From Chitinivibrio alkaliphilus ACht1 (GTDB taxonomy: Bacteria > Fibrobacterota > Chitinivibrionia > Chitinivibrionales > Chitinivibrionaceae), in contig NZ_ASJR01000001.1 in assembly GCF_000474745.1 (NCBI RefSeq), positions 1-64,000 of the forward strand: 64,000 bases of DNA, read 5' to 3'. The first letter of the stretch is position 1. Each line of letters starts with the position of its first letter. The notes beneath the pieces are model-generated. The model was given only the letters and a program-made list of their open reading frames with translations. It was not told the origin of the DNA and ran no database searches. Shown here piece after piece: positions 1-64,000 of the stretch. A program made the translations under genes and the position numbers.

Positions 1-252
1 GGATTGAAACCTACAACTGCATTACCACTATTAACAAGATTAGTCGCCCCCTTCGCGGGGGTGTGGATTGAAACACACGCAACAGATAGTGCGTAAGACG
101 ATTTTCCCGTCGCCCCCTTCGCGGGGGTGTGGATTGAAACTCAAATACTCTCATAAGATCTCCTTGTTTTGCCGTCGCCCCCTTCGCGGGGGTGTGGATT
201 GAAACATTGGTATGGGCATATACAGCCGGCTTATTTAGCGTCGCCCCTTTTG
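1..252 (+). CRISPR. CRISPR array, distal (trailer) end, type I-C-like repeat
   Basis: Three complete identical 32-base repeats lie at 43-74, 109-140 and 174-205. A partial repeat occupies 1-10 at the window edge, and a degenerate terminal repeat starts at 240, where only about the first 8-13 bases still match. Each repeat has a CCCCC-TTCGC-GGGGG hairpin and ends in GTGGATTGAAAC, the 3' handle typical of type I-C repeats. Spacers are 11-42, 75-108, 141-173 and 206-239 (32-34 bases). The handle orientation and the decayed repeat at the right place the leader and newest spacers to the left, outside the window. No cas gene lies within the window. Confidence 0.95.
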
Positions 253-350
253 ACCACCTATGATTTGTTCTGGATGGTAGATCGTATCCACAAAGTACTT
301 GCATACTCATAGAGGCCAAGGTATACTCTGAGAAAAAGAAAGGACGATCG

Positions 351-1625
351 ATGATACCTGCTCTTAATCCTCTCGTGCTAAACTTGAAAGAGTCTGCCAC
401 TTTGGCAGTAAATATTGAAGCCCGTCGCTTACGGGATATGAATAAAGAAATTTATCATTTTGGATTTGGCCAGTCACCCTTTCCGGTACCGGAGATACTC
501 CGACGCGGTCTGGAAGAACATTCACATAAAAACCATTACCTTCCAACGCGGGGATTGCCCAAACTGTGTGAAGCTGTGAGCAGCTTCTACCAAAAACAAT
601 TCAACTATACCTTTACACCGGAAGATGTTTTTGTTGGTCCCGGCAGTAAAGAATTAATCTTTCAATGTATTTACCTCATTGAAGGTCCCCTTTTGGTACC
701 GGCTCCAAGCTGGGTGAGCTACGGGCCTCAGGCAACTCTGCGGGGAAAACTCATTAAACCCATTATTACCCAGCGAAACAATAGTTATAAGCTAACGGCA
801 GAAGAACTTGATCGTGCCTGTTATTCTTTAGGGGAAGGGCAGAAAATACTGATACTCAATAACCCCGGAAACCCAACGGGTGCAGTATATACCCATGATG
901 AAATGAAAGATCTTGCAGAGATCTGCCGTGCCTATCATGTTGTGGTTATTTCCGATGAAATCTATGCCATGATTGATTTTAATCATCAGAAACAGGCGGG
1001 AATGTCGCAGTATTACCCCGAAGGAACCATTGTTTCCGGTGGACTTTCCAAGTCTTTTTCCGCAGGTGGATACCGTCTCGGGGTACTTCTTATACCTGAG
1101 GAACTTGCTATTTTAAAACAGGCCTTGAAATCAATTATCAGTGAAACCTACTCATCCGTATCTGCTCCGGTGCAGTATGCTGCATACGCTGCCTATGCAT
1201 CATTTGATGAACTGGAAGAGTATATTTCCACCTGTTGTGACATTCATCGGTTTGCCGGGGAGTATCTCCATTCACGGTTTTTAAAAATGAATCTTAATTG
1301 CCCCCGTCCCGGGGGAGCATTCTATCTTTTTCCCGATTTTGAAAATTACCGCGATGTCTTTCGACGCCAGGGGATTTCCACAGGGTATACACTCTGTGAG
1401 AAAATTCTGCAGGAAGCACGGGTTGCCCTTCTTCCCGGTGCAGATTTTTATCTTCCTGCTACCAATCTCGGGGTTCGCGTCGCCTCTGTTGACTATGATG
1501 GTGCCGCCGTTCTTAAAGACTGGAAGGGAGCTCAGGAGTGTACCGCAGAAAAAACAATGGAGTTTTTTCCCAATCTTGTGCGGGGCTGTGATGCCCTTGA
1601 GGATTTCCTCAAAAACAGTATTTAA
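351..1625 (+). CDS. Class I/II PLP-dependent aminotransferase
   Basis: A cytosolic fold-type I aminotransferase of 424 residues, close to the usual family length. The PLP-binding lysine is about K234 in SGGLSKSFSAGGYRLG. NNPGNPTG and SDEIYAMID carry the conserved Asn and Asp (about D202) that bind the cofactor. AAAGGA sits a few bases before the ATG. The sequence fits the aspartate/aromatic aminotransferase superfamily, but the amino donor cannot be read from it. The gene stands alone between the CRISPR trailer and a DUF2721 gene, so context gives no pathway. Confidence is high for the family and low for the substrate. Confidence 0.85.
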   Translation: MIPALNPLVLNLKESATLAVNIEARRLRDMNKEIYHFGFGQSPFPVPEILRRGLEEHSHKNHYLPTRGLPKLCEAVSSFYQKQFNYTFTPEDVFVGPGSKELIFQCIYLIEGPLLVPAPSWVSYGPQATLRGKLIKPIITQRNNSYKLTAEELDRACYSLGEGQKILILNNPGNPTGAVYTHDEMKDLAEICRAYHVVVISDEIYAMIDFNHQKQAGMSQYYPEGTIVSGGLSKSFSAGGYRLGVLLIPEELAILKQALKSIISETYSSVSAPVQYAAYAAYASFDELEEYISTCCDIHRFAGEYLHSRFLKMNLNCPRPGGAFYLFPDFENYRDVFRRQGISTGYTLCEKILQEARVALLPGADFYLPATNLGVRVASVDYDGAAVLKDWKGAQECTAEKTMEFFPNLVRGCDALEDFLKNSI

Positions 1626-1675
1626 GTGGTCGTCTGGGAGAGAAAATTTCAAGCGCTCAGAAACATTGATTAATT

Positions 1676-1710
1676 ATAAACCATGGGGATGGTACATTTC
1701 CATGGTTTAT
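1676..1710. repeat. Inverted repeat between aminotransferase and DUF2721 gene
   Basis: A perfect 11-base inverted repeat, ATAAACCATGG at 1676-1686 and CCATGGTTTAT at 1700-1710, is separated by 13 bases. It follows the aminotransferase stop by 50 bases and has no T-tract on either side, so it is not a canonical intrinsic terminator. It could stabilise a 3' end or bind a regulator. Confidence 0.6.
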
Positions 1711-1796
1711 GTGCAAAACTGCAGGAAAGAGCTTCCTATCTGTTTGTTTTGTGTATCAAAAGATATATTTACCCTATACTGAAAGGAAAGGATACT

Positions 1797-2183
1797 ATGC
1801 ATATTGATCTTACCACACCGGCCCTGCTCTTTCCGGCTATTTCCCTCCTTCTTCTTGCCTATACCAATCGTTTTCTTGTCCTTGCGCAGCTTGTGCGGGA
1901 GCTTGTAAAGGAGCAGGACAGCCGGAGTAAGGAAAATCTTTCCCGCCAGATTGAGAATCTTGGCATTCGCCTTCGCCTCATACGGATTATGCAGCTTTTC
2001 GGGGTGATCTCATTTTTTCTCTGCACCCTATCCATGGTCGCCCTTTTTATACGCTATACCTCCGTGGGGAATTATCTTTTCGGCCTGAGCCTTTTGTCTC
2101 TTTTGGCATCCCTTGTTGTATCCATGTGGGAAATAGCCATATCAACGCGGGCGTTGCGCTATGAACTTTCGGGACTGGAATAG
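1797..2183 (+). CDS. DUF2721 family membrane protein
   Basis: A 128-residue inner-membrane protein with three hydrophobic segments at about residues 5-24, 63-86 and 92-114. The N-terminal TPALLFPAISLLLLAY followed by NRF is the hallmark of DUF2721. The frame is open further upstream, but the ATG at 1797 has GAAAGGAAAGG just ahead of it and gives the normal family start. A charged helix (about residues 35-60) follows TM1. No function is established for the family. The gene is probably monocistronic, with recD starting 75 bases downstream behind its own ribosome-binding site. Confidence 0.8.
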   Translation: MHIDLTTPALLFPAISLLLLAYTNRFLVLAQLVRELVKEQDSRSKENLSRQIENLGIRLRLIRIMQLFGVISFFLCTLSMVALFIRYTSVGNYLFGLSLLSLLASLVVSMWEIAISTRALRYELSGLE

Positions 2184-2258
2184 AAAGGTAGAGAAAAACA
2201 GAAATGTGTCATTAGATGTCACACCGGTATGGTATATTGCAGATACAAAGGAGTAACA

Positions 2259-4139
2259 ATGATTCATCGCCCCTCATACTATTTTGCAGCCGCCCTTCCA
2301 ACGAAAAAAAATCCCATAAGGCTTTAGCCTATGCCCTTTCACGGGCTCTTTTTGAGGGGCATGTTTCCCTTAATTTTCCCGCGTATGTTGACTCCTGTAC
2401 GCCCTTTGGGCAGGGGGATGATTTAGAGCATGAAGTGGTGGAAAATCCCTTTATTGAAAATTCTGATGATGTGAAGGATCTAGCCGCCCTTCAGGACGGG
2501 GAGGATGATTCATACTGTGTGCACGTCCATGAAGACGCCGGGGAAGAGAGTGTTCCCCCGGCATTTTTTGTCTTTCAGAAAGACCGGGTCTACCTCCACC
2601 GTTATTTTATCTATGAAACCCGTATTCTGCACCATATCTCCCGATTGCGCAGCCATAGGGCACACCCCACATTTTCTTCCGGATTTTTTTGACCTGGCAC
2701 AGCGCCTTTTCAGCTCTGATGAAGATATGGGCCATCTCACAGAAAAGGAACGAATCGACTGGCAGTGTGCCGCGGCGCTACGGGGAATGTTGCAGAATTT
2801 CCTCCTCATTACGGGGGGACCCGGCACGGGTAAAACCACCACCGTGGCAAAGCTTTTGGCCCTCTATATCTATGAGTATCCCCATGCCTCAGTGGTGGCG
2901 GCGGCTCCCACGGGAAAGGCCGTGCAGCGCCTCGGTGAATCTCTGGAAAACAGCCTTGCCAGCCCCCATTTTCATCTGGATGATCCCCGTATTCGCCGGC
3001 GTTTGGAGGATATTCCCCGGGCCACCATCCATCGTCTTTTGGGCTGGCAGAAGGGGCGCACGGAATTTCGCCATACAGGGGCCCACCCCCTGACATACGA
3101 TCTGATTATTGTGGATGAAGCCTCCATGGTGGATGTCCCCCTCATGGCAAAGCTTATGGCGGCGGTGAAGGACGGCGCAAAACTTATTCTCATGGGTGAT
3201 AAGGATCAGCTTGCCTCTGTGGAGGTGGGATCTGTCTTTGGTGATCTCTGTCGCAGTTTTGCCCGCGGTGGCTACCTTCCCCGGGAGCGGGAGGTAATAA
3301 ACAGATGTATTCTCCGCCCGGAATGCCACATCCCCAAAACCTGTGAAGACGATGCTGCACAGCCGGTTCTTGTGGAGCTGCTCCGCAGTCGCCGCTTTAC
3401 TGCTGACAGTGCCATTGGCCGTCTCAGTGCGGCCGCTATTGGCGGACGCTTTCAGGATGTTGCCGCCCTTTTGAAGGCAGGGGAGGTCGAAACGGGATCA
3501 GTGCGGGTCTATGAAAAGCCCGGAGTGCTCCACGGGGAGACTGCAGAGCGTATCGGGGAGTATGCGGCGTATATTGATGAAAAAGATACCCGGCGTGCTT
3601 TGGAAAAGCTTGATCGCTTTCGTATTCTCTGTGCCATGCGCAACGGGGAATACGGGGTGGAGCGCATGAATGTGCTGGTGGAACAGGAGCTGACCCGGCG
3701 GGGCTGTATTTCTCCAAATGGTGAGAGGCTGTATCATAACAAACCCCTTATTATCCGGCAAAACAACTACGACCTCGGCCTGTTCAACGGTGATACGGGG
3801 GTGGTGCGGCGCAGTGGTGGGGGGTTATATTTTTACTACCGCACACAGGATGAGACAGAAACGGGGGTGGCAAAAATCCCCGTGGAAAAATTGCCCCGCC
3901 ATGAACCCCTCTTTGCCATGACCATACATACCAGTCAGGGCTCGGAATTTGACCATGTTTTTTTGGTGCTTCCCCCGGTTACAATCCCCCTTCTTACACG
4001 GGAGCTTTTTTATACGGGCATAACCCGGGCTAAAAAACGGGTGGATATATGTGTTCCACAGGATGTCCTCGCCTATACCCTGCACCGTCAGGTAGACCGG
4101 GTTTCCGGCGTTGAAGAAAGGATTACCCCATGGGAATAA
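2259..4139 (+). CDS. recD: Exodeoxyribonuclease V subunit alpha RecD, frame-disrupted
   Basis: The 5'-3' helicase subunit of RecBCD, which processes double-strand ends. The helicase part is intact: Walker A GGPGTGKTTT, VVAAAPTGKA, IVDEASMVD, and the C-terminal TIHTSQGSEFDHVF with TGITRAKKR. The RecD N-terminus is readable only across two shifts. ATG 2259 behind AAAGGAG opens MIHRPSYYFAAALPTKK, and the frame must then move by -1 at the A8 run 2304-2311 to reach ALAYALSRALFEGHVSL. That frame ends at TGA 2690-2692 beside the T7 run 2684-2690, where a +1 move restores the helicase frame. The corrected length of about 626 residues is normal for RecD. The breaks may be homopolymer sequence errors, slippage sites or real lesions. 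recC overlaps the 3' end by 10 bases. Confidence 0.85.
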
Positions 4140-7100
4140 CTATCTATTTTTCAAACCGCATGGAACATCTTGCCAGGCACTATGCCCGGCAGATACAGAA
4201 AACAGCCCCGTCCACGCCCTTTTCGCCCACGAAGGTCATCACCCAGACGGCGGGTATGGGGCAGTGGCTCAGCCTTTTTACAGCTCAGGAAAATGGTATT
4301 TCCGCCAATACACACTATGCAACACCGGAGGAGTTTCTTCGGGATGTTATGGAAGAGGCGGGGCTGTGCAGAAAAGAGGAAATCTATACGCAGGAGGACT
4401 GCCTCTGGGATTGTTTCCGCCTCTTTGAGGAAAATCCTGCTTTTTTTGACGGGGAGGCACGCCGTTTTGCCGCAGTGCGGGAAGTGGCAGAGTATATCCG
4501 CCACGATTCACGTCATAGATACGACCTTGCCGTAGCCGTGGCCGATCTGTTCGATCAGTACGATATGTACCGTCCCCATATGCTTACCGCATGGGAGCAG
4601 GGGGACTATGTTCTGCAGGATGACCCCTTTTTCGGAGCGCAGGAGCGCTGGCAACGCCTTCTCTTTCGGCATTTGAGCCAGGAACGCACAAAAAAATATA
4701 AACATTCACTTTATGTTGATTTTGTTAAGATGTTGGATAATAGCGTTTTGCAGAAATTAGATCTCCCCTTTAATCACCTCTTTTTCTTCGGTATATCTGT
4801 CCTTCCTCCACAGACCGTACAGATCCTCTCCCGGTTGGGGGAGGTCTGTGATATCACCTTTTATTTTCTCAATCCCTCGCATCACTACTGGTATGATCTC
4901 ATCAGTGACAAACAGCGGGCATTCCTTATGCAAAAACATCCCGCCCTGGCGAAAGCAAGCGATGGGGGAAATCCCCTTCTGGTAAATAATGGTACCACGG
5001 GACGTGAGTTGTTCAGTCTTTTTATGGAGCATGAAAATTGTGTAAATGCCATGAATTTCGATCTCTTTGAAGAGCATTTTCCCGCCACACAGCTGGGAGA
5101 CCTTCAGGGCGATATTACCCATCTTGCGGGTAGTTTTTCCGGGAGAAAAGCAGACGGATCCATCAGCATACACTCCGCCATAACACCCCTGCGGGAAGTG
5201 GAGATACTCTATGATCATATCTGCAGCGCCATGGATGAGGGCATATCCCCCGATGAGATTCTTGTGATGGCGCCGGATATTGACCTCTATCGCCCCTATA
5301 TCGAGGCGGCATTTTCTCCCCGCCGGGAGAATGATCCCCGTATTCCCTTCACCATTTCCGATTACTCCTATGATTCTGAGAAATCCCTTATCGCCCTCTT
5401 TGAAAAAATCTGTTTTCTCAATACCACCTCCTTTTCAGCAGAGGATGTCTTTGCCCTGGCGGAGCACTCCCTTGTATGTGCTGTCTTTGGGTTTTCCCGG
5501 GATGATCTTGTGGACATACGCTACTTTCTCAAGGATCTCGGTCTGCGCTGGGGAAGCGATGCAGAGCAGGCCAGGCGGGAGGGGATTGAGGAAAACCGCT
5601 TTCACTCCTGGGAACATATCCTTCACACGGCGGCGGTGTCCTTTGCCGTGAAGGGGGATGAGGAAATTTACTCCACGTCCCGAGATCAATATCTGTGTCA
5701 GGATATCCTTGAAGGAGCGGCGGGGGCCCCCCTCTTTACGTTCTTTGGCTTTGTATACACCCTGCTGGATTTTACCCGTGAACTTTCCGGAAAAAAAACA
5801 CCCGCCCGCTGGATTCAGCTTTTGCAAAAATGGCTCCTGCGCTTTTTTCCCCCCGATACCGCCTTTGATGATACGGGGCAGGCGGGGGTTGAGCTTTCTC
5901 TTATAGAGGAAAAGCTGGAGCTTCTGCAGGAGCATACGGAAGACCTTACAGAGACACAGGAGTTTTCCCTGGTGCGTACCGCCTTTTTTGATTCCCTCCG
6001 TACGGCCAAAAAAAGCGCCTTTTTGGCACGGGGGGTTACCTTCTGTTCCCCCGTACCCATGCGCAGCATTCCCTTTGATATGGTGGCATTCCTTGGTATG
6101 AACAGCGGTGAATTTCCCCGTCTCTCACCGCCACGTGCCTTCAATCTCATGGAGGCAAAACACTATCCGGGAGATCGCAACAGCAAAAATAGCGATCGCT
6201 ACCTCTTCCTTGAGGCGCTTATTTCAGCCCGGCGCCGCTTCTATCTTAGTTTTCTGGGGCGGGATCAACACGATATGTCTGAAAAGACTCCCGCCACGGT
6301 GGTAACGGAGCTTCTGGAATATATCAACGGTGCTGAAGAGCTTTTGCAGGTTCAGCACCATCCCCTCTATGGCTTTGATTCCCGCTACTTTAAAAATGAT
6401 CCTGCCTGGTTTACCTATCAATATTCCCCCCCGGGGAAAACATCTCCTCCAGCCTCTGCCCGCCACGGACATCCTGAGGAGGGGGATATTCCCGAGGAGA
6501 TTGATATTGCACACCTTGTTCAGTTTTATAAAAACCCCATACGATATTATTACCGCCTCCTGGGTATCAGCTTTTTTGATGATGACTGGACAATACCTGG
6601 GGAGGAAGCCCTCGATGACGGGGATAATTTGGTAAAATATTCCCTGAAAAAGACCTGCCTTACCCATGAGGGGGAGGAATCTCTCAGTGAATACAGAAAC
6701 AAACTGCAGATGCGCGGCCTCTGGCCCCCCGCAGAGTACGGAGAATATCTCTGCGAAAAGGCTTGTGATGGTTATGAAGGAGTCTTTGAGAAAATGCGCA
6801 CCCTCCGCGCCGGAGAAAACCCGCCCCTGCATCATGAGACGATCTGCACGGTGGGGGATCACACCCTTACCCTCAGTGGGGAAGAGCTGCCCTGGTACAC
6901 CCATGAAAACAAAAATATCTTTGTTGTTTCCAGTGTATCCAGTCATAACCAAAGGGCAAAATATTTGATTGAAGCAAAACTTTACTCCCTTTTTCTATCA
7001 AGCTGTAAAGAAATAGATTGCGTATGGTATGTCGGCCCCAAAAGAGAGGGCGGTTCTTCAGAGGTTATTCCATTTTCGGCATCCCGGGATGAATCGGCCG

Positions 7101-7399
7101 GGGAGCTTCTTTCCCGCCTTGCAGCACTGTTTTTGCAGGTACATCGGAAAATCCCCCTGCTTTTCGGTCCTGCGGCGGGAGAAAAATGGATACGTCAGGC
7201 CGAAAAATGTAAAAAGAAAAAGGGAGAGAAGAAAATGACGGCTCAGGAGATCCTTTCTGTACTTCGGGAAAAAGATGCCGCATACGATCCGGCCCTGCGT
7301 CATTTTCTCTCTTTTGTTGACAGTGATATTTTTACAAAGCACTATGAACAGGACTTTCGCTTTTTAGCACAGTTTTTCTTCAAGGGGGCTAACTCATGA
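4130..7399 (+). CDS. recC: Exodeoxyribonuclease V subunit gamma RecC
   Basis: A 1089-residue RecC-type subunit, near the usual 1100. The N-terminal helicase-like part opens with ITIYFSNRMEHLARHYARQI and contains TQTAGMGQWLSLF, the stretch that in RecC replaces an active Walker A. A typical PFDMVAFLGMNSGEFPRL segment is at about residues 645-665. RecC holds the complex together and recognises Chi in the cytoplasm, and like the E. coli subunit it lacks ATPase motifs. It overlaps recD upstream by 10 bases and recB downstream by 4 (ATGA), indicating translational coupling. Gene order D-C-B differs from the enterobacterial recC-ptrA-recB-recD order. No frame break is visible. Confidence 0.92.
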   Translation: MGITIYFSNRMEHLARHYARQIQKTAPSTPFSPTKVITQTAGMGQWLSLFTAQENGISANTHYATPEEFLRDVMEEAGLCRKEEIYTQEDCLWDCFRLFEENPAFFDGEARRFAAVREVAEYIRHDSRHRYDLAVAVADLFDQYDMYRPHMLTAWEQGDYVLQDDPFFGAQERWQRLLFRHLSQERTKKYKHSLYVDFVKMLDNSVLQKLDLPFNHLFFFGISVLPPQTVQILSRLGEVCDITFYFLNPSHHYWYDLISDKQRAFLMQKHPALAKASDGGNPLLVNNGTTGRELFSLFMEHENCVNAMNFDLFEEHFPATQLGDLQGDITHLAGSFSGRKADGSISIHSAITPLREVEILYDHICSAMDEGISPDEILVMAPDIDLYRPYIEAAFSPRRENDPRIPFTISDYSYDSEKSLIALFEKICFLNTTSFSAEDVFALAEHSLVCAVFGFSRDDLVDIRYFLKDLGLRWGSDAEQARREGIEENRFHSWEHILHTAAVSFAVKGDEEIYSTSRDQYLCQDILEGAAGAPLFTFFGFVYTLLDFTRELSGKKTPARWIQLLQKWLLRFFPPDTAFDDTGQAGVELSLIEEKLELLQEHTEDLTETQEFSLVRTAFFDSLRTAKKSAFLARGVTFCSPVPMRSIPFDMVAFLGMNSGEFPRLSPPRAFNLMEAKHYPGDRNSKNSDRYLFLEALISARRRFYLSFLGRDQHDMSEKTPATVVTELLEYINGAEELLQVQHHPLYGFDSRYFKNDPAWFTYQYSPPGKTSPPASARHGHPEEGDIPEEIDIAHLVQFYKNPIRYYYRLLGISFFDDDWTIPGEEALDDGDNLVKYSLKKTCLTHEGEESLSEYRNKLQMRGLWPPAEYGEYLCEKACDGYEGVFEKMRTLRAGENPPLHHETICTVGDHTLTLSGEELPWYTHENKNIFVVSSVSSHNQRAKYLIEAKLYSLFLSSCKEIDCVWYVGPKREGGSSEVIPFSASRDESAGELLSRLAALFLQVHRKIPLLFGPAAGEKWIRQAEKCKKKKGEKKMTAQEILSVLREKDAAYDPALRHFLSFVDSDIFTKHYEQDFRFLAQFFFKGANS

Positions 7400-10300
7400 A
7401 TCCACAAACCTTTGACGTGCGTAAAGTACCCCTTTCCAAAATATCCATGGTGGATGCCAGTGCGGGGACGGGAAAAACCTACTCCATAGCCCTCTTGGTG
7501 ATACGTCTCATCCTTGAAAAGGATATGGATATCCGCACAATTTTGGTTTTAACCTTTACAAAGGCGGCCACCCGTGAGATACAGGGGCGTATTCAGGCCT
7601 TTCTGCAGGAGCTACACAACTGCTGCGAATATCCGAAGAAAATAAACGATTCCCCTCTTCATGCCTGTCTTCCCAGGGATCCAGAACAACGCAGGGAAGC
7701 ACAGAGGCAGATCGCCCGTGCCCTTTTGTTTATTGATGAAGCCCCCATTTACACCATCCACGGCTTTTGTCAAAAAATGCTGAGTACACACCCCTTTGAA
7801 ACGGGAAATCTCTTCAGCCCTGTCGTGCTGGAGGACAGTGCGGAGCTGCACACCCGCTTTATAAATGTGTGGTGGCGAAAGTGCATGGCCCATTCCAAGC
7901 CCCGTCATCTTCATCTCCTTGCCCCCCATATACTACACCGGGAAAAGCTTTCCCCCCTGGTGTCGGCTATTCTTGCGGGAAAAGAAATAGATCCCCCCAA
8001 AGAGGTTGATAAAGAAATAGATCCCCCCAAAGAGGTTGATATCGAAAGGGCCCTTACAGAGAAAGAAGAAGCCCTGTCCCGCTGTGAAGAGGAGCGACAG
8101 AAGCTGTGCAACGATGAAGCGGCCCTGGAGGAACTGCGTGCAGTTCTTATAGAGGAAAGAGCAAAGAAAAGAGCAAAATTTATTGAAACCCTTCTGCAAG
8201 TCCTGGAGACGCATTGTACACCGAAAGACCTTATAAAAGAAATCTTTACTCAGGCCGGTGATGTACGGAAGGATATTGCGCGACGGGAAAACCTCATGGA
8301 AACAGAGCTTATTTCCACCCTTATTTCCCTGCGTAATAAAGAAAAAGAGTGCAAAGCAGATTCTGACAAACAGTGTCTCTGTGCGGCTCAGCATCTGGCA
8401 TGGATCATGGCACAAGCGGCGGCCCATGATATCCGTCAGTATAAAAGGGAGCACTCCCTTCTGGAGTTTGACGATCTTATATTCCATCTGCACCGGGTGG
8501 TGTGTGATGAATCTCCCCGCGGAAGGGCTGCGGCAGAGGCAATAAGCCGGGACTACAACGCCCTTTTTATTGATGAGTTTCAGGATACGGACCAACGGCA
8601 ATTTGAGATACTCAATGCCCTCTTCGGGGAAAAACCCTGTTTTTATATCGGTGATCCCAAACAGTCTATCTACGGCTGGCGCGGTGCCGATCTGGATACC
8701 TACTTCATGGTACGGAGAGAAAAAATCGATGCCCTGTACTCCATGAAAGAGTGCTTTCGATCCACGCCAAATCTGGTATCATCCTTCAATACCTTCTTTG
8801 GTGCAACAGACTCCTTTTTTGAACACCCGGAGCTTAGCTACACCGAAGTGGAGGGGAAAAACGATACCCCGTGGGATACGCCCCCCCTGACTGTCTATAC
8901 CGGGGGAGCAAAAAGGGATGAAATTATTGCCCTTTCGGCAGATCGTATCACGCAGTTTCTTATAGAACACCGGGAGGTCTCCCTGGAAAAATGCGCCGTC
9001 CTTGTGCGTGCACACCGTGAGGCCGCGGACATAAAGGCGGCCCTTGCCCGGCGGGGAGTGCCTGCTGTCACTATTGATGATAGTTCTCTTTTTGCCACGA
9101 AGGCCGCGGAGGACCTGCAGGGTGTCCTTGAGGCCCTTGTTTCCGGGGAGGATCGCCAGTTTCGCCGCGCCCTTATTTCACCCCTGTGTGGGTTTTCTGC
9201 TCAGGATATTGCCGCCATGCCTGCCGAAACCTATGAAGAACATCTGCGCCGGTTTCGCCTTTTTGCACAGATTTGGGAAGAGCATGGCCTTGCCGCCGCC
9301 CTTACCGCTCTTATTTCGGAATACGCCCTGCGTGAGCGGGTCTTTGTGTATTCCAGCCTTGAGCAGGGAGAGCGCTTTTTTGCCGATCTCATGCATCTTA
9401 TGGACTGCCTTGTCTTTGAAACCGTTAAAAACGGGTTGACTGTGGAGGAGCAGCTTCTGTTTCTTCAAAGGCAGATTGGAAAAGAGACATCCCAAAAACG
9501 GCGCGTTGAAAACGACAGCAACTCCCTGCAGATTGTAACCATACACAAAAGCAAGGGGCTTACCTACGATCATGTCTTTTGTCCCTTCCTCAACGCCTCG
9601 GAAAAGAAAAAACCAAGCCCCCTTACCCTCGTAAAAACCGATAGGGGATATCGATTTATTGATTTCGACCAGGATCAAGCATATTTGAAGAAAGAAGCCC
9701 TGCAGGAAAACCGCCGTTTGATCTATGTGGCCATGACCCGCGCCCGCTTTTCCTGTACTCTGTGTATTGGAAAAAAAGTGAAGGATGGGACTGTGAATCT
9801 TGCAGAGGGTGCCTTGAAGGAGTGCGTTGAAAATGTGCAGGATAATTCTGCCATACAAATCATCCCCCTTGATGTACAGGATATCACTGATGTACGGTAT
9901 ACTGCCCCTGAGGAAATCCTGCCCGGTACAAAACGGGAGCTGAAACACCGGGAAAATCTCAGGTCCCAAAGGGATGTATCCAGTTTCTCCGCCCTGTCAA
10001 ATATGCATGGACTTCCCCCGGAAGGGCTTGATGAAAGGGCGGGCTCCGCCTATGATGAGTGGATATTTACCCGGCGCGGGGGAGCACTCCTTGGAAATTT
10101 TCTCCACGATATCTTTGAGACCATTGATTTTACTGCCCCCGCACGGGAGGATATACTCCAATGCGGAAAAAAACATCCCCTGGTTTTTACACCGGAGGAT
10201 ATGCCCCGCTATGAGGAACTATGCCGTCACACCCTGGGGGCGGGGCGTCCCGGAGAAAAAACAGGGTTTTCCCTGGGTGAAATTCCACGCCAAGACACTC

Positions 10301-10758
10301 TGCGGGAGATGGAGTTTTATTTCTCCCTTGAAAGCAGGAGTGATTTTTCCCGTATCGGGGAGGTGATGCACCGTCATTTTGGATATGATTTTACCCCCCG
10401 ACGGGAGCATATGCCCGGATTCATCAAGGGTTTTATCGACCTGATCTTTGAATATGCGGGGCAGTATTATATCCTTGACTGGAAAAGCAACAGCCTGGGC
10501 AGAGAGCTCTTTCTCTATGAAAATACCAGCCTTGAACAAGCTATGTGTGATAGTAACTATCACTTTCAATACGCGCTGTACACCCTTGCCTTAAAACGAT
10601 ATATGGAATCAAGGGGTATTGATTTTTTACGCCGTTTCGGTGGGGTGTACTATCTTTTCCTTCGCGGGGTACGGGAAGGAACATCAACCGGGGTGTATTA
10701 CGCACCGCCAAAGAAGGTATTGTCTGTGGTGGATGAGCTTGAGAAGTTTTTTGGGTGA
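7396..10758 (+). CDS. recB: Exodeoxyribonuclease V subunit beta RecB
   Basis: A 1120-residue RecB, the 3'-5' UvrD-like helicase fused to the RecBCD nuclease. Walker A is DASAGTGKTYS near residue 20. Helicase motifs include LVLTFTKAATREIQ, FIDEFQDTDQRQFEI (about 390), IGDPKQSIYGWRGADL, IVTIHKSKGLTYDHVF and YVAMTRARFSCTL. The nuclease domain shows FIKGFIDLIFEYAGQYYILDWKSNS at about residues 1010-1030, with the conserved Asp-Asp-Lys arrangement. Residues about 196-215 are a perfect 10-residue tandem duplication in a charged, coiled-coil-like insertion. It starts inside the end of recC (4-base overlap). The subunit looks intact although recD in the same operon is frame-disrupted. Confidence 0.94.
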   Translation: MNPQTFDVRKVPLSKISMVDASAGTGKTYSIALLVIRLILEKDMDIRTILVLTFTKAATREIQGRIQAFLQELHNCCEYPKKINDSPLHACLPRDPEQRREAQRQIARALLFIDEAPIYTIHGFCQKMLSTHPFETGNLFSPVVLEDSAELHTRFINVWWRKCMAHSKPRHLHLLAPHILHREKLSPLVSAILAGKEIDPPKEVDKEIDPPKEVDIERALTEKEEALSRCEEERQKLCNDEAALEELRAVLIEERAKKRAKFIETLLQVLETHCTPKDLIKEIFTQAGDVRKDIARRENLMETELISTLISLRNKEKECKADSDKQCLCAAQHLAWIMAQAAAHDIRQYKREHSLLEFDDLIFHLHRVVCDESPRGRAAAEAISRDYNALFIDEFQDTDQRQFEILNALFGEKPCFYIGDPKQSIYGWRGADLDTYFMVRREKIDALYSMKECFRSTPNLVSSFNTFFGATDSFFEHPELSYTEVEGKNDTPWDTPPLTVYTGGAKRDEIIALSADRITQFLIEHREVSLEKCAVLVRAHREAADIKAALARRGVPAVTIDDSSLFATKAAEDLQGVLEALVSGEDRQFRRALISPLCGFSAQDIAAMPAETYEEHLRRFRLFAQIWEEHGLAAALTALISEYALRERVFVYSSLEQGERFFADLMHLMDCLVFETVKNGLTVEEQLLFLQRQIGKETSQKRRVENDSNSLQIVTIHKSKGLTYDHVFCPFLNASEKKKPSPLTLVKTDRGYRFIDFDQDQAYLKKEALQENRRLIYVAMTRARFSCTLCIGKKVKDGTVNLAEGALKECVENVQDNSAIQIIPLDVQDITDVRYTAPEEILPGTKRELKHRENLRSQRDVSSFSALSNMHGLPPEGLDERAGSAYDEWIFTRRGGALLGNFLHDIFETIDFTAPAREDILQCGKKHPLVFTPEDMPRYEELCRHTLGAGRPGEKTGFSLGEIPRQDTLREMEFYFSLESRSDFSRIGEVMHRHFGYDFTPRREHMPGFIKGFIDLIFEYAGQYYILDWKSNSLGRELFLYENTSLEQAMCDSNYHFQYALYTLALKRYMESRGIDFLRRFGGVYYLFLRGVREGTSTGVYYAPPKKVLSVVDELEKFFG
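7981..8040 (+). repeat. Perfect 30-base tandem duplication inside recB
   Basis: Bases 7981-8010 and 8011-8040 are identical. They encode KEIDPPKEVD twice in frame within the RecB helicase domain insertion. A C6 run lies in each copy. The absence of any mismatch suggests a recent slippage or unequal-crossover event, or an assembly duplication. Confidence 0.97.
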
Positions 10759-10824
10759 GGGGGAAAACCTCTATGGGGTGTATTAGATTTAACGGTATGC
10801 ATACAATTTAAACAGGGATATACT

Positions 10825-11730
10825 ATGATTAAATTTGGTAAGACCATAAAACTGTTTCTCATGGACGCTGACCCGGAGGGGCGCATGGTGTGTGAACTCT
10901 CCAACTGGACCGGCAAAGCATACAGAATTCCCCGTGGCAGGGTAAAGGATTGTGCAGATCGGGAGGAATTACGCTCTACAGCGGTGTATTTGCTCTTTGG
11001 AAAGGCGGACTCCTCCGCCTCACGGCCCAAAGTATATATCGGTGAAGCGGAAAATGTATACAATCGCCTTGTGCAGCATGTTGCTGAAAAAGAATACTGG
11101 AATGAATCTGTGGTGTTTATCAGTAAAGATGAGAATCTCAACAAAGCCCATATTAAGTATCTTGAATCCCGATTGCATGAGATAGCTCTTCAGGCTGATA
11201 GGTATGATCTAGAAAACGGAAATACTCCCACACGATCTTCGATTTCAGAAGCCGATCAGGCAGAGATGGAAGAGTTTATTCAGTATGTGAAAATGTTGGT
11301 AAATACCATGGGGTTCAAGGTCTTTGAACCTATTGTCCGGCAGGATGATACCAGTGGAAATGACATCACGCTCTATGTTTCAAATTCCCGTGGGGCCAAT
11401 GCCCGGGGCAAACGAGTTTCGGATGGTTTTGTTGTATATATGGGATCAGAAATTGCACAAAACCCCGTTGCTTCTTTTACCAAAGGGTTCAGCACCCTGA
11501 GAGATGACCTGCTGGCAAAAAAGATTGTTGTGGAACAAGGGGATACACTTGTCTTGCAGGAAGACTATCTTTTCAGTAGCCCCTCTGCTGCTGCGGCGGT
11601 TGTTTTGGGAAGAAGTGCAAACGGGTTGGTGGAATGGAAAGATAGTTCAGGTATTGATCTGAAAACAATTGAGACGGCGGAAATACGAGATGCTGAGACA
11701 GAACTTTCTCAAAAGAATGAGTCATGTTGA
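10825..11730 (+). CDS. GIY-YIG nuclease family protein with DUF4357
   Basis: A 301-residue protein. Residues about 50-120 match a GIY-YIG module: AVYLLFG, then KVYIGEAENVYNRLVQH with the catalytic-type Arg, and the glutamate of YLESRLHEIA. The C-terminal half (about residues 195-290), with GFVVYMGSEIA and LRDDLLAKKIV, fits DUF4357, which often accompanies GIY-YIG domains in stand-alone bacterial proteins. The function of this architecture is not established; a DNA-cleaving or restriction/repair role is an inference. It follows recB by 66 bases on the same strand and precedes rmuC, inside a run of nuclease genes. An ATG-opened 47-codon frame at 11769-11912 in the gap to rmuC has no clear ribosome-binding site and is not called. 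Confidence 0.8.
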   Translation: MIKFGKTIKLFLMDADPEGRMVCELSNWTGKAYRIPRGRVKDCADREELRSTAVYLLFGKADSSASRPKVYIGEAENVYNRLVQHVAEKEYWNESVVFISKDENLNKAHIKYLESRLHEIALQADRYDLENGNTPTRSSISEADQAEMEEFIQYVKMLVNTMGFKVFEPIVRQDDTSGNDITLYVSNSRGANARGKRVSDGFVVYMGSEIAQNPVASFTKGFSTLRDDLLAKKIVVEQGDTLVLQEDYLFSSPSAAAAVVLGRSANGLVEWKDSSGIDLKTIETAEIRDAETELSQKNESC

Positions 11731-11890
11731 TCCAAGATATTTTCATGACTTCCATGTATTAGCATTGGATGAGCAGAAAAAGGTATTGCGTTCCCCGAAA
11801 GTTGTTGTCTGTTGATGATGATATGGAACGTTTCTTTCATATATTACCTGAAACGGGTGGTTACCCCGAAGAAATAAAGGAGCCGTGTGT

Positions 11891-13255
11891 ATGGAAATCT
11901 TCTTACTGGTAACGTTACTTCTCATACAAATAGCAGTGATTGTATTTGTATTGCTTCGTAAAAAACAGCTTCTGCATGGCAAAGACGCATCGCAGGCAAT
12001 TGAATTTCGTGTTCGGAATACTGAGCTGGAGAAACGTATTGAAGAATTACAATCACAGCTGAATGAAGCTTCTGAAATAGAACAGAAACTACAGGATGAA
12101 CTGAGAAATAAGGCGAGTGAAATTGCTTCACTTACAACAGAAAATGAGTCCCTGAAAAAACAGGCTGTGCAAAGGGAAGAGGATCTTAAAAAGTCAAAGG
12201 AAGAGTTGGCCCAACAGTTTAAACTCCTCTCTGCTGATATTCTGAAAGAACAAGCAAGTCAATTTACCACCCAAAATAAGCAGTCTGTTGAAGAGCTTCT
12301 GAAACCGATGCGTGAACATCTTGATAAATTTAAGAAGGAGACTGAAGAGTTTTACATAAAGACAGGAAAAGAAAATCATACGCTTTCTAAAAGGCTTGGC
12401 GATTTACTGGAAATGAATAATCGGCTTTCAGAAGATGCCACGAACCTTACCAATGCGCTCAAAAGAGATAGTAAGGCACAGGGAAACTGGGGGGAAGTAA
12501 TTCTCGAACGTATCCTTGAAAGTACGGGGCTGCAAAAGGGGATTCATTTTACTCCTCAGGAGACTCATACAAATGAAGCGGGAAGAAAAATGTATCCTGA
12601 TGTGGTACTGCAACTTCCTGAGAAGCGACACTTAGTGATCGACTCAAAGGTTTCTTTGACCGCCTATGAACGGTTTTCCGTAGCAAATGACGAACACAGT
12701 CAAAAAGAAGCACTCAAAAGCCATCTTATTTCAATTAGAAAGCATATTGATGAGTTAAGTGAGAAGGATTACCAGAAACTACATGGAACGGCATCTCCTG
12801 ATTTTGTTGTTATGTTCATCCCCATTGAGCCGGCATTTATTCAAGCCATAGCATCGGATGAATCACTTTGGCAGTATGCCTGGAAAAAGAATATTCTCCT
12901 CGTTAGTCCATCGTCTCTTCTCTTTGTTACACGGATTGTACTGCAACTGTGGCGACAGGAGGATCAAAAAGAGAATATTGAAGAAATTGTAAAACGTGGA
13001 GCAAAGCTTTACGAAAAGCTGCATAGTTTCGTCACGAATTTTGAAAAAGTCGGTGCATCTATTGAAACTGCTCAAAAAACGTATACCCATGCGTACGGGC
13101 AACTTATTGCCGGTCGGGGAAATGCAGTCAGACAAGCGGAGATGTTGAAAGAGTTGGGGGTTGAAACAAAAAAGAGCTACCACGGAAAATGCGTGAAGAA
13201 GCGTTGGGTGCTCACCTTGAACTTGATGAAAGTGAGTGAGTTATTTTTGTTTTAG
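11891..13255 (+). CDS. rmuC: RmuC family DNA recombination protein, C-terminal frame break
   Basis: An N-terminal membrane anchor (about residues 2-20), a long coiled coil (about 35-150) and the RmuC core, with KAQGNWGEVILERILESTGL and DVVLQLPEKRHLVIDSKVSLTAYE. The core belongs to the PD-(D/E)XK-like fold. The family limits inversions in E. coli, and its exact biochemistry is uncertain. ATG 11891 is preferred because AAGGAG lies 8 bases upstream. After LKELGVETKK at the A6 run 13168-13173, the frame continues as SYHGKCVKKRW. One extra base would instead give ELPRKMREEALGAHLELDESE and stop at 13239, which is more RmuC-like. This points to a single-base deletion or sequence error that alters only the last 20-odd residues. 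Confidence 0.88.
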   Translation: MEIFLLVTLLLIQIAVIVFVLLRKKQLLHGKDASQAIEFRVRNTELEKRIEELQSQLNEASEIEQKLQDELRNKASEIASLTTENESLKKQAVQREEDLKKSKEELAQQFKLLSADILKEQASQFTTQNKQSVEELLKPMREHLDKFKKETEEFYIKTGKENHTLSKRLGDLLEMNNRLSEDATNLTNALKRDSKAQGNWGEVILERILESTGLQKGIHFTPQETHTNEAGRKMYPDVVLQLPEKRHLVIDSKVSLTAYERFSVANDEHSQKEALKSHLISIRKHIDELSEKDYQKLHGTASPDFVVMFIPIEPAFIQAIASDESLWQYAWKKNILLVSPSSLLFVTRIVLQLWRQEDQKENIEEIVKRGAKLYEKLHSFVTNFEKVGASIETAQKTYTHAYGQLIAGRGNAVRQAEMLKELGVETKKSYHGKCVKKRWVLTLNLMKVSELFLF

Positions 13256-13342
13256 GAATCACTACTTGATCTGAAAATGAATTCATTCTTTTTCTTCCAC
13301 GCTAAGGGTTCATGCAGTATAATGTGATTTAAGGAGAGCTCT

Positions 13343-13804
13343 ATGGATACAAGGTATGAACATACACAGACAGGATATGGTATTATCAGTGTCATAACGG
13401 CAGGACTTGTTTTTATTACGGGGCGCATGGTTGTTTCCGGTTTTAGTTGGATTGGCCTGGCAACCCTGCTTGTCCTTGCGGCAGTTTTGGCACTTTTTTA
13501 TTCCCTCACGGTTACAATTACAGATACTATGCTTTTTGTGCAATTTGGCTCCGGGGGTATTGGAAAGAAGTTCAGGATAAGGGATATTGACTCCTGTCGC
13601 CGTGTAAAAACCCCCTGGTATTATGGTTGGGGAATCCGTCTGATACCCCGGGGATTACTCTATGCTGTTTCAGGAGTGCGCGCCCTTGAGATACGCATGA
13701 AAAACGGTAGAATATATCCAATTGGCACCGATGCCCCTGCTGAGTTTGAGAAGGCTCTTCAGGAGGCTATTAAGAAAGGTCTGGAAGGCGGTGGGGCATC
13801 ATGA
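13343..13804 (+). CDS. Small membrane protein with PH-like domain
   Basis: A 153-residue protein with two adjacent hydrophobic segments at about residues 11-30 and 34-55, followed by a soluble domain with VTITDTMLFVQFGSGGIGKKF and ALEIRMKNGRIYPIGTDAP. This resembles the bacterial PH-like/YcxB-type membrane protein pattern, but no catalytic motif is visible and I do not recognise a specific family. AAGGAGAGCTCT precedes the ATG at 13343. The stop overlaps the start of the DUF91-type nuclease gene by 4 bases (ATGA), so the two are probably co-translated and may act together. Confidence 0.7.
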   Translation: MDTRYEHTQTGYGIISVITAGLVFITGRMVVSGFSWIGLATLLVLAAVLALFYSLTVTITDTMLFVQFGSGGIGKKFRIRDIDSCRRVKTPWYYGWGIRLIPRGLLYAVSGVRALEIRMKNGRIYPIGTDAPAEFEKALQEAIKKGLEGGGAS

Positions 13805-14853
13805 AAGTGTATGGTATAGAAGAGAACGGGCGGTTTGCTGAATATGTAAAAACACCCTTTCAGGCAGAGCATGAAGAGGTTGTTCTTGAAGATTGGATGG
13901 AGAAGAATCCCCATAATATTATTGCAGATGATACGATATTGATTATCGGACGGCAGGTGGCCACTGATATGGGAGGGTTTATAGACCTTCTCGGTCTTAA
14001 CAGAAGGGGAGATATAGTTGTTATTGAATTGAAACGGGATAGAACCCCCCGCGATACCATTGCACAATCCCTGGACTATGCTTCCTTTGCTGCAAAGCTG
14101 GACTCCTCTCAGATCGAAGGCATACTGAGATCCTATGTGCAGGATTAATCCCTCCATCTTGCAGAATACCATCGTGAATATTTTACTCTTTCAGACAGTG
14201 AAGCTGTATCATTTAATAAGGATCAACATATTGTAATAGTTGGTCAGAATATCACCCCGCAGATAAAGCAGACTGCAATTTTTCTTTCTTCACGGGGGAT
14301 ACGGGTAAGCTGTGTGGAATTTACGTTTTTTCAGACAACTGCGGGCACCCGCCTTTTATCTCAGGAAATAGTTGTGGGAGCAGAACATCACAAGGTAGAC
14401 GGAGTGACCTCACAGTCCTTGCCGATGATTACTGAAAAAGAGTTTCTTGCATCCGCCGATGAATACGGCAGGCCTCTTTTTTCACGGATAATAGGGTTGG
14501 CACAGGAAAAATCACTGCCTGTTCACTGGGGGACAAAGGGGTTTTCATTGAATGCTGATTATAAGGGAACTCATGTGGCAATCTGCCTTGTATATCCCCC
14601 CGACTCGGTATATAGGCAAACAATTCGTACAGCCCTCTATGCACGGGGAGGGGTGGAGAGAAAAACCGCTGTGCCCGCAGAGACTATTGCCAGGCTTAAA
14701 AAACAGGCAGAAGCGATTGGGGTTTTTACTTCTGCCGGTGAGGATCTAAAATGTCATATTACGCGGGATCTTTCTCATACTGAAATAGAAGATATACTGC
14801 ATTGGTGTTTGTCTGTTGCCGGTGAAATAAAAAAATACGGTCTCAAGGAGTAG
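13801..14853 (+). pseudogene. DUF91/NucS-like endonuclease gene interrupted by an in-frame TAA
   Basis: Residues 1-115 carry the nuclease core, with VATDMGGFIDLLGLNRRGDIVVIELKR (catalytic-type D, E-x-K) and TPRDTIAQSLDYASFAAKL. This is the pattern of DUF91/NucS-like and related PD-(D/E)XK nucleases. TAA at 14146-14148 ends the frame after SYVQD. The same reading frame continues without another stop as SLHLAEYHREYFTLSDSEA, then IVIVGQNITPQIKQTA and the C-terminal domain, until TAG at 14853. One substitution (for example TAT/TAC to TAA) explains the break, giving an original product of about 350 residues. The downstream ATG at 14314 is internal, so a separate second gene is unlikely. It could be a pseudogene, a sequence error or a truncated functional core. 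Confidence 0.8.
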
Positions 14854-14997
14854 ATGTTTCTGGCAAAGCAGTTTTGTGCAGACTGTTTTTCTGCTGTTTT
14901 TGTGGGTTTTGTTCTTTGGAACGTGTTGTCTAACGATAAGATAAGCAAAAAGGTCGCTGAGAAAATGGCATATATCTGTACACGTGTATCAGATTAA
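14854..14997 (+). CDS. Possible 47-residue hydrophobic small protein
   Basis: The frame opens with ATG one base after the preceding stop and has AAGGAG overlapping that gene's end, though only about 3 bases from the start. It encodes MFLAKQFCADCFSAVFVGFV and then a short charged tail, consistent with one membrane segment. The short frame and tight ribosome-binding spacing make this speculative. The following 14998-15164 shows no convincing gene. Confidence 0.3.
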   Translation: MFLAKQFCADCFSAVFVGFVLWNVLSNDKISKKVAEKMAYICTRVSD

Positions 14998-15164
14998 AAT
15001 ATTGTAAAAAGCGGAGAATATCGTGTGTACGCTTGTGGAAATAGATAATATGGATGACCACAACTGTACGTCCCACGGTGCTTCACCTCAATCCTCCACC
15101 CGTCCGTAACTCTTTCATATAAGCACCATTCAGAAGGGTACGACAGAATTTAAAGCGTAACAAA

Positions 15165-15356
15165 GCCCTCGTGTATCCACGAGGCAGGGTCTGAAGAGAA
15201 AATGATGCCTCGTGTACCCACGAGGCGGGATCCGAAGGGAAAATGGTGCCCTCGTGTACCCACGAGGCGGTGTCTGAAGAGAAAGTGGTGCCCTCGTGCA
15301 TCCACGAGAGGTGATCAGAGCAAAAAAGTAGAGCCTCATCTTTCGACGAGTCGGGG
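15165..15356. repeat. Tandem array of about 42-base hairpin units
   Basis: Units begin at 15165, 15207, 15248, 15290 and 15333 (the last degenerate), with spacings of 42, 41, 42 and 43 bases. Units 1-3 contain the 8-base stem GCCTCGTG/CACGAGGC closed by TACC or TATC, followed by a conserved tail like GGTCTGAAGAGAAAATGGT. Unit 4 keeps a shorter stem, and unit 5 retains only part of it. The array lies between the interrupted nuclease locus and the eamA stop, and its last unit enters the eamA 3' end. Varying unit length argues against a coding repeat. It could be a REP/BIME-like element, a multi-hairpin RNA 3' end or a protein-binding array. Confidence 0.85.
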
Positions 15357-16223
15357 CGTTTGTTTCGGGGGAGTGCTTTTGATGGTGGTTACGGTGATCA
15401 GTATCATTCCCATTCCCACAAGTTGTACTACCGTAAGTGTTTCTGAAAGAATAAATACTCCGAACAGGGAGGCCGTAACTGGCTCGACCATTGCGGCTAT
15501 TGATGCTACGGCAGGGGTGGTATGCCTAAGCCCATATATATAAATGATAAAGGAGAGACCCGCCCCGAAGATTCCCAGGAATGCAAATAAAGGCCAGTGT
15601 GGCGTGGGGTCACGGGGGACAGTTTGCGAAAGATGCGCCACGGGAAAAAGCAGAAGGGTGAGCACCGTAAAGGCGATGGATAAAATGGTTTGGGGGCTTG
15701 CATGGGGGGAGGCGTATTTAAAGCCGAAGATGAACAGGGCGTAGGAACCTGCAGAAAGGAGACCAGCCGCTACTCCGCGGGGCGTTACCTCTGCAGGAGT
15801 CACGGCGTATGCCCCCGTCAGAAGTAGAATGCCGAGGATAACGCAGAAAAGGGACGCTGTTTTTTTGACCGTGGGGTGTTCAAGGCGGAGTATGCAAGAG
15901 AGAAGGTATACAAAAACGGGAGCGCAGTACATAAGGGCCGCCGCAACGGCCACACTGCCCTCGGCAATGCTGATAAAATAAAAGGTGAAATTGCCCGCAA
16001 CTCCCAGGCCCGCTACTGCCGACCATACCCATACCCGTGGACGGAGTATCCCGCTATTACGGGGGCGTATACCCAGCCAGATAAGCACACAGACAAGGCC
16101 CATAGCCCCGCGGTAAAAGGCAATATTTGTGGCGTCCCATCCATATGCCGTGAGGAGGCCGGCTACTCCCCCGGAAAGGCCCCAGAAGAGCGCCGCGATG
16201 ACTACTAAAATAGTGCTTTTCAT
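15336..16223 (-). CDS. EamA/DMT-family inner-membrane transporter
   Basis: A 295-residue protein of ten hydrophobic helices in two EamA repeats. It opens with STILVVIAALFWGLSGGVAG, and the second repeat is marked by FAFLGIFGAGLSFIIYIYGL and VASIAAMVEPVTASLFGVFIL, with the family's conserved Glu-Pro. Such proteins export amino acids, metabolites or nucleotides; the substrate is not readable. GGAG lies 5-8 bases before the ATG on the minus strand. The gene is alone on its strand. Its last codons overlap the degenerate final unit of the hairpin array, so the array's transcript-level structure may form at the mRNA 3' end. Confidence 0.88.
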   Translation of the reverse strand: MKSTILVVIAALFWGLSGGVAGLLTAYGWDATNIAFYRGAMGLVCVLIWLGIRPRNSGILRPRVWVWSAVAGLGVAGNFTFYFISIAEGSVAVAAALMYCAPVFVYLLSCILRLEHPTVKKTASLFCVILGILLLTGAYAVTPAEVTPRGVAAGLLSAGSYALFIFGFKYASPHASPQTILSIAFTVLTLLLFPVAHLSQTVPRDPTPHWPLFAFLGIFGAGLSFIIYIYGLRHTTPAVASIAAMVEPVTASLFGVFILSETLTVVQLVGMGMILITVTTIKSTPPKQTPRLVER

Positions 16224-16455
16224 GATTCTCCTACATTATGGGTGATAAGCGTCTTCTCTTGGATATGGGAGCACATGATCAAATTCAATTCCCATCTCGA
16301 TGAAAATACATCACTCCGGCAATATCTCCCATGAATTTTTCTTTTGAGCACTTTGCGGGGGGAGGTGTAGGGGGCTTGTTTATGTCTGCCTGTGGGGAGG
16401 AGATGAAAAAATCCCTGTTACTCTGTATCGGAACGTATATTTTCCTGTAAAAGAT

Positions 16456-16469
16456 CCTGCCCTGGCAGG
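16456..16469. promoter_or_regulatory. Palindrome in the leuC upstream region
   Basis: CCTGCC-CT-GGCAGG forms a perfect 6+6 palindrome about 30 bases before the leuC start, between a weak AT-rich promoter-like stretch near 16430 and the ribosome-binding site AGAGAAGG. It could be an operator or an RNA hairpin near the 5' end. The 275-base region between eamA and leuC shows no other clear feature. Confidence 0.35.
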
Positions 16470-16498
16470 AGTAACTGTCAACAGAGAGAAGGTAGAAT

Positions 16499-17914
16499 AT
16501 GGGAAAAACACTTTTTGAAAAAATATGGGATGCCCATGTGGTGGAGGAGCTGCCCGACGGCACGTCTCTGATCTACATCGACCGGCATCTGGTGCACGAG
16601 GTCACAAGCCCCCAGGCCTTTGAGGGCCTTCGCCTGAAAGGCAAAACCGTACGACAGCCGAAGCTGACCTTTTCCACCATGGATCATAATGTACCCACGG
16701 ACGAGAGTCGCCTCACCATCAGTGATCCCGTTTCACGGGCACAGGTGGAAGCCCTTGAGAAGAATTGTAGTGACTACGGTATTACCCTCTATGGCATTGG
16801 AGATCCTCATCAGGGGATTGTCCATATGATTGGTCCTGAAATGGGTATTACCGTGCCGGGACTCACCCTGGTGTGCGGTGATTCCCACACCTCCACCCAC
16901 GGAGCCTTCGGCTCCCTTGCCTTTGGTATTGGCACCTCCGAGGTGGAACATGTCCTTTCCACTCAAACCCTTCGCCAAAAAAAGCCTAAGACCTTTAAGG
17001 TTGAGTTTACGGGGAGCCTTCCTTCCCACGTTTATTCAAAGGATATGATTCTGAAGCTTATTGCAGAGATCGGCACAGCCGGCGGCACGGGGACGGTCTT
17101 TGAATTTTGCGGAGAAGCCGTGGAAGCTCTTTCCATGGAAGCCCGTATGACCATGTGTAATATGTCCATTGAAGGTGGCGCCCGGGCCGGCCTTATCGCC
17201 CCCGACGAAACAACCTACGCCTATCTGCGTGAAAAAGAGCGGCCCTATGCACCGCAGGGAGAAGAGCTTGAGCGGGCCATTGCAGAGTGGAAAAAGCTTC
17301 CCAGTGATCCCGATGCAGAGTTTGACCGTACCATGACCATCAATGTCTCTTCCCTGTCGCCGCAGGTTTCCTGGGGGACCAGTCCCGGCATGACCATTTC
17401 TGTGGACCAGGCGGTACCGCAGCTGGACGGTGTGCCCGGATACAGTGAGGAGGATGTGAGCAAGGCCCTTGAATACATGGGGCTTGAGCCGGGACAACGC
17501 CTTGAGGATGCCCATCTTGATACGGTATTTATCGGTAGCTGTACCAACGCGCGTATTGAAGATCTTCGTATTGCCGCAGAGATTTTGCGGGGACAAAAGA
17601 AGGCCGACCACATCCGACTTCTCGTGGTACCCGGGTCTCAGCAGGTGCGTCTTCAGGCGGAAGCAGAAGGGCTTGACAAAATCTTTACCGCCGCGGGAGC
17701 TGAGTGGCGCTGGGCCGGATGTAGCATGTGTCTTGCCATGAACCCCGATAAGCTTGAGCCGAAAGAGCGGTGTGCCTCCACATCAAACCGAAATTTTGAA
17801 GGTCGTCAGGGTGCGGGCGGACGTACCCATCTTATGAGCCCTGCCATGGCTGCGACTGCGGCGGTGGCGGGAAAAATCGTTGATATCAGAACCTGGAAAG
17901 GGGGGGCAAAATGA
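16499..17914 (+). CDS. leuC: 3-isopropylmalate dehydratase large subunit
   Basis: The large subunit of the cytosolic [4Fe-4S] isomerase that converts 2-isopropylmalate to 3-isopropylmalate in leucine synthesis. It has 471 residues, the bacterial LeuC (long-form) length. [20 protein letters not shown] is the aconitase signature. The cluster ligands are the cysteine of IGSCTNAR (about residue 347) and the two of [12 protein letters not shown] (about 407 and 410). [11 protein letters not shown] completes the active site. It overlaps leuD by 4 bases. A palindrome lies just upstream. No leuA or leuB is in the window. Confidence 0.97.
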
Positions 17915-18546
17915 AACCCTTTACACAGCATCGGGGTATTGTAGCCCCCTTGAATCGTGCCAATGTGGATACGGATCAGATTATACCAAAGCAGTTTTTA
18001 AAATCAATAAAACGAACGGGCTTTGGCCCCAGTGCTTTTTTTGACTGGCGCTATGATAAGGAGGGGGAACTGAATCCAAACTGGGAATATAATCATCCCC
18101 GATATCATCACCGTTCTATTCTGGTAACCCGCAATAATTTTGGCTGTGGTTCCAGCCGTGAACACGCCGTGTGGGCCCTTGCTCAGGACGGACTCCGCGC
18201 CATTATTGCTCCCTATCGGGGCACGGGAGACGGACAGATTCCCGGGTTTGCCGATATTTTTAAAAATAATTGTGCCAAAAACGGCCTGGTCACGGTGGAG
18301 CTTTCCGAAGATGAGGTTGAAGAGATCTTTCAGACGGTCTATGCTGAAGAAGGTCTTGAAGCAACGGTTGATCTTCCTGGACAGAAATTGATTGTCCATG
18401 CCGCAACAGGGGATACCACCTATTCCTTTGACTACGATTCAAGTAATAAGGACAAGCTTATTCGCGGTCTTGATGATATTGAAGAGACTCTGCAATATGA
18501 AGATGCAATCAGTCGCTTTGAAGAGAACCATGAAACATGGATCTAA
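17911..18546 (+). CDS. leuD: 3-isopropylmalate dehydratase small subunit
   Basis: The swivel-domain subunit partnering LeuC, 211 residues. The conserved N-terminus is [20 protein letters not shown], and the substrate-loop motif [16 protein letters not shown] is intact. The start overlaps the leuC stop (ATGA), so subunit synthesis is likely coupled. The next gene on the strand begins 177 bases later, behind its own promoter-like sequence and a terminator hairpin, so leuCD may be a separate transcription unit. Confidence 0.97.
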
Positions 18547-18574
18547 TCTCTCAGGGGGGAGTGCTTTTTTCTTC

Positions 18575-18722
18575 TTGACAAGATGGAGTGAAAAAAGATA
18601 TCTTCCCCGTGGTTGAGGATGTTACTATGTACCGCCTTTGTGGCGTGACAGTATGTAAAAGCCTCCTGCAGAGCTGAATAATCGGCTGTGCAGGAGGCTT
18701 TTTCTATTTCTAAGGAGAAATT
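18575..18722 (+). promoter_or_regulatory. Promoter and structured leader ahead of MFS-ppc (candidate attenuator)
   Basis: TTGACA at 18575-18580 is followed after about 18 bases by TATCTT (18599-18604), a plausible promoter downstream of leuD. The leader then holds a paired element: TTAC 18622-18625 with GTAA 18655-18658, TGT with ACA, and CGCC 18633-18636 with GGCG 18642-18645. The terminator hairpin follows immediately and ends about 18 bases before the transporter ATG. There is no room for a promoter between terminator and gene, so transcription must pass the terminator. The layout suggests attenuation or an unrecognised riboswitch. The ligand is unknown, and I could not match it to a known class. 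Confidence 0.45.
18656..18705 (+). terminator. Strong intrinsic terminator hairpin before the MFS gene
   Basis: The 10-base stem GCCTCCTGCA (18661-18670) pairs perfectly with TGCAGGAGGC (18689-18698). A T5 tract follows on the plus strand, and A's flank the left arm. It can end leuCD transcripts or act as the off-state of the leader controlling the transporter-ppc pair. Confidence 0.9.
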
Positions 18723-19949
18723 ATGGAGAAGAGTTTCCGGGGCAGTTCTCACTGGACGCGGTGGCAGGTATTGATAGCAGGCATTATTTTACAGACGGCT
18801 ATCGGTGGTATCTATGCATGGAGCACTTTTGTTCCGGCCCTGGTTGAAACGTACGGGTATCGTACCGGGCAGACCGGCCTGATTATCGGTCTCCAGATTG
18901 CTGTCTTTTCCAGTATTACCATTCCCGGTGGAAAACTTCTCTATGCCTGGGGACCGCGAACTACTGCAGCCGTAGGGGCTGTGCTCTTTGGTGCGGGGTA
19001 TGTGGCTGCATCCTATTTTGCCCACTCCTTTCCCCTTCTTCTCTTCTTTCTTGGTGGCGTAAGCGGTACGGGTATTGGCTTGGTCTATGTCTGTCCCCTA
19101 ACAACGGGTATGCTTTGGTTTCCCCGCAATAGAGGTATTGTGACGGGGGCTGCCGTATCGGGATTTGGTTTGGGGGCGGTAATTCTCTCCCTTACGGCGG
19201 AATACCTTATGAGACAGGGGGGACTCGGTGTGGACGAGATGTTTCGTGTGACGGGGGGGCTTTTTGGCGGGGTTGCCCTGTGTGCGGCCCTACTGTTGAA
19301 AACTCCCCATAGTATGGGACGGCCACGGGAAGAAGCGGGGGATGGTTCAAGACCAACCATGCGAGGTACCTTGATCTTTCGTTTTATTCAGTATGCCATG
19401 TTTGCCGGTACCTTTTCGGGACTTCTCTTATCGGGAAATCTCACCCCCTTTATTCTGAATATGGGTGGTTCCGAGGCGCAAGCCGCGCTCAGCATCTCTC
19501 TTTTTGCCGTGGGGAACACCCTGGGGCGACTTATTTGGGGGGGAGTGCATGATCGTCATAAAAGCCGATGGACAATTCGCTGCTCCCTGGGACTTCTTAC
19601 GGTGGTGCTTCTTGCCATGTCAGTCCTCGGTGGACCAGATATGATTCGACTCCAACTTCTCTTGATTATCCTTGCCGGATTTGGTTTTGGTGCCTGCTTT
19701 GTGGTGTATGCAGCAACGGTTGTAGAGATTTTCGGGGTTGCCAGTTTACCGAAAATGTACCCCTTTGTGTTTATGGGGTACGGAGCTGCCGCCCTCATTG
19801 CCCCGGCCTTTGGTGGATGGAGTGCTGATCGTACGGGTTCCTACACAACAGGGATTGTTATAAGCGCCGCTGTGGTTGCTGTCGCTTTTTTTCTGACCGT
19901 TCTCCTCAGAACCTATTTCACCTCTGCAAAGGAAGAGATTCATGCATAG
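18723..19949 (+). CDS. MFS transporter, oxalate/formate antiporter (OFA)-like
   Basis: A 408-residue, 12-helix major facilitator protein. The N-terminal GGIYAWSTFVPALVETYG stretch in TM1 and GIGLVYVCPLTTGMLWFP are characteristic of the OFA family, which exchanges or imports small carboxylates. The real substrate cannot be read. TAAGGAGAAATT positions the ATG at 18723. The stop lies inside the start of ppc (8-base overlap), so transporter and PEP carboxylase are translationally coupled. This pairing suggests uptake or export linked to C4-acid metabolism (inference). Transcription passes a terminator hairpin just upstream. Confidence 0.85.
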   Translation: MEKSFRGSSHWTRWQVLIAGIILQTAIGGIYAWSTFVPALVETYGYRTGQTGLIIGLQIAVFSSITIPGGKLLYAWGPRTTAAVGAVLFGAGYVAASYFAHSFPLLLFFLGGVSGTGIGLVYVCPLTTGMLWFPRNRGIVTGAAVSGFGLGAVILSLTAEYLMRQGGLGVDEMFRVTGGLFGGVALCAALLLKTPHSMGRPREEAGDGSRPTMRGTLIFRFIQYAMFAGTFSGLLLSGNLTPFILNMGGSEAQAALSISLFAVGNTLGRLIWGGVHDRHKSRWTIRCSLGLLTVVLLAMSVLGGPDMIRLQLLLIILAGFGFGACFVVYAATVVEIFGVASLPKMYPFVFMGYGAAALIAPAFGGWSADRTGSYTTGIVISAAVVAVAFFLTVLLRTYFTSAKEEIHA

Positions 19950-22530
19950 GAAGACTGAATATTCCGATCGTGTCGCTTTGCCGTATCAGCTCTACAGTGC
20001 TCTATTTTCAACCCTTCCATACGGCGATCTTGCCGTGTCATCAAGCCAGCTGCTGCTTTTTACCAAGGAGTGTGAACGCCTGTTATATCAAGAAGAATCT
20101 CCCACTGCAGTAGTGGAGCGGTTTTGTTCCCACTTACCCCTAGAGAAACGGCATGATCTATTGTTCCAGTTTTTACAAATTGTAGAACGACAGGTTGTTC
20201 TTTTTGACGCTATTGAGGATGCAGCCTTTCCCCATTTGCACAGTCGGTATGATCGGGGTACCTTGAAATCTCTATTGCAGCGGGTTGATGAGGCGGAGCT
20301 CCATTCTTCCTATGGGCACCACCTAAAGAAATATGCCGTGCGTATGGTTCTTACGGCTCACCCCACTCAATTTTATCCTGAACCGGTTCTCGGCATTATT
20401 CGGGAGCTCATTACAGCTTTACAGGAAAAAGATCTCCATGCGATACGTCAGTTTCTTTTGCAGCTTGGGCGAACCCCTTTCCGAAATCGTCGAAAACCGA
20501 CACCCCGCATGGAAGCCCATGCTGTTTTGTGGTATCTGGAAAATAATTTTTATGATGTTATCCCTGCCATTTGGGAGGAGGCGGTGCGAGCTGTGCCGGA
20601 AGACCTTGATCCAGAGCAACTTGCGGGGATGCTTGAAATTGGTTTTTGGCCTGGGGGAGACCGGGATGGTAATCCGTATGTAACCGCAGAAACAACACGG
20701 GAGGTTGCCCGTACCCTGAAAGAGTCTATTCTCTCCCGTTATATACACGATATGGAACGTCTGTTAAAGCGGCTCACCTTTGATGGTGTCTTTGAGGGGC
20801 TACAGGTATGTTTAAACAAGATTATTCAAACAAGAGATGCTCATACAACACAGGGAGAATCTGCGGGGTATGCTTCACCGCAGGAGCTGTGTTCTGATCT
20901 GCAGGAAATTCGCCAGTGTCTTCAAGATGATCATCAAGGGTTGTTTATACAGCATATCGATACGTTTATTACACGGGTGCGCATCTTTGGATTTCACTTT
21001 GCAATTCTCGATCTTCGTCAAGACAGCAGTGTCCATCATGAGGTGTGTACTGAGATACTTCATACTCTGGATAGACAAGGGGTATTTCCATCTCATCTGA
21101 AGGAGGTATGGGATCAAAACGGTGCAACGGCTGATTTCTTACGACAGCTCTTAGAGACACCGCTTTCGCTTGAAGAGATTTCCATGGATACACTTTCCGT
21201 CATAGCCCGAGAGACCCTTGATTCCTACCGGGCGGTATGGGATATTCAGCGTCAAAATGGTCCGCGAAGTATCCATCGATCCATTATATCAAACACTCAA
21301 AGTGCATGCCACGTGCTTGAGGTCTTTGTGCTGATTCATTTATCGGGAGGAAGCCTGGAGACTTCGGGCCTTGATATTGTACCCCTTTTTGAAACCATTG
21401 ATGACCTCACCCGGGCAGATGCTGTTATGAAAGAGTTGTATGAGACCCCCGTATATCGAGCCCATCTTCAACGCCGTGGCGGTGTACAGCATATCATGGT
21501 GGGTTTTTCCGACGGCACAAAGGACGGGGGATATCTTGGGGCAAATCTTGGAATCTATCAGGCAAAGCGGCGGTTAACTGCTGTAAGCCGTGAGGCCGAT
21601 ATATCCCTTGTGTTTTTTGATGGGAGAGGTGGTCCTCCCGCGCGGGGTGGCGGTAATACCCACCGGTTTTACCGTTCCCTTGGGCATGATGTTTCCCACG
21701 ATCATCTCCACTTGACCGTTCAGGGGCAAACTATCAGCTCAAATTTCGGTACCCGTGATAGTGCCCGCTACAATATTGAGCAGTTATTTACGGCAGGTCT
21801 GGAGTCCTCACTCTTTTATGCCGAGGAGGGTGTGTTATCTGCAAAGGAGGCAGCTCTCCTTGATGAACTTTCACAGCAGGCCCACGAAAAATATCTTGCC
21901 CTGCGGGAAGATCCTCTTTTTATACCCTATCTGGAAGAGATGACCCCCCTCCGTTTTTATGATCGTCTCAATGTTGGCAGCCGTCCGGTGAAGCGGAAGG
22001 GGAATACGCGGAAGTTCAGCGATCTTCGGGCAATACCCTTCGTAGGATCATGGAGCCAGATTAAACAAAATGTCCCAGGATTTTACGGTCTGGGCACCGC
22101 CTTGGAGTCTTTGCGGGATACTCCGGGAAAATGGGAGGCTGTGCAACAGCTCTATGTGGACAATCTCTTTTTTCAAACCCTCATAGACAATGCCATGCAG
22201 TCTTTGGCCAAAACCTGCTTTCCCCTTACGGCATCTCTGCAAAATCATCCGCGGTATGGGGGCTTTTGGAAGATCCTTGAAGAGGAGGCGAAACTTACAG
22301 AACGACTTCTCTGTGAAGTGGCGGGCATCTCCTGTCTTTTAGAGAAAGAACCGGTTATCCGTGCCTCTATCAAAATCCGGGAAAAAATAGTGCTCCCCCT
22401 CCTGGTAATACAGCAATATGCCCTGGAAGAGCTTCAACGGTGCGATGAACCGGAAGAGCGGGAGATTCTGGAGAAACTGGTGGTAAAATCCCTGGCGGCA
22501 AATATAAATGCCAGCAGGAATTCTGCGTAG
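19942..22530 (+). CDS. ppc: Phosphoenolpyruvate carboxylase
   Basis: An 862-residue bacterial-type PEPC converting PEP and bicarbonate to oxaloacetate, the anaplerotic entry to the C4 pool. The catalytic histidine is about residue 139 in VLTAHPTQFYPEPVL, where the residues after HPT depart from the common E-x-Q-R version. Other conserved sites are GGDRDGNPYVT, FHFAILDLRQDSSVH, MVGFSDGTKDGGYLGAN and FFDGRGGPPARGGG, then QTISSNFGTRDSARYNIEQ near the C-terminal domain. GGAAGAG precedes the ATG inside the transporter gene. A subfamily with these substitutions is plausible, and all the catalytic motifs I could identify are present. Confidence 0.95.
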   Translation: MHRKTEYSDRVALPYQLYSALFSTLPYGDLAVSSSQLLLFTKECERLLYQEESPTAVVERFCSHLPLEKRHDLLFQFLQIVERQVVLFDAIEDAAFPHLHSRYDRGTLKSLLQRVDEAELHSSYGHHLKKYAVRMVLTAHPTQFYPEPVLGIIRELITALQEKDLHAIRQFLLQLGRTPFRNRRKPTPRMEAHAVLWYLENNFYDVIPAIWEEAVRAVPEDLDPEQLAGMLEIGFWPGGDRDGNPYVTAETTREVARTLKESILSRYIHDMERLLKRLTFDGVFEGLQVCLNKIIQTRDAHTTQGESAGYASPQELCSDLQEIRQCLQDDHQGLFIQHIDTFITRVRIFGFHFAILDLRQDSSVHHEVCTEILHTLDRQGVFPSHLKEVWDQNGATADFLRQLLETPLSLEEISMDTLSVIARETLDSYRAVWDIQRQNGPRSIHRSIISNTQSACHVLEVFVLIHLSGGSLETSGLDIVPLFETIDDLTRADAVMKELYETPVYRAHLQRRGGVQHIMVGFSDGTKDGGYLGANLGIYQAKRRLTAVSREADISLVFFDGRGGPPARGGGNTHRFYRSLGHDVSHDHLHLTVQGQTISSNFGTRDSARYNIEQLFTAGLESSLFYAEEGVLSAKEAALLDELSQQAHEKYLALREDPLFIPYLEEMTPLRFYDRLNVGSRPVKRKGNTRKFSDLRAIPFVGSWSQIKQNVPGFYGLGTALESLRDTPGKWEAVQQLYVDNLFFQTLIDNAMQSLAKTCFPLTASLQNHPRYGGFWKILEEEAKLTERLLCEVAGISCLLEKEPVIRASIKIREKIVLPLLVIQQYALEELQRCDEPEEREILEKLVVKSLAANINASRNSA

Positions 22531-22646
22531 ATATAGTTGGTATTTGGTAAATAGTATATATTGCTCTGTAAAAATTGCAATTCAGTGGAATTATACGGTA
22601 GTAGTATAATACTATTCTCATAGACCCGATTTACAAAGGAGTACCA

Positions 22647-22826
22647 ATGAAAATGCAAAAATGGCGAGAGTTTTTCATTACCCTTATTTCTGCAGCTGTC
22701 AGTGCAAACGTGGGAACATATCTGGCACGAACCTTTGAGCTTTCTTGGTATATGCACGGCCTGGTGGTGACGGTCTTGTTTTTACTGTGCTATGGAGCGG
22801 CCCAAAAGATTGCACCGTCTTCGTAG
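22647..22826 (+). CDS. 59-residue small membrane protein
   Basis: ATG 22647 has AAAGGAG at an ideal distance. The product begins MKMQKWREFFITLISAAVSA and has two hydrophobic stretches, at about residues 8-26 and 36-50, ending AAQKIAPSS. No family recognised. It stands alone after ppc, with an AT-rich promoter-like region upstream (TATAAT-like near 22600). Good start signals and membrane-like composition support a real gene. Confidence 0.6.
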   Translation: MKMQKWREFFITLISAAVSANVGTYLARTFELSWYMHGLVVTVLFLLCYGAAQKIAPSS

Positions 22827-22877
22827 TGTGTACGCCGTGGATCCCGCACAAGAGGAGATTTCATGGATACGCTCCTG

Positions 22878-22906
22878 TTGAAAAGATACAGGGGAGGTAC
22901 TATATT
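22878..22906 (+). promoter_or_regulatory. Promoter for the GH5 gene
   Basis: TTGAAA (22878-22883), a 17-base spacer and TATATT (22901-22906) match the pattern seen ahead of tmRNA and tRNA-Lys in this window. Transcription would start near 22913, giving a 5' leader of about 110 bases before the GH5 ATG at 23027. Confidence 0.55.
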
Positions 22907-23026
22907 CAGTTTTCCGGTGCAGAGAGCTTTATATGCGCAGAGGAAGAAGGGATTAATTTTATTTTTTACAGTCAGCAGGAGCACATCGTGAAGATAATCT
23001 TATTAAATGACAGGCAGAAGGCAGAG

Positions 23027-24430
23027 ATGAAATATCCATACACCGCATCGATATGTATTCTGTTTTTATTACTCCCCCTCTGTGCGGATCAGCTTCCCCG
23101 TTTACGGGTTTCCGGAGACAGTATCATTACTGTTCAGGGAACTTCCGTTTCATTTAGGGGGCTTCATATTACAACAGAAGCATGGGGACAGTGGGAGTAT
23201 CCGCAATCAGACAGTCTTGCAGCGAGGGGAAAATACCCCTTTATACCGCATAGAAATATTCCGAAATACGCCCTTGAAGAGAGGGATTTTGATAGTATTG
23301 CGGCTCTTTCCCCCTTTCTTGTAAGATATGAATTGGCCTATTCCCATTTCTCAGAAGATACTCCCGAAAGAGATGCAAATATGCAGGTTTTACAGAGGCA
23401 CATCAAAGAATTTAATCGACGTGGTATCTATGTTGTACCCGTTCTTCATTTTGGGCCCGGTTTGCATTTGGCTAAAGCGCACTATGAAGATGCAAAGCAC
23501 GGTGATGAGCGGGTACAGACAATTTTTGAAGACAGGGATACCTTTGTCCGTCATCGTGACTGGTGGGTGTATGTAGCAGGTCATCTGGCTGAATTGCCCG
23601 GTGTTGCGGCATATCAGCTCTACGTTGAACCGAGGATCCCCTCCCGTGAAGAGGGGGGGTATACTGTGTTTGCTGAGAGAACGCAGGAGCTTTGTGATGC
23701 CATCAGGGCTATTGATCCGCATACTATATTGGTACTGCATACAGCCTTCAGCAGAGAGGCGAATCCCGGCGAATCCTATTGGTCAAATGAGGAGAATGCC
23801 TTTCGCACAGATACGGGTGAACAGGGTATTATCTGGAGTGGTTCTCCGGAATTTATTACAGAGGATATCTCCTATTTTACCTATATTGACGATCCAAACA
23901 TTGTGTATGCTTTCTCCGCATACGTTCCCTATGAGTTTTGCAGTAAGGGTGCACAAAGTACTTCGGGGAATCCCTTTACTGCTGACTATTTTGCTGAGAA
24001 GATGAAAGATTTTATTGAACCCCGTCTTGCCTTTCGGGAGAAACTCTCCGTCCCTGTTATTGTCGATGAATTTGGGGTAAACCATCTTCAGAGCAGAGAA
24101 ATGGCAGAAATCTGGCTTGCCAGTGTACTCGATGTTTTTGAAGCGAAGGAGGTTCCCGCGTGGTTTTATCAGTATAAGGGGTTGTCTGATCCCTATTCCG
24201 GGGGCGAAAATAATTATGGGATATACACCTATACACGGCTTTCTTCACATGAAATACAGATGAGTGACAGCTCCTACCGTTTTGCACCCTTTGCCCGGGA
24301 GGCTGCAGAAAAAACAGGCTACGATACGCTTTTTCACAATTATTTCTGGAAAGGCGGAGATTTTCGAACTCTTTCCATAACAAACAATGAATCCATCAGG
24401 GAAATTATCAAAGGGTATTTTAACAAATAA
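23027..24430 (+). CDS. Secreted glycoside hydrolase, GH5-like (cellulase family)
   Basis: A 467-residue exported TIM-barrel glycosidase. The frame is open to 22745, but ATG 23027 begins a clear signal peptide (MKYPYTASICILFLLLPLCA). Family features in order are SFRGLHITTEAWG, FNRRGIYVVPVLHF, the acid/base-type YQLYVEPRIPS (V-E-P in place of the usual N-E-P), and the nucleophile-type VPVIVDEFGVNH with the catalytic Glu. AWFYQYKGLSDPY near the end matches the W-containing strand 8. The substrate is likely a beta-1,4-glucan or mannan, which the sequence alone cannot decide. There is no carbohydrate-binding module or sorting domain at the C-terminus. A promoter lies at 22878-22906. Confidence 0.8.
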   Translation: MKYPYTASICILFLLLPLCADQLPRLRVSGDSIITVQGTSVSFRGLHITTEAWGQWEYPQSDSLAARGKYPFIPHRNIPKYALEERDFDSIAALSPFLVRYELAYSHFSEDTPERDANMQVLQRHIKEFNRRGIYVVPVLHFGPGLHLAKAHYEDAKHGDERVQTIFEDRDTFVRHRDWWVYVAGHLAELPGVAAYQLYVEPRIPSREEGGYTVFAERTQELCDAIRAIDPHTILVLHTAFSREANPGESYWSNEENAFRTDTGEQGIIWSGSPEFITEDISYFTYIDDPNIVYAFSAYVPYEFCSKGAQSTSGNPFTADYFAEKMKDFIEPRLAFREKLSVPVIVDEFGVNHLQSREMAEIWLASVLDVFEAKEVPAWFYQYKGLSDPYSGGENNYGIYTYTRLSSHEIQMSDSSYRFAPFAREAAEKTGYDTLFHNYFWKGGDFRTLSITNNESIREIIKGYFNK

Positions 24431-24622
24431 CCACCCTGTATGGTATGATAGTGGCATACCTCGTAGGTGAGGCGGAGTTGAATTTTGCTTTCCCGTACAA
24501 CGGCACTGACAAAATACTCTCAGGTATATTCATTGATCGTCATGCAGACACTGGCCTGAGTGATTATTTGGTATGAGACCATACAGTTGCCGGAAGAGGT
24601 GAGGGTGCTCTCCTTTGTTTTT

Positions 24623-25726
24623 TTATTCGTCAATCACCCCGTATGAGCTCTTAAGGATAGAAATAATCTCCTCCCGGGGCGCTGCGGGAATGGGAATTGA
24701 TTGTCCTGTAATAGTCTCTGCCATGGATCGGTATGTCCCGGATACCTTCAGAAACACCTCCCGGGGGAGTCGCAGCTCCTCCGCAATTTTTACCCGCTCA
24801 TCCATGCGCTCCTTTTGGGTGAGTATGTCCGGGTCGGGGATATTTTCCAGAAGGTATGTTCGAAACTCCTCTTTAGAGTTTTCCACGATATGTCCCTGCT
24901 GATACTCCCGTGCGTCCCACATGCGGGAAGAATCCGGTGTTCCCACTTCATCCATATAGATAAGGCGTTTTGTGCCGTGCATATCTTCTGCATAGCCAAA
25001 TTCAAATTTTGTATCAACAAAGATCTGTCCTGCCCGGGCAAGCTCGTTGGAAATGAGGTCTACTCCCTGGCAAAGAAGCTCCTCATAGCGTGCCACATCC
25101 TCTTTTGAGTGAAATTTGAAGGCCTCGTAATTGGCCATGATATCCCCGTGGGAAATATTCACATCGTCTGCTTCAGGAACACCGGGAATCCCCCGCAGGA
25201 TACCCTTTGTGGATGGGGTAATGAGGGTCTTTGAAAGTTTCTGATTTTTCTCAAGTCCATCGGGCAGTTTGATACCGCAGAAATTGCGTTCTCCGCGCAC
25301 GTAGGCACGCCACATGGATCCGGTGATATAGTTGCGGGCAATCGCTTCAATCATTACGGGCTCTGCCCGCTGTACAATCCAGACAAGGGGGTGGGGAGTG
25401 TCAAGAATATGTGAATCAGCGAGGCCCCGATCACGAAAACGGCGAAACCAATGATTTGCGATGGCATTGAGGGCAGCACCTTTTCCGGGGACACCGTTCA
25501 TGCCTTTTTCTGCTTTCCAGAGACATTCAAAGGCTGAAATCCGGTCGCTGATCACCATAATTCCCAGGGATGAATCCGGAGAAACGGGGTAGTTTTTTTC
25601 AGATATGAGACGATGGCTGTCCTCGGGGGTAAGCCAGTATACAGAACGTACTTTTCCACGATGGACCGGTTGGTGTGTCCGAATGGGAAGGGTATGACTG
25701 TTTTCAAGAACCGTATATGCTGTCAT
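24623..25726 (-). CDS. purC: Phosphoribosylaminoimidazole-succinocarboxamide synthase
   Basis: SAICAR synthetase of purine biosynthesis, which joins CAIR and aspartate using ATP. The core reads [54 protein letters not shown] and [14 protein letters not shown]. The product is about 367 residues. Upstream codons are open, but ATG 25726 has ACAGGAG just ahead and gives the normal N-terminus. It is the last gene of a minus-strand run proA-hisI-purC. The start lies 68 bases after the present hisI stop, but only 13 bases after the stop of the alternative hisI tail frame. Confidence 0.93.
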
Positions 25727-25794
25727 GAAACTCCTGTCCTTACTGGGTATGTATCTTCTGTTCAAGGTCGCTGAGAATTTTTTTCTCAAAAACC

Positions 25795-26172
25795 TCAGGA
25801 CATATCTGCACAGGGAGACTCCGTTTCACCCCACGTGGTGTCCTCAGCACGGCGGTAAAAACACGAGCGGTACCCCTTGTGGCAGGCAGCACCTTTCTGG
25901 AAAATCCTGAAAAGGAGGGAGTCTCCATCGCAATCAATGCGTGCTTCCTGTACTTTCTGGGTATGCCCGGAGGTTTCCCCCTTTTTCCACCGTTCCTGCC
26001 GGCTTCTGCTCCAGTAGACCATATCACCGGTTTCCAGGGTTTCCTTGAGGGTATCCCGGTTCATCCAGGCCTGCATGAGTACCCGACCGGACTCTGCATC
26101 CTGTGCAATGGCACAGACGAGGCCCTGATCGTTAAAGCGTACTTCCCTGAGGAGGGCGTCTGAATTTTTCAT
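25795..26172 (-). CDS. hisI: Phosphoribosyl-AMP cyclohydrolase
   Basis: HisI opens the purine ring of phosphoribosyl-AMP in histidine synthesis. Its motifs are [39 protein letters not shown], the metal-binding [12 protein letters not shown] and the cysteines of [15 protein letters not shown]. It has 125 residues with no HisE fusion. It overlaps proA upstream by 4 bases. The last residues ([12 protein letters not shown]) are not family-like. A +1 shift near 25825 would give [20 protein letters not shown] and stop 13 bases before purC. This is a possible indel, less certain than the breaks in recD, rmuC and the HAD gene. Confidence 0.9.
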
Positions 26173-27428
26173 TCCCGTACCTGCCCTTCACCTTCAACAA
26201 GCCATTTATAGGTGGTCAGATCATCGACCCCCATGGGGCCCCGTGCATGGAGTTTATCCGTGGAGATACCGATCTCACAGCCCATGCCGTATTCACCACC
26301 GTCGGCAAATCGGGTGGAGGCATTAACCATGACCGATGAAGCATCCACGCGGAGCTGAAATGCCGCCATTTCATCGGTGTCAGCCGTTACAATGGCTTCG
26401 GTATGACCCGATCCGTGACGATTGATATGGGCGATGGCCGCATCGGTGGAGGAGACTTCCCCCATGGTTACAATGAGATCAAGATATTCCCGATCCCAGT
26501 CCTCTTCTCCGGCAGGCTCAACATCATCAGAGAGTGTTTGTATGGCGGCATCGCCCCGTATGCACACCCCCTCTTGAATAAGGGCGGAAATAATATCTTT
26601 TTTTACTGCTTCGGGAACATCCCTGTGGATAAGGATTGTTTCCAGGGCGTTGCAGACACCGGGACGCTGAGTTTTCCCGTTTATTGCAATGGCACGGGCC
26701 GTCTCCGGTGATGCCGAGGGGGCAATATAGAGATGACAAACCCCCTTATAATGTTTGATGACGGGAATATGGGAGTGTTCCACCACGGTTTCAATAAGTT
26801 TTTCACCGCCCCGGGGGATGATCAGATCCACCGTGGAGGATTCCTTCAGGAGATAATTGACCGCCTGACGATCCGTGGTATCAATGAGCTGTACCGCCTT
26901 TTCAGGAAGTCCCGTGTCCCTGAGAACATCAGAGAATATCCGGGCAAGGATGGTATTTGAATAAAATGCTTCAGAGCCACCCCGGAGGATAACCGCGTTG
27001 TTTGACTTCAGACAGATCGCTGCAGCATCAACGGTAACATTGGGCCGGGATTCATAGATAATGCCCACCACCCCTATGGGAACTTTCATTTTGCTCAGGC
27101 GCAGACCGTTTTCAAGGTTTTTTTCTTCATAGCGTTGTCCGATGGGAGTGGGAAGATTTTTGATGGTTTCCACACCGCTGATCATGGAGTCTATCACCGT
27201 ATCAGACAGGGTGAGGCGATCGATCATGGCCGCCGAAAGACCTCGTTTTTTTCCTGCTGCAAGATCTTTTTTGTTCTCATCCTGAATTTCTTTTCGATGC
27301 GTATCCAGGGCTTTTGCCATGGCTTCAAGGGCATGGTTTATTTGCTCAGCGGGCTCAGCGGCAAGGATGTATCCCGCCTCTTTTGCCGCAGTGGTGAGAG
27401 TGTGTATCTGTTTTTGCAGGGTATTCAT
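26169..27428 (-). CDS. proA: Gamma-glutamyl phosphate reductase
   Basis: The NADPH-dependent second enzyme of proline synthesis, about 419 residues. It belongs to the aldehyde dehydrogenase superfamily: [20 protein letters not shown], then [14 protein letters not shown], the catalytic cysteine in [15 protein letters not shown], and [20 protein letters not shown] at the C-terminus. A GTG three codons upstream is in frame, but GGAGG ends right before it and lies 8 bases from ATG 27428, so the ATG is the start. proB is not adjacent. The gene leads a mixed proline-histidine-purine operon on the minus strand. Confidence 0.96.
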
Positions 27429-27623
27429 TCCAATCACCTCCGTTCAGTTTTCTTCAAATATACCTCTTGCGACGCTCAGTCGGTACAGCTTTTCGAAAAC
27501 AAATCTGTGGTCTCACCCAGGGGGATTTGTAAAAAACAGGGGTAATATTGCGAAATAGGTACATAAACCTGCGATTTTCCATTTTTTTTATTATTCTATA
27601 GATGCTAACAATACGGAGGTTTT

Positions 27624-29129
27624 ATGAAACAGTGCGTTTTTGTTCTTGTTCTTATTTCATTTCTTTTAGCAGAGGTTAGTCGGGCCCCGAAGCAGGTTCC
27701 TCCCGGTGATCTTTCCGTGGAAGAAGTGCCCATGTTCATTAGTATTGGATGGGATGATAATTCTCATTCCGGTATGCCTGGAAGTACAGCCGAAGAAGGA
27801 GGTGTTCGCTGGGTGTGTGATTTTACTAAGGAACTTCGTAATCCTGAGGGGACAGGGCAAGAGGAGACCTTTGACGGGGCGCCCGTACGTACCACCTTCT
27901 TCTCTAATTCATTCTATATTGAGCCCTATAATGGAGATTTCTCTGTTATGGTTAAGTGGGCACATAATTATGCCTATCGGTTGGGGCATGAAATTGCGAA
28001 TCATACCCACAGTCATCTGACTGGAGGAGATGGTCCCTACCTCTCTGTAGATGCATGGGAAGAGGAGATTTACAAATGCAGTGAGATGTTTAGTCGTCCT
28101 GCTCCTGCTATTGAAGATTCAGCGCTCACTGCTGATGATCCGTCCCTTGGTGCAGGTGTTCCCATTGAAGAAATTGTTGGGTTTCGTGCGCCGTATCTAT
28201 TCTATGGGAATAACCTCTTTACAGCATTAAAAAATCTTAATTTTATTTATGATTCGAGCATCGAAGAAGGGATGGATCCGGCTCAGGATGGAACCAATTT
28301 TTACTGGCCCTATACCATGGACCATGAAAGTCCTGGGCACCGCTATATGTCTGAAGTAAGCGGTACAAAAGAGCCTGAATATGCCGTGCCGGAACATCCC
28401 GGAATCTGGCAGTTGCCTGTGTATGCCTTGGTAACTCCTCCCGATGATGAGTGTGAAAACTACGGGCTGGCTCCGGGGTTTCGTGATCGCCTGAAAGAAC
28501 ATGTCACAACCTTGGGGAAACCTGGTGCTTTTGATGTGGACAATGGCAAAATATCCGGACTTGATTACAATATGTTCTATTTTATCGAGTTCAACCTTAC
28601 CAAAGAAGAGGTTCTAGCGACGCTGAAATACTCCCTTGATCAGCGAATGCGGGGAAATCGCGCCCCCATGGTTATTGGATTTCACAGCCAGTACTACACC
28701 CCCGTGTGGAATGGAAATGCGGGGAATATTCCTGACGATGCAGATCGTCGTGCCATTGTGGAAGAGTTTGTACAATATGCCTTAGAGACCTATGAAGATG
28801 TTCGTTTTGTTCCCATGCGCGATTTGCAGCAGTGGCTCGAAACCCCCGTGGCATTAGAGGGTAGTACTCCTATCGGTCGGGAAGCATCTCCCCGCCATCA
28901 TCGAGGGGTTCAGATCATTTCTCAACGAGAGGGGTTGCTTCTTTCGGCAAAAGATCAATTTGATGCAACCGTACGGGTGTATACTCCTTCTGGACAGCTT
29001 GTATTTGAGGAAGCTCGTCATATTCCTCGTGACGGTATTCACGTAGCCACTCCTACCCTTCGTGGTATGTATGTGGTACGAATTTCTGGCGGAGATAAGA
29101 CGATTTCCCAGCGTGTTCTCTTTGAGTAG
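27624..29129 (+). CDS. Secreted polysaccharide deacetylase (NodB-like) with C-terminal sorting-type domain
   Basis: A 501-residue exported protein: signal peptide about 1-20, deacetylase domain about 30-400, sorting domain about 425-501. Deacetylase motifs are FISIGWDDNSH (catalytic/metal Asp), HEIANHTHSH (metal His pair) and VGFRAPYLFY. The acetylated sugar polymer is not determined; chitin is a reasonable guess next to a GH19 gene. The C-terminal VRVYTPSGQLVFEE and LRGMYVVRISGGDKTISQRV fit the type IX secretion C-terminal domain, which would direct export and surface attachment. GGAGG precedes the ATG. A strong hairpin at 29171-29196 follows. Confidence 0.85.
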   Translation: MKQCVFVLVLISFLLAEVSRAPKQVPPGDLSVEEVPMFISIGWDDNSHSGMPGSTAEEGGVRWVCDFTKELRNPEGTGQEETFDGAPVRTTFFSNSFYIEPYNGDFSVMVKWAHNYAYRLGHEIANHTHSHLTGGDGPYLSVDAWEEEIYKCSEMFSRPAPAIEDSALTADDPSLGAGVPIEEIVGFRAPYLFYGNNLFTALKNLNFIYDSSIEEGMDPAQDGTNFYWPYTMDHESPGHRYMSEVSGTKEPEYAVPEHPGIWQLPVYALVTPPDDECENYGLAPGFRDRLKEHVTTLGKPGAFDVDNGKISGLDYNMFYFIEFNLTKEEVLATLKYSLDQRMRGNRAPMVIGFHSQYYTPVWNGNAGNIPDDADRRAIVEEFVQYALETYEDVRFVPMRDLQQWLETPVALEGSTPIGREASPRHHRGVQIISQREGLLLSAKDQFDATVRVYTPSGQLVFEEARHIPRDGIHVATPTLRGMYVVRISGGDKTISQRVLFE

Positions 29130-29458
29130 GGCAGATACTCTTGCTGTGAACTCGTAATCGCTGTTTTTTGTACGGGGTGGGTTAATCCACCCCGTATGTC
29201 GTTATAGAGCGAGGGAGATATCACGGCATATGGAGTAAAAACGGTGCCGATGAAGTGTGTGATTATTTTTGCTGACTGTTGCCCCAAACAGTACTAGAGG
29301 TTTGTCATGCTGTATGACCATTGCATAGATAGAATATGATCTCTCCGAAGATATGGGGCGTATGTGAGTTGCTATGGGGAAGTGATGCCCTCGTTTAAGC
29401 GAGAATATCGCATAAATTGAGGGCCGTGATAGGGCGATTTTTCATTTCCCGTGAAGTT
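29130..29458. other. Gene-free stretch with one strong hairpin
   Basis: No convincing gene. A perfect 10-base stem, TACGGGGTGG (29171-29180) and CCACCCCGTA (29187-29196), has a 6-base loop but no T-tract on either strand. Near 29386, GATGCCCTCGTTTAAGCGAG shares its first bases with the hairpin units at 15165-15356 and forms a short CTCG/CGAG stem. Confidence 0.6.
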
Positions 29459-29641
29459 TTAGGGAAGGAATGCCGTGTCTTGGAGAGAAACCTGGGATTG
29501 GTATCTCACATTGTCTGACAAGGTTTCACGGGGTGCTTCTTTGTTGTCCGGTGTTTTAAAATCCTCACGGGAATGGTCGGGTGTGGTGTGGCTTAGGTTG
29601 AGATAGGCAATGAGTGCAACAAGACTGAGAATGTAGCGCAT
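29459..29641 (-). CDS. Small exported protein of 60 residues
   Basis: The chosen ATG at 29641 has AAAAGGAGTTATT directly upstream. The product starts MRYILSLVALIAYLNLSHTT, a signal-peptide-like segment, followed by a short charged, proline-containing tail rich in Asp, Glu and Arg. A longer in-frame start at 29698 lacks a ribosome-binding site. No family recognised. It is divergent from the RluA-accessory gene. Confidence 0.5.
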   Translation of the reverse strand: MRYILSLVALIAYLNLSHTTPDHSREDFKTPDNKEAPRETLSDNVRYQSQVSLQDTAFLP

Positions 29642-29757
29642 AATAACTCCTTTTGTGATGAACAGTCCTAGTATATAATACTTCCCGAGACATGTCAATA
29701 AAAAGAATTCTGTTTCCCTGAGAAATGAATATATTTTGAAAATACCGGGAGGTTTCT

Positions 29758-30495
29758 ATGACCCCAGAAAATGTTTTCGGCTATTGTGATCGCTGTGAGA
29801 AATACCATAGTCTCCCCCAAGGAAAGGCTCGCCAGAAAGGGGAGGAGCTTCTTCAGTCTTTGCAAAATGAAGGCTGTCTCGATTTTGAGCTCCCTCGGCA
29901 CTTGCGAAGGAGAGAGTACTCTACTGATTCTCTCTACGGGCCGCATCGTGGAAAAATGTTTGGGGTGCTTCACTGCGTTGACCAATCAGGACAAGAGCAG
30001 TTTCTCAAGGCATTCTCCTGTCAACACAAGGGAGAATGGAGTGTTCCCGGATGGGTGCCACCCATTGTAGACGGAGCTCGGTATTTAGAAAAGGTTCGTT
30101 CTGGAGGAAACGATATATCACGACTCACAAAACTGCTTCACCATGAAGACACTCCGCTCATTCGTCAGAAGCTGAAAACAGAACGACGTCGTATTTCTCA
30201 AGCCCTTATGGAAGAACTCTTTGAAATGTATGAGTTGATGAATTTTCGCGGAGAAAAAAAAAGCTTACGTGAGGTGTTTCGCGGTTCGGGAGGAATACCT
30301 ACAGGAACAGGAGACTGTTGTGCTCCAAAACTTCTTCATCATGCCGCAGTTATCGGGGCGCACCCCCTGGGTATTGCAGAGTTTTATCTTGGTCGAGAGA
30401 CTCCTTCATCAAATAAAAAAGAAGGCCGGTTTTATCCGGCCTGTAAAGAGAGATGTCAACCCATCCTCGGGTTTCTTTTATGTGGGATTGAATAA
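29758..30495 (+). CDS. Stand-alone accessory domain normally fused to RluA-type pseudouridine synthases
   Basis: A 245-residue soluble protein. The C-terminal half carries GIPTGTGDCCAPKLLHHAAV, GIAEFYLGRE and GRFYPACKERCQPILGFLLCG, the conserved block found at the N-terminal side of long RluA-family synthases in Vibrio-type bacteria. The first ~95 residues contain paired cysteines (YCDRCEKYH) and a helical stretch. The catalytic RluA half is absent here but occurs as a separate gene at 43261-43899. The role of this domain is not known to me; binding or positioning rRNA is an inference from the fusion. GGGAGGTTTCT precedes the ATG. Confidence 0.75.
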   Translation: MTPENVFGYCDRCEKYHSLPQGKARQKGEELLQSLQNEGCLDFELPRHLRRREYSTDSLYGPHRGKMFGVLHCVDQSGQEQFLKAFSCQHKGEWSVPGWVPPIVDGARYLEKVRSGGNDISRLTKLLHHEDTPLIRQKLKTERRRISQALMEELFEMYELMNFRGEKKSLREVFRGSGGIPTGTGDCCAPKLLHHAAVIGAHPLGIAEFYLGRETPSSNKKEGRFYPACKERCQPILGFLLCGIE

Positions 30496-30533
30496 TCTTA
30501 CGAGCCACAATCTACGTTTATTTGTGGTATGGC

Positions 30534-32267
30534 TTAATAATACCCCATGTTTCCACAATCTAAATAGTCTTCAATCAGTATGTCCATAATTTCCGCATAC
30601 CGTTTGTAGTACCCGGCACGATTGGTAACACGATAATCACCATCGCCGTTTCCACACTCAAGGCCACCGTTTATAATATTTGCGGTCATACCGAATTTTG
30701 ATTCATGGCGTCTGGCCGCAATATCCTCTTCAGTTGGCTCCCACAGTCCTGTCATAACGGCGTGACAAGACGGTTTGGGTGCTTGTGGATACATCCAAAA
30801 CCAGATGGCTGTCTTGAATGCCAAGGTTGCATCGGGCTGCCCGTCTCCCGTATGATCATTCTCAATCACCCAGTGGGGATTATCTAAGAGTATCTGTTTA
30901 TCTCCGTAGAGAAACTCCGAGACCTGGCCATAATTATAGTTCCAACTGATCTGTATTGGCCCACGGCCATGGTATGATTTTCCCGCAGATGGGGGGTACA
31001 CGGCATGGCCTTCATCTCGGTAATCAAGATCGGTGCTTCCCTTTTGCCACCGTGCTTCCTCTATCCAGTAGAGTCCCCATGTTTTGGGGTAGAAGTCGGA
31101 GCCTTGTCCGGTGGTCTCGTGAGATATATTGGCGAGAAAGGCAGCGAGTTCTCTTTGGCGTGTTTCAAAATCACCGACGTTGCAAAAGTCTGCATAACTG
31201 AATGAGCTGGAGAGTATTTCCTCTTTTGAAATATTCCACTCAGCGTTGTAATCAGGGTGGGTTATCATTTCACGGGATTCACCGGTGGCTTCGTTAAACC
31301 ACTTAATTTTTTGTGCATAGTTTACCCCTTCGCGTAACCATACTTCAATGCGGATATCCGCAAGTTCCCGGACTGCATTGAGCAGGGATTCATAGGTGTA
31401 AAAGTCAAAATCTCCATCGCTTTCAATTTTTGCAGCGTCATCTCCATCCCAGGGAGAGTTGCCACGACCGAAGCCATAACGGTTGGGGAAGAGTTCCTCA
31501 TAGGTTTCTTCGTCGAGAAGCTCTTGGAATCGTTCTACCACGCCAGTATTTTCAAGGGAAATAGAAATTGTATCGTCACTGATGACGAGATCCCCGTCGG
31601 TGCCTACAATGCCATCTTCATCAAGGGTGAGAAGTATTCCCTCAAGGGGCACATAGTCTGTATCCTGGGGGGCTACGGAAATACTATACACGGCATGTTC
31701 TGCATTACAGATGCGAGCTGATCGTGTGGGAGCATTTGGTGGTCTTTGTGAGGAGCGTCCATCGGCAAAGACGGGGCCGCCGCTTTGATGTATCAATCGA
31801 ATGGTTTTCTGCTCATTTTGCCCGGTGAGACGAAGAAAGTATATTCCGTGACTGAGGGAAGAAAGGGGAAGCTCTGTCACGCCGTTTCTGTCAAGAGCAG
31901 TTTCGGCCATACGTCTTCCCTGAAGTGAATAGAGAGCTGCTGATCCCCGAGCAAAGCTGTTTCCGGCAATCAACCGTGCTTCTCTTGCACTGTTTTCCAG
32001 ATAGGGGGCATCTGCACTCCTTTCAGATTCTGTTACCAGGGAAACTTTGTCAGAGATGCGAATAGGCAGTGAAGCTGTCACTGCTTCTGTACCGTCTGTG
32101 TCGACTTCAATCACTTGATCACAATGTCCTTCAATAAGAGCTTCTGCCGCAAGGGTTATGGTTGCTGCAGTGTTCACATCAAAGTGAACCTCTTGAAAGA
32201 GTGTATCCTGCACTGCAGAGACACTACAAAAAAGAAAATGAAGGAGGAGGAGCACCAGAAATTTCAT
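30534..32267 (-). CDS. Secreted GH19 chitinase with an internal sorting-type domain
   Basis: A 577-residue exported chitinase: signal peptide about 1-18, an Ig-like/sorting segment about 90-165, linker regions, and the GH19 domain at about 275-577. The catalytic region has FLANISHETTGQGSDFYP (acid Glu), YHGRGPIQISWNYNYG and NIINGGLECGNG, with YAEIMDI near the end. GH19 enzymes cleave chitin with inversion. Unusually, the segment ALYSLQGRRMAE followed by LSHGIYFLRLTGQNEQKTIRL resembles a type IX secretion C-terminal domain but sits in the N-terminal third. AAAGGATTTTCT precedes the ATG. The gene is divergent from tmRNA and converges on the RluA-accessory gene. Confidence 0.88.
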   Translation of the reverse strand: MKFLVLLLLHFLFCSVSAVQDTLFQEVHFDVNTAATITLAAEALIEGHCDQVIEVDTDGTEAVTASLPIRISDKVSLVTESERSADAPYLENSAREARLIAGNSFARGSAALYSLQGRRMAETALDRNGVTELPLSSLSHGIYFLRLTGQNEQKTIRLIHQSGGPVFADGRSSQRPPNAPTRSARICNAEHAVYSISVAPQDTDYVPLEGILLTLDEDGIVGTDGDLVISDDTISISLENTGVVERFQELLDEETYEELFPNRYGFGRGNSPWDGDDAAKIESDGDFDFYTYESLLNAVRELADIRIEVWLREGVNYAQKIKWFNEATGESREMITHPDYNAEWNISKEEILSSSFSYADFCNVGDFETRQRELAAFLANISHETTGQGSDFYPKTWGLYWIEEARWQKGSTDLDYRDEGHAVYPPSAGKSYHGRGPIQISWNYNYGQVSEFLYGDKQILLDNPHWVIENDHTGDGQPDATLAFKTAIWFWMYPQAPKPSCHAVMTGLWEPTEEDIAARRHESKFGMTANIINGGLECGNGDGDYRVTNRAGYYKRYAEIMDILIEDYLDCGNMGYY

Positions 32268-32371
32268 AGAAAATCCTTTCCAACCGTTTTACGTGTAATA
32301 TACTACGATAGGGTTTCTTTTGCAGGAATATTCCGGGAACACTATTATTTTCTGCAAATATCTCTTTTCCG

Positions 32372-32400
32372 TTGAAGATTCTTCTTTTTCGTTATATATT
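32372..32400 (+). promoter_or_regulatory. tmRNA promoter
   Basis: TTGAAG (32372-32377), a 17-base spacer and TATATT (32395-32400). The predicted start falls a few bases before the mature tmRNA 5' end at 32419. Confidence 0.75.
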
Positions 32401-32418
32401 AAAGGATAAACTCCATAT

Positions 32419-32772
32419 GGGGGTGTACAGGTTTTCGACGGCTTGTAGGATCTTTGAACAGCATGTCGAGGATAATGGTTGGCCTCGTTAATCATCCATT
32501 AAACAATAACTGCTGAAGATTACAACTACGCAGTAGCAGCGTAACAACGCTGCGACTCCTTTGAGCCATTGTCGTTCGTGGCTTTGGGGAGTATAAAACA
32601 GAACGATCGACAGTGAGAGGGCATTGGCTCGCTGTTTAAATTAAGATGCTGGTTGCTGTGTATGCCTGTCTTTCGGCTGACACTGCAACGAGATACAATA
32701 GAAAGACTAAGCATGTAGCGGTTCAATCTGAATACTTGTCGGACAGGGGTTCGATTCCCCTCACCTCCACCA
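32419..32772 (+). ncRNA. ssrA: Transfer-messenger RNA
   Basis: The 5' end GGGGGUGUACAGGUUUUCGAC and the 3' end with GGGGUUCGAUUCCCCUCACCUCCACCA-type T arm, acceptor and encoded CCA are diagnostic. GGGGGTG (32419-32425) pairs with CACCTCC (32762-32768). The tag reading frame ends with TAA at 32542-32544. Read backwards to the nearest in-frame stop, it can be at most TITAEDYNYAVAA, with a YAVAA degradation tail. The resume codon is uncertain (ACA at 32503 is the first possible). tmRNA with SmpB rescues stalled ribosomes. A bidirectional terminator follows at 32818. Confidence 0.96.
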
Positions 32773-32817
32773 TGGCATAGAATCAATACCAAAGTAGTAC
32801 CTCTTGTGCTACCCCAT

Positions 32818-32863
32818 TAAAAAGCTGATACAGACCGATTGGTCCGTATAAGCTTTTCTATTT
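32818..32863. terminator. Bidirectional terminator between tmRNA and the GH9 gene
   Basis: The long imperfect stem AAAAGCTGATACAGACC / GGTCCGTATAAGCTTTT has a GATT loop and A/T tracts on both sides. It can stop tmRNA transcripts on the plus strand and GH9 transcripts (stop at 32872) on the minus strand. Confidence 0.85.
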
Positions 32864-32871
32864 TGATGGCC

Positions 32872-35103
32872 TTACTTTTCCTCCTGGTGCCCAAAAAAGA
32901 CGAGAGAGTCTATTTGGATATCACTACTGTAGCGGGTGTTTCCTGTTTGAATGGCAATGGATTCTATCTCTGTGCCATTGAACGGTTTTGATTGCCCAAA
33001 GCCCTGCTGAGAGAGCCGCTCAAACGTAATACGCAGAGCCTCATCATTTTTGGGAGTCACAAAGGTGCCGTGGTAGTCATGGTCTGTAACAGTGGGGGTA
33101 ACGGCGTTGATTCGCAGGGATGGGCCATCACTGAAGCTGCCATAGATATAGAACCCTGCAAATTCGTCTTGGTGGCGGTACTGTGGAGGAAGGGTAATGC
33201 TCATACCGGCATAGGGATACTCATCTCCCTTCTTGGGAGCAAGGCGAAATGTACCCGCAGCTTGGTTAATCCATGTGGCGACACTGTAATCATCAGCATA
33301 GGGATACCATTGTGAGGTGTTGAGTGGGGCCTTCCATCGTTGCTCTTTTCCTGACACCTGCTGTTGTGGCTCTTTGAGAGAGGAATCAGCCGGAGCAGGT
33401 TCACTGGTGCTTGCTGCAGCCGCCAAAAGCCAAATTGCATAGGCTTGACTCATGGTCACGGTTTCGCTGGTGACGAAATTGCGTTCCCAGTCATGAAATA
33501 CTACTTCATCCGTTTGAAATGAGTCGAGGTGGCTTGCGGGTGGGGTGCCAAAATACTCTTCCATGGCAGAGTGGGTTTCTCTATTAACCGGTCCGAGGGC
33601 AACAGCGCCATGGGGAAAGTCACCGGTTAGTTCATATATCTGGTTATATACGTTTTGGAAGGTTGAGGAAAGACGGGTGGTGGCAAGAAAGGATATTCCC
33701 CAGTTATTCCGGCCAAAGAGAAGATCTACCATATGTTCATGAAGGCGGATGAGTTCGGGGGAGGGTGATTCACGATGCCATACTTTTGCGGCAGCTCCCA
33801 CGGCATTCCAGCAGAGCAGGGATGACCATGTGTAGTCTGCAGGAATTCCCCAAAGGGGATCCATATTGCTTGTAAAGTGGTCCATATCAGCTTGGGCTGC
33901 TTTGGCTGAACGGGTGTCATACGGGGCCAAGGCTGCGTTTACGGAAAAGTTGTAAACTCCCCAGCTCAACCATTCTCCTGGTCCAATCTCGTAGGAAAGA
34001 GCTATCGTGCGGTATGTGGTGTCCTTCGTGGCACGATAGAGCTCTACTGCAGCAAGGGCCATATTGTCTTCGAGGCTATTATCCCGATAGTAATCATTGG
34101 TGACATCCCGCTCGAAGACCGTTTCGTCCAAGGCATCCTCAGCACGGGCACGGTGAAAAATAGCCTTTGCTTGTTGTAGATAGCGTTGGGCCTCTTCCTC
34201 TTTTCCCACATCTCTAAAAATGCGAGCGCCCTTGGCAAGGGTTGCAGCGGTAATTCCCATGTGTACAGGGCTTAGGGCTGTAAAGGCTGGACGATTCCCA
34301 TCTAAGGCGTCATGCTCAGGAAGACGCACCCCTTGGCGATGATCTTCCGCATCACCCACTTGCACTACAAATATATCTTCTTCGGGATAGGTTTTCATGA
34401 GGTATTCCAGACCAAATCGGGCCTCTGCAAGAATGTCAGGAAGTGAAGATTCAGACAGAACGTTCGTAAAGGCTTTGGGGTTTGTTTCCCATGCTTTCAG
34501 AAGGTAGTAGGCGGTAGTTGCGTTGGTGAGGGTAAATTTAATATAATCGCCTGCATCATACCACCCTCCGCGCATGTCAAAGGTATGGGTGGGTGAGGCT
34601 GGTTTCCACACTCCCTTTGAGGCGGGGCCATCTACAATGTGCTTACGAGCAACAGAGTCTCCAAGATGAGTACCTTGACGTGCTCCTGGTCGATCTTGTG
34701 GCCAGCCGCTGCGTGCTGTGCGAAGATGGCGCAGAGCATCTGTAATAAAAACGCTGTATGGGTGCTCCGTGATGCGTAGTTGTACGGAGGCATCTTCCAT
34801 GATAAAAAGATATTCTCCTGTCTCCGCAAGGGGCGAGATTTCAATTGTATGATTGAAGGGATGACTGGTGTGTTTTCCTGTTCCCACCAAGGATTGTGGG
34901 GTTGTTCCTGAACGAAGGGTGTCATTTCCCTGGATAATATGCCATGGGGTGTCGATCATATCCGTATCAGATAGTACGACAAGGGAGATAGATCTGTCAG
35001 GACGATATCCAGCTTGATTGTAACGGATATGTATGCCAGATACGTGGGTACAAAGAAGAAACAGGACAAAGAAAAGGCTTCTTTGTGGATACAACAGAGA
35101 CAT
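32872..35103 (-). CDS. Secreted GH9 cellulase with N-terminal Ig-like and C-terminal binding-type domain
   Basis: A 743-residue exported endoglucanase. ATG 35103 has GAAGGAGTTTTGACC upstream and starts a signal peptide (SLLYPQRSLFFVLFLLC). An Ig-like CelD_N-type domain (about 25-110, IHIRYNQAGYRPDRSISLVV) precedes the (alpha/alpha)6 catalytic domain at about 125-540, with DMRGGWYDAGDYIKFTL (catalytic Asp) and RNFVTSETVTMSQAYAIWLLA holding the general-acid Glu. After a proline/serine-rich linker, residues about 575-743 form a beta-rich domain (FAGFYIYGSFSDGPSLRI, IDSLVFFG) that looks like a carbohydrate-binding module. The inverting hydrolysis of beta-1,4-glucan is known for the family; the precise substrate is not visible. 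Confidence 0.9.
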   Translation of the reverse strand: MSLLYPQRSLFFVLFLLCTHVSGIHIRYNQAGYRPDRSISLVVLSDTDMIDTPWHIIQGNDTLRSGTTPQSLVGTGKHTSHPFNHTIEISPLAETGEYLFIMEDASVQLRITEHPYSVFITDALRHLRTARSGWPQDRPGARQGTHLGDSVARKHIVDGPASKGVWKPASPTHTFDMRGGWYDAGDYIKFTLTNATTAYYLLKAWETNPKAFTNVLSESSLPDILAEARFGLEYLMKTYPEEDIFVVQVGDAEDHRQGVRLPEHDALDGNRPAFTALSPVHMGITAATLAKGARIFRDVGKEEEAQRYLQQAKAIFHRARAEDALDETVFERDVTNDYYRDNSLEDNMALAAVELYRATKDTTYRTIALSYEIGPGEWLSWGVYNFSVNAALAPYDTRSAKAAQADMDHFTSNMDPLWGIPADYTWSSLLCWNAVGAAAKVWHRESPSPELIRLHEHMVDLLFGRNNWGISFLATTRLSSTFQNVYNQIYELTGDFPHGAVALGPVNRETHSAMEEYFGTPPASHLDSFQTDEVVFHDWERNFVTSETVTMSQAYAIWLLAAAASTSEPAPADSSLKEPQQQVSGKEQRWKAPLNTSQWYPYADDYSVATWINQAAGTFRLAPKKGDEYPYAGMSITLPPQYRHQDEFAGFYIYGSFSDGPSLRINAVTPTVTDHDYHGTFVTPKNDEALRITFERLSQQGFGQSKPFNGTEIESIAIQTGNTRYSSDIQIDSLVFFGHQEEK

Positions 35104-35252
35104 GGTCAAAACTCCTTCAATAATAATGTATGGCAGAAATATAGTATCCAATACAAGGGTATGACGTGGAGAAGAGGCTTTTGTAGAGCATTGTCTGAAA
35201 AATGCAAAAAAACAGGAAGATATTTAACAGTATGTGAAGAATGAGTGACAAA

Positions 35253-35281
35253 ATAAAAAAAAGTGCGAAACTCCGCACTTT
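35253..35281 (-). terminator. Terminator downstream of tRNA-Ser
   Basis: Read on the minus strand, AAAGTGCG (35281-35274) pairs with CGCACTTT (35267-35260), followed by a T-tract. It lies 9 bases beyond the tRNA 3' end. Confidence 0.85.
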
Positions 35282-35289
35282 ATAAGTAG

Positions 35290-35373
35290 TGGCGGAGGGC
35301 GAGAGACTCGAACTCTCAAGCCTGACGGCGGCGGTTTTCAAGACCGCTGGATTACCAATTATCCTAGCCCTCC
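35290..35373 (-). tRNA. tRNA-Ser (anticodon UGA)
   Basis: Type II tRNA with an extended variable arm. The acceptor GGAGGGC pairs with GCCCTCC, the anticodon stem GCGGT/ACCGC encloses CTTGAAA with UGA, and the T arm is GAGAG-TTCGAGT-CTCTC. CCA is encoded (35292-35290). A promoter lies just upstream on the minus strand. Confidence 0.95.
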
Positions 35374-35386
35374 GAACTGTGCCTGT

Positions 35387-35416
35387 AATATATATGACGA
35401 AAAAAGAAGAGGGCAA
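35387..35416 (-). promoter_or_regulatory. tRNA-Ser promoter
   Basis: On the minus strand, TTGCCC (35416-35411) and TATATT (35392-35387) are separated by 18 bases, with the tRNA 5' end 14 bases downstream. Confidence 0.6.
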
Positions 35417-35421
35417 CTTTT

Positions 35422-36065
35422 TTAAATTTCTTTCTGTAAAACCGTGTAGATATGGTCGTAGGATTCAAAGGGATAGTAGGATAACCCTGCGGCAGAAAGG
35501 CGGCGTGCCAAACTGCTTCGGGCAAAACGAATATCTGCGCAAGATGCGGCGCGAAAGTCTGATGAGCCGTCCCCCGCATAGATACAAAGAGCATCTGTGG
35601 GAATTTGGTCCCGCAAAACAGCCTCTTTAGAAATTCCATAATACGAGCAACGATACTCCCTTTTTGTCGGAGGATCAAGGTAAAGATTTCCTTTGTGAAA
35701 CCTTCCGGGGTTTGCAAAGATGGGGAGGTGTCCAAGATTGTGCCTTTCAAGAATTGGGCGAATGTATGAACAGCTTCCTGCACTGATAACTGAAAATGTA
35801 CCACCCTTTTTTTCCACAAGGGATACCACATCCTGCACGGCGTGATACAAAGGAAACTGTGCGATATAACGGTCATAGGTGTGTGCGGATATATTGATTG
35901 CACTAAAAAGTTTTTGCATAAACCCGAAGCTGGTAAGTTGATTTTGCTGAACTTGTTCTAAGAGAAGCTCATAATGCGGTTTATGAGCGCCGTCAATAAA
36001 ATATTCATAAAACTCTTTCGAGCTCATGGTACCGTCGAAATCGGAAAAGAAAAAATCTGTTTCAT
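35422..36065 (-). CDS. HAD-family phosphatase (MtnX-like), frame break near the start
   Basis: A HAD-superfamily phosphatase of about 213 residues when read through. The intact part (from ATG 36027) holds motif II in FSVISAGSCSYI and motifs III-IV in LCIYAGDGSSDFRAAS, matching the MtnX/phosphoserine phosphatase-like group; the substrate is unknown. The catalytic motif I, SDFDGT, lies just upstream of that ATG in the same frame, but its own start (ATG 36065, MKQIFF...) is one base out of frame. The offset falls on the A6/T6 run at 36050-36055, where one more base would give MKQIFFFSDFDGTMSSKE. Without that correction the protein lacks its nucleophile Asp, so a homopolymer error or slippage is likely. 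Confidence 0.75.
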
Positions 36066-36162
36066 GGAGTATCCCTTCTTTCTATCTCTACGCTTTGCCG
36101 CCCTGTTGCACGGCGGCATAAAATATATTTTGTTACGGTGTGATATCTTAATTGGGGGAGAT

Positions 36163-37500
36163 ATGGCTGCAATACAGGGCCTGGAAAACAGCGATTTTCG
36201 AATTCAAAAACTGGGGGAGTGTTCCATTGATACTCCCTTATCATATTCAGAGCGCAACGATGATAAGGTTGCTAATTTTACGAAGAGTGGTACACGGGTT
36301 GTCTTGAATGGCAGGCTCTATTCTCATGAAACGGAGAGCTTTAAACCCCTTTTGCTTGAAGCAGCAGGACCACGTAATAAGATCTATTTTGACCCAAGTA
36401 AGGTGAAAGCCGGCATTGTGACTTGCGGTGGATTATGTCCGGGGTTGAATAATGTTATTAAAGGGCTAGTGCATTCCCTGAGCCGCTATGGAGTACAGAA
36501 TATTATCGGGTTTCAACACGGCTTTATGGGTATGCTCCCTGATTTCTCTATTCCTTTTATGGAATTGAATCGCTCAGCTGTTTCCGGTATACATCGGGAA
36601 GGGGGTACTATTTTGGGTACCTCTCGCGGGTTTGGAGAACGTACGGAAGATATTGTTGATACCCTGGAAAAAATGAATATCAATATGTTTTTTACCATTG
36701 GCGGTGATGGTACGCAGAAGGGCGCTCTTCGTATCAGTGAAGAATGCCAGCGTCGTGGGTTGAAAATTGCTGTGGTGGGTATCCCCAAAACAATTGATAA
36801 TGATCTGAGTTTTGTGCGGAAGTCCTTTGGTTTTGAAACGGCCGTTGATAAGGCGGTAGAATCGGTGTATTCTGCTTCAGTGGAAGCAAAAAGTGTTGTA
36901 AATGGTATTGGCCTTGTAAAACTGATGGGGCGTGAGTCCGGTTTTATTGCAGCTCATACAGCACTGGCGTCAAGTGAGGCGGATATTGTCCTTGTGCCGG
37001 AAGTACCCTTTTCTCTTGAGGGAAAACGGGGGCTTTTTGCTACTATTGACGCATGTCTTGCAGAGCTGGGCCGTGCGGTTATTGTTGTTGCCGAAGGTGC
37101 GGGACAAGATCTTTTGCGTCATTTTGAAGAACGGTATCGTGAGGTTGACGCGTCGGGGAATAAAAAAATTGGCGATGTTGGAATTTATCTGCGTGATCAG
37201 ATTATCGATCACTTTCGCAGCCTTAATCGCCCCATGACCATGAAATATATTGATCCTTCCTATATTATTCGTAGCCAAGCGGCTAATCCAAACGATTCAC
37301 TTTATTGCTCACGCCTTGCCAGTAATGCTGTTCACGCCGCCATGAGCGGAAAAACTTCCATGCTTACGGGACTGGTGCACAACTACTATGTGAATATTCC
37401 CATTGAAATGGCCGTGGCAAAACGAAACTCTATTAATCCGGACTCTTCCCTCTGGCGCGGTGTTCTTGAAAGTACCGGACAGCCACCGAGGATGGTATAA
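36163..37500 (+). CDS. 6-phosphofructokinase, plant/TP0108-like group
   Basis: About 445 residues, longer than the 320-residue E. coli enzyme. Catalyses phosphorylation of fructose 6-phosphate in glycolysis. The motifs are [56 protein letters not shown] (catalytic Asp), [13 protein letters not shown] and a C-terminal [18 protein letters not shown] predicts ATP use, whereas PKTIDND has the Lys associated with PPi enzymes, so the phosphoryl donor needs assay. ATG 36163 follows TTGGGGGAGAT; the frame is open upstream, but only from here is the N-terminus sensible. It is divergent from the HAD gene and 17 bases before metH. Confidence 0.88.
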
Positions 37501-37517
37501 CAACAAAAGGAATGTGC

Positions 37518-40500
37518 ATGACAACGGGATCTCAACAATTTATTGAAGCACTGAAAAAAGAAATTTTGATACTTGATGGTGCCATGGGCACCATGATTCA
37601 AACCTACGACCTCACAGAAGAAGACTTTCGTCTTCCTGAATTGCAGGATCATCCGGTTCTCTTAAAAGGGAATAACGATCTGCTCTGTCTCAGCCGTCCT
37701 GATATTGTCCGCTCGATTAGCAGGCAGTTTTTGGAAGCAGGAGCGGAGATTATTGAAACAAATAGTTTTAATTCAAACCATGTGTCCCAAGCAGATTATC
37801 AACTCACCGACTGGGTAGGGCGCTTGAATTATGCCGCTGCATCCCTTGCCCGTGAAGAGGTGGATCGCTATATGGAAGAGACCGGGAAAACCTGTTTTGT
37901 GGCGGGGGTTCTCGGGCCCACGGGACGAACTGCTTCCATGTCACCCGATGTGGAAGATCCGGCAGCACGAAATATTACCTTTGATGCCTTGGTGGAAACC
38001 TATCTCATGGCGGCCAAAGAGCTTGCTGCAGGAGGGGTTGATCTCTTTCTTATTGAGACTGTCTTTGACACCCTTAATGCAAAGGCGGCGGTATACGCCC
38101 TTGGAGAATTAGAGAAAGAGAGTGGGCAGGAGTATCCCTATATGGTTTCGGGAACTATCACCGATGCGAGCGGTCGTATGTTGACAGGACAGACCCCCGA
38201 GGCGTTTTATACGTCTCTTTCCCATAGGTCGATGACCAGTGTTGGCTTAAATTGCGCCCTTGGTGCTGATGATCTCATTCCCCATCTGGAAAGTCTTTCC
38301 AGTGTGGCATCATGCTATATCTCTACCCACCCGAATGCAGGGCTTCCCGATGAGCTGGGAAACTATAATCATTCGCCGGAACATATGGCTGGCATTCTTG
38401 AAAAAATTGCTCGAAGAGGACTTCTCAATATTGTTGGTGGGTGTTGTGGGACAACGCCGGAGCATATCCGTGCCATTGCGGAAGCGGTAAAACCTCATGC
38501 CCCTCGCTCTCTGCCGAAGACGCAGACAAAAGCCATGGCACTCAGCGGTTTGGAACGGATGGTGGTTGATTCCTCCTCTCTTTTTGTCAATGTGGGGGAG
38601 CGGACAAATGTTGCCGGTTCACGTCGCTTTGCCCGTCTCATTCGCGAGGAGAAGTATGAAGAAGCTCTTGCCGTAGCCCATGATCAGGTTGAAAATGGTG
38701 CGCAGATCATCGATATTAATCTTGATGATGCCATGCTCGATGCACAGAAAGAGATGCGGCACGTACTCAACTACTTTTTATCAGACCCTGCAGTTGCCCG
38801 TGTACCCTTTATGATAGATTCATCTAAGTGGGAGGTTGTGGAAACTGGCTTGAAATCATTGCAGGGAAAAGGGATTGTTAATTCCATATCTCTCAAAGAA
38901 GGGGAAGAGGAGTTTCTCCAGCGGGCACGCAGTTGCATGCGATATGGAGCTGCCGTGGTTGTTATGGCCTTTGATGAAACGGGGCAGGCCGAAACCAAAG
39001 AGCGTAAGATTGAAATTTGTTCCCGTGCGTATGATCTTCTAAAAAATAGTGGCTTTCCTACTGAGGATATTATCTTTGACCCCAATATCTTTGCGGTAGG
39101 AACGGGTATGGAGGAGCATCGACGGTACGCCATCGATTTCATTGAGGCAACACGGGAGATCCGTCGTCGTATGCCGGAAACTCATGTGAGTGGTGGGGTA
39201 AGTAATATCTCCTTTAGTTTCAGAGGGATGAATCCGGTACGTGAAGCGATGCATTCATCTTTTCTGTACCATGCTATCCAGGCGGGAATGGATATGGGAA
39301 TCGTGAATCCTGCCATGTTACAGGTCTATTCCGACATAGATCCTACTTTGAAAGAGTTGGTGGAGAATCTCCTTTTTGACCGTACGGATACAGCGACGGA
39401 GGATCTTCTGACCTATGCTCAAAATCTGAGTGACGATACAGGTAGTACCGGAACTACCGCAGTTGATGCGTGGCGTGAAGAGGGGATTGCAGAACGACTG
39501 AAACATGCCTTGGTAAAGGGAATTACTACCTATCTTACAGATGACCTCTCGGAAGCGCGAAAGCAATATGCAAGCTCTGTGGAAATTATTGAAGGTCCGC
39601 TCATGGCTGGTATGGATCATGTGGGAGAACTATTTGGTGCTGGGCAGATGTTTCTTCCGCAGGTTGTAAAGAGCGCCCGTGTCATGAAAAAGGCCGTGGC
39701 CTTTCTTCAGCCCTATTTGGAGGAAGAAAAGGTGGCGGGAAGTAGCAGCAGTGCGGGTAAAATTCTCATGGCGACGGTGAAAGGAGATGTGCACGATATT
39801 GGGAAAAATATTGTAATCATCGTCTTGCAGTGTAATAATTATGACGTGATTGATATGGGCGTTATGGTTCCCAATGAAGATATTCTTGCTCGTGCTACGG
39901 CTGAAAAGGTGGATGCCATTGGAGTTAGCGGTCTTATCACCCCTTCTTTGGATGAAATGGTACATCTTGCGCAGGAGATGGAATCTCGGGAGATGACAAT
40001 TCCCCTCTTTCTTGGAGGAGCAACCACCTCCGATATTCATACTGCTGTAAAAATTGATCCGGCCTACTCAGGACCTGTGGCACGTATGCGTGATGCATCT
40101 CAAACTCCTGGTGCATTGTCTAAATTTCTGGGGGGAGAAGCTGCGGCCCAAAAAAAAGTATTTAAGGAAAAATATGCCACCCTCCGGGAAAATCGAAAAA
40201 AGGCCGGCCCGGCACAATCTGTATCCCTGGAACAGGCACGGAAGAATGCCTTTGTTCCTGATTTTTCCACGTATACGCCGACACGGCCACAATTTCTGAA
40301 GGATACACAGTTTATTAATATACCCGTAACAGAGGTTGCACCTTATATCGACTGGCGGTTTTTCCTGAATGCCTGGGATTTTAAGGGCTCCCTGGAGAGT
40401 ATTATGAGTGATCCTTTAAAAAGCGGTGAAGCCAAAAAATTGCTTCGCGAGGCTCAGGCTTTTTTACGGGTTATTGAAGGGGAAAATCTGTTGAAAATTA

Positions 40501-41180
40501 ATGGAAGCCTTGCCTTTTATCCTGCTGCTTCAAAGGGTGATGACATCTATCTGTATACTGGAGAGGATCGTCGTGAGGTTCTTGATATTGTGCCAACGCT
40601 TCGGCAGCAAATGGAGAAAAAAGATCGACCGCATCTTGCCTTGGCAGACTTTATTGCTCCTGCCGACAGTGGAGTTGCTGATTACCTTGGTTTTTTTACG
40701 GTGACTGCCGGCCTAGGACAGGATAAGGCTGAAGCCTTATATCGACATGATAATAATGACTTTCATGCTATTTTGCTTTCTATTCTTGCAGATCGGCTTG
40801 CCGAAGCCTATGCGGAGTATCTGCATGAACAGGTACGAAAAGAGCTGTGGGGGTTTTCTCCCCATGAGTCCCTCTCTTTGGAAGAGCTATTACGTGTTGA
40901 CTATCAATCCATTCGCCCGGCACCGGGCTATCCGGCGTGTCCGGAACATAGTCAGAAAGAACAGATCCTCTCCCTTACCCGTGCTGATACTATTGGGGTG
41001 CACCTCACAGAGAGTTACATGATGCTTCCTTCTGCATCAGTGTGCGGTTATTTTTTTGCCCACCCTGATGCGCGGTATTTCTCGGTGGGAACAATCTCAG
41101 AGGAGCAGCTAAATGATTTTTCTCAACGCAGTGGTCTCTCAGTGTCGTATTTGCGATCGGAGCTGGCAAAAAATGTCTAA
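37518..41180 (+). CDS. metH: Cobalamin-dependent methionine synthase
   Basis: A four-module MetH of about 1220 residues: homocysteine domain (about 1-330, zinc cysteines at VGLNC and [13 protein letters not shown]), methyltetrahydrofolate domain (about 350-620, [16 protein letters not shown]), B12 domain (about 650-900, with [12 protein letters not shown] at about 755, the cobalt-ligand His) and the reactivation domain to the end ([14 protein letters not shown], binding S-adenosylmethionine). It transfers methyl from methyltetrahydrofolate to homocysteine. AAAGGA sits before two nearby ATGs; 37518 has better spacing than 37512. The need for B12 links it to the riboswitch-controlled receptor at 44224. 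It overlaps the amidohydrolase start by 8 bases. Confidence 0.97.
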
Positions 41181-41976
41181 GAACGTGTCATGCATCGATG
41201 TTCACGGGCATGTCTTCCCCGATTTTCTCGCAGAAAAAGCGGTACAGCACGTGCATGACATGTCTGAAGGAATGCCCCCACCAGCTTTGAGAGGAACACG
41301 GGATGCGCTTCTTGAAAGCATGCACAGAGGGGGAATAGATCATGTGGTTACCCTGCCTGTGGCAACAAAAATATCTCAGGTTTCTTCTATTAATGCTTCT
41401 TTGCCAGAGGCGACCGAAGAGATAACTCCCTTTGGTGCAATTCACCCGGAAAGCCCTGACTATAGGCGTGAAATTTCTCAATTAGAGAAGCGGGGCATAC
41501 GAGGAGTAAAGATTCATCCCGAGTTTCAAAATTTCTACATTGATGCACCGTCTCTCGATGAGTTTTTTTCATATTTGGCAAAGAGTTCTCTCATTGTGCT
41601 TACCCATGCCGGGCATGATCCTGGTCCTTTCTCCGGTGAGCACGCAACTCCCGAGCGTATTAAAGCCCGTCTTACACGAACACCGGGGCTAACCCTTATC
41701 GCGGCTCATATGGGCGGTTTTCTTCAGTGGGATCGGGTCGAAGAGTATTTGGTGGGAGAGGATCTTTATCTGGATACCGCTGCCGTGGCAGGATATATGT
41801 CTCAGACACAGTTTGAGCGTATCTGTCGTACCCATGGAACAGAGCGGATTCTCTTTGGTTCGGATTCTCCGTGGTTTTCCCAATCGCGCGCTCGTGGCTT
41901 TGTTGAATCCTGTTCTTTTTCTCGGTGTGAACAGGAAGATATCTTCTTTCGTTCTGCCCAGAAGTTGTTATGGTAG
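41173..41976 (+). CDS. Metal-dependent hydrolase, amidohydrolase-2 type
   Basis: A TIM-barrel amidohydrolase of about 267 residues. Conserved sites are DVHGHVFPD (H-x-H), [32 protein letters not shown] and [11 protein letters not shown] with the catalytic Asp, the pattern of TatD/amidohydrolase-2 proteins. The substrate is unknown. ATG 41173 lies in the metH 3' end with GGAG about 10 bases upstream; the frame is open further upstream, but that would only extend through metH sequence. The stop overlaps the recO start by 7 bases, so this is the middle of a metH-hydrolase-recO run. Confidence 0.82.
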
Positions 41977-42704
41977 AACAGACTGGTGGGTATGTCTTAG
42001 CCACAATTCCCTACGGTGAAACCAGCCTCATTGTGAAGCTCTTTACAAAGGAGTTTGGGCTGATATCGGTGCTGATCAAGGGGGGAGTTAGGAAAAAATA
42101 TATTCCTGAAAGTGGTGCTCGTATTTCCCTAGAGATTCGCCGACGAAATTCTTCTGGTCTTTTTCTATCCTACTCCTGCGAAGAAAAGGGAATCTATCAG
42201 TTCCATCACTCACTGCTCAAAACGGCTCTTCGCGATACGGCCTTTGAAATGATACTCTCTTATTTCCATGAAGAGGAACCTCACAAAGAGGTGTATCTCC
42301 TCGTGGAACGATATCTTTCGTATCTGGAAGAGACGCCAGACTCATTCTCACTCTATGGACTATGGCTGTTTATACTCCGTCTTTCTCAATCCCTGGGGTT
42401 TGCCTATAGCCTTTGGCGGTGCGCCCTCTGCAATTCACCCTTGGAAGAGGCACGGCTTACTCCTGTACAGGGAGGATTTATCTGTCGTCGGTGTAACAGG
42501 GGAGCACAAGGCCTTTTTCCCCATGAGCTCATGGGGCTTTTGCGTCAAGGGCGCCCTGGTCCAGAGGAGGTGGTTGTGTCTATGACAGCGGCTCAGAAAC
42601 GATATGTTACGGAAGAACTCATGGGGTTTCTCGCAACGCATAGTCAATATGGAGGGCGTAATCGGGCCGCAACGTTTCTCTTTGATGTTCTTGCCCGCGC
42701 ATAG
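41970..42704 (+). CDS. recO: DNA repair protein RecO
   Basis: A RecF-pathway mediator of 244 residues that loads RecA on SSB-covered DNA with RecR. The N-terminal OB fold is recognisable in GGYVLATIPYGETSLIVKLFTKEFGLISVLIKG. The C-terminal zinc module has CALCNSPLEE and GGFICRRC. The length is typical. The ATG at 41970 overlaps the preceding hydrolase. It provides a second recombination entry path beside recBCD, whose recD is disrupted here. Confidence 0.92.
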   Translation: MVEQTGGYVLATIPYGETSLIVKLFTKEFGLISVLIKGGVRKKYIPESGARISLEIRRRNSSGLFLSYSCEEKGIYQFHHSLLKTALRDTAFEMILSYFHEEEPHKEVYLLVERYLSYLEETPDSFSLYGLWLFILRLSQSLGFAYSLWRCALCNSPLEEARLTPVQGGFICRRCNRGAQGLFPHELMGLLRQGRPGPEEVVVSMTAAQKRYVTEELMGFLATHSQYGGRNRAATFLFDVLARA

Positions 42705-42743
42705 GCACAAGGGCGGTTTGCGAACATTCTCTCAGTGGTCTAT

Positions 42744-42944
42744 CTACTTGCTATGAAGTGTGAAGGACTGTTGCTGTTGTTCCATACGAATAGTTTGTGC
42801 CGTATCGGAATAGGTGATTGTGTCTCGTATTCCGCCAACAATAACGCGACGCTCATGGGTAATTCGACCCCCATGGGAGCATCGCATGCTTATTCCACGA
42901 AGTAAACCGCCATTTAATGAATATCCATGGGATAGTATCTTCAT
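42744..42944 (-). CDS. Small basic protein of unknown function
   Basis: A 66-residue frame on the minus strand with GGGAG 8 bases before the ATG (42944). It begins MKILSHGYSLNGGLLRGISM and has about nine Arg/Lys and a Gln run near the end. No signal peptide, membrane segment or known motif is visible. It lies between recO (converging) and tRNA-Leu (same strand). It could be real or chance coding in a gap. Confidence 0.4.
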   Translation of the reverse strand: MKILSHGYSLNGGLLRGISMRCSHGGRITHERRVIVGGIRDTITYSDTAQTIRMEQQQQSFTLHSK

Positions 42945-43052
42945 GATTTTTCTCCCGTCTAAGAACTCTTCTCTATATCGGTAGTGCGAGGGATCTTCAA
43001 TAGTTTTATTTTAAGAAAAGAAAGAAAATAAAGGTTGTGAAAACCTTCATAG

Positions 43053-43139
43053 TGGTGCGGTTGAAAGGACTTGAACCTTCACGGCCATATGGCCATATGA
43101 ACCTGAATCATACGCGTCTACCAATTCCGCCACAACCGC
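43053..43139 (-). tRNA. tRNA-Leu (anticodon CAG)
   Basis: An 87-base type II tRNA with encoded CCA (43055-43053). The acceptor GCGGTTG pairs with CAACCGC, and the D arm has GCGGAATTGGTAGACGC. The anticodon stem TATGA/TCATA encloses TTCAGGT with CAG, and the variable arm ATGGCCATATGGCCGT is long. Upstream on the minus strand an AT-rich TATATATATT block serves as a likely -10 region, about 25 bases away. Confidence 0.95.
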
Positions 43140-43260
43140 TTATGGTATGAACGACGATAATATATATAGTGTCTCCCCGTGGACACAATTATATTGAAAA
43201 TATCCATGGTGGCCAAACAGAAGCTATTTTATGATCCTCTCTGTATCGAAAGGTGGTTTC

Positions 43261-43899
43261 ATGGGGTGTTTCCTCTCAATTGTGTATGATGCTCCTTCCT
43301 GGGCTCTTGTTGAAAAACCTTCGGGAATGCTTTCAGTGCCGGGACGCGGACCGGAAAAAAAAGATAGTGTTGCCTATCGGTTTCGACACTGTTATCCCGA
43401 TTCCATAGTACAGCCTGCCGTGCATCGCCTTGACATGGCGACATCGGGATTACTTCTCTTGGCAAAAACGAAAGAGAGTCATAGAAATCTTTCTATTCAG
43501 TTTCAAAACAGGGATGTAAAGAAAGAATATGAGGCGTTACTTGATGGTGTTCCTTCCACCCGTTCCGGACGTATTGAACTGCCCTTCCGCCTTGATCCGG
43601 AGAATCGTCCTCGTCAGGTCTATGACCCGGTTTATGGTAAATGGGGCGTAACAAGATGGTATCTTCGGGGCGTTGAGTCGGGGCGTGCACGGGTCTGTTT
43701 TATTCCTGAAACAGGACGAACACACCAGCTTCGTCTCCATGCTGCCCATGAGCACGGCCTTGGCATCCCTATTGTGGGAGATTTTTTGTATGGTCGGGGG
43801 GTCAACACCCATAGCTTGTTGCTCCATGCAACAAAGCTTGCATTTACAGACCCGGATAGCGGTGTGTGGCGTTCCTTTTCATCACCAGTTCCATTTTAA
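43261..43899 (+). CDS. RluA-family rRNA/tRNA pseudouridine synthase
   Basis: A 212-residue catalytic domain. The active-site Asp is in VHRLDMATSGLLLLAKTKE, followed by VKKEYEALLDG and the C-terminal substrate motif GRTHQLRLHAAHEHGLGIPIVGD with HSLLLHA. It matches the RluA half of long synthases that also carry the accessory domain found here at 29758. ATG 43261 follows AAAGGTGGTTTC; an upstream in-frame ATG at 43231 is less likely. The modified nucleotide (an RNA uridine in rRNA or tRNA) cannot be assigned. Confidence 0.9.
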   Translation: MGCFLSIVYDAPSWALVEKPSGMLSVPGRGPEKKDSVAYRFRHCYPDSIVQPAVHRLDMATSGLLLLAKTKESHRNLSIQFQNRDVKKEYEALLDGVPSTRSGRIELPFRLDPENRPRQVYDPVYGKWGVTRWYLRGVESGRARVCFIPETGRTHQLRLHAAHEHGLGIPIVGDFLYGRGVNTHSLLLHATKLAFTDPDSGVWRSFSSPVPF

Positions 43900-44035
43900 G
43901 GTTTGTCTACTCAGAATGCGGCTGTGTCAACGATGGGGGCTTGTGTGTTCCTCTGTATTGAAGGTGTTTCCCTATACGGGGGGCATGTCTTAATTTCAAA
44001 AAAAGAGTGTTTTTTCTCTGAGTGATATATATTTG

Positions 44036-44176
44036 CGCTTTGGGTGTCAGGGAATCAGGTGAAAATCCTGAGCAGTCACCGCTACTGTCAGGTGCAAAAA
44101 CAGGTCAACTTCAGTACAGCCACCCTCCGGGGGAAGGCAGAAGTATGATGCACCAAGCCAGGAGACCTGCCCAATA
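44036..44176 (+). promoter_or_regulatory. Adenosylcobalamin (cobalamin) riboswitch
   Basis: The region contains the conserved class-I sequence GGGAATCAGGTGAAAATCCTGAGCAGTCACCGCTACTGTCAG in fragments of its core, the GCCACCCTCCGGGGGAAGGC element, ATGATGCACC, and the B12 box GCCAGGAGACCTGCC (44157-44171). TTGGG (44040-44044) and CCCAA (44170-44174) can close P1. A TATATATATT block just before it is the likely -10. It ends about 50 bases before the receptor gene, and CCGTGCGG (44190-44196) may be its pseudoknot partner. B12 binding would repress receptor synthesis. No other gene is visible in 43900-44223. Confidence 0.95.
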
Positions 44177-44223
44177 TAATCTTGCTTCCCGTGCGGTGAA
44201 CTGGGGATAGTTGGAAAGGTATA

Positions 44224-46242
44224 ATGAAACAAATTGTGTATCTGCTGCTCTCTCTCTGCATATTGTGGAGGGGAGAAACGATCTATGCAGCTTCTTCAGA
44301 GCTGAAGGCCATACCCTCAGAGCTTGATTCTCTCGAGGTTCGTGCATACCGACACCCCTTTTCTTCTCGTGAGTATCCGGGGGGGAGGTCCGTATCCTTT
44401 TCTCAAGGAAGCCGTGAACAGTCTCTTTCCCGTGTTCTTGCGAAGCAACCGGGGGTGGAAAGCAAGCTCTATGGCGGAAAGGGAAGTTTCGAAACCCTTT
44501 CTCTTCGGGGTATGCCGGGTAAGCAGGTGGGGATCTACCTTGATGGCCTTCCTCTTAATAACCACGGTACGGGGTATTTCGATTTATCCCAGCTGGGGGG
44601 ATTCCCCCTTGCCGGTGCAGACATTCAAACAGGAGCTGTCCCCTCCTATTTGCAATCCCATTCTTTGGGGGGCAGCATCAACTTTATTCGCGATACAACA
44701 CCGTCCCAGAACGGGGAGATCTTGTTTCGCTTGGGGAGCTTTGGAGAAAAGGGAGCCGCAGGACGGTTCTACAGCGGAGATGATTCTTCCTATCTCTCTG
44801 CTCGACTTTCCTTTGAAATGGCTCGTAATGATTTTCCCTATCTTGATCGTGGTTCTACTCCCTACGATACGACAAATCATCGTGTGGAGAATCTTGAAAA
44901 TAGCGCCTATGCAGCGGTTTCTGCAAAGATCCATGGAGGTGGAATTCTTCGGGAGGGGCGATGGAATAGTGCAGGGTTCTTTCAAAAACGGTATCGGGAA
45001 ATTCCCGGAGAAGAAGGGCGAATTAATCGTTTTGCCTTCTTTGAAGAGGAACTTTTCTCTCTTTCCGGCTCTGTGAGTACTCCCCGTAAGAGTGTTCATC
45101 GAGGGCGTATCCGTTTTGAGCGAGCTTCGTATTTTTGGACCGGCGCAGACTACTTTGGCCATTCCATGGATAATTTGGCAGATCATGAGCAAGCAGAGGT
45201 CCTTTCGGAAACCCTCGACATGTCCTATGGTGGAAACAGAGAGTGGATACTAACCCCCGCTTTGACAGGGCAGCTTTCATGGCGTTCCACCTTCGCCTGG
45301 TTGGTTCCATCGGGAGATATTGAAGGTGTCTCCATGGGGCAGTGGGAAAGTGGACTTGCCTCGGCTGGTCTTGGTGGTGATCTTGTGTTGGAACACGGGC
45401 AAACCCGTTTTAGTCTGGGTACGTTTCTTGATGGGGGAGTGACCGGTACATCGGGAGGGAAAAATACCTATACTGGCCATGTTGTGGATGAAGGGTGGGA
45501 TCCTTTTCATACCACATCAATCCAAGCGGGAGCGGCATGGTTTTCCCGGGATGCGTGTTCATTCTATTTGAGTCTTGGGGCATCACAGAAACAACCAACT
45601 CTTACGGAGTTGTATGGATACGCTGCAGGTATCTTTCCCAACCTTTCTCTCAAGGATGAGCGAGGCTATAGTGGCGAAGTTGGGGCGATCTTTTCCGGGC
45701 TCACCGGTGGTGCAAAGACAACTCTGTTTTACAGTCAAAGGGAGAATCTCATCGCACCTGTCATCAGCCCACGAAGTGGGTTGGGACAGTATCAAAATAT
45801 GGGACGGGCAGAATCTTATGGCCTTGAGCAGAGCGTGTATTATACCCTGGGAAATAGATTCTCCGGTACCACGGCTATGACACTTCAGGAGAGTCGTGAT
45901 CGAGCAGGTATATACCGAAACCGCCGCCTTCCAGATCAACCCCGGTTTTCCCTTGCAAAGACAGGTGAAATAGCATTGCCGGGAAACCTTACCTTATCGC
46001 CTGTTGCACAATATCGCAGTCGTATCTATCGTGATCGAGCAAATATACGTGTTTATCCATCGGAGGGGGCTGGCTTTTGGAATATCGACTGTTCCCTTTT
46101 GTGGCAGGGGGACTCTTGGTCTGTGGATGCCACGGTGTTTGATATTACATCACAACGAGATAGTGCCACCGAGGAAAGCGGATATTACACCCTGCTTTAT
46201 CCGGGACGGCGTTTTGTTCTACAGGTACATCGAATGTTTTAA
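44224..46242 (+). CDS. TonB-dependent outer-membrane receptor, BtuB-like (cobalamin)
   Basis: A 672-residue receptor: signal peptide about 1-19, TonB box-like segment SELDSLEVRAYR (about 36-47), plug domain to about residue 165 (SLRGMPGKQVGIYLDGLPLN, AVPSYLQSHSLGGSINF) and a 22-strand-type barrel ending YPGRRFVLQVHRMF with the terminal aromatic. The cobalamin riboswitch directly upstream makes B12 or a corrinoid the likely cargo. TonB/ExbBD and the inner-membrane ABC importer are not in the window. A lipoprotein gene follows after 18 bases. Confidence 0.92.
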   Translation: MKQIVYLLLSLCILWRGETIYAASSELKAIPSELDSLEVRAYRHPFSSREYPGGRSVSFSQGSREQSLSRVLAKQPGVESKLYGGKGSFETLSLRGMPGKQVGIYLDGLPLNNHGTGYFDLSQLGGFPLAGADIQTGAVPSYLQSHSLGGSINFIRDTTPSQNGEILFRLGSFGEKGAAGRFYSGDDSSYLSARLSFEMARNDFPYLDRGSTPYDTTNHRVENLENSAYAAVSAKIHGGGILREGRWNSAGFFQKRYREIPGEEGRINRFAFFEEELFSLSGSVSTPRKSVHRGRIRFERASYFWTGADYFGHSMDNLADHEQAEVLSETLDMSYGGNREWILTPALTGQLSWRSTFAWLVPSGDIEGVSMGQWESGLASAGLGGDLVLEHGQTRFSLGTFLDGGVTGTSGGKNTYTGHVVDEGWDPFHTTSIQAGAAWFSRDACSFYLSLGASQKQPTLTELYGYAAGIFPNLSLKDERGYSGEVGAIFSGLTGGAKTTLFYSQRENLIAPVISPRSGLGQYQNMGRAESYGLEQSVYYTLGNRFSGTTAMTLQESRDRAGIYRNRRLPDQPRFSLAKTGEIALPGNLTLSPVAQYRSRIYRDRANIRVYPSEGAGFWNIDCSLLWQGDSWSVDATVFDITSQRDSATEESGYYTLLYPGRRFVLQVHRMF

Positions 46243-46260
46243 TTATACCAAGGAGTTTTT

Positions 46261-47325
46261 ATGAGATCGTATGTGCAAACAGTAGTAGTGGTCCTACTTT
46301 TTCTTCTTTATACGGGCTGTCTTTTTTCTTCAGATGATTCTTCAGACAGTGCTGATGAGCAAGTGTACACCGGCACGATTGATCTTACTTCCTATGCCCA
46401 GGAAGATAATAAGACACCCCATGCAAGTGTTCTTGCCACAGCGAAAGAGTTCTTATATGTTGGTATGCAGCGGCTTGATGGATGGGACGTGGTCGCCCCC
46501 TCTCTCTTTCTTATTATAGATCGGCTTTCAGGAGAGGTTGTTGAGGAGATCGATCTTACCTATGGCAATGTGTCATCCATGGAAGTGGTCGGCACCACTG
46601 CATATGTAGTAAACCCCGGAAGCTTTATGATGGATGGAGACGGAGGTGTGGAGCGTATTTGTTTGAGAGAATCTACCGTCCATACCGTTTTTGATAGTGA
46701 TGATTTCGACCCGGTAGAAGCTGTACATGTGGGGGGCGATTCTCTCTTGGTTGCCACGCAAAATACCGATTGGCAAGACCCCGCCTATTCACTTTATCTG
46801 ATTGATGGCAGTGCTGAGAATACCGTTCTTGATACACTGCTTTATCAAGAGGCTGGAACTATTGATGCCCTCGCATATCTTTCTGGGAAAGACGTCTTCT
46901 ACGTAAGTGCAGCAAATGCTCTTATGCGATACACCTCTTTTCCTGAAATGAATGGTGAGAGCATTGAGACAACCCTACCCGTACGGAGTATGGTAGCCTA
47001 CGAAGACAAGTTGCTTGTTATTGAAAGTGATTATGAAAGTGGTTTATACGGATTTGTAGAAGGTTCCTCGTACACCAAAATGCTTGAGATTTATCAAGAT
47101 GCGCGTGCTGTCGTGTGTGATGGTACGGCATATATACTAGAGCAGCTGGGACGAGATAATATTATCCGCCTTACGGAAGATTTCTCCATAGACTATCAGC
47201 GAAATATGGGGAGTGATCTCAATATATATGATGTGGCAATTTCTTCGGGAGGCACTGGGTACTTTCTCTCGTACCAGAAGGGGCGTATTGTTCCCTTTCA
47301 TGCTGAGAGCGGTGAACCTCTCTAA
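46261..47325 (+). CDS. Lipoprotein, propeller-like, paired with the B12 receptor
   Basis: A 354-residue exported lipoprotein with lipobox LLYTGC (Cys about residue 20). The mature part starts with an acidic/Ser linker, then repeated short strands such as LFLIIDRLSGEVVEEI, MEVVGTTAYVVNPG and VYTKMLEIYQDARAVV-like blades, consistent with a YncE-type beta-propeller. There are no catalytic residues. Location right behind the riboswitch-driven receptor suggests a periplasmic or outer-membrane surface helper in corrinoid capture (inference). GGAG precedes the ATG. An imperfect hairpin at 47364-47395 lies between it and thiS. Confidence 0.78.
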   Translation: MRSYVQTVVVVLLFLLYTGCLFSSDDSSDSADEQVYTGTIDLTSYAQEDNKTPHASVLATAKEFLYVGMQRLDGWDVVAPSLFLIIDRLSGEVVEEIDLTYGNVSSMEVVGTTAYVVNPGSFMMDGDGGVERICLRESTVHTVFDSDDFDPVEAVHVGGDSLLVATQNTDWQDPAYSLYLIDGSAENTVLDTLLYQEAGTIDALAYLSGKDVFYVSAANALMRYTSFPEMNGESIETTLPVRSMVAYEDKLLVIESDYESGLYGFVEGSSYTKMLEIYQDARAVVCDGTAYILEQLGRDNIIRLTEDFSIDYQRNMGSDLNIYDVAISSGGTGYFLSYQKGRIVPFHAESGEPL

Positions 47326-47363
47326 ATTTCTGCCATGGCTGTGGCCTTGATATATTTTATAAA

Positions 47364-47395
47364 GCACGCCGGTATCATCTCTGATGCTTGCGTGC
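47364..47395 (+). terminator. Hairpin between the lipoprotein gene and thiS
   Basis: GCACGC (47364-47369) pairs with GCGTGC (47390-47395), an inner ATCA/TGAT stem completes it, and GTTCTTTTC follows. It could end the receptor-lipoprotein transcript or sit in the thiSGH leader. It does not match the TPP (THI box) riboswitch consensus. Confidence 0.45.
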
Positions 47396-47417
47396 GTTCT
47401 TTTCTCTGGAGGATATA

Positions 47418-47618
47418 ATGCAGTGTCATATAAATGGAACGTCCGTAGAGGTAGAGCCGGGCACAACCCTTCTTTCAATACTTACAGCGCGAGAATTACT
47501 CCCCGAATCTGTTGTTATTGAACGGAATGGAACTATTGTGGGTCGTGATCGCTTTGATGAGGTTGTTGTGGTTGATAAGGATACCATCGAGATACTCAGC
47601 TTTGTGGGAGGAGGGTGA
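47418..47618 (+). CDS. thiS: Sulfur carrier protein ThiS
   Basis: A 66-residue ubiquitin-fold sulfur carrier for thiazole synthesis. It starts [20 protein letters not shown] and ends SFVGGG, the C-terminal diglycine being the thiocarboxylate site. CTGGAGGATATA precedes ATG 47418; upstream codons are open but lack family sequence. It precedes thiG and thiH. No thiF, the adenylyltransferase that activates ThiS, is in the window. Confidence 0.93.
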
Positions 47619-47620
47619 TC

Positions 47621-48388
47621 ATGAAGGATACCTTGATTCTTGGAGGTGTAGAAATTGAAACCCGTCTTTTTACTGGGTCGGGAAAGTATCACGATGAGGC
47701 GATTATTCCGGAGGTGCTTGCAGCGGCCGGATGTGATGTGGTAACGGTGGCACTTCGTCGGGTTGATCTAAAAAAGAAAGAGACCTCTTTTATTTCTCAT
47801 ATCCCGCAGAATAAACAGCTCATGCCCAATACTTCCGGGGCACGAACCGCAGAAGAAGCTGTTCGTATTGCCCGTCTTGCCCAAGCCATGGGGTATGGAA
47901 ACTGGATTAAAATAGAGGTAATCCGTGATTCCAAATATCTTCTTCCGGATAATCTTGAAACCCTCCGGGCAACAGAGCTATTGGTAGAAGAGGGCTTTGC
48001 GGTATTTCCGTATATGAGTCCAGATTTGGCCATGGGACGACGTATGGTTGATGCAGGAGCAACGGCGGTGATGCCGCTTGGGGCGCCCATTGGCTCAAAT
48101 GGCGGGCTTCGTACAGAAGAATTAATTCGTATTATGATTGAGCTTCTGGATATTCCTATTATCGTTGATGCAGGAATTGGGAGACCCTCCCATGCAGCGG
48201 CCGCCATGGAAATGGGTGCTGCTGCGGTGTTACTCAACACAGCCATAGCAGCAAGCCCAGACCCCGTTGCGATGGCACGTGCCTTTGCCGATGCAGTATC
48301 TGCGGGAAGACGAGCCTATGTTGCCGGGCTTGCACAAGAACATCATGAAGCCACAGCATCGTCTCCATTAACGGGATTTTTGCACTGA
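47621..48388 (+). CDS. thiG: Thiazole synthase
   Basis: A 255-residue TIM-barrel thiazole synthase forming the thiazole phosphate from ThiS-thiocarboxylate, deoxyxylulose phosphate and iminoacetate. Its motifs are [24 protein letters not shown]-like [48 protein letters not shown] and [23 protein letters not shown] 47621 is chosen because GGAGGAGGG lies 5-8 bases upstream; an in-frame GTG at 47615 overlaps the thiS stop. thiH follows after 1 base. Confidence 0.96.
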
Positions 48389-48389
48389 T

Positions 48390-49493
48390 ATGTCTTTACA
48401 ATCCCTTCTTGCATCGTGGTATGAGCGCCCTTTTTCGGAGAAAAAAATCTCCTTTGATGCTGCTCTTGGAGCCCGTTCTTTTTCCATGGATGCGTTACAA
48501 ACCCTGCTTTCAAGAGATGCGGCAACGCATCTGGAAGAGATGGCTCAAGAAGCCAAAAAACGTACGGAACAGCATTTTGGAAAAGCCGTAACTCTCTTTA
48601 CTCCTCTCTATGTTTCTAACTACTGTACCAATGGATGCCGTTACTGTGCTTTCCAACGGGATAATCACATACGTCGGAGACAGCTTTCCCCTGAAGAGAT
48701 AGAACGGGCAGGAGATGAGATTGCGGCCACTGGTATGCGACACCTTTTGGTTTTAACGGGAGAGGCTCCTCGCATAACAACCTTCGCATACTTGGAGAAG
48801 TGCCTTAGTATTCTTGCGCCACGTTTTTCAAGTCTATCCCTTGAGGTATATCCCATGAAGGAACATGAATATGCCCGCCTGGTTGAGCAGGTGCAGCTGG
48901 AGGGGGTGACGGTGTATCAAGAGACGTATAATAGATCCGTATATGCTGCCATGCATCCCTTTGGTGAAAAACGTGAGTATGACTGGCGTTTAGAAACGGT
49001 CGATCGTGCTGCCAGAGCGGGAGTTCGAAGTGTTACCGTGGGGTCTCTTCTCGGTCTTGATGAGCCTCGAACAGAGCTGGGGGCCTTGGCTCTCCATCTT
49101 GATTATATTACCAAAACCTACCCCGGTGTCGCCCCGGTGGTTTCTTTTCCGCGGTTGCGTCCCATTGCGGGAAGTTCATTTCCTGTACCGTATCCTGTTG
49201 ATGATGCCTTCTTTGTGCAAATAGTACTTGCCTTTCGTATTCTCTTTCCCCATGTGGGCATTACCATGTCAACGCGGGAGGAGCGTCATATCCGAAATGG
49301 ACTTGTTCCTCTGGGCGTTACAAAAATGTCCGCGGGGGTTTCTACGGCTGTTGAAGCAGGAGAAGAGACCACGGAAGGACAATTTGAAATAGCCGACGAT
49401 CGTTCCTTGGATGCGGTCTGTGTATGGTTGCAAAAGGAAGGGTTTCAGCCTGTTTTACACGACTGGAATCGTTGTTTTACAACGGATAAATAA
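48390..49493 (+). CDS. thiH: 2-iminoacetate synthase ThiH
   Basis: A radical SAM tyrosine lyase that yields the iminoacetate used by ThiG, 367 residues. The cluster cysteines are in SNYCTNGCRYCAFQRDN (C-x3-C-x2-C). VYQETYNRSVYAAMHP and the C-terminal MSTREERHIRNGLVPLGVTK are typical of ThiH. It uses the anaerobic/tyrosine route rather than the glycine oxidase ThiO. It starts one base after the thiG stop. Confidence 0.96.
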   Translation: MSLQSLLASWYERPFSEKKISFDAALGARSFSMDALQTLLSRDAATHLEEMAQEAKKRTEQHFGKAVTLFTPLYVSNYCTNGCRYCAFQRDNHIRRRQLSPEEIERAGDEIAATGMRHLLVLTGEAPRITTFAYLEKCLSILAPRFSSLSLEVYPMKEHEYARLVEQVQLEGVTVYQETYNRSVYAAMHPFGEKREYDWRLETVDRAARAGVRSVTVGSLLGLDEPRTELGALALHLDYITKTYPGVAPVVSFPRLRPIAGSSFPVPYPVDDAFFVQIVLAFRILFPHVGITMSTREERHIRNGLVPLGVTKMSAGVSTAVEAGEETTEGQFEIADDRSLDAVCVWLQKEGFQPVLHDWNRCFTTDK

Positions 49494-49518
49494 CCGTATT
49501 ACGTGAAAGGTTTCTTGT

Positions 49519-50295
49519 ATGGATTGGAAAATTTTCATTAGTACCTTTGGCCTCATATTTCTTGCCGAACTGGGCGATAAGACTCAGTTTGCTATTATGG
49601 CAGCCACGGCAAGTCGCCGATCAATTCTCCCTGTGTTTTTAGGAGCCTCCCTTGCCTTGGTTCTTTCTACCTTAGTTGCCATTGCAGCAGGGACCCTTCT
49701 GCGACGCTTTGTTCCGGACAGCGCGCTTCAGATTGCAGCAGGAGTGCTTTTTCTTATCTTCGGGGCGGTGATCCTACTGGGGGCACTTCGCGGAGAGCCT
49801 GCTGAGGAGGAGGCATTTCAGGATACAGCTCCTGCTCTACAGGGTGGGGGAGTTGTTGAGCGCTCCGTACTCTATCTTGCTGAAAATCTCGAATCGGAAA
49901 TTTTGGCATCCTATGAGGATGTTCGAGCACGCGTTGACTCGCCTGAAATCGAAGAGCTTCTTTCGCAACTTATCGAAGAAGAAACGTCCCATCTTTCAAA
50001 TCTCTCAACCCTTTCCTTTGAGGGAACACAACATGTGAAAGATCTTGAGACGCACGAAGAGAAATGTATTCTTGAAGAGCAGAAGAAGGGCACGGAGGAT
50101 GGTTCCATTGCAGAGATACTACAAGATATTTTACAGAAAGAGCATAACATATACATGGTGTATCGCAGTCTTTCCCGCAAGGTAAAGATTGAGTCCGTAC
50201 GTCATGTTATGAAAGGCCTTGCGGAAGAAGAAAAACGTCATATTGTGGCTGTTGAAGATATGATTTCTCATTATAAAAATAAGGAACATCTATGA
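49519..50295 (+). CDS. GDT1/UPF0016 half-transporter fused to a rubrerythrin-like ferritin domain
   Basis: A 258-residue protein. Residues about 1-90 are a single UPF0016 repeat of three helices with the signature FLAELGDKTQFAIMAATA (E-x-G-D-K-T), the Mn/Ca-cation site of the GDT1/TMEM165 family, which normally has two repeats. After a short linker, residues about 115-258 form a helical domain with IEELLSQLIEEETSHLSNL and MKGLAEEEKRHIVAVEDMI, both with E-E-x-x-H motifs, plus KEHNIYMVYRSL, as in rubrerythrin-like diiron four-helix proteins. A metal-sensing or detoxifying membrane ferritin analogous to MbfA (ferritin-VIT1) is inferred. It overlaps the DUF3078 gene by 4 bases. Confidence 0.82.
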   Translation: MDWKIFISTFGLIFLAELGDKTQFAIMAATASRRSILPVFLGASLALVLSTLVAIAAGTLLRRFVPDSALQIAAGVLFLIFGAVILLGALRGEPAEEEAFQDTAPALQGGGVVERSVLYLAENLESEILASYEDVRARVDSPEIEELLSQLIEEETSHLSNLSTLSFEGTQHVKDLETHEEKCILEEQKKGTEDGSIAEILQDILQKEHNIYMVYRSLSRKVKIESVRHVMKGLAEEEKRHIVAVEDMISHYKNKEHL

Positions 50296-51185
50296 AAAAA
50301 ATTGGTATTTCTCTCGTCTTTTGTATGAGCCTTGTGTGGGCAGAAAATATGCCCCAGGAAGCGTGGAAACTTTCGGCCACAGCGAATCTTACGGTTTCGC
50401 AATCGTATTATTCCGATAATTGGGATGGCTCGCAACGGGGTACTGTGGCATGGATGGCAGATTTTTTGGGTCGGGCGAAGAAACAAATATCCCCTGTGCT
50501 TCGTACGAGAAACACCTTGCGAATTGACTATGGGCAGACAAAGTCTCAAGATGAAGACGGGAATTGGGATGATTTTACCAAAACCACCGATCGCATTGAG
50601 TATGAAACGCTGCTTCTCTTTTCTCTTAATGAGTGGATTGAGCCCTTTATCTCAGCTAAGGTAAATTCTCAGTTTACCCATGAGGCAAAACGGGTTGACC
50701 ATGATTCTTCCTTGGTGAACCCAAAGTATGATCTTCGATTCAATCCTATTACCATTACAGAAAGCTTTGGGGTATCCCGTGATTTTATTGCGGAGGAGAA
50801 CAGTTCTCTCTCAGCTCGTTTGGGTGGAGCGTTTAAACAGACGATTCGACGCTGGGAGTTGCAGGAAGATGGGACCTACGATGATGAGTTTATTAATGAT
50901 GCCGGTTTGGAGCTGGTAGGAGAATACGAAACAAATCTGCACGATGATTTTCTGGAATATCGAAGTACCCTCTCTCTTTTTACCGCCTTGGCAAGTTCTG
51001 AGGAGTATGACCATGACGACTGGAAGGTGCCCCAGGTGGAGTGGGATAATTCGGCCACGATCCATCTTACAGACTATATTATTTTTCGCGCTGGTTTAGA
51101 GTTACTCTATAATAAGCTTATTGATACTGATGTGCGGCTTCGGCAAAATATGTCTCTCGGTATACAGTTTCGCCATTCGAATTAG
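50292..51185 (+). CDS. DUF3078 outer-membrane beta-barrel protein
   Basis: A 297-residue exported protein: signal peptide about 1-18 (MKKIGISLVFCMSLVWA), then a chain of alternating-hydrophobicity strands that begins ANLTVSQSYYSDNWDGSQRG, the DUF3078 entry region, and includes TRNTLRIDYGQTKSQDEDGN and DRIEYETLLLFSLN. The C-terminus ends in a strand with aromatic FRHSN. The function of the family is unknown. The ATG overlaps the preceding stop (ATGA), coupling it to the GDT1-ferritin fusion. queG starts 6 bases after its stop. Confidence 0.82.
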   Translation: MKKIGISLVFCMSLVWAENMPQEAWKLSATANLTVSQSYYSDNWDGSQRGTVAWMADFLGRAKKQISPVLRTRNTLRIDYGQTKSQDEDGNWDDFTKTTDRIEYETLLLFSLNEWIEPFISAKVNSQFTHEAKRVDHDSSLVNPKYDLRFNPITITESFGVSRDFIAEENSSLSARLGGAFKQTIRRWELQEDGTYDDEFINDAGLELVGEYETNLHDDFLEYRSTLSLFTALASSEEYDHDDWKVPQVEWDNSATIHLTDYIIFRAGLELLYNKLIDTDVRLRQNMSLGIQFRHSN

Positions 51186-51191
51186 GTCTGT

Positions 51192-52127
51192 GTGGATCCA
51201 TATCGTCTGAGGGAAGCAATTCGTGATATGGCCTTGGTCACGGGGTTTAGCGCCTGTGGCTTTGTTGCTCTTCGCCGTCTCTCAGAGCACGATTCCTCTC
51301 TCCAAAATTGGCTTTCTTCCGGGTATCATGGTTCCATGGGGTGGATGGAGAACCATTTTGAAAAACGTCTTGACCCGCGTCTTCTTGTACCGGGGGCTGA
51401 GACCGGAATTATACTTCTTCTCAACTATTTTCCCCAAAAGAAGTACGATGACACCGGGCACGTTCTATCAAAATATGCCTACGGAGATGATTATCACGGG
51501 GTAATGAAGCAGATGCTTTTTTCCTTGCGTGATCAGATAAACACGGTGGTGCCCGCAAAGGGACGTGCCTTTGTAGACTCCGCCCCGGTTCTAGAGCGGC
51601 CATGGGCTGTTGAAGCGGGCCTTGGGTGGATTGGAAAAAATTCCCTCCTTATTCATCCCGTCTTGGGTTCATTTTGCTTTATTGGAGAACTGTTTCTTTC
51701 ATGTACTCTGCCTCCCGACGCTCCATGGAGCGGTTCTTCTTGCGGCACTTGTAACCGTTGTCGCACTGCATGTCCCACACAGGCCATTGTTTCTCCTGGA
51801 TGTATCGACTCACGTCGATGCCTGTCGTACCTTACCATAGAACATCGGGGGGAGATACCGCCTGATCGTTCTCTGTATTCCCGTGTTTTTGGATGTGATC
51901 TATGCCAAGATGTCTGTCCGTGGAATCGTAGCTGTACTCCTACGACGGTGCCGGAATTCATACCAGATTCCTTGCGACAGGATGTGTACGAACAAGACCT
52001 TTGGAAGCGGCTGACCCCGGAGGATTTTAACCGACTCTTTTCGTCATCTCCTCTGAGGCGAACAGGGTATACCGGGCTTACGCGAAATATTGATCGGTGT
52101 TCTTCTCAGGATGAGGATGCCTCATAG
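51192..52127 (+). CDS. queG: Epoxyqueuosine reductase
   Basis: Reduces epoxyqueuosine to queuosine in tRNA, using cobalamin and two [4Fe-4S] clusters, in the cytosol. It has 311 residues, shorter than the 350-380 of forms with extra C-terminal HEAT repeats. The motifs are RAFVDSAPVLERPWAVEAGLGWIGKN, SCGTCNRCRTACPTQAIVSP and CDLCQDVCPWNRSC. The start is GTG 51192. Its 3' end overlaps the convergent mfd stop by 22 bases. Cobalamin use joins it to metH and the riboswitch locus. Confidence 0.93.
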   Translation: MDPYRLREAIRDMALVTGFSACGFVALRRLSEHDSSLQNWLSSGYHGSMGWMENHFEKRLDPRLLVPGAETGIILLLNYFPQKKYDDTGHVLSKYAYGDDYHGVMKQMLFSLRDQINTVVPAKGRAFVDSAPVLERPWAVEAGLGWIGKNSLLIHPVLGSFCFIGELFLSCTLPPDAPWSGSSCGTCNRCRTACPTQAIVSPGCIDSRRCLSYLTIEHRGEIPPDRSLYSRVFGCDLCQDVCPWNRSCTPTTVPEFIPDSLRQDVYEQDLWKRLTPEDFNRLFSSSPLRRTGYTGLTRNIDRCSSQDEDAS

Positions 52128-55100
52128 AGACATTTTTTAAGAATTGCTCGTACTGTTTCGCCGTTTTCAAGGGGCGTACCGGAGGGGATTTTTGTCACCA
52201 ATTCCATGGCGGTATCGACAGCACGTATCGAAAACTGTGCCGATGATGATTGTGAAAAGAGGCTGATTGTTTTTTGTACCGCCTGGGCGTCCTTTGACGA
52301 GACACAAAGAGTGAGGGTTTCTTCTTCGAGGGTTATTTTTGAGATAAAAAACCTCATGGCGCGAAGTTTTATTTCCATGGTGAGAATCAAGTGCATCACC
52401 TCTTCGGGAAGGGCGCCAAATCGATCAGATATTTCTCGTTCAAAGGCACGAAGCTCTCCGAGGGTTTTACAGGAGGTACATCGCTGATACAACTGAATTC
52501 GCAGGCTTCCTTCACGAATATAGGATGCGGGAAACTGTCCGTGCAATCCCAGGTGAATCTCTGTTTCCGCAGGAAGCACCTCCGTATTACCTCGGTCTCG
52601 AAGACGCTCAATCTCTTCTTTAAGAAGTTCGCAGTAAAGCTCAAAGCCGACAGCGGCAATTGTACCTGACTGGTCGGTTCCGAGAAGATTACCCGCACCG
52701 CGCAGTTCTAAATCACGCATGGCAAGCTGAAACCCTGATCCAAGATCGGTATACTGTTCAAGCGCTTTTAGTCGCTGTACTGATTCCTCTTTTATTGCCG
52801 CAAAATCATGCACAAAGAAGTATGCGTACCCCTGTGTGTCAGAGCGTCCCACTCGTCCCCTGATTTGGTATAGCTGAGACAGCCCCATGGTATTGGCATC
52901 TTCTACAATAACGGTATTTGCATTGGGGATATCAATACCATTCTCTATAATTGTGGTAGATACGAGGATGTCAATTTCACCATGGGTAAAACGGGTCATA
53001 ATCTCCTCGAGGGTTTCCCCATCCATTTGACCATGTCCAATGCCGATAGATGCTTCCGGAACAAGAGATTGCACACGGCGCTGTAGCTCATGTAACTCTT
53101 GAATTTTATTATGTACAACAAAAACCTGCCCACCTCGCTCAAGCTCATCCTGTATGGCAGATGCAAGGAGCTCGTCATTTGATTCCGCCACGGTTGTTTC
53201 CACGGGAAGCCTGTTTTGCGGAGGAGTTGTTATGAGTGAGAGGTCACGTATTCCAGCCATGGACATGTGCACGGTCCGCGGAATTGGGGTTGCACTCATG
53301 GAGAGCATATTAATACTACTTTTGAGGGCGGTGAAGCGCTCTTTTTGCCGTACACCAAAACGTTGTTCTTCATCGATGATGACCAAACCGAGATTTTTAT
53401 ATCGTACGGACGAAGAGAGTATCTTATGGGTTCCCACGATAATATTTATCGAACCATTTGAAATATCTGCAAGGGTTTTTCCTGTTGTACCCTGTGAGGT
53501 AAGTCTGCTTAAGGTGGCAATACGCACCGGAAATTCCGCCATACGTTCACGGAAGGTTTTCCCATGTTGTGTTGCCAATACGGTTGTAGGGGCAAGAACT
53601 GCTACTTGATACCCCGCGATAACTGCTTTAAAGGCGGCGCGCATGGCCACCTCAGTTTTTCCAAAGCCTACATCGCCGCAGACGAGTCGATCCATGGGAC
53701 GACTGCTTTGCAGATCTTTCTTTATTTGGATCATGGTTTTTTCTTGATCCGGCGTGGGTGTATAAAGAAAGGACTCTTCAAACTCTTGTTGCCACGAACT
53801 GTCCGGCGGTAGGGCAAGTCCTTCGGCATACTCCCGTTCTGCATAAATACGAATGAGCTTTCCCGCCATCTCTTGAATATTTTTGCGAGTTCGCTCTTTT
53901 TTCCGTTTCCACCCTGATCCCCCCAGCACTGAAAGGGACGGGGGAGCAGACTCTTTACTGCCAATATATTTTTGAACTTTATGAAAATCCCGGATGGGTA
54001 CATGTATCCGAGCTTTTTTCTGAAACTCAAGGAGCATGCAATCAGTAGAATGTCCTGCTGCTTCAATGGTTGTAATACCTCGAAACAGGGCGATACCGTG
54101 ATCGATATGCACCACAACATCTCCCGGAGAAAGGCTATCATAGCGTAAAAGCGGTGCTGTATGCTTCGAGAGCCCCCGTCGTTTTTTCTGAACTGTACGA
54201 TTAAAAAGTTCAAGATCTGTGTAGTAGACAATTTTTTTGTTCTGAGAGGAAAAGCCCTTTTGAAGGTACCGGACTTGTATCGCCTCTTCCCACTCAGAAC
54301 CGATAAGTTCTGTTAAGCGCTGTTTATGCCCTGTTGTTTCGGTACATAGGACAATATCGTATCCTTCTTCTTGTTTTCTCTGCATATCCTGTTTAAGCAG
54401 TTCCAGTTGCCCGGCAAGACCGGCAAGGGGGACAAAGTCGTAGTGGTGACGAGTCTCTGCACAGCTGTATACTTTTAGGAATAGATGGGGATGAGGGGCC
54501 ACTTTTTTTTCTATTTTGTCGGGGGATACAAGCAGATGTTCTGGAGAAGAGATACAGGGTCGAAAGAGATCGGGAACCCGTCCCATGTGGTTTGTATAGT
54601 TGGTTTTTATGCGACTGTATCTATCTGAAATGGATAAATAATCATCATTGATAATACAGGTGTCTTTATGGAGATAGTCAAGGAGACACCCTTCACCCAG
54701 GGAAAACCAGTGGCGAAACCAGTGCATACCGTTTTTATGAGGCCGATTTGTCCACTCATGTTCAATTCGTTCATAGAGGGACGCGGGTAAACCTGCTTTT
54801 TCCGTGTACTGTTCCAGCTTCTCCAGAGCATCAATACGCTGTTCATCATGAATTGTCTCTTCTCCCATGGGAAGAATCTCTAGGTTGGAGCGTGCCCGGA
54901 CTGATTTTTGAGTAAATATATCAAATTCACGAATTGAATCGAGTGTGTCTCCCCAAAACTCAAGGCGGAGTGGATGTTCTTCTCCCATGGGGTAGATATC
55001 CATAAGGCCGCCTCGCCGAGAAAAATGTCCCGGTTCATTGACGGTTACTTCACGGCGAAAGCCAATTTCCGTGAGCCACCGTTCAATATCTTCCAAGTCA

Positions 55101-55522
55101 AGTTCGTCTCCGCAGTGCAATGAAATTGTTTCATGAAAAAGCGTTTTCGGTGGGGGTACTGGCTCAAAGAGAGCAGAAGCCGATGTTATCACACATTTTT
55201 TTGGCTGGCGAAGAAGGTTCTGCAACGTGGACAGCCGTCGTTCTTGAGTTGGTCCAAAAATAGGCCGCATGGTATAGGGTATTGTATAGGCTGTGGGAAA
55301 ATAGAGAGGAGAATCGGGAAGCATATCTTCAAGTTCATCACAGATTCGTTGGGCCTCCTTGTCAGTAGCAGCGATATAAAGAAGCGGCCCTTTTTTATGA
55401 TGTAGATATGCTGTTAAAAAGGCATCTGCACCGGGAGTCAGGCCAGAACAGGCAATGCGGGAATATTCCTCGAAGAGTGGAAGGAGTTCGGGAAAAGTTA
55501 GTTCTGTTTTCCGTGTTGTCAT
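52106..55522 (-). CDS. mfd: Transcription-repair coupling factor Mfd
   Basis: A DNA translocase of about 1138 residues that removes stalled RNA polymerase and recruits UvrA. Order: UvrB-like region (about 1-330), RNA-polymerase-interaction domain with LSPGDVVVHIDHGIALFRGI (about 485), helicase with CGDVGFGKTEVAMRAAF (about 615), IIDEEQRFGVRQKE and SATPIPRT, IGRVGRS-type QIRGRVGRSDTQGYAYFF, and the C-terminal TRCF domain with LGLHGQFPASYI. ATG 55522 gives the normal N-terminus; the frame is open further upstream but runs through the tRNA-Lys genes. A terminator lies between tRNA-Lys and the start. Confidence 0.95.
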   Translation of the reverse strand: MTTRKTELTFPELLPLFEEYSRIACSGLTPGADAFLTAYLHHKKGPLLYIAATDKEAQRICDELEDMLPDSPLYFPTAYTIPYTMRPIFGPTQERRLSTLQNLLRQPKKCVITSASALFEPVPPPKTLFHETISLHCGDELDLEDIERWLTEIGFRREVTVNEPGHFSRRGGLMDIYPMGEEHPLRLEFWGDTLDSIREFDIFTQKSVRARSNLEILPMGEETIHDEQRIDALEKLEQYTEKAGLPASLYERIEHEWTNRPHKNGMHWFRHWFSLGEGCLLDYLHKDTCIINDDYLSISDRYSRIKTNYTNHMGRVPDLFRPCISSPEHLLVSPDKIEKKVAPHPHLFLKVYSCAETRHHYDFVPLAGLAGQLELLKQDMQRKQEEGYDIVLCTETTGHKQRLTELIGSEWEEAIQVRYLQKGFSSQNKKIVYYTDLELFNRTVQKKRRGLSKHTAPLLRYDSLSPGDVVVHIDHGIALFRGITTIEAAGHSTDCMLLEFQKKARIHVPIRDFHKVQKYIGSKESAPPSLSVLGGSGWKRKKERTRKNIQEMAGKLIRIYAEREYAEGLALPPDSSWQQEFEESFLYTPTPDQEKTMIQIKKDLQSSRPMDRLVCGDVGFGKTEVAMRAAFKAVIAGYQVAVLAPTTVLATQHGKTFRERMAEFPVRIATLSRLTSQGTTGKTLADISNGSINIIVGTHKILSSSVRYKNLGLVIIDEEQRFGVRQKERFTALKSSINMLSMSATPIPRTVHMSMAGIRDLSLITTPPQNRLPVETTVAESNDELLASAIQDELERGGQVFVVHNKIQELHELQRRVQSLVPEASIGIGHGQMDGETLEEIMTRFTHGEIDILVSTTIIENGIDIPNANTVIVEDANTMGLSQLYQIRGRVGRSDTQGYAYFFVHDFAAIKEESVQRLKALEQYTDLGSGFQLAMRDLELRGAGNLLGTDQSGTIAAVGFELYCELLKEEIERLRDRGNTEVLPAETEIHLGLHGQFPASYIREGSLRIQLYQRCTSCKTLGELRAFEREISDRFGALPEEVMHLILTMEIKLRAMRFFISKITLEEETLTLCVSSKDAQAVQKTISLFSQSSSAQFSIRAVDTAMELVTKIPSGTPLENGETVRAILKKCLYEASSS

Positions 55523-55532
55523 AACACCCCAT

Positions 55533-55557
55533 AAAAAAAACTCCCCACGGGGAGTTT
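55533..55557 (-). terminator. Intrinsic terminator after the tRNA-Lys array
   Basis: On the minus strand, AACTCCCCGTGGGGAGTT forms a stem followed by a T8 tract. It is 7-31 bases past the tRNA-Lys copy nearest to mfd and 11 bases before the mfd start. Confidence 0.92.
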
Positions 55558-55563
55558 TGAGAA

Positions 55564-55636
55564 TGAGCCAACAAGGGATCGAACCTTGGACCCACGCCTT
55601 AAAAGGGCGTTGCTCTACCAGCTGAGCTACTGGCTC
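55564..55636 (-). tRNA. tRNA-Lys (anticodon UUU), copy 1
   Basis: 73 bases without encoded CCA. The acceptor GAGCCAG pairs with TTGGCTC, the anticodon stem ACGCC/GGCGT encloses CTTTTAA with UUU, and the T arm has CAAGG-TTCGATC-CCTTG. Identical to copies 2 and 3; last of three on the minus strand. Confidence 0.96.
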
Positions 55637-55656
55637 ATATTGTGTACACGTATAAA

Positions 55657-55729
55657 TGAGCCAACAAGGGATCGAACCTTGGACCCACGCCTTAAAAGGG
55701 CGTTGCTCTACCAGCTGAGCTACTGGCTC
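55657..55729 (-). tRNA. tRNA-Lys (anticodon UUU), copy 2
   Basis: Identical to copy 1. The distance from copy 1 to copy 2 is 93 bases. The 20-base spacers are nearly identical between copies. Confidence 0.96.
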
Positions 55730-55749
55730 ATATTGTGTATATGTATAAA

Positions 55750-55822
55750 TGAGCCAACAAGGGATCGAACCTTGGACCCACGCCTTAAAAGGGCGTTGCT
55801 CTACCAGCTGAGCTACTGGCTC
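55750..55822 (-). tRNA. tRNA-Lys (anticodon UUU), copy 3 (promoter-proximal)
   Basis: Identical to copies 1 and 2, again at a 93-base period. The promoter at 55845-55873 reads directly into this copy. Confidence 0.96.
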
Positions 55823-55844
55823 ATTTTCTTTCAAAGACGGACCT

Positions 55845-55873
55845 AATATATGACATGCTTTGAACGAATGCAA
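55845..55873 (-). promoter_or_regulatory. tRNA-Lys array promoter
   Basis: On the minus strand, TTGCAT (55873-55868), a 17-base spacer (55867-55851) and TATATT (55850-55845) lie about 22 bases before the tRNA 5' end. This is the same TTGnnn-N17-TATATT form as the tmRNA and GH5 promoters. Confidence 0.8.
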
Positions 55874-55965
55874 TACATAATACAAGAAAATTACTATTTC
55901 ATTTCTTGAAAAAGAATCGATTTTATGATATCCTCAGAGTAACAGGGTTAATCAACGGTTTTGAT

Positions 55966-56601
55966 ATGGCACAGGGAAATCTTTCTCCGGAAGAGTTTGA
56001 AAGTCTTTTTGAAGAGTTGAATGCCATTGTCAATTCCGATACTTCTTTGCATCAAGAGGTAAAAGAGAGTCTGTCCGAGGGGAGTGATGAGCTGCTTCGG
56101 GATGATTCTCTTATTCAAGAAGCCTTTATTGCCAGTGAACGCAAGGAGCCCATCCCAGTTGAGGAAGACAACAGTGATAATTCTGTCCATGGCGAGCAAG
56201 AAGAACTTGAGAAATTCTTTACCAATGTACGAAACGAGACTCCTCCCGTGGACGTTGACTTTCTGTGTCCCTTGTGTAACACCAGAACATTTCGTGCTCG
56301 ATATCGGGAAGATGTGCATAATATACGGATTCTTGACTATGAATGTACGGGGTGTTCCGTCTTGTTTACAGATCCTACCCGTTTTCGCTTTGATGAAAAC
56401 CGGGAAAAACAGGATATTGCACATAAAAATGATGACTTTTCTTGCCCGGTTTGCTTGGGAAATGAGTATGAAGCAGTCTATGATCAAGGTATTGGGGAAG
56501 TGCAACTTCGTTCTTATCAGTGTAAGTCTTGTACTGTGCTTTTTTCTCGTCCCGAAGCATTTTCTCGGCCCTGTAATGAAAATGAAGGGTCCGATTCATA
56601 A
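55966..56601 (+). CDS. Double zinc-ribbon protein of unknown function
   Basis: A 211-residue acidic protein. Residues about 1-95 are glutamate-rich and helical (LSPEEFESLFEELNAIV). Two similar zinc modules follow: FLCPLCNTRTFRARY...YECTGCSVLF at about 105-140 and FSCPVCLGNEYEAVY...YQCKSCTVLF at about 165-200. Each has CxxC pairs about 30 apart, suggesting tandem duplication. No catalytic motif is visible. ATG 55966 is the first plausible start; an upstream TTG at 55906 lacks a ribosome-binding site. It is 66 bases before the response regulator gene on the same strand, which hints at a regulatory partner (inference). Confidence 0.65.
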   Translation: MAQGNLSPEEFESLFEELNAIVNSDTSLHQEVKESLSEGSDELLRDDSLIQEAFIASERKEPIPVEEDNSDNSVHGEQEELEKFFTNVRNETPPVDVDFLCPLCNTRTFRARYREDVHNIRILDYECTGCSVLFTDPTRFRFDENREKQDIAHKNDDFSCPVCLGNEYEAVYDQGIGEVQLRSYQCKSCTVLFSRPEAFSRPCNENEGSDS

Positions 56602-56667
56602 TAATCATTGTTTTTCCTGTAGCCATGTCATACTGATAGGGTATATACAAAAATGGGAGTTGTAGCC

Positions 56668-57060
56668 ATGCATTTTTTGGTCGTAGAAGATGATTTTTTT
56701 TGCCGGAGTATCTTAGTAAATATTTTGAACGAGCACGGCAGATGTGATGTTGCTGTTAATGGGAGCGAAGCATCTCTTGCCTTTGCCAGTTCTCTTGAAC
56801 AGGGAACATCCTATGATGTTGTTTTTCTTGATATAATGCTGCCCGATAAGGATGGTCAAACCCTTCTTAAGGAATTTCGTGCTGCAGAAAAAGAACACGG
56901 AGTACGTGCCGGTATGGGTGTGCCTATTATTATGACAACAGCCTTGGATGATCGCGGTAACATTCTTCAGGCATTTTCCAGCCAATGTGAAGGGTACATT
57001 GTAAAGCCCGTGGATGAGGATAAGGTTGCTGAAAAGCTTCGGGAGTTACGGAAAATCTGA
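56668..57060 (+). CDS. Stand-alone receiver (response regulator) protein
   Basis: A 130-residue CheY-like receiver with no output domain. The acidic pocket is VVEDD at residues 5-9, phospho-acceptor Asp in VVFLDIMLPD (about D57), Thr in MTTALDDRG and Lys in YIVKPVDED. GGGAG lies 8 bases before ATG 56668; an upstream in-frame ATG at 56653 is possible. It directly precedes the hybrid kinase (18 bases) and is a likely phosphorylation partner. Confidence 0.9.
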   Translation: MHFLVVEDDFFCRSILVNILNEHGRCDVAVNGSEASLAFASSLEQGTSYDVVFLDIMLPDKDGQTLLKEFRAAEKEHGVRAGMGVPIIMTTALDDRGNILQAFSSQCEGYIVKPVDEDKVAEKLRELRKI

Positions 57061-57078
57061 TTTTTAGGAAAGTCATCT

Positions 57079-59346
57079 ATGCACATTCTAATAACAGACG
57101 ACGACCCCGTATCGCGTAAGATTCTCCACAGCTTTCTTTTAAAGCGGGGGTATGGCGTATCCCAAGCCCAATCTGGAGAAGAGGCGTACGAGTTGCTCCT
57201 CAAGAGTACCGATTTGCCAAATATCGCGATTATTGATTGGGTCATGCCTGGTATGAACGGTATTAACTTAATGCGTAATATTCGAGCACTGCCCGGTGGA
57301 GAAATGATGTACATTGTCCTTTTAACCTCCCGTGAGGAAGGGACGAATATTTCTCAGGCCATTTCCGCTGGAGCCGATGATTACATTACCAAGCCCTTTC
57401 GAAGTAGAGTTCTTGAAGCTCGCCTTGAAGCGGGGAAACGTATTGTAGAACTACACCAGCGGCTACACCGCGAAACCATGCGAGCCGAAGAGGCTGCCGA
57501 AGAAGCTCGGGCGGCTTTACAAGTTAAGGATACCTTTCTTGCAAATATGTCCCATGAGTTACGAACACCTCTGAGCGGTATTGTCGGCTTTTCTCGTCTT
57601 CTGAGAAAAACAAATCTTACAGAGACGCAGGAAAAGTATATCAATTCCCTTTCTCTCTCTGCAGATACCTTACAGCATCTTATAAATACGATTTTGAATT
57701 ATACCCGCTTAAACAAAAAAGAAGTATTGTGTGAGAAAAGCACCCATGATATCACAGAAATTGTAAAAATCGTTACGCTTCTTACCTATGGCGCTGCAGC
57801 GGAGAAAAATATTGAGATAATCCTTGATGTAGACCCGCTTCTTCCCAATATTGTAGAAGTACCCTATGAAAATCTCTTACAGGTTCTTTCTCATCTTCTT
57901 GATAATGCTGTAAAGTTTACTCCAGAAGGCTTTGTTATGTTGAAAGTGCGGGGTAAAAAGCTAAAAAACAGAACCTGTGAATATGTTTTCTCTGTTGTAG
58001 ACACTGGTATTGGAATTGATACGTCAAAAGAGCATTTGATATTCAATTCATTTACCCAAATTGACTCTTCATCCACTAAAAAATATGGAGGAAGTGGACT
58101 TGGCCTCTCCGTGGCAAAGCGCCTTACTGAGAAAATGCAGGGAACTCTTTCTTTTGTACGTAATCCGCGAAGGGGAGTCACGTTCTCGTGTACTCTGCAG
58201 CTTACCTACTTTGATACCAGTACGTACATCAATTTTCCACAAGAAATTGAAAACTGCCTTGTGCTCGGACAGTCAATTTTTGCACGATCTTTAACAAACA
58301 CCTTACGCTTTTTTCAATTGGAAATTAATAGCATTACGGATCAGAAGGGGTTTAAGACCCATTTATGTAATAACATATACGATATGGCTCTCATTGATTA
58401 TAATTATCTCTCAGAAGATGCTTTTGAAGAGATTTTGTCTCTGAAGGAAACGGATAAACAGAAATATCGCAATGTGCCCTTTGTGTTTGTGGCGCATTTG
58501 CAAAATTTTAATTATCTTAACAGGGTGCTTCGATCCCTTAAAAGCTGCTATGTTCTTGCAAAACCAATCACCTTATACTCCTTTCACAATTTGATTCATA
58601 ATGCACCGAAAAATAAAACGTGTGAGAATATAAAAATACTCCTTGCAGATGATAGTTCTCTTATTCGTGACTTAACACGAGAGGTGTTGGAGCAGGCCTT
58701 TCCTCATGCAGATATCTATGAAGCCTGTGACGGGGCTGAGTTTGTGTCTCTGTTTAAGGAAACACGTCCCGATTTCTCATTTTTAGATATTCAAATGCCA
58801 CGGGGAGATGGGTTTACAGTAATGAATGAAGTGGCTCCTTTACGTACTCCGGAGCAGCAGTTTTTTGCTCTTACAGCATATGAAGCAGGTTCTATCCGAG
58901 AAAAATGCACTTCCCTTGGCATCAAACATGTCTTAAAAAAGCCTCTGACCCTGAAAAAACTACAGGCCTTACGTGGCGAATATGAGAAGCATCGAATGAT
59001 ACTGTCGGATGACGGCCGAGAGGTCTATCATTTTAATAGAGCAACCTTGCTTAAACGACTTAGAAATAACCGTCTCCTGTATCATCAGATTATGGATACG
59101 TTTATCACCCAGTTTCAGCAGCAATGCCAAGAGATCCAACGAGCGGTACTTGCCAATGACCTCTGTCGGGCAAAGCAGATTGGACATGCCATGATTGGTG
59201 CTGCGGAAAGTCTTGAAATGCGACGTCTTGCAGCCCTATTACGCCAAGCAAACCAGAGTGAGAGCTGTGCCGATATGGAACGGCTTTGCTCCTTGGTTCA
59301 AGATGAGTATGACTTAGTTCGAAGCATCGTCCTGGAGGGAGAGTAA
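57079..59346 (+). CDS. Hybrid histidine kinase, REC-HisKA-HATPase-degenerate REC-REC-HPt
   Basis: A 755-residue cytosolic phosphorelay protein without membrane segments. Receiver 1 (about 1-120, IIDWVMPGMNG), coiled coil, HisKA with FLANMSHELRTPLSGIVGF (His about 161), HATPase with LLDNAVKFTPEG, VVDTGIGIDTS and GGSGLGLSVAKRL (about 240-385). A receiver-like segment at about 395-510 lacks the acidic pocket. Receiver 2 (about 520-640, LLADDSSLIRD, FSFLDIQMPRGDG, KKPL) and a C-terminal HPt with KQIGHAMIGAAESLEM (His about 703), where Ile replaces the usual Lys, complete it. The input signal is unknown; receiver 1 may be the input from the protein encoded upstream. The 3' end overlaps the convergent ABC-F gene by 33 bases. 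Confidence 0.9.
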   Translation: MHILITDDDPVSRKILHSFLLKRGYGVSQAQSGEEAYELLLKSTDLPNIAIIDWVMPGMNGINLMRNIRALPGGEMMYIVLLTSREEGTNISQAISAGADDYITKPFRSRVLEARLEAGKRIVELHQRLHRETMRAEEAAEEARAALQVKDTFLANMSHELRTPLSGIVGFSRLLRKTNLTETQEKYINSLSLSADTLQHLINTILNYTRLNKKEVLCEKSTHDITEIVKIVTLLTYGAAAEKNIEIILDVDPLLPNIVEVPYENLLQVLSHLLDNAVKFTPEGFVMLKVRGKKLKNRTCEYVFSVVDTGIGIDTSKEHLIFNSFTQIDSSSTKKYGGSGLGLSVAKRLTEKMQGTLSFVRNPRRGVTFSCTLQLTYFDTSTYINFPQEIENCLVLGQSIFARSLTNTLRFFQLEINSITDQKGFKTHLCNNIYDMALIDYNYLSEDAFEEILSLKETDKQKYRNVPFVFVAHLQNFNYLNRVLRSLKSCYVLAKPITLYSFHNLIHNAPKNKTCENIKILLADDSSLIRDLTREVLEQAFPHADIYEACDGAEFVSLFKETRPDFSFLDIQMPRGDGFTVMNEVAPLRTPEQQFFALTAYEAGSIREKCTSLGIKHVLKKPLTLKKLQALRGEYEKHRMILSDDGREVYHFNRATLLKRLRNNRLLYHQIMDTFITQFQQQCQEIQRAVLANDLCRAKQIGHAMIGAAESLEMRRLAALLRQANQSESCADMERLCSLVQDEYDLVRSIVLEGE

Positions 59347-61185
59347 CTCCTCCCATCGGCTCATGAGAGTGTGCAGTTCTTCTTTCTTTTTTGCGTAACT
59401 TTGGCTCATGCGGCCAAGATCTTTTCCTTCAGGGCTGACAAAGGCTGCCTCAAGCTCTTGAATCTCTTCCTCTACTGTATCAATTTGCTCTTCTGTTAAG
59501 GCCAGCTCGCGTTTTTGCTTAAACCCAAAACGTTTTTGCTTTGTTTTTTTTGCCACAGGAGATGATTTTTTCTGCTCTTTTCGGCGGTATTCTTCTTTCC
59601 AAAGGAGGTAGTCCGAATAACTCCCGGGAAAACCACTTATTAAGCCATCTCCTTCCATTACAAGAAGGTAGTCACAGAGTCGGTCGATAAAGTATCGGTC
59701 GTGAGAAATAATCAGGAGCACTCCGGGAAAATCAAGGAGGAAATTTTCCAGCACTGAAAGGGTTTCAATATCCAAATCATTTGTGGGTTCGTCAAGGATG
59801 AGGAAATTTGGATTTCTGATTAATACAGAGATCAGTTGGAGACGTCTCCGTTCTCCGCCGGATAAGAAGCCAATCTGTGTATGTTGTTGTTTTGGAGGGA
59901 AGAGAAATTGTTCTAAAAATTGACTTGCGGATATCTTTGTTCCGTCATGTTCGATATATTCTGCAATGGAACGGATGTATTTCAAGACACTTATGGAATC
60001 CGGCAGATGCGTATTAATTTGTTTAAAGATGCCAAAGGCTGTATGCATTCCTTGGTCTACCACACCGCTGTCGGGGGTAATGTCTCCGGTGAGAAGTTTG
60101 GTAAAGGTGGTTTTTCCTACGCCATTATTTCCCACAAGGGCAATTTTCTCACCTCCCTTGAAGGTATAACTGAAATTTTGGATAAGGGGTTGTGTGGGGG
60201 TGTACCCAAACTGTGCATTTTTGCAATTGACAATTTTTTTTCCGAGTTTTCGTCCTGAAGAGGAAAATGAGGCTTGGCTCTCCTGTGCAGCTTTGCCTGT
60301 TTTTAATTGTTCTTCTATGCGGGCAATGCGGGCTTTTTGTTTTGTACCACGTGCACTGGGAGAGCGGTGTAGCCACTGTATTTCTTGGGAGATACGTCCT
60401 TGTCTTTTTCGCTCTTTTCGTTGCTCATGGGCCAATTGCTCTTCTTTTTTTTCGAGATAGTAGGAGTAATTTCCTTCGTATGTATATATTCGCTGATCCC
60501 GAATTTCCCAAATATGAGTACAGACAGAGTCAAGAAAGTAGCGATCGTGCGTAACCATAATAAAGGGGTGGTGCCGTCGTTGCAAATACGATTCGAGCCA
60601 GAGAATTGTTTCAATATCAAGGTGGTTTGTCGGTTCATCCAGCATAAGGAGATTGGCATCGGAAAGAAGTCCCTGGGCAAGGGATATTTTCTTTATCATT
60701 CCACCGGAAAGTTCTTCCATGGTTCCTAAGAGACGGGTAATACCAAATTGGTGAAGAATAGAACGAACTTTTCCCTCAAAATCCCATGCGCCGTATTGAT
60801 CCATCTGGGCAGAAAGCAGATCAAGACGCTCTTGTTTTTTTTCTGTCAACTTCTGGGCAATATCAAAGCTCACATATTCGTACTCTTTTAAAATATCGGT
60901 GTGCGGTAGGGAGAATGAGTGAAATATGTAGTCCAAAACAGTGTCCATAGGAGAAAAGTGAGGCATCTGCTCCATAAGAAAGGGGGTACAAATGCTGTTG
61001 TATACAAGGTCCCCTGAATCAACCTCTTTTTTTCCAGCAAGCGTTTTCAAGAAGTTGCTTTTCCCGCACCCATTCAGCCCCACAATACCAATACGTGCTG
61101 AGTCTTCTATGGAAAAAGAGGCAGTGTCAAGAAGGATTTTGTTTCCTGCCGAAAGGGTAATGGCATTTCCGCGTACATAATTCAT
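59314..61185 (-). CDS. ABC-F family ATPase (Uup/EttA-like translation factor)
   Basis: A 623-residue soluble twin-ATPase protein without transmembrane helices. Walker A motifs are GLNGCGKSNF (about 36) and GNNGVGKTTF (about 358). Signatures are LSGGMIKKISLAQ and LSGGERRRLQL, and the Walker B segments LLMLDEPTNHLD and LILDEPTNDLD. Between the ATPases is a charged linker with KRQGRISQEIQWLHRSP, and the C-terminus is a coiled coil (about 540-623). The family acts on ribosomes or DNA in the cytosol. The C-terminal coiled coil and overall length fit the Uup subgroup better than EttA. It is divergent from the PorV-like gene. Confidence 0.88.
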   Translation of the reverse strand: MNYVRGNAITLSAGNKILLDTASFSIEDSARIGIVGLNGCGKSNFLKTLAGKKEVDSGDLVYNSICTPFLMEQMPHFSPMDTVLDYIFHSFSLPHTDILKEYEYVSFDIAQKLTEKKQERLDLLSAQMDQYGAWDFEGKVRSILHQFGITRLLGTMEELSGGMIKKISLAQGLLSDANLLMLDEPTNHLDIETILWLESYLQRRHHPFIMVTHDRYFLDSVCTHIWEIRDQRIYTYEGNYSYYLEKKEEQLAHEQRKERKRQGRISQEIQWLHRSPSARGTKQKARIARIEEQLKTGKAAQESQASFSSSGRKLGKKIVNCKNAQFGYTPTQPLIQNFSYTFKGGEKIALVGNNGVGKTTFTKLLTGDITPDSGVVDQGMHTAFGIFKQINTHLPDSISVLKYIRSIAEYIEHDGTKISASQFLEQFLFPPKQQHTQIGFLSGGERRRLQLISVLIRNPNFLILDEPTNDLDIETLSVLENFLLDFPGVLLIISHDRYFIDRLCDYLLVMEGDGLISGFPGSYSDYLLWKEEYRRKEQKKSSPVAKKTKQKRFGFKQKRELALTEEQIDTVEEEIQELEAAFVSPEGKDLGRMSQSYAKKKEELHTLMSRWEELLSLQDDASN

Positions 61186-61331
61186 ACCGCATCTCTCTGA
61201 GTTGTCGTACCAGTAAGCTTCAATATACGTTGAGGTAGGAGGGTCTGAAAAGTGACGGTGCAGAATATCGAAATATACACCCTCTATCAGAGGATAAATT
61301 ATATTTTCTCAGTAATTACCGAGGAGGACCT

Positions 61332-63617
61332 TTGAAATATATACTATGTATGGTGTGGGCACTGCTTCTCTGTGCTCAAATACTTTTTGCAAATGTTGGC
61401 CAGTCGTCCGTGGCGGTGTTGAACTTCCCCTGGGGGGCCCGTTCTACCGGTCTCGGTGAAACCTTTACGGGGATTGCCGATACGGAAGAGGCTCTTTTCT
61501 ATAACCCTGCAGGGTTGGGTCAGGCTCCCTTGGCAAATGCGTGGGTCCATTATGATCAACACGATTTTGGCTACACTAAGATACATGGCGTTGGTTCGCA
61601 GCTATGGAGTGTGAACGAACATGGGGAAATACTTAGCTTTGTGGGTTCTTCCTGGAATCGGTATCATACTCATTTTGTTGATGATGGAGAAGAGCTTGAA
61701 GACGTTGTTGAGCGGTATCTTGATGTATCCGGTTCTGACCTGCGAGAGCGTGCAAAGGATATGGTTATCGCCAAAAATAATCTTCGTGATGAACTCCGTG
61801 ATGAGCTCCATGCGGTTCTTGTGGAAGCAGGAGTGGATGGAAATGACGTAGATTCTTTAGTTGAGGTTCTCGTTCAGCTGCCCGCGCGGGAGCAGAATGA
61901 GACAGCTGTATTTGCAGAGTTAGCATACTACTTAGCAGATGATGATCTTCATACCCCGGGGGAAATTGTTGAGCTATTGCGGGCCCCCCTTGATATACGG
62001 GGACGATTTTCTCTCCGAATCCCCTATAATATAGGTCCTTCTGGAAGGGTTTATGATATTTTAGCACAGGAAAATGATGTTTTATGGGTTGCGACAGATG
62101 ATGGGTTATGGCGGTTTTCCGCAGGGTGGACACAATATGGGAGTCTCGATGGAGTACCTTCGGAGACGGTCTATTCTTTGAACCAAGGAGAGAGTGGCGA
62201 AATATATATAGCTACTAAAGCTGGGCCTGCAAGATATATTGATGGAGATTTTTCCCGTATTGGAACGGGGGAAGAGGAGCATCTGTTGTCTCAGCCAGTT
62301 TATGCCATAGCTCGTGATGCTGAGGGGGTATGGTATTTTGCTCTGGAAGAGTCTCTTTTGGAGTATTATGATGATGAAGACTACACGTATATTGGCACAG
62401 AACAGGGCTTGTACGACTCTCGTGTGACGGCTTTGTTTATTGATTCTCGCGACCGTCTCTGGGTTGGGACCCGGGGTGGGGTTGTTCGTTTTGATGAAGA
62501 GGGGCGTCGTCGTTTCAATCTTGGTGAAAATACGGTTGTTAAAAGCTTTGGTGAAGAGGATAGTCATACACATTGGGTTGCCACAGATCGAGGAGCCTCA
62601 CAAATTGTTGAAGAGGAACAGGAGTCCGGAAGCCCCGAGTATGTTATAACAATATTTCATGAACGCAACAGTTTACACTCTTCTCATATTACGGATGTTG
62701 TTATTGCACAAAATGGTGATATATGGTTAAGTACCGATAGTGGCATTGAGCGGTATCAACGTGGACAAATGCGTGCGTCTCTGTTCTTTGAGAATCTGCT
62801 CCCTTCCCTTGGTATTGATGATATGTGGCATGCGGCTGCAGCTGTTGTGTATCCTATTGGCGACTGGGGGTCGGTTGGGTTTTTCTGGAACCAACTCTAT
62901 TTTGGAGAAATAGAAACAGGAGGGGTGAGTGGAACAGGTCAAGCAGGGTCGCAAGAGTCTGCCTTTGAGTTTGAGACAGGCCTTTCCTATGGGTTTCCCG
63001 TGACCTCTGATTTTTCCCTCGGTTTAAACTTGAAATATGCCTACAGTCGACTTGAACGAGATCGGGCAGAGGCTACAACTGTAGCTGTAGATGCAGGGTT
63101 ACTCCGTCGTAATCTTTTTATCGATAATTTAGACTTGGGTTTTGTCTTGAAGAATATGGGACCTCCAGTCACATACTCTGAGAGCGAAGCTGCTGATCCT
63201 ATTCCCTTTCTTGCTCGTTTAGGACTGAGCTACGCCCCCATAGATCGTCCCGGCTCCCGCTTAGTTGTAGCTGTGGATGCCAATAGAGAAATTGTCTATC
63301 GTGATGAAGATGGGGGGTATAATTTTATTCAGGCGATCTATTATGATCTTCTTCGTCGTGATGATGAAAAGTCATACATGGATAAGTTTCGTGAGATCAT
63401 TTGGCACGGCGGTGTGGAGTACACTTATGCGGATTTTATCTCCTTTCGTTCTGGTATTCTGTATGATGATGCGGGGTCCCGTTCAGAGCTCTCTATTGGC
63501 ATTGGCGCTGAGTTGAATAACATCCTTGCTGATATTTCGATTATTGTGAGTACCCTTGGGGACGACAATCAGGTCCGTGAAAATCAAACCCGATTTTCTG
63601 TTACCTACATCCCTTAA
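61332..63617 (+). CDS. PorV/PorQ-like outer-membrane protein with an inserted beta-propeller
   Basis: A 761-residue exported protein starting at TTG 61332, behind GAGGAGGACC. The signal peptide is about 1-20. Residues about 22-75 match the PorV/PorQ entry, with FPWGARSTGLGETFTGIADTEEALFYNPAGLG. An acidic helical section (about 110-215) follows. Residues about 235-480 hold repeats of the two-component-regulator propeller type, such as VLWVATDDGLWRF, SGEIYIATKAGPARY, RLWVGTRGGVVRF and DIWLSTDSGIERY. The barrel resumes at about 495-761, as in GSVGFFWNQLYFGEIETG. PorV carries substrates in type IX secretion. The insertion is unusual and may bind ligand or cargo (inference). Confidence 0.85.
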   Translation: MKYILCMVWALLLCAQILFANVGQSSVAVLNFPWGARSTGLGETFTGIADTEEALFYNPAGLGQAPLANAWVHYDQHDFGYTKIHGVGSQLWSVNEHGEILSFVGSSWNRYHTHFVDDGEELEDVVERYLDVSGSDLRERAKDMVIAKNNLRDELRDELHAVLVEAGVDGNDVDSLVEVLVQLPAREQNETAVFAELAYYLADDDLHTPGEIVELLRAPLDIRGRFSLRIPYNIGPSGRVYDILAQENDVLWVATDDGLWRFSAGWTQYGSLDGVPSETVYSLNQGESGEIYIATKAGPARYIDGDFSRIGTGEEEHLLSQPVYAIARDAEGVWYFALEESLLEYYDDEDYTYIGTEQGLYDSRVTALFIDSRDRLWVGTRGGVVRFDEEGRRRFNLGENTVVKSFGEEDSHTHWVATDRGASQIVEEEQESGSPEYVITIFHERNSLHSSHITDVVIAQNGDIWLSTDSGIERYQRGQMRASLFFENLLPSLGIDDMWHAAAAVVYPIGDWGSVGFFWNQLYFGEIETGGVSGTGQAGSQESAFEFETGLSYGFPVTSDFSLGLNLKYAYSRLERDRAEATTVAVDAGLLRRNLFIDNLDLGFVLKNMGPPVTYSESEAADPIPFLARLGLSYAPIDRPGSRLVVAVDANREIVYRDEDGGYNFIQAIYYDLLRRDDEKSYMDKFREIIWHGGVEYTYADFISFRSGILYDDAGSRSELSIGIGAELNNILADISIIVSTLGDDNQVRENQTRFSVTYIP

Positions 63618-63635
63618 TAGAATAAGGTCGTATCT

Positions 63636-64000
63636 ATGCGATATTTCTGGTTTCTTTTTGTTCTTGTGTCCATAGCTGCTGGTGAGATAACCGTGGAAAG
63701 TCCGAGCTTTTCGCATCGTGAAGCAGCTCAGATTCAGCCGCAACGATCACACGCTAGCTCCGTGGTGCGGTCAGCTGCGTCACCAGATAGTGTAAAAATA
63801 TACGCACTTTTGGTTGAGTTTCAGTCTGATAGCTCCTTAAGCACCACCGGTACCGGGCTTTTTGGATTTCGAACAGACAGTCTTCCCCTCACCCTTGCTG
63901 ATGAAGAAGAGTTGGCATGGTATCGCTCCGATACGGTATATCGTTTTGATAATCTGCCACATAATGGACAGTATTTTCACGATCAACTTACCTTTGTACA
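63636..64000 (+). CDS. Exported protein, 5' part only (possible M6-type peptidase)
   Basis: ATG 63636 follows the PorV-like stop by 18 bases. The 121 codons visible run off the window edge. A signal peptide (MRYFWFLFVLVSIAAG) leads to a segment with VKIYALLVEFQSD and DNLPHNGQYFHDQL, the spacing seen at the start of M6-type metalloprotease-like exported proteins. The catalytic motif, if any, lies outside the window. Adjacent position to a PorV-like gene suggests a secreted cargo. Confidence 0.55.
   Translation, partial: MRYFWFLFVLVSIAAGEITVESPSFSHREAAQIQPQRSHASSVVRSAASPDSVKIYALLVEFQSDSSLSTTGTGLFGFRTDSLPLTLADEEELAWYRSDTVYRFDNLPHNGQYFHDQLTFV

Follow-up and report, generated by a model that had tools for sequence, protein, structure and literature searches.

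Bacteria have few known iron exporters, and the MbfA type is the known case in which export is coupled to a ferritin-like domain (FLD). In MbfA (Er-VIT1), a membrane-bound ferritin of the alpha-proteobacteria, and in rubrerythrin-VIT1 proteins, all set in an iron and oxidative-stress context, a diiron FLD is covalently joined to the N-terminal side of a VIT1/CCC1 membrane metal transporter. MbfA needs this cytosolic, ferroxidase-type domain to export iron (PMC7762939). The GDT1/UPF0016 family (TMEM165, Gdt1p, PAM71, MneA and single-repeat prokaryotic proteins) is built on an ELGDKT repeat with three membrane helices, and its known members have no ferritin-like domain. GDT1 proteins transport Mn and Ca; known ones contain two inverted repeats, and the single-repeat prokaryotic members are predicted to be homodimers (PMC7380456). 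Members of the family, bacterial MneA among them, either export Mn2+ or exchange Ca2+/Mn2+ for protons (PMC7380456, PMC13274385). Rubrerythrins, COG1633-type proteins and EncB-type encapsulin cargo ferritins are soluble and share a four-helix layout of diiron ligands (E, EExxH, E, ExxH).

Here, we analysed a gene that joins these two families in the window, i.e. the whole 64,000-nucleotide stretch of Chitinivibrio alkaliphilus ACht1 DNA. The gene (49519..50295, + strand) is a single open frame of 258 aa plus stop, and the Pfam GDT1 and Rubrerythrin profiles both matched its product above cut-off. The GDT1 profile (PF01169) matched residues 8-82 (49540..49764, +) with 75.6 bits against a cut-off of 27 (E = 3.8e-21), and the Rubrerythrin profile (PF02915) matched the full protein in two stretches with 38.3 against 22.8 bits (E = 2.1e-9). 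The protein has a single E-L-G-D-K-T motif (residues 17-22) and lacks a second GDT1 repeat; with the following Gln, the cation motif (residues 17-23; 49567..49587, +) was unvarying in 30 aligned fusion proteins. The FLD (residues 112-256; 49852..50286, +) contains two E-E-x-x-H motifs, EETSH at 154-158 and EEKRH at 237-241, and the lone residues E125 and E208 complete the ligand layout expected of a diiron four-helix bundle. An AlphaFold2 model built with 30 family members (mean pLDDT 79) predicted membrane helices at 3-30, 36-61 and 67-90, a disordered linker at 93-108 (pLDDT < 50) and four long FLD helices at 112-138, 142-166, 197-221 and 225-256, mostly with pLDDT > 90; the N-terminal membrane half was modelled less well (58-91). 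The Foldseek neighbours of the model were ferritin-like proteins (2fzf, YciF, the KatB Mn-catalase, Dps, bacterioferritin and TM1526). Thus, Pfam, the motifs, AlphaFold2 and Foldseek all bear out the description in the first-pass annotation of one UPF0016 half with a single E-L-G-D-K-T followed by a domain with two E-E-x-x-H motifs. That annotation had named two findings that would speak against a fusion. One was the absence of a ferritin-like profile match at residues 115-258; scanned alone, the C-terminal part matched Rubrerythrin with E = 1.5e-9. The other was a misplaced stop between two genes, which is excluded because the frame is uninterrupted and independent fusions occur elsewhere. 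Fusions of the same layout in many genomes likewise rule out an assembly artefact or frameshift.

By the sequence features tested, the window protein is a member of both the GDT1 family and the ferritin-like superfamily. It resembles MbfA in having a diiron FLD covalently attached to a membrane metal transporter; however, its membrane domain is GDT1 with no Pfam match to VIT1, and its FLD is C-terminal instead of N-terminal. With the NCBIfam MbfA model it scored 15.9 bits, below the cut-off of 450, so the window protein is not an MbfA by sequence, although by analogy it may work like one. The claim that this is an architecture distinct from MbfA stands on both the transporter family and the reversed domain order. 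Unlike the rubrerythrin, COG1633 and EncB-type proteins, the FLD is membrane-anchored, and neither a rubredoxin domain nor another electron donor is attached to it; NCBIfam matches to EncB families were weak.

About 50 further fusions were found in Fibrobacterota, Spirochaetota, Planctomycetota, Verrucomicrobiota, Kiritimatiellota and Lentisphaerota. Full fusions were present in 6 of 168 Fibrobacterota genomes, including that of the window, and full-length fusions were detected in sampled genomes of Spirochaetota (7/393), the Verrucomicrobiota group (14/289) and Planctomycetota (7/294). When 84,980 species genomes were scanned, 26 of the best 80 matches were fusion loci, and a virus search found no viral copy of the fusion, only one plain GDT1. 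Across the family, Pfam matched GDT1 in 30 of 30 proteins and rubrerythrin in 27 of 30 at E ≤ 1e-3. Ligand conservation was counted in an alignment of 54 proteins that included two split and two hetero versions, with E/D allowed. In the GDT1 motif, E17 and D20 were unvarying (54/54), and all six predicted diiron ligands were present in at least 48 of the 54 proteins, covering six phyla. Individually, E125 of helix 1 (49891..49893, +) was kept in 53 proteins; in the EExxH at 154-158 (49978..49992, +), E155 was kept in 47 (D in 2 more) and H158 in all 54; E208 of helix 3 (50140..50142, +) was kept in 50; and in the ExxH at 238-241 (50230..50241, +), E238 was kept in 53 and H241 in 49. One hetero version (L131/L197) was counted as incomplete through an alignment slip, and a better alignment recovered all six of its ligands, with Asp in place of E155. 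A minor subclade of the Lentisphaerota/Verrucomicrobiota group (L059, L162, L164 and L165) is degenerate (E155H, E208Q, H241L/M), and the L061 fusion also lacks several FLD ligands, suggesting a pseudo-site or another function in these FLDs. In a GDT1 tree the fusions grouped strongly (5 changes vs 35.7 when shuffled), on 90 columns, which are too few to resolve monophyly. Plain verrucomicrobial GDT1 halves appeared nested among the fusions and are, judging from the tree, probable losses of the FLD. Two Planctomycetota genomes (G998 and G1013) encode a half-GDT1 with a Cys/His-rich C-terminal extension of the pattern CxxC ... DHH ... CxxC (L190:1486-2034 and L191:1450-2031), possibly another metal-binding accessory domain. 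A literature search for UPF0016, GDT1 or TMEM165 with a rubrerythrin or ferritin-like fusion returned no description; it covered sources other than subscription literature and domain-architecture databases, and within the literature searched this conserved architecture is so far undescribed.

The pairing of GDT1 with an FLD thus occurs in at least six bacterial phyla, usually as one fused protein and at times as two adjoining genes. In two Spirochaetota loci, a half-GDT1 and an FLD are encoded separately in the order of the fusion: at L102 (4364-4666 and 4668-5123) the genes are 1 bp apart, and at L069 (1251-1535 and 1552-2118) they are 16 bp apart. No ligand is missing from either FLD. These loci are unlikely to be frameshifted fusions, as each has a clean stop and a separate start codon. 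Because the pairing recurs across phyla, fused or adjoining, it looks like a membrane machine for the safe handling of iron or manganese.

The first-pass annotation had proposed that the single repeat forms a dimer, and the genomes agree with that need. In each of the 14 fusion-bearing genomes searched, no GDT1 protein besides the fusion passed the curated cut-off; elsewhere in the genome of the window, no hetero-dimer partner exceeded it, and one match of 22 bits fell below it. Since single-repeat members are predicted homodimers, stand-alone fusions should homo-oligomerise, probably in an antiparallel manner. An antiparallel dimer would place one FLD on each side of the membrane, including a periplasmic one that MbfA does not have, whereas a parallel dimer would leave the inverted-repeat architecture of the family unmet. 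Dual-topology transporters that have duplicated into antiparallel pairs, such as small multidrug resistance proteins, show opposite charge bias between the partners. Two hetero loci of spirochaete-group genomes, L197 and L198 (which coincide with L131 and L136), have a GDT1-FLD gene followed by an overlapping gene for a plain GDT1 half, and structure prediction again modelled the hetero-locus FLD as a four-helix bundle. The K/R bias was -3 in both fused halves and +5 and +4 in their plain partners, while stand-alone fusions averaged +0.67 and the window protein scored 0. This is the dual-topology pattern, near zero in stand-alone fusions and opposite in paired halves, and, as only two hetero pairs were found, it is suggestive of antiparallel pairing. 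In the hetero pairs, the C-terminus of the fused half, and so the FLD, is predicted to be cytoplasmic, with the plain partner in the opposite orientation.

Upstream of the window fusion lie thiS, thiG and thiH (thiS and thiG were named by eye from the sequence), and the fusion starts 25 bp after thiH. Downstream, a DUF3078 gene (50292..51185, +; PF11276, E = 2.1e-8) shares 4 bp (ATGA) with the fusion and is followed by queG; no metal-related gene is among the neighbours at this locus. The DUF3078 gene had been proposed to form a two-membrane unit with the fusion, and this proposal was not supported: the overlap occurs only in the genome of the window, five relatives of the same order have their DUF3078 homologues on contigs other than that of the fusion, and DUF3078 adjoined the fusion in none of the relatives' neighbourhoods examined. 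The coupling is therefore local and lies outside the conserved system. A scan for promoters and terminators around the window fusion found sites no more often than in shuffled sequence, and neither the window nor any of 26 fusion loci showed a Mn riboswitch (yybP-ykoY).

The neighbourhoods of relatives point to iron or manganese and oxidative stress, as the first reading had anticipated. A DtxR-family regulator lies near the fusion at L117, rubrerythrin and ferritin at L118, a CDF at L119, and rubrerythrins with desulfoferrodoxin at L047; at L120, desulfoferrodoxin and rubrerythrin genes flank the fusion, and at L040 an NRAMP is encoded close by on the other strand. MsrA also occurs, and such neighbours are found at some loci only. 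Rubrerythrin genes lay within 5 kb of the fusion in 3 of 14 genomes, compared to 0.14 expected (P = 3.5e-4), an enrichment that is supportive and not independent because it concerns one family picked after the neighbourhoods had been seen. A spirochaete and a same-order relative share a homologous membrane protein of ~250 aa, encoded two genes 5' of the fusion (L060 4854-5591 and L120 7216-7968). Among other transporters, MntP was absent from all 14 fusion-bearing genomes searched and VIT1 from 9 of the 14, including that of the window, so the fusion is a candidate for metal efflux in those genomes. The NRAMP survey found none in the genome of the window. Two fusion-bearing genomes of the spirochaete group also encode MbfA-like rubrerythrin-VIT1 proteins (L199:658-1530 and L200:413-1279), so both solutions coexist there.

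We favour, with modest confidence, the reading that the fusion is an MbfA-like, FLD-coupled exporter of Fe2+ or Mn2+ on a GDT1 scaffold, in which we infer the metal, the direction, the coupling of the FLD to transport and the antiparallel homodimer. A half-size GDT1 cation/proton antiporter would carry a C-terminal diiron FLD, and two chains would join in antiparallel orientation into one six-helix antiporter. The FLD would bind Fe2+ (or Mn2+) and then oxidise the metal or respond to O2 or peroxide, and this event would be coupled to proton exchange by the GDT1 pore, through which the metal would be expelled. Export is favoured because GDT1 proteins export Mn2+ or exchange cations and because MbfA needs its FLD. 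Set against this reading are the periplasmic FLD of an antiparallel dimer, the lack of metal neighbours at the window locus, the ligand-poor subclade and the lack of a Mn riboswitch. To our knowledge, iron transport by GDT1 proteins is not established; known members move Mn2+/Ca2+. A further proposal, which we put forward tentatively and regard as doubtful, is that the fusions form a class of their own, spread over several phyla, of ferritin-coupled antiporters for divalent metals built on GDT1, in which antiparallel homodimers would present a diiron domain on each membrane face and oxidise or sense metal on both sides, with the FLD on the cytoplasmic side only in the hetero versions.

The best-surviving alternative, though an unlikely one, is that the FLD is a membrane-tethered peroxide scavenger or an enzyme of the Mn-catalase/rubrerythrin type, with the GDT1 half supplying or balancing Mn or Fe and no hand-off from FLD to pore. 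Rubrerythrin is the closest Pfam family, KatB is among the fold matches, and superoxide reductase, rubrerythrin and MsrA occur among the neighbours. However, no rubredoxin domain or electron donor is attached, the redox neighbours are confined to some loci, and the degenerate subclade keeps the fusion despite losing ligands, which ill suits a pure enzyme. Close behind it, and about equally unlikely, is a cytoplasmic metal or redox sensor that gates GDT1, in which filling or oxidation of the diiron site would open or close the pore and no metal would pass through the FLD. The flexible linker at 93-108, the presence of other small Cys/His C-terminal domains on some half-GDT1s (L190, L191) and the single FLD per transporter in hetero pairs are consistent with such a gate; yet gating and hand-off look alike in sequence, and the precedent of MbfA favours direct participation of the FLD (PMC7762939). 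It is very improbable that the protein is a plain GDT1 Mn2+/Ca2+ antiporter with the FLD as a structural or dimerising appendage, as the ligand-degenerate subclade and the verrucomicrobial plain halves nested among fusions might suggest, since the full ligand set is conserved so widely and the split operons keep a complete, separate FLD that a covalent appendage would not require.

A second way of joining a diiron domain to a metal exporter, built on another transporter family and kept in at least six phyla, suggests more than one evolutionary origin of such fusions. The natural split and hetero versions allow direct tests of how GDT1 half-transporters assemble, of their topology and of their choice of metal, a point still unsettled for the TMEM165 disease family.

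Elsewhere in the window, a cobalamin riboswitch (Rfam RF00174, 75 bits) was detected at 44025-44188 (+). Furthermore, three tandem tRNA genes with identical scores and 93-base spacing lie at 55564-55822 (-), just 5' of a long mfd-like ORF; because this ORF, listed from 55885, reads through the tRNA genes, its true start should lie further in.
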